The notes below the pieces were generated by a model. It saw nothing but the letters and a program-made list of their open reading frames with translations, searched no databases and was not told the origin of the DNA. A stretch of 6,336 nucleotides of DNA, taken from positions 1-6,336 of the forward strand of contig JAJDCT010000452.1 in assembly GCA_029260695.1 (NCBI GenBank). Direction: 5' to 3'. Positions 1 to 6,336 of this stretch are shown piece after piece. The translations under genes were made by a program, and so were the position numbers. Source of the stretch: Phycisphaeraceae bacterium. GTDB lineage: Bacteria > Planctomycetota > Phycisphaerae > Phycisphaerales > Phycisphaeraceae. Position 1 is the first letter of the stretch. Each line of letters opens with the position of its first letter.

Positions 1-1
1 C

Positions 2-307
2 GGCCGAGTCTTCCAGCGTGCTGAGCGTAATGTTGTCCGTCGCCCAGAAGCCCGGTGACAGCTCATCGAACCCAAAAGAACGGACCTGAACATTAAACCC
101 GTTATTCACCACCGCCGCATCGAGGAAGCCATCGCCATCAAAGTCGATATCGAACGCCCCCGATGAGACGACCACATCGGGATCAACTTGGGTAAAGACA
201 ACCTCAGCCTGCGTTTGCGAACCGAAAGAAAAAGCCCCCAAGCCTGCCGCAGCAGAATACAAGGCAAGCTGGCGGGATCGGATGACATCGATCTGGCTAC
301 GTTTCAT
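2..307 (-). CDS. Secreted protein with Asp-rich Ca-binding-like loop, N-terminal 102 residues only
   Basis: This is the start of a gene that runs off the left edge, so only the first 102 residues are visible. The ATG (307-305) has a GGAG nine bases upstream on the minus strand. Residues 1-34 look like an export signal: a basic start (MKRSQIDVIRSR), a small-residue hydrophobic stretch (LALYSAAAGLGAFSFG) and a possible cleavage after TQA34. The mature part begins VVFTQVDPDVVV. At residues 53-63 it has DIDFDGDGFLD, which fits the DxDxDG..D calcium-binding loop found in dockerin, EF-hand-like and FG-GAP/VCBS surface proteins. Many planctomycete exported proteins of this build end in a PEP-CTERM sorting signal, but the C-terminus is outside the window. 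Export is fairly certain; the function is unknown. Confidence 0.8.
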   Translation of the reverse strand, partial: MKRSQIDVIRSRQLALYSAAAGLGAFSFGSQTQAEVVFTQVDPDVVVSSGAFDIDFDGDGFLDAAVVNNGFNVQVRSFGFDELSPGFWATDNITLSTLEDSA

Positions 308-388
308 GCTCCCACACTCCGAGACAAATGCCCATAAGAAAGCGGAGTCGGCGGCATGCCAATCCACTTAGCATAGATGATTACTGTG

Positions 389-417
389 ATCCTACCCTGA
401 AATAGGGGCCCAGTCAA
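389..417 (-). promoter_or_regulatory. Candidate promoter of the leftward secreted-protein gene
   Basis: On the minus strand there is a TTGACT (417-412), a 17-base spacer and TAGGAT (394-389). They match the sigma-70 consensus at 5 of 6 and 4 of 6 positions. The -35 box sits in the left arm of the near-palindrome at 413-448. This is pattern matching only. Confidence 0.4.
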
Positions 418-448
418 TATTATTTCGTCCTATGAAATAATTATTGAC
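413..448. repeat. AT-rich near-palindrome in the divergent intergenic region
   Basis: GTCAATATTATTTC (413-426) and GAAATAATTATTGAC (434-448) are inverted copies that differ by a single inserted base, around a 7-base centre (GTCCTAT). The arms sit in a strikingly AT-rich block within GC-rich DNA, between two divergent genes. Each arm ends in TTGAC read outward, which looks like a -35 box on both strands. It could be a regulator operator or two promoters back to back sharing an AT-rich upstream element. No T-tract follows on either strand, so a terminator is unlikely. Confidence 0.6.
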
Positions 449-472
449 CCCGCCTACTCACTTTGGTAGCCT
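444..472 (+). promoter_or_regulatory. Candidate promoter of the rightward tandem gene pair
   Basis: TTGACC (444-449) is followed after 17 bases by TAGCCT (467-472), a poor -10 match. The -35 lies in the right arm of the near-palindrome. A start near 479 would give a leader of about 40 bases before the GTG at 518. The weak -10 suggests that an activator or another sigma factor may be needed. Confidence 0.3.
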
Positions 473-517
473 TCCTACTCGAAATAGCACGCATCTCACC
501 ACAATCTGGAGATCACT

Positions 518-1549
518 GTGACCGATGACACAGCCCGCTGCGCTGCCCTGTTATTGACGATTCTGGCAGTACTCCTGCCCTCGACCACCTTGGCAGACAC
601 CGCCCCAGCCACTACACAAGCAAACGAAGCTAAGCCCGCAAACGCCGCCCCGATCAATGGCAAGAGGGTCTGGCACGGACGTTATGTGAGCGACCCCGAT
701 CAGCAAGACGAGTTGCTAGGGTTCTGTCAGAGCGAGGGAATCAACCTGCTGCTGCTTCAGGTCCACTACCGCTCGGATAGCCAACCCGTTGTCATCAATC
801 ATCCCCAACGATATGTGGAGCTTATCGGTAAGGCCGCCGACCTTGGCATCCGTGTCGAAGCGCTTGACGGCGAGAAGTCGATGGCGCTTTCGCAAAACCA
901 GGAGCACACCCTCGCGGTTCTCCGCGCGATACTTGATCTCAACGCGACCATGCCCAAAGGCAAACGCTTCGTCGGCCTCCACTACGACATCGAACCCTAC
1001 CTCCTTGAAGACTGGGCGGACCCCGCACGACGTACCCAGATCATGTCTGACCTCCTGGACTACTACACCAAAGCACGCGAGTTGATCCGCGAAAGCGACC
1101 CGGACATGACTTTGGCGTGTGACATCCCGTTCTGGTTCGATACACCCACAAGTGAAGACGGCCTGCCGCTGGCGCTCGAATTCGCCGGCCAAACCAAGCC
1201 CATCCAGCAGCACATCCAGGACCTCTGTGACTACGTCGGCATCATGTCTTACCGCACCACCGCCGTCGGTCCGAATTCGATCACCGAGATCGTAGAAAAT
1301 GAAGTCGCCTACGCCCAGTCCATCGGTAAGACCGTCTGCCCCGCGGTCGAGACAGCAGCGTACCCCCCGGTCCCGAGCATCTCGTTTCACGGCCAAACAG
1401 CGCAACAATACAGTGGCCAGTTCGACCTTGCTTGGAACACCCTGGCAGATCGGCCCGGGTTCGGCGGGATGCTGATCCACTGCTATCCAAATGTACGCGA
1501 GTTGCTTGAATCGGGCTCCGAATCCGACCAGGACACACCCACCAATTGA
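518..1549 (+). CDS. Exported TIM-barrel protein, GH18-like putative glycoside hydrolase (copy A)
   Basis: A 343-residue exported protein. The GTG start is set by GGAG at 508-511, six bases upstream. Residues 1-26 are a signal peptide (LLLTILAVLLPSTTLA, cleavage after TLA26), followed by a Thr/Ala-rich linker to about residue 45. Eight short hydrophobic strands follow, as in a (beta/alpha)8 barrel: about 50-54, 75-84, 110-117, 151-160, 198-206, 238-245, 271-278 and 314-322. Strand 4, FVGLHYDIEP, aligns with the GH18 motif F-D-G-x-D-x-D-x-E but keeps only the final DxE (D157, E159). Strand 6, DYVGIMSYR, matches the GH18 MxY motif (Y245). E278 closes strand 7. In GH18, DxE supplies the acid catalyst and the assisting Asp. 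The fold and GH-like function are inferred; the substrate is unknown. Copy B follows after 94 bases and is probably co-transcribed. Confidence 0.85.
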   Translation: MTDDTARCAALLLTILAVLLPSTTLADTAPATTQANEAKPANAAPINGKRVWHGRYVSDPDQQDELLGFCQSEGINLLLLQVHYRSDSQPVVINHPQRYVELIGKAADLGIRVEALDGEKSMALSQNQEHTLAVLRAILDLNATMPKGKRFVGLHYDIEPYLLEDWADPARRTQIMSDLLDYYTKARELIRESDPDMTLACDIPFWFDTPTSEDGLPLALEFAGQTKPIQQHIQDLCDYVGIMSYRTTAVGPNSITEIVENEVAYAQSIGKTVCPAVETAAYPPVPSISFHGQTAQQYSGQFDLAWNTLADRPGFGGMLIHCYPNVRELLESGSESDQDTPTN

Positions 1550-1631
1550 TGTGATGCCCGCTCTGTCCCCGCCCAACTAAAACCGAATACACCCGCACAT
1601 AAACCGCCTGCGGAAATGGCAGATCCCATTC

Positions 1632-1636
1632 AAGGA
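1632..1636 (+). promoter_or_regulatory. RBS that decides the start of copy B
   Basis: AAGGA lies 4 bases from a GTG (1641) and 7 bases from the adjacent ATG (1644). The spacing favours ATG 1644. The choice changes the protein by one Met only. Confidence 0.6.
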
Positions 1637-1643
1637 CACCGTG

Positions 1644-2672
1644 ATGCCTACCAAACTGCTCTGGACCTGTGCCTTACCCGTCTGCGCGTGTTTACTTTTG
1701 TCAGCGTGCCTCAGAGCGGCTGATAGTCCCACCACCGCATCGGGCACAGTTCCGGGAAACCAGGTCCAAGCCCGCCCCCCCCAACCCATCAAGGGGCTAT
1801 GGGTCTGGCAGGATAAACATATCACCGACGCACAAGGCCAGGACGAGATGCTCGCATTCTGTCAGCGCCATGGGATCAACCTGATACTCGTGCAGGTCCA
1901 CTACGCCGAGGACAGCAACCCCCCGGCCTTCTCCAACCCTCAGGGTTATGTCGCCTTGATCGCCAAGGCGTCCGACCTGGGCATACGGGTCGAGGCGTTG
2001 GACGGTAGCGCGGCGATGGCTATGGCCGAGAACCAGGAACGCACACTCGCCGTGCTCTCAATGATCCTGGAACTGAACAAGACCATGCCAGCGGGCAAAC
2101 GTTTCTCCGGGGTCCACTACGACATCGAGCCCCATGCCATGCCTGAATTCGGTGACCCGGCGCATCGCACCCAGATCATGGCAGACCTCCTGGGCTACTA
2201 CGCCAAAGCAGCGGACATCATCCACCAAGCCGACCCCGACATGACACTGTCCTGTGACATCCCCGCCTGGTACGAAGTGAACACCACCGAGGATGGCTTA
2301 CCCCTCACAATAGAGTTCGCCGGTCAGACCAAGCCCCTCCAACAGCACATCCAGGACCTCTGCGACTACGTCGGCATCATGGCCTACAGCAGGCAAGCCA
2401 TCGGGCCTGACTCGATCACCGACAAGACCCAAACGGAGCTGCAGTATGCTGCGCAGATCGGCAAAGTCGTCTGCTCCGCGATCGAAACCGTCGAGTTGCA
2501 GGAATATCAGGCGATCTCGTTCCACGGCGAGACCCCCGAAGTGTTCAATGAGCAGTTCGAGCTTGCGTGGAACACGATGGCCGACAAGCCCGGGTTTGGC
2601 GGGATGCTGATCCATTACTACGGCAGCGCCCGAGAATTACTCGAACCCAAGTCCGTCACGACAGGGCCCTGA
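1644..2672 (+). CDS. Exported TIM-barrel protein, GH18-like putative glycoside hydrolase (copy B, probable lipoprotein)
   Basis: A 342-residue paralogue of the gene just upstream. By hand count 176 of 287 aligned residues are identical without a gap, from PIKGLWVW to RELLE. All landmarks of copy A are kept: the strand-4 HYDIEP (D160, E162), strand-6 DYVGIMAY (Y248), strand-7 Glu (E281), SFHG (H294) and GGMLIH (H324). The N-terminus differs. After MPTKLLWTCALPVCACL comes LLSAC (Cys22), which fits a lipobox (L-S-A-C), so this copy may be membrane-anchored. A signal peptidase I site after RAA is the alternative. The entry motif GLWVWQDKHITD is closer to what I would expect of this family than copy A's KRVWHGRYVSD, so copy B may be nearer the ancestral form. 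Hydrolase activity is inferred. Confidence 0.85.
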   Translation: MPTKLLWTCALPVCACLLLSACLRAADSPTTASGTVPGNQVQARPPQPIKGLWVWQDKHITDAQGQDEMLAFCQRHGINLILVQVHYAEDSNPPAFSNPQGYVALIAKASDLGIRVEALDGSAAMAMAENQERTLAVLSMILELNKTMPAGKRFSGVHYDIEPHAMPEFGDPAHRTQIMADLLGYYAKAADIIHQADPDMTLSCDIPAWYEVNTTEDGLPLTIEFAGQTKPLQQHIQDLCDYVGIMAYSRQAIGPDSITDKTQTELQYAAQIGKVVCSAIETVELQEYQAISFHGETPEVFNEQFELAWNTMADKPGFGGMLIHYYGSARELLEPKSVTTGP

Positions 2673-2842
2673 CAGCCCCTCTATCTGTCCCCGGACTCCG
2701 ATAACCCGATCCGGCAACCCGTACCGCCGGATATCAAGCCATTTGGGACCATCTTTAGCCAAAGCGGCTTACCGCTTGTGACGATATCAAGGTTGGTGAT
2801 CGGCCCGTCCACAACGGCTCGAAACCAACCGAGACCTGTCTT

Positions 2843-3514
2843 ATGGATGCCATCAGCGAAGTCTTCCGTTTCCTCGACCGGCACAGCGGATTCGCGCAGG
2901 ACTTCGATGACCTGGTCCAGAGCCCACAGTGGTCGACCGGCTGGCTCACCTCACACCAGATCGCCGAAGAAGTCGACCGCTTCCAATTCTGGGCCGGCGT
3001 GCGTAGCAGGGTCCCCTTGCAGACCCGCCCGCAACTCCTTGACTTCTACCTCCGCCGCAGCGCAGATGACGATAACTCCGGCTGGGTCCGCATCGACGAC
3101 CAGTTCAAACTCAACCCCGACGCAGACGACATCAATAACGGCAAGGCCGTCGACAGCCAGTCCATACAAAAAAGACGCCACGGCAGGGTCCAGTGCGAAA
3201 TGCTCTCCTGCCAGATCGGCGAAGTCGTCAACCTCTCCGCCTCCGGCGTCATGATCAAGGGGAAAGGCACCAGCGAGTATCAAACCGACGACCGCGTCCA
3301 TCTCGACCTCAAATGCCTCGACCACAAACTCCACGCCACCGCACGCGTCGCCTGGCTCAAGCAGGAAGACCGCACGTTCAGCCTCGGCCTTGAGTTCGTC
3401 GACCTCACCCCCGATCAAGCCCAACGCATCCGCGAGCTACTCCCCATCGCCGCCGCCGTCCAGACCATCAGCGACGACGCTTACAGCTCGCACATGACGC
3501 ATTGGGGGAAGTAA
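2843..3514 (+). CDS. PilZ-domain protein, probable c-di-GMP receptor
   Basis: A 223-residue cytoplasmic protein with no signal peptide or membrane segment. Residues about 108-200 form a PilZ domain with both c-di-GMP contact motifs intact: RRHGR (R111-x3-R115) and NLSASG (N130-x-S132-x-x-G135). A beta-rich stretch follows (VHLDLKCL, HATARVAWLKQ, FSLGLEFVDL) and then a closing helix (DQAQRIRELL). Residues 1-105 are mostly helical and acidic (for example DADDINN), and I do not recognise them as a known domain. The ATG has only a weak GAG about nine bases upstream. The gap to copy B is 170 bases, with no clear terminator, so read-through is possible. PilZ proteins typically pass c-di-GMP levels to motility, exopolysaccharide or secretion; the target here is unknown. 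Confidence 0.9.
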   Translation: MDAISEVFRFLDRHSGFAQDFDDLVQSPQWSTGWLTSHQIAEEVDRFQFWAGVRSRVPLQTRPQLLDFYLRRSADDDNSGWVRIDDQFKLNPDADDINNGKAVDSQSIQKRRHGRVQCEMLSCQIGEVVNLSASGVMIKGKGTSEYQTDDRVHLDLKCLDHKLHATARVAWLKQEDRTFSLGLEFVDLTPDQAQRIRELLPIAAAVQTISDDAYSSHMTHWGK

Positions 3515-3649
3515 ACAACGCCCCACACCAACGTATCGCATTGAAAATAACCCTCCCCCGTTTAGCCGGGCCGCCCACGGCTCGTCCCTTCCCCTCAATT
3601 CGCCCCGGCGCCAGCCAAACAGCTGACCAACACGATATCTCAGCCCAAC

Positions 3650-3671
3650 AAAAAACCCGCCATATGGCGGG
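3650..3671 (-). terminator. Rho-independent terminator of tRNA-Pro
   Basis: A perfect 6-bp GC stem (CCCGCC/GGCGGG) with an ATAT loop at 3656-3671. On the minus strand it is followed at once by TTTTTT (3655-3650). It lies 16 bases past the 3' end of the tRNA. There is no T-tract on the plus strand, so it is one-directional. Confidence 0.92.
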
Positions 3672-3687
3672 CCTGCGGTCCAATTAA

Positions 3688-3761
3688 TCGGGGCGGCCGG
3701 ATTCGAACCGACGACCTTTCGCCCCCCAGACGAACGCTCTACCAAGCTGAGCTACGCCCCG
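3688..3761 (-). tRNA. tRNA-Pro (anticodon GGG)
   Basis: A full cloverleaf can be folded by hand on the minus strand. The acceptor stem is CGGGGCG paired with CGCCCCG, seven Watson-Crick pairs. The D arm is GCTC-AGCTTGGTA-GAGC. The anticodon stem is TTCGT/GCGAA with loop CTGGGGG, giving anticodon GGG and G37, as expected for proline. The T arm is GTCGG-TTCGAAT-CCGGC, and the discriminator base is A. The length is 74 bases. CCA is not encoded and would be added by nucleotidyltransferase. It reads CCC and, by wobble, CCU codons. Confidence 0.97.
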
Positions 3762-3777
3762 CAGCGTTGAACTTGGC

Positions 3778-3806
3778 AGTTTATCCGTGGCGGTCACTTG
3801 GGGCAA
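3778..3806 (-). promoter_or_regulatory. Candidate promoter of tRNA-Pro
   Basis: On the minus strand there is TTGCCC (3806-3801), 17 bases, then TAAACT (3783-3778), each 4 of 6 to consensus. The end of the -10 lies 16 bases before the mature tRNA 5' end at 3761, a usual distance for a short processed leader. Confidence 0.4.
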
Positions 3807-3819
3807 CTACCTTAATCAC

Positions 3820-3880
3820 AGCCGCGTCGCCCCCTACCCCCCGGGGGTGGTCCGCAACTCTCAACAGAGCCGCGTCGCCC
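3820..3880 (+). repeat. 13-bp direct repeat AGCCGCGTCGCCC
   Basis: AGCCGCGTCGCCC occurs at 3820-3832 and again at 3868-3880, 48 bases apart. The second copy forms the left part of the hairpin element at 3865-3915; the first copy is isolated. This would fit a decayed or partial second copy of that element. Confidence 0.5.
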
Positions 3881-3915
3881 TCGACGCGGTCCGCCGTGAG
3901 GGCACGGCGGCTCTG
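3865..3915. repeat. REP-like double-hairpin element
   Basis: Outer arms CAGAG (3865-3869) and CTCTG (3911-3915) enclose two perfect 8-bp stem-loops side by side: CCGCGTCG/CGACGCGG (3870-3889, loop CCCT) and CCGCCGTG/CACGGCGG (3891-3910, loop AGGG). The loops are reverse complements of each other, so they could kiss. The element lies between the ubiE stop and the tRNA promoter, with no T-tract. A compact GC-rich intergenic palindrome of this size is typical of REP/BIME-type repeats or structured 3' ends. Copy number elsewhere in the genome cannot be seen here. Confidence 0.6.
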
Positions 3916-3951
3916 CGCCCCAGTGCTACCGCCACACTCAAACCCCAAACC

Positions 3952-4761
3952 CTAGACCCTGACCCCCCGGTAGCACACCGCCACCCCGAACGTCAACGGC
4001 TTGATGATCGGGTCGGTGAATCCTACGGCCCGCATCATGTCTAACATGCCGGCACGGTCGGTGAAGGTGTTGACGCTCTTGGGCAGATACTTGTATGCCC
4101 CGCTTTTGTCCCGGGCGATCAGGCTGGCGGTGATCGGCATGACCCGCTCTCGGTAGATCCTGTCGAAGAAGCGGATCACCGGATTCGTCGGCGTGCTGAA
4201 CTCCAACACGATCACACGACCACCGGGCCGAAGCACACGGTAAAACTCGCGCATCGCCGCGGCCGGGTCGGCGACGTTACGGATCCCAAACGCGATGCTG
4301 ACAACATCGCAGCACTGGTCCAGCAACGGCAGGTTCATCGCATCGCCCCGGACCCAGGTGACCCCGGCATACCCGTCATCCGCGACACGATCAGCGGGCA
4401 CCTTACTTTGAGCGATCCTGAGCATGTCGTGGGTAAAGTCGACCCCCGTCACCAGGCAAGCCCCCTGATTCACCTTGTCCAGAGCCTTGCGGAATTGAAT
4501 GGCCAGGTCGCCGGTCCCACAGGCCACGTCTACGACATCTTCGCCGCCTTTGATCCCCGCCATCTTCACCGCCGCGCGGCGCCAGGCCTGGTCTCGCCAC
4601 ATCGAATGCAGCCGGTTGTTCAGGTCGTAGGCGTGTGCGATCGCAGCGAACATCTGCTCGACCCGGCGGGCCTTGTCGGCAGTGGCGTGCGGGTCGGCAC
4701 CCGGGCGCAGGTCGTCATCGGTCCAGGCGGCAGGCTCGTGAGGTTGGGTATCGGTAGGCAT
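3952..4761 (-). CDS. ubiE: UbiE/MenG C-methyltransferase of quinone synthesis
   Basis: A 269-residue SAM-dependent methyltransferase that methylates the ring carbon of demethylmenaquinone or the ubiquinone precursor. Family marks in order are: FAAIAHAYDLNNRLHS (38-53), SAM motif I VVDVACGTGDLA (76-87), motif II region GVDFTHDMLRIA (106-117), GDAMNLP (139-145), SIAFGIRNVAD (155-165, the UbiE signature), LRPGGRVIVLEFSTP (177-191) and YKYLPKSVNTF (223-233). A longer reading frame opens at a TTG (4824), but that codon lies in the loop of a hairpin and has no RBS. The ATG at 4761 gives a protein close to E. coli UbiE in length (251). It has no strong Shine-Dalgarno either. Menaquinone is the likely product if the host is a planctomycete, so menG is the alternative name. 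Confidence 0.95.
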   Translation of the reverse strand: MPTDTQPHEPAAWTDDDLRPGADPHATADKARRVEQMFAAIAHAYDLNNRLHSMWRDQAWRRAAVKMAGIKGGEDVVDVACGTGDLAIQFRKALDKVNQGACLVTGVDFTHDMLRIAQSKVPADRVADDGYAGVTWVRGDAMNLPLLDQCCDVVSIAFGIRNVADPAAAMREFYRVLRPGGRVIVLEFSTPTNPVIRFFDRIYRERVMPITASLIARDKSGAYKYLPKSVNTFTDRAGMLDMMRAVGFTDPIIKPLTFGVAVCYRGVRV

Positions 4762-4805
4762 GAATGGCTGAGATATTAACTCAAACGGCTTTTGGATGGA
4801 CCACG

Positions 4806-4832
4806 CCGGGCCTGAGCGCAGCAAAGGCCCGG
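4806..4832. repeat. 8-bp inverted repeat between the M48 gene and ubiE
   Basis: CCGGGCCT (4806-4813) and AGGCCCGG (4825-4832) can pair around an 11-base loop. There is no T-tract on either side. It may slow or stop transcription from the M48 gene, or be a leader hairpin of ubiE. It would also mask the TTG at 4824. Confidence 0.5.
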
Positions 4833-4882
4833 GTAAGTCTGGCTTCGGTTTCGTATTGAAAGACGCCGTACCTTCTAATCAC

Positions 4883-4899
4883 CATGTACATTATGTATG
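4883..4899 (-). promoter_or_regulatory. AT-rich palindrome with a -10-like box upstream of ubiE
   Basis: CATACATAATGTACATG on the minus strand has a perfect 11-bp odd palindrome at its core (TACATAATGTA) and includes CATAAT, 5 of 6 to the -10 consensus. I find no good -35 at 16-18 bases. It might be a ubiE promoter or a binding site; support is weak. Confidence 0.25.
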
Positions 4900-4931
4900 T
4901 TGCAGGTCGAGCGTGGAGGGAGACTCAGCCT

Positions 4932-5837
4932 CTAATCGGCCGGCTGGTTCGCAGGATCATGCGCGGCTTTCGGCAGACGCTTGAGCTCATCCAGCACAGT
5001 GTGTTGGTAACGGTCACGGTAGATCCGGTACTTCTGCGGGTCTTTGTAATCGGGGTACTGGTCTTTGATGATCTCGTTGAGGTGTTTGATCCGCGTGTCG
5101 GGATACGGGTGGGTCGCCAGGAACTCCATCCCCGCCCCCCCGCCGCCGCTGGCACGCTTTAAGACCTTCATAACCTGCACCTGCCCGATCGGGTTATAAC
5201 CAAGACGGGTCATGTAGCGCAGACCCAGCTCATCGGATTGGGTCTCCTGATTCCGCCCGTAGCTGAGCATGTAGAGCCCCCCGCCGACGCTCGTACCGAC
5301 CCCCAGGACCTTCATCCAGTCTTCATCGGACTGTTCGCCGGCCACGCCAATCGCTATACCGGCGCCCGTGATAATCATCGCCCGCGTCATCTGCTGGCCG
5401 ATATGCTGAGCCGTGACGTGCCCGACCTCGTGGCCCAACACACCTGCAAGCTGCGCCTCGCTCTTAAGCTCCTCCATCAGCCCGCGTGTGACGAAGACCT
5501 TCCCGCCCGGCAGCGCGAACGCGTTAATCACCGCCGAGTCCACCGCGTGGAACTCCCATTCAAGGTCCGGCCGCTCACTCACCGCCGCCAGCCTGTGTCC
5601 AATATCACTGACGTACGCATGGATCGACGCCGATGGGATATCCCCGCCGTATTGTTTGACGAACTGGGGAGACGCCTCCGCGCCCAACGATTTCTCCCTC
5701 TCGGTGCTGATCCAATTCAACTGGCTCTCACCCGTCGCCGGGTTCGTCGAACAGCCAGCCACCGCCGCCAACAACAGGGCCGCCGGCAGAGCCCAACACT
5801 TCAACAGGGTTTCAAATCTCATAGTCAGTCGCCTCAT
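4932..5837 (-). CDS. M48-family zinc metalloprotease lipoprotein (LoiP/YcaL-like)
   Basis: A 301-residue envelope protease. Residues 1-29 are a lipoprotein signal (LLKCWALPAALLLAAVAGC, lipobox V-A-G-C, Cys29), followed by STNPATG, a frequent beginning in this family. The zinc site is complete: HEVGH at 136-140 (His, Glu catalyst, His) and the third ligand in NQETQSDELG (E198, with D202 of the ExxxD pattern). ATHPYPDTRI (241-250) is the usual M48 substrate-site HP motif. There is no TPR tail, so it is closer to LoiP/YcaL than to BepA. Such proteases degrade misfolded outer-membrane proteins; that role is inferred here. The start could also be the second ATG (5822), which has GAGG nine bases upstream. 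TATATA lies at 5867-5872, but no matching -35 is evident. It is followed by ubiE after 170 bases. Confidence 0.93.
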   Translation of the reverse strand: MRRLTMRFETLLKCWALPAALLLAAVAGCSTNPATGESQLNWISTEREKSLGAEASPQFVKQYGGDIPSASIHAYVSDIGHRLAAVSERPDLEWEFHAVDSAVINAFALPGGKVFVTRGLMEELKSEAQLAGVLGHEVGHVTAQHIGQQMTRAMIITGAGIAIGVAGEQSDEDWMKVLGVGTSVGGGLYMLSYGRNQETQSDELGLRYMTRLGYNPIGQVQVMKVLKRASGGGGAGMEFLATHPYPDTRIKHLNEIIKDQYPDYKDPQKYRIYRDRYQHTVLDELKRLPKAAHDPANQPAD

Positions 5838-5965
5838 AGATCACTATCCGGATCATCCGTCGCCTCTATATAAGCATAGACGAATAAGCCCGGGGGTTTG
5901 ATCCCGAATATTAGCCTATCGCATGGAATTTACCTTCCCGCCTTGCCCCTCGGCCCATCGTATCG

Positions 5966-5988
5966 TTGACTTTAGACCGTCCTATAAA
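5966..5988 (+). promoter_or_regulatory. Candidate promoter of the structured RNA region
   Basis: TTGACT (5966-5971) is a 5 of 6 match to -35, and TATAAA (5983-5988) is a 5 of 6 match to -10, but the spacer is only 11 bases. With an alternative -10 (AAGAAT, 5990-5995) the spacer is 18. Initiation from TATAAA would start at about 5995, exactly at the first strong hairpin. Confidence 0.35.
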
Positions 5989-5995
5989 AAAGAAT

Positions 5996-6300
5996 CCTGG
6001 ACAGGGCTACCCCATTGGGGATGTGCCAGGCAGTTTATCGGGTTGTAGGTTCGCTATAAGGTGCTATTACAAAAGAATTTAATAGCCCAAGTCCGATCAC
6101 GATCCACCAACCCGTCGGCTGGAGAATTTCCGCCGTGATCCCGATGAATAGGGAGTCGCCGCACAACGGTTCTCGGGGTTAAACCCAGGGGGGTCCACCG
6201 GAGTGGATACTGGCCCGGCCAGCCGTAGCGGGATGTGACAACTGACCCATGCAGCCACAAGGACGGGCTGCCCGAACCGCAGCGGCTAAGTGCCCTTTTT
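5996..6300 (+). ncRNA. Unidentified structured RNA or 5' leader
   Basis: No convincing protein is encoded in this stretch, but hairpins follow one another on the plus strand. CCTGGACA/TGTgCCAGG encloses CCCC-ATT-GGGG (5996-6030). GCTATTA/TAATAGC is at 6063-6086. GATCACG/CGTGATC (6095-6140) encloses CCAACC/GGCTGG (6107-6122). GTCCAC/GTGGAT with loop CGGA is at 6193-6208, CTGGC/GCCAG at 6210-6222 and GCAGCC/GGCTGC at 6251-6271. It ends in TTTTT (6296-6300), 16 bases before the ATG of the next gene. I looked for marks of tmRNA, RNase P RNA, SRP RNA, T-box, cobalamin, TPP, FMN and c-di-GMP riboswitches and found none. It could be a leader that controls the gene at 6317, or a separate small RNA of about 300 bases. 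Confidence 0.45.
6267..6300 (+). terminator. Possible attenuator/terminator before the right-end gene
   Basis: GCTGC (6267-6271) pairs with GCAGC (6279-6283), and GGGC (6265-6268) could instead pair with GCCC (6292-6295), followed directly by TTTTT. The stem is imperfect, so strength is uncertain. The same GGCTGC can pair with the upstream GCAGCC (6251-6256), which gives mutually exclusive folds. Confidence 0.35.
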
Positions 6301-6316
6301 ATGTTGGAGAGTTCGC

Positions 6317-6336
6317 ATGGCGAGTCGACGTAACGT
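6317..6336 (+). CDS. Start of an unidentified gene, cut by the window edge
   Basis: GGAGAG (6306-6311) stands at ideal distance from ATG 6317, and the frame stays open to the end (MASRRN...). Only six full codons are visible, so no function can be given. It would be the gene controlled by the structured region if that region is a leader. Confidence 0.5.

Follow-up and report, generated by a model that had tools for sequence, protein, structure and literature searches.

A tandem pair of predicted exported barrel proteins from a Phycisphaeraceae bacterium belongs to a widespread GH18-like family outside Pfam and NCBIfam

Introduction

In GH18 glycosidases, an Asp, a Glu, and a Tyr matching those considered here serve substrate-assisted cleavage via an oxazolinium intermediate, and the strand 6 motif is MxYD. 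According to the available part of PMC5765458, an Asp of PgaB has the same role in substrate-assisted cleavage, and GHL10 proteins have a Gly at the strand 7 site and D-D on strand 4. The part of PMC5933820 available to us describes PgaB as cleaving partly deacetylated PNAG, with the second GH18/GH20 carboxylate missing. The barrel family described here is not treated in the available parts of these two papers or of PMC12419801, and our literature searches on the family, on HEAT-GT2-RR clusters, and on PDB entry 10yv found no description.

Here, we analyze a 6,336-nucleotide stretch of DNA (the window) from a Phycisphaeraceae bacterium that encodes two adjacent barrel proteins, copy 1 and copy 2, and compare them with their relatives and with the known barrel families.

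Results

Layout of the locus

The window is contig C452 of a 2.84-Mb genome that is 77% complete. It contains the following genes.

2-367, minus strand: upstream gene, which adjoins the pair and runs off the window
518..1549, plus strand: barrel gene copy 1; GTG start, 343 aa, hydrophobic N terminus, predicted exported
1641..2672, plus strand: barrel gene copy 2; GTG start, 343 aa, hydrophobic N terminus, predicted exported
2843-3514, plus strand: PilZ-domain gene, directly downstream of the pair
3688-3761: tRNA-Pro, downstream of the PilZ gene
3952-4824: UbiE-type methyltransferase gene, downstream
4932-5837: M48 peptidase gene, downstream

Export of both copies is predicted from the hydrophobic N-terminal stretch, recognized by eye, and a lipobox-like LSAC was read by eye at the N terminus of copy 2. 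A promoter scan gave two sites (shuffle mean, 0.9), and a terminator scan gave three (shuffle mean, 1.7); neither result was informative. PilZ domains usually read cyclic di-GMP, a signal that often steers exopolysaccharides. The PilZ gene is part of a local order shared with the nearest named kin (L006, MAG OFTM41, Phycisphaeraceae) and is not counted as part of the enzyme pair. The L006 locus has the upstream gene, one barrel, PilZ, UbiE, and M48 in the same order as the window; its single barrel is the one to which copy 1 is closest in synteny.

The start of the region occurs in a second version on contig C211 (L003), which is 95% identical to window positions 1-944 over 947 positions. This second version may be a matter of strain mixture, duplication, or assembly. 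The upstream gene has DxDGDG repeats, and its fuller L003 version ends in a PEP-CTERM-like tail (PEPTTLALLAAGTGAMGLRRRR). Similar repeats occur in a distant fourth barrel of the same genome (L004, 1327-2574 of contig C134, 30% identity), which has two DxDGDGxxGxxDLN repeats and a PEP-CTERM-like end; its Pfam matches to EF-hand and dockerin are all below threshold.

Predicted fold and active-site residues

The eight barrel strands that a sequence-only reading had placed by eye are all present in the AlphaFold model of copy 2, together with two short extra strands. The model is a confident TIM barrel (mean pLDDT, 89), and a TIM barrel is likewise predicted for a distant Brevibacillus relative. 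Residue numbers below follow P0001, which is the window reading frame minus one, except that D157 and E159 are in copy 1 numbering; that numbering was correct, and the copy 2 equivalents are D160 and E162. The residues of interest lie on the plus strand as follows.

665..667: copy 1 strand 1 Arg; Trp in 128/131 homologues and in the L003 version (95% identical)
986..994: copy 1 strand 4 D157-I-E159, predicted catalytic pair; D in 130/131 and E in 130/131 homologues
2121..2129: copy 2 strand 4 D160-I-E162, predicted catalytic pair
1121..1123: copy 1 strand 5 Asp (D205 equivalent); D in 129/131
2256..2258: copy 2 strand 5 Asp D205
1244..1255: copy 1 strand 6 M-S-Y-R, intact; M and Y in 131/131, S and R in 130/131
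2379..2390: copy 2 strand 6 M-A-Y-S; S and R are kept in all the other 130 homologues
1349..1351: copy 1 strand 7 Glu (E281 equivalent); E in 92/131
2484..2486: copy 2 strand 7 Glu E281

Both copies have the HYDIEP of strand 4, which keeps the DxE of the GH18 motif and lacks its first two Asp, as had been read. In the copy 2 model, D160-I-E162 follows directly after strand 4 (156-159); the orientation of D160 and E162 was read solely from the strand ends and the alternation of H158, D160, and E162 in the predicted structure. The MxY assigned to strand 6 is found in both copies, M246 ending strand 6 of copy 2 (242-246) and Y248 lying two residues further. The Glu said to end strand 7 is present in both copies (E281 ends strand 7, 275-281, of copy 2). 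However, it is not universal: the 131 homologues have Glu in 92, Lys in 36, and Asp in 3.

Among the 131 homologues, both copies included, the counts are 131 for H158, 130 for D160, 130 for E162, 129 for D205, 127 for W209, 125 for D211, 131 for D241, 131 for M246, 130 for S247, 131 for Y248, and 130 for R249. In a wider set of 116 domains, D160 is found in 115, E162 in 112, D205 in 96, D241 in 115, M246 in 107, and R249 in 115; Y248 is found in 87, with Phe in 27.

Comparison of the two copies

An earlier hand count had put the identity of the paralogs at about 61% over 287 ungapped residues, and the exact count agrees (176/287, 61.3%). BLASTP aligned them with 188/327 identical residues (57%), 3 gap positions, and an E value of 6e-143. 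The Nei-Gojobori estimates were 0.36 for dN and 1.25 for dS, and therefore both copies look like maintained proteins.

We scored each copy at 29 positions whose residue is common to 95% or more of the other proteins. One of them is changed in copy 1 (W53R) and five in copy 2 (W169F, D211E, S247A, R249S, and N256D). No departure is found in 79 of the 131 homologues, and only the fragmentary P0025, with seven, exceeds copy 2. S247A and R249S each occur in copy 2 alone among the 131. Judged by these residues, copy 1 is a standard form of the barrel family, and copy 2 is likely to have another specificity or to be mainly a binding protein.

We considered and dropped the idea that the Trp-to-Arg change of copy 1 is fixed. 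The C211 version, 95% identical, has Trp, and therefore W53R reflects a difference between strains, a duplicate, or the assembly. A recent duplication of the pair was also set aside, tentatively, as the tree places copy 2 outside the group of copy 1 and its nearest relatives (weak support, 83/87). In 51 genomes of the bacterial family, 18 had a match, and an adjacent pair of separate genes was listed only in the genome of the window. Fused pairs were found in G246 and G258, and G245 had contig-end fragments only.

Extent of the family and its absence from libraries

A protein search found 32 relatives, and a search with an alignment found 151. The comparison set of 131 different proteins draws on these searches, the alignment search contributing the 120 listed of its 151 relatives. 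Scanning genome contigs gave 326 sites that encode a relative, 80 of which were retained. The family ranges over Planctomycetota, Verrucomicrobiota, Bacillota, Acidobacteriota-type, and Comamonadaceae genomes. In P0027 (574 aa) and P0076 (544 aa), a GDSL/SGNH lipase domain is fused to the barrel, as for glycan deacetylation or deacylation.

The sequence-only reading knew of no named family with these features, and neither copy reaches a Pfam or NCBIfam model. Pfam gave no match at E ≤ 1 for either copy, and the single NCBIfam match was far under its cutoff (12.7 versus 321 bits). For 31 relatives (alignment A1), Pfam matches were limited to single members; one of these matches, to a GDSL lipase domain, is a genuine fusion. 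Ten more distant relatives reached no barrel model; one has SLH repeats. With no Pfam or NCBIfam model, members of the family are therefore labeled hypothetical.

Gene neighborhoods of relatives

Two settings connect the family with amino sugars. The first was sampled in 26 loci of Planctomycetota, Verrucomicrobiota, and allies (L005-L028, L031, and L048). A GH20 hexosaminidase gene is present in 11 of them, a ROK regulator gene in 12, and both in 10. Pfam confirmed four GH20 and two ROK neighbor proteins, and PF00728 matches lie, by coordinates, inside all 11 GH20 loci. For the 21 of 26 loci with per-genome GH20 counts, 11 loci were seen with GH20 versus 0.20 expected by chance. In 9 of the 11, the barrel gene is followed immediately, on the same strand, by the GH20 gene.

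The second setting lies among the other 54 loci, where neighbor identities were tested on one or two members each. Nucleotide-sugar dehydrogenase, GlmS, and GlmU are each found at 12 loci (all three at 11), GT2 at 16, a HEAT-repeat protein at 11, and a response-regulator protein at 21. The clusters with GlmS, GlmU, nucleotide-sugar dehydrogenase, and GT2 are those of Brevibacillus and Paenibacillus. In L050, the barrel is directed away from the cluster. The remaining loci have neither amino-sugar setting.

In L030, L036, and L039 (Holophagaceae and Comamonadaceae), the barrel occurs with a sulfatase-type protein and a YaiO outer-membrane barrel, and in L030 with HEAT and GT2 also. L030 (Geothrix) has genes for the barrel, TPR, sulfatase, YaiO, response regulator, HEAT, and GT2 proteins in a row (2510-11059). 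This setting looks like an undescribed exopolysaccharide cluster.

Because relatives adjoin genes that make or digest amino sugars, the barrel family likely cuts amino-sugar polysaccharides. The loci are not independent: L016 and L017, the two Cerasicoccus loci, and the Brevibacillus set are close kin, and therefore the counts overstate the number of independent cases. The window has no GH20 or GlmS neighbor, and its close relatives L005, L006, and L007 also have no adjacent GH20. The sole GH20 gene of the window's genome is on contig C389, beside a ROK gene and with no barrel. Therefore, the substrate is deduced from the wider family and not from this locus.

Paired barrels

At the 80 loci, 28 proteins contain two barrel domains. 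The 26 pairs from Bacillota, whose close kinship means that they do not count as 26 separate events, have Asn at 281 in the first domain and Glu at 281 with Phe at 248 in the second. In the fused pairs of L013 and L015, the first domain has no E162. We infer that the barrel family tends to form pairs whose active sites are unequal.

Discussion

We propose, with about an even chance of being right, that the two genes encode a diverged pair of TIM-barrel proteins, predicted to be exported, which use substrate assistance in the manner of GH18 to hydrolyze a polysaccharide containing N-acetylhexosamine. The acid/base would be E162, where strand 4 ends. D160 would keep the N-acetyl group of the substrate in place during its attack on the substrate's own anomeric carbon, with help from Y248 on strand 6. 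The subsite would be shaped by D205 on strand 5 together with the Ser-Tyr-Arg stretch. These GH18-type roles are inferred by analogy. Against a plain transfer from GH18, the middle Asp is His in 131/131, and the residue after M-x-Y is Arg. Also against the proposal, inactive GH18-like proteins (concanavalin B and xylanase inhibitors) share the fold. Conservation and gene neighborhood favor cleaving over binding for copy 1.

Unlikely, in our estimate, is a purely glycan-binding role, above all for copy 2, in which the barrels would hold or guide a polysaccharide and leave it uncut. The departures of copy 2 at 5 of 29 positions, exceeded only by the fragmentary P0025, speak for binding, as do the fused pairs with one changed partner (strand 4 Glu lost in L013 and L015; Asn at strand 7 in the 26 Bacillota pairs). 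PgaB-type barrels sit in export operons. However, the strand 4 Asp and Glu are present in both copies and each in 130/131 homologues, and such strict conservation of the acid/base pair disfavors a pure binder.

We give an equally low probability to hydrolysis of another sugar (a uronic-acid, galactosamine, or deacetylated hexosamine polymer) by a direct inverting or retaining mechanism through D160, E162, or D205, with no help from an N-acetyl group. The Bacillota clusters carry a nucleotide-sugar dehydrogenase, and therefore an acidic sugar is probably part of their polymer. Conservation of D205 matches that of the strand 4 pair, and PgaB, as the available part of PMC5933820 describes it, works on partly deacetylated PNAG without the second GH18/GH20 carboxylate. 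However, the GH20 neighbors (11/26 loci) act on N-acetylhexosamines. Y248 also argues against this alternative, being invariant in the 131; we take its equivalent in GH18 to contact the acetamido group.

Least likely is a peptidoglycan glycosidase or lytic transglycosylase that acts like Cwp19 (GHL10): neither copy matches PF02638, the neighbors indicate N-acetylhexosamine polymers generally and not wall recycling, and the available part of PMC5765458 gives GHL10 a strand 7 Gly and a strand 4 D-D, whereas the proteins here have mostly Glu and D-x-E.

Returning to N-acetylhexosamine hydrolysis, a broader and doubtful version, which we judge improbable although somewhat better placed than the alternatives above, is an unnamed glycosidase family whose working unit is a barrel pair, as neighboring genes or fused domains. 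One barrel would cut, and the altered partner would grip or trim the same amino-sugar polysaccharide; Bacillota would edit the polymer of their own making, and Planctomycetota and Verrucomicrobiota would eat it. Unequal barrel pairs offer a test of labor division between duplicated glycosidases. From the two gene settings we predict that the enzyme acts on an amino-sugar exopolysaccharide that is undescribed or unassigned, and that it is present in genomes that would make the polymer as well as in genomes that would digest it. If true, this would help in attributing polysaccharide turnover in the sea and in soil, and the family could be a source of a new hydrolase for biofilm polymers.

How does the family compare with known systems? 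The sequence-only reading had proposed structure prediction and structure comparison, and in that comparison glycosidase-type barrels fill the top matches, with no confident match to a non-hydrolase barrel family. The inactive GH18-like proteins concanavalin B and xylanase inhibitors are among the structure matches listed. We also compared a 143-sequence family profile with profiles of 14 GH18, 14 GHL10, and 12 GH114 domains and one PgaB domain, from same-phylum genomes. The profile-profile probability was 94.8 for GH18 (E value, 5.5e-8), 94.0 for GHL10 (E value, 1.5e-7), 0.8 for GH114, and 1.0 for PgaB (a single sequence). As yardsticks, GHL10-PgaB gave 85.5, GHL10-GH18 80.2, GH18-GH114 40.2, and GHL10-GH114 39.6.

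The only credible solved relative found by sequence is 10yv ("Putative GH97 from Cellulomonas fimi," PDB), which matched with an E value of 9.9e-13 with alignment A1 and 1.7e-20 with A2 (profile 26-310 versus chain 5-273). Copy 1 alone had no PDB match by sequence, and 10yv is not among the structure matches listed (library to 2026-04-08). It keeps D-V-E-P after strand 4, but its M-x-Y is replaced by V-T-F and its Arg by Ile. The name "GH97" does not explain a 275-residue barrel, because GH97 is a much larger alpha-glycosidase family. GH97 was rejected as an identity, neither copy matching a Pfam family at E ≤ 1.

For the GH114/GH191 galactosaminidases (PF03537), the GH191 structure 9ep5 is at Foldseek rank 28. 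However, with the profile probability of 0.8 and PF03537 not reached, GH114 membership was rejected. The GH153/PgaB C-terminal domain (GHL13, PF14883) shares the fold, is high among the structure matches, and, as in some relatives here, has its barrel gene inside an amino-sugar exopolysaccharide cluster. However, PF14883 has no match in the copies or their own genome, there is no deacetylase domain, and the window has no PNAG export operon, the neighbors being a PEP-CTERM-type protein, PilZ, tRNA-Pro, UbiE, and M48. GH153 membership was therefore rejected. GHL10/Cwp19 (PF02638) is the top structural match and has the high profile score given above. However, PF02638 is not matched by the copies or 31 relatives, strand 4 has D-x-E and not D-D, and the strand 7 site, equated by strand end only, is Glu (92), Lys (36), or Asp (3) in the 131 and not Gly. 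GHL10 membership was rejected on these grounds.

GH18 (PF00704) has the best profile-profile score. The profile alignment, shown from the -mact 0.0 run (the default run scored identically and covers 188 columns), sets S-G-V-H-Y-D-I-E on D-G-V-D-I-D-W-E and V-G-I-M-A-Y on I-N-V-M-A-Y. Thus, the strand 4 D-x-E, equivalent to the last D and E of DxxDxDxE, and the strand 6 M-x-Y align with the GH18 catalytic motifs, as had been read by eye, and AlphaFold predicts a TIM barrel with the putative catalytic residues directly after strand 4. However, neither the copies nor the 31 A1 members match PF00704 at E ≤ 1. The first Asp of DxxDxDxE is A, S, or V at position 155 in most, the second, which we take to be the D140 equivalent of GH18, is His158 in 131/131, and the Asp after M-x-Y is Arg (130/131) or, in copy 2, Ser. 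GH18 membership was rejected, since PF00704 is not matched and DxxDxDxE and MxYD are incomplete; the family is not GH18 because the other GH18 Asp residues are gone. The comparison supports a widespread, GH18-like barrel family that lies beyond the families covered by Pfam and NCBIfam, the two libraries searched.
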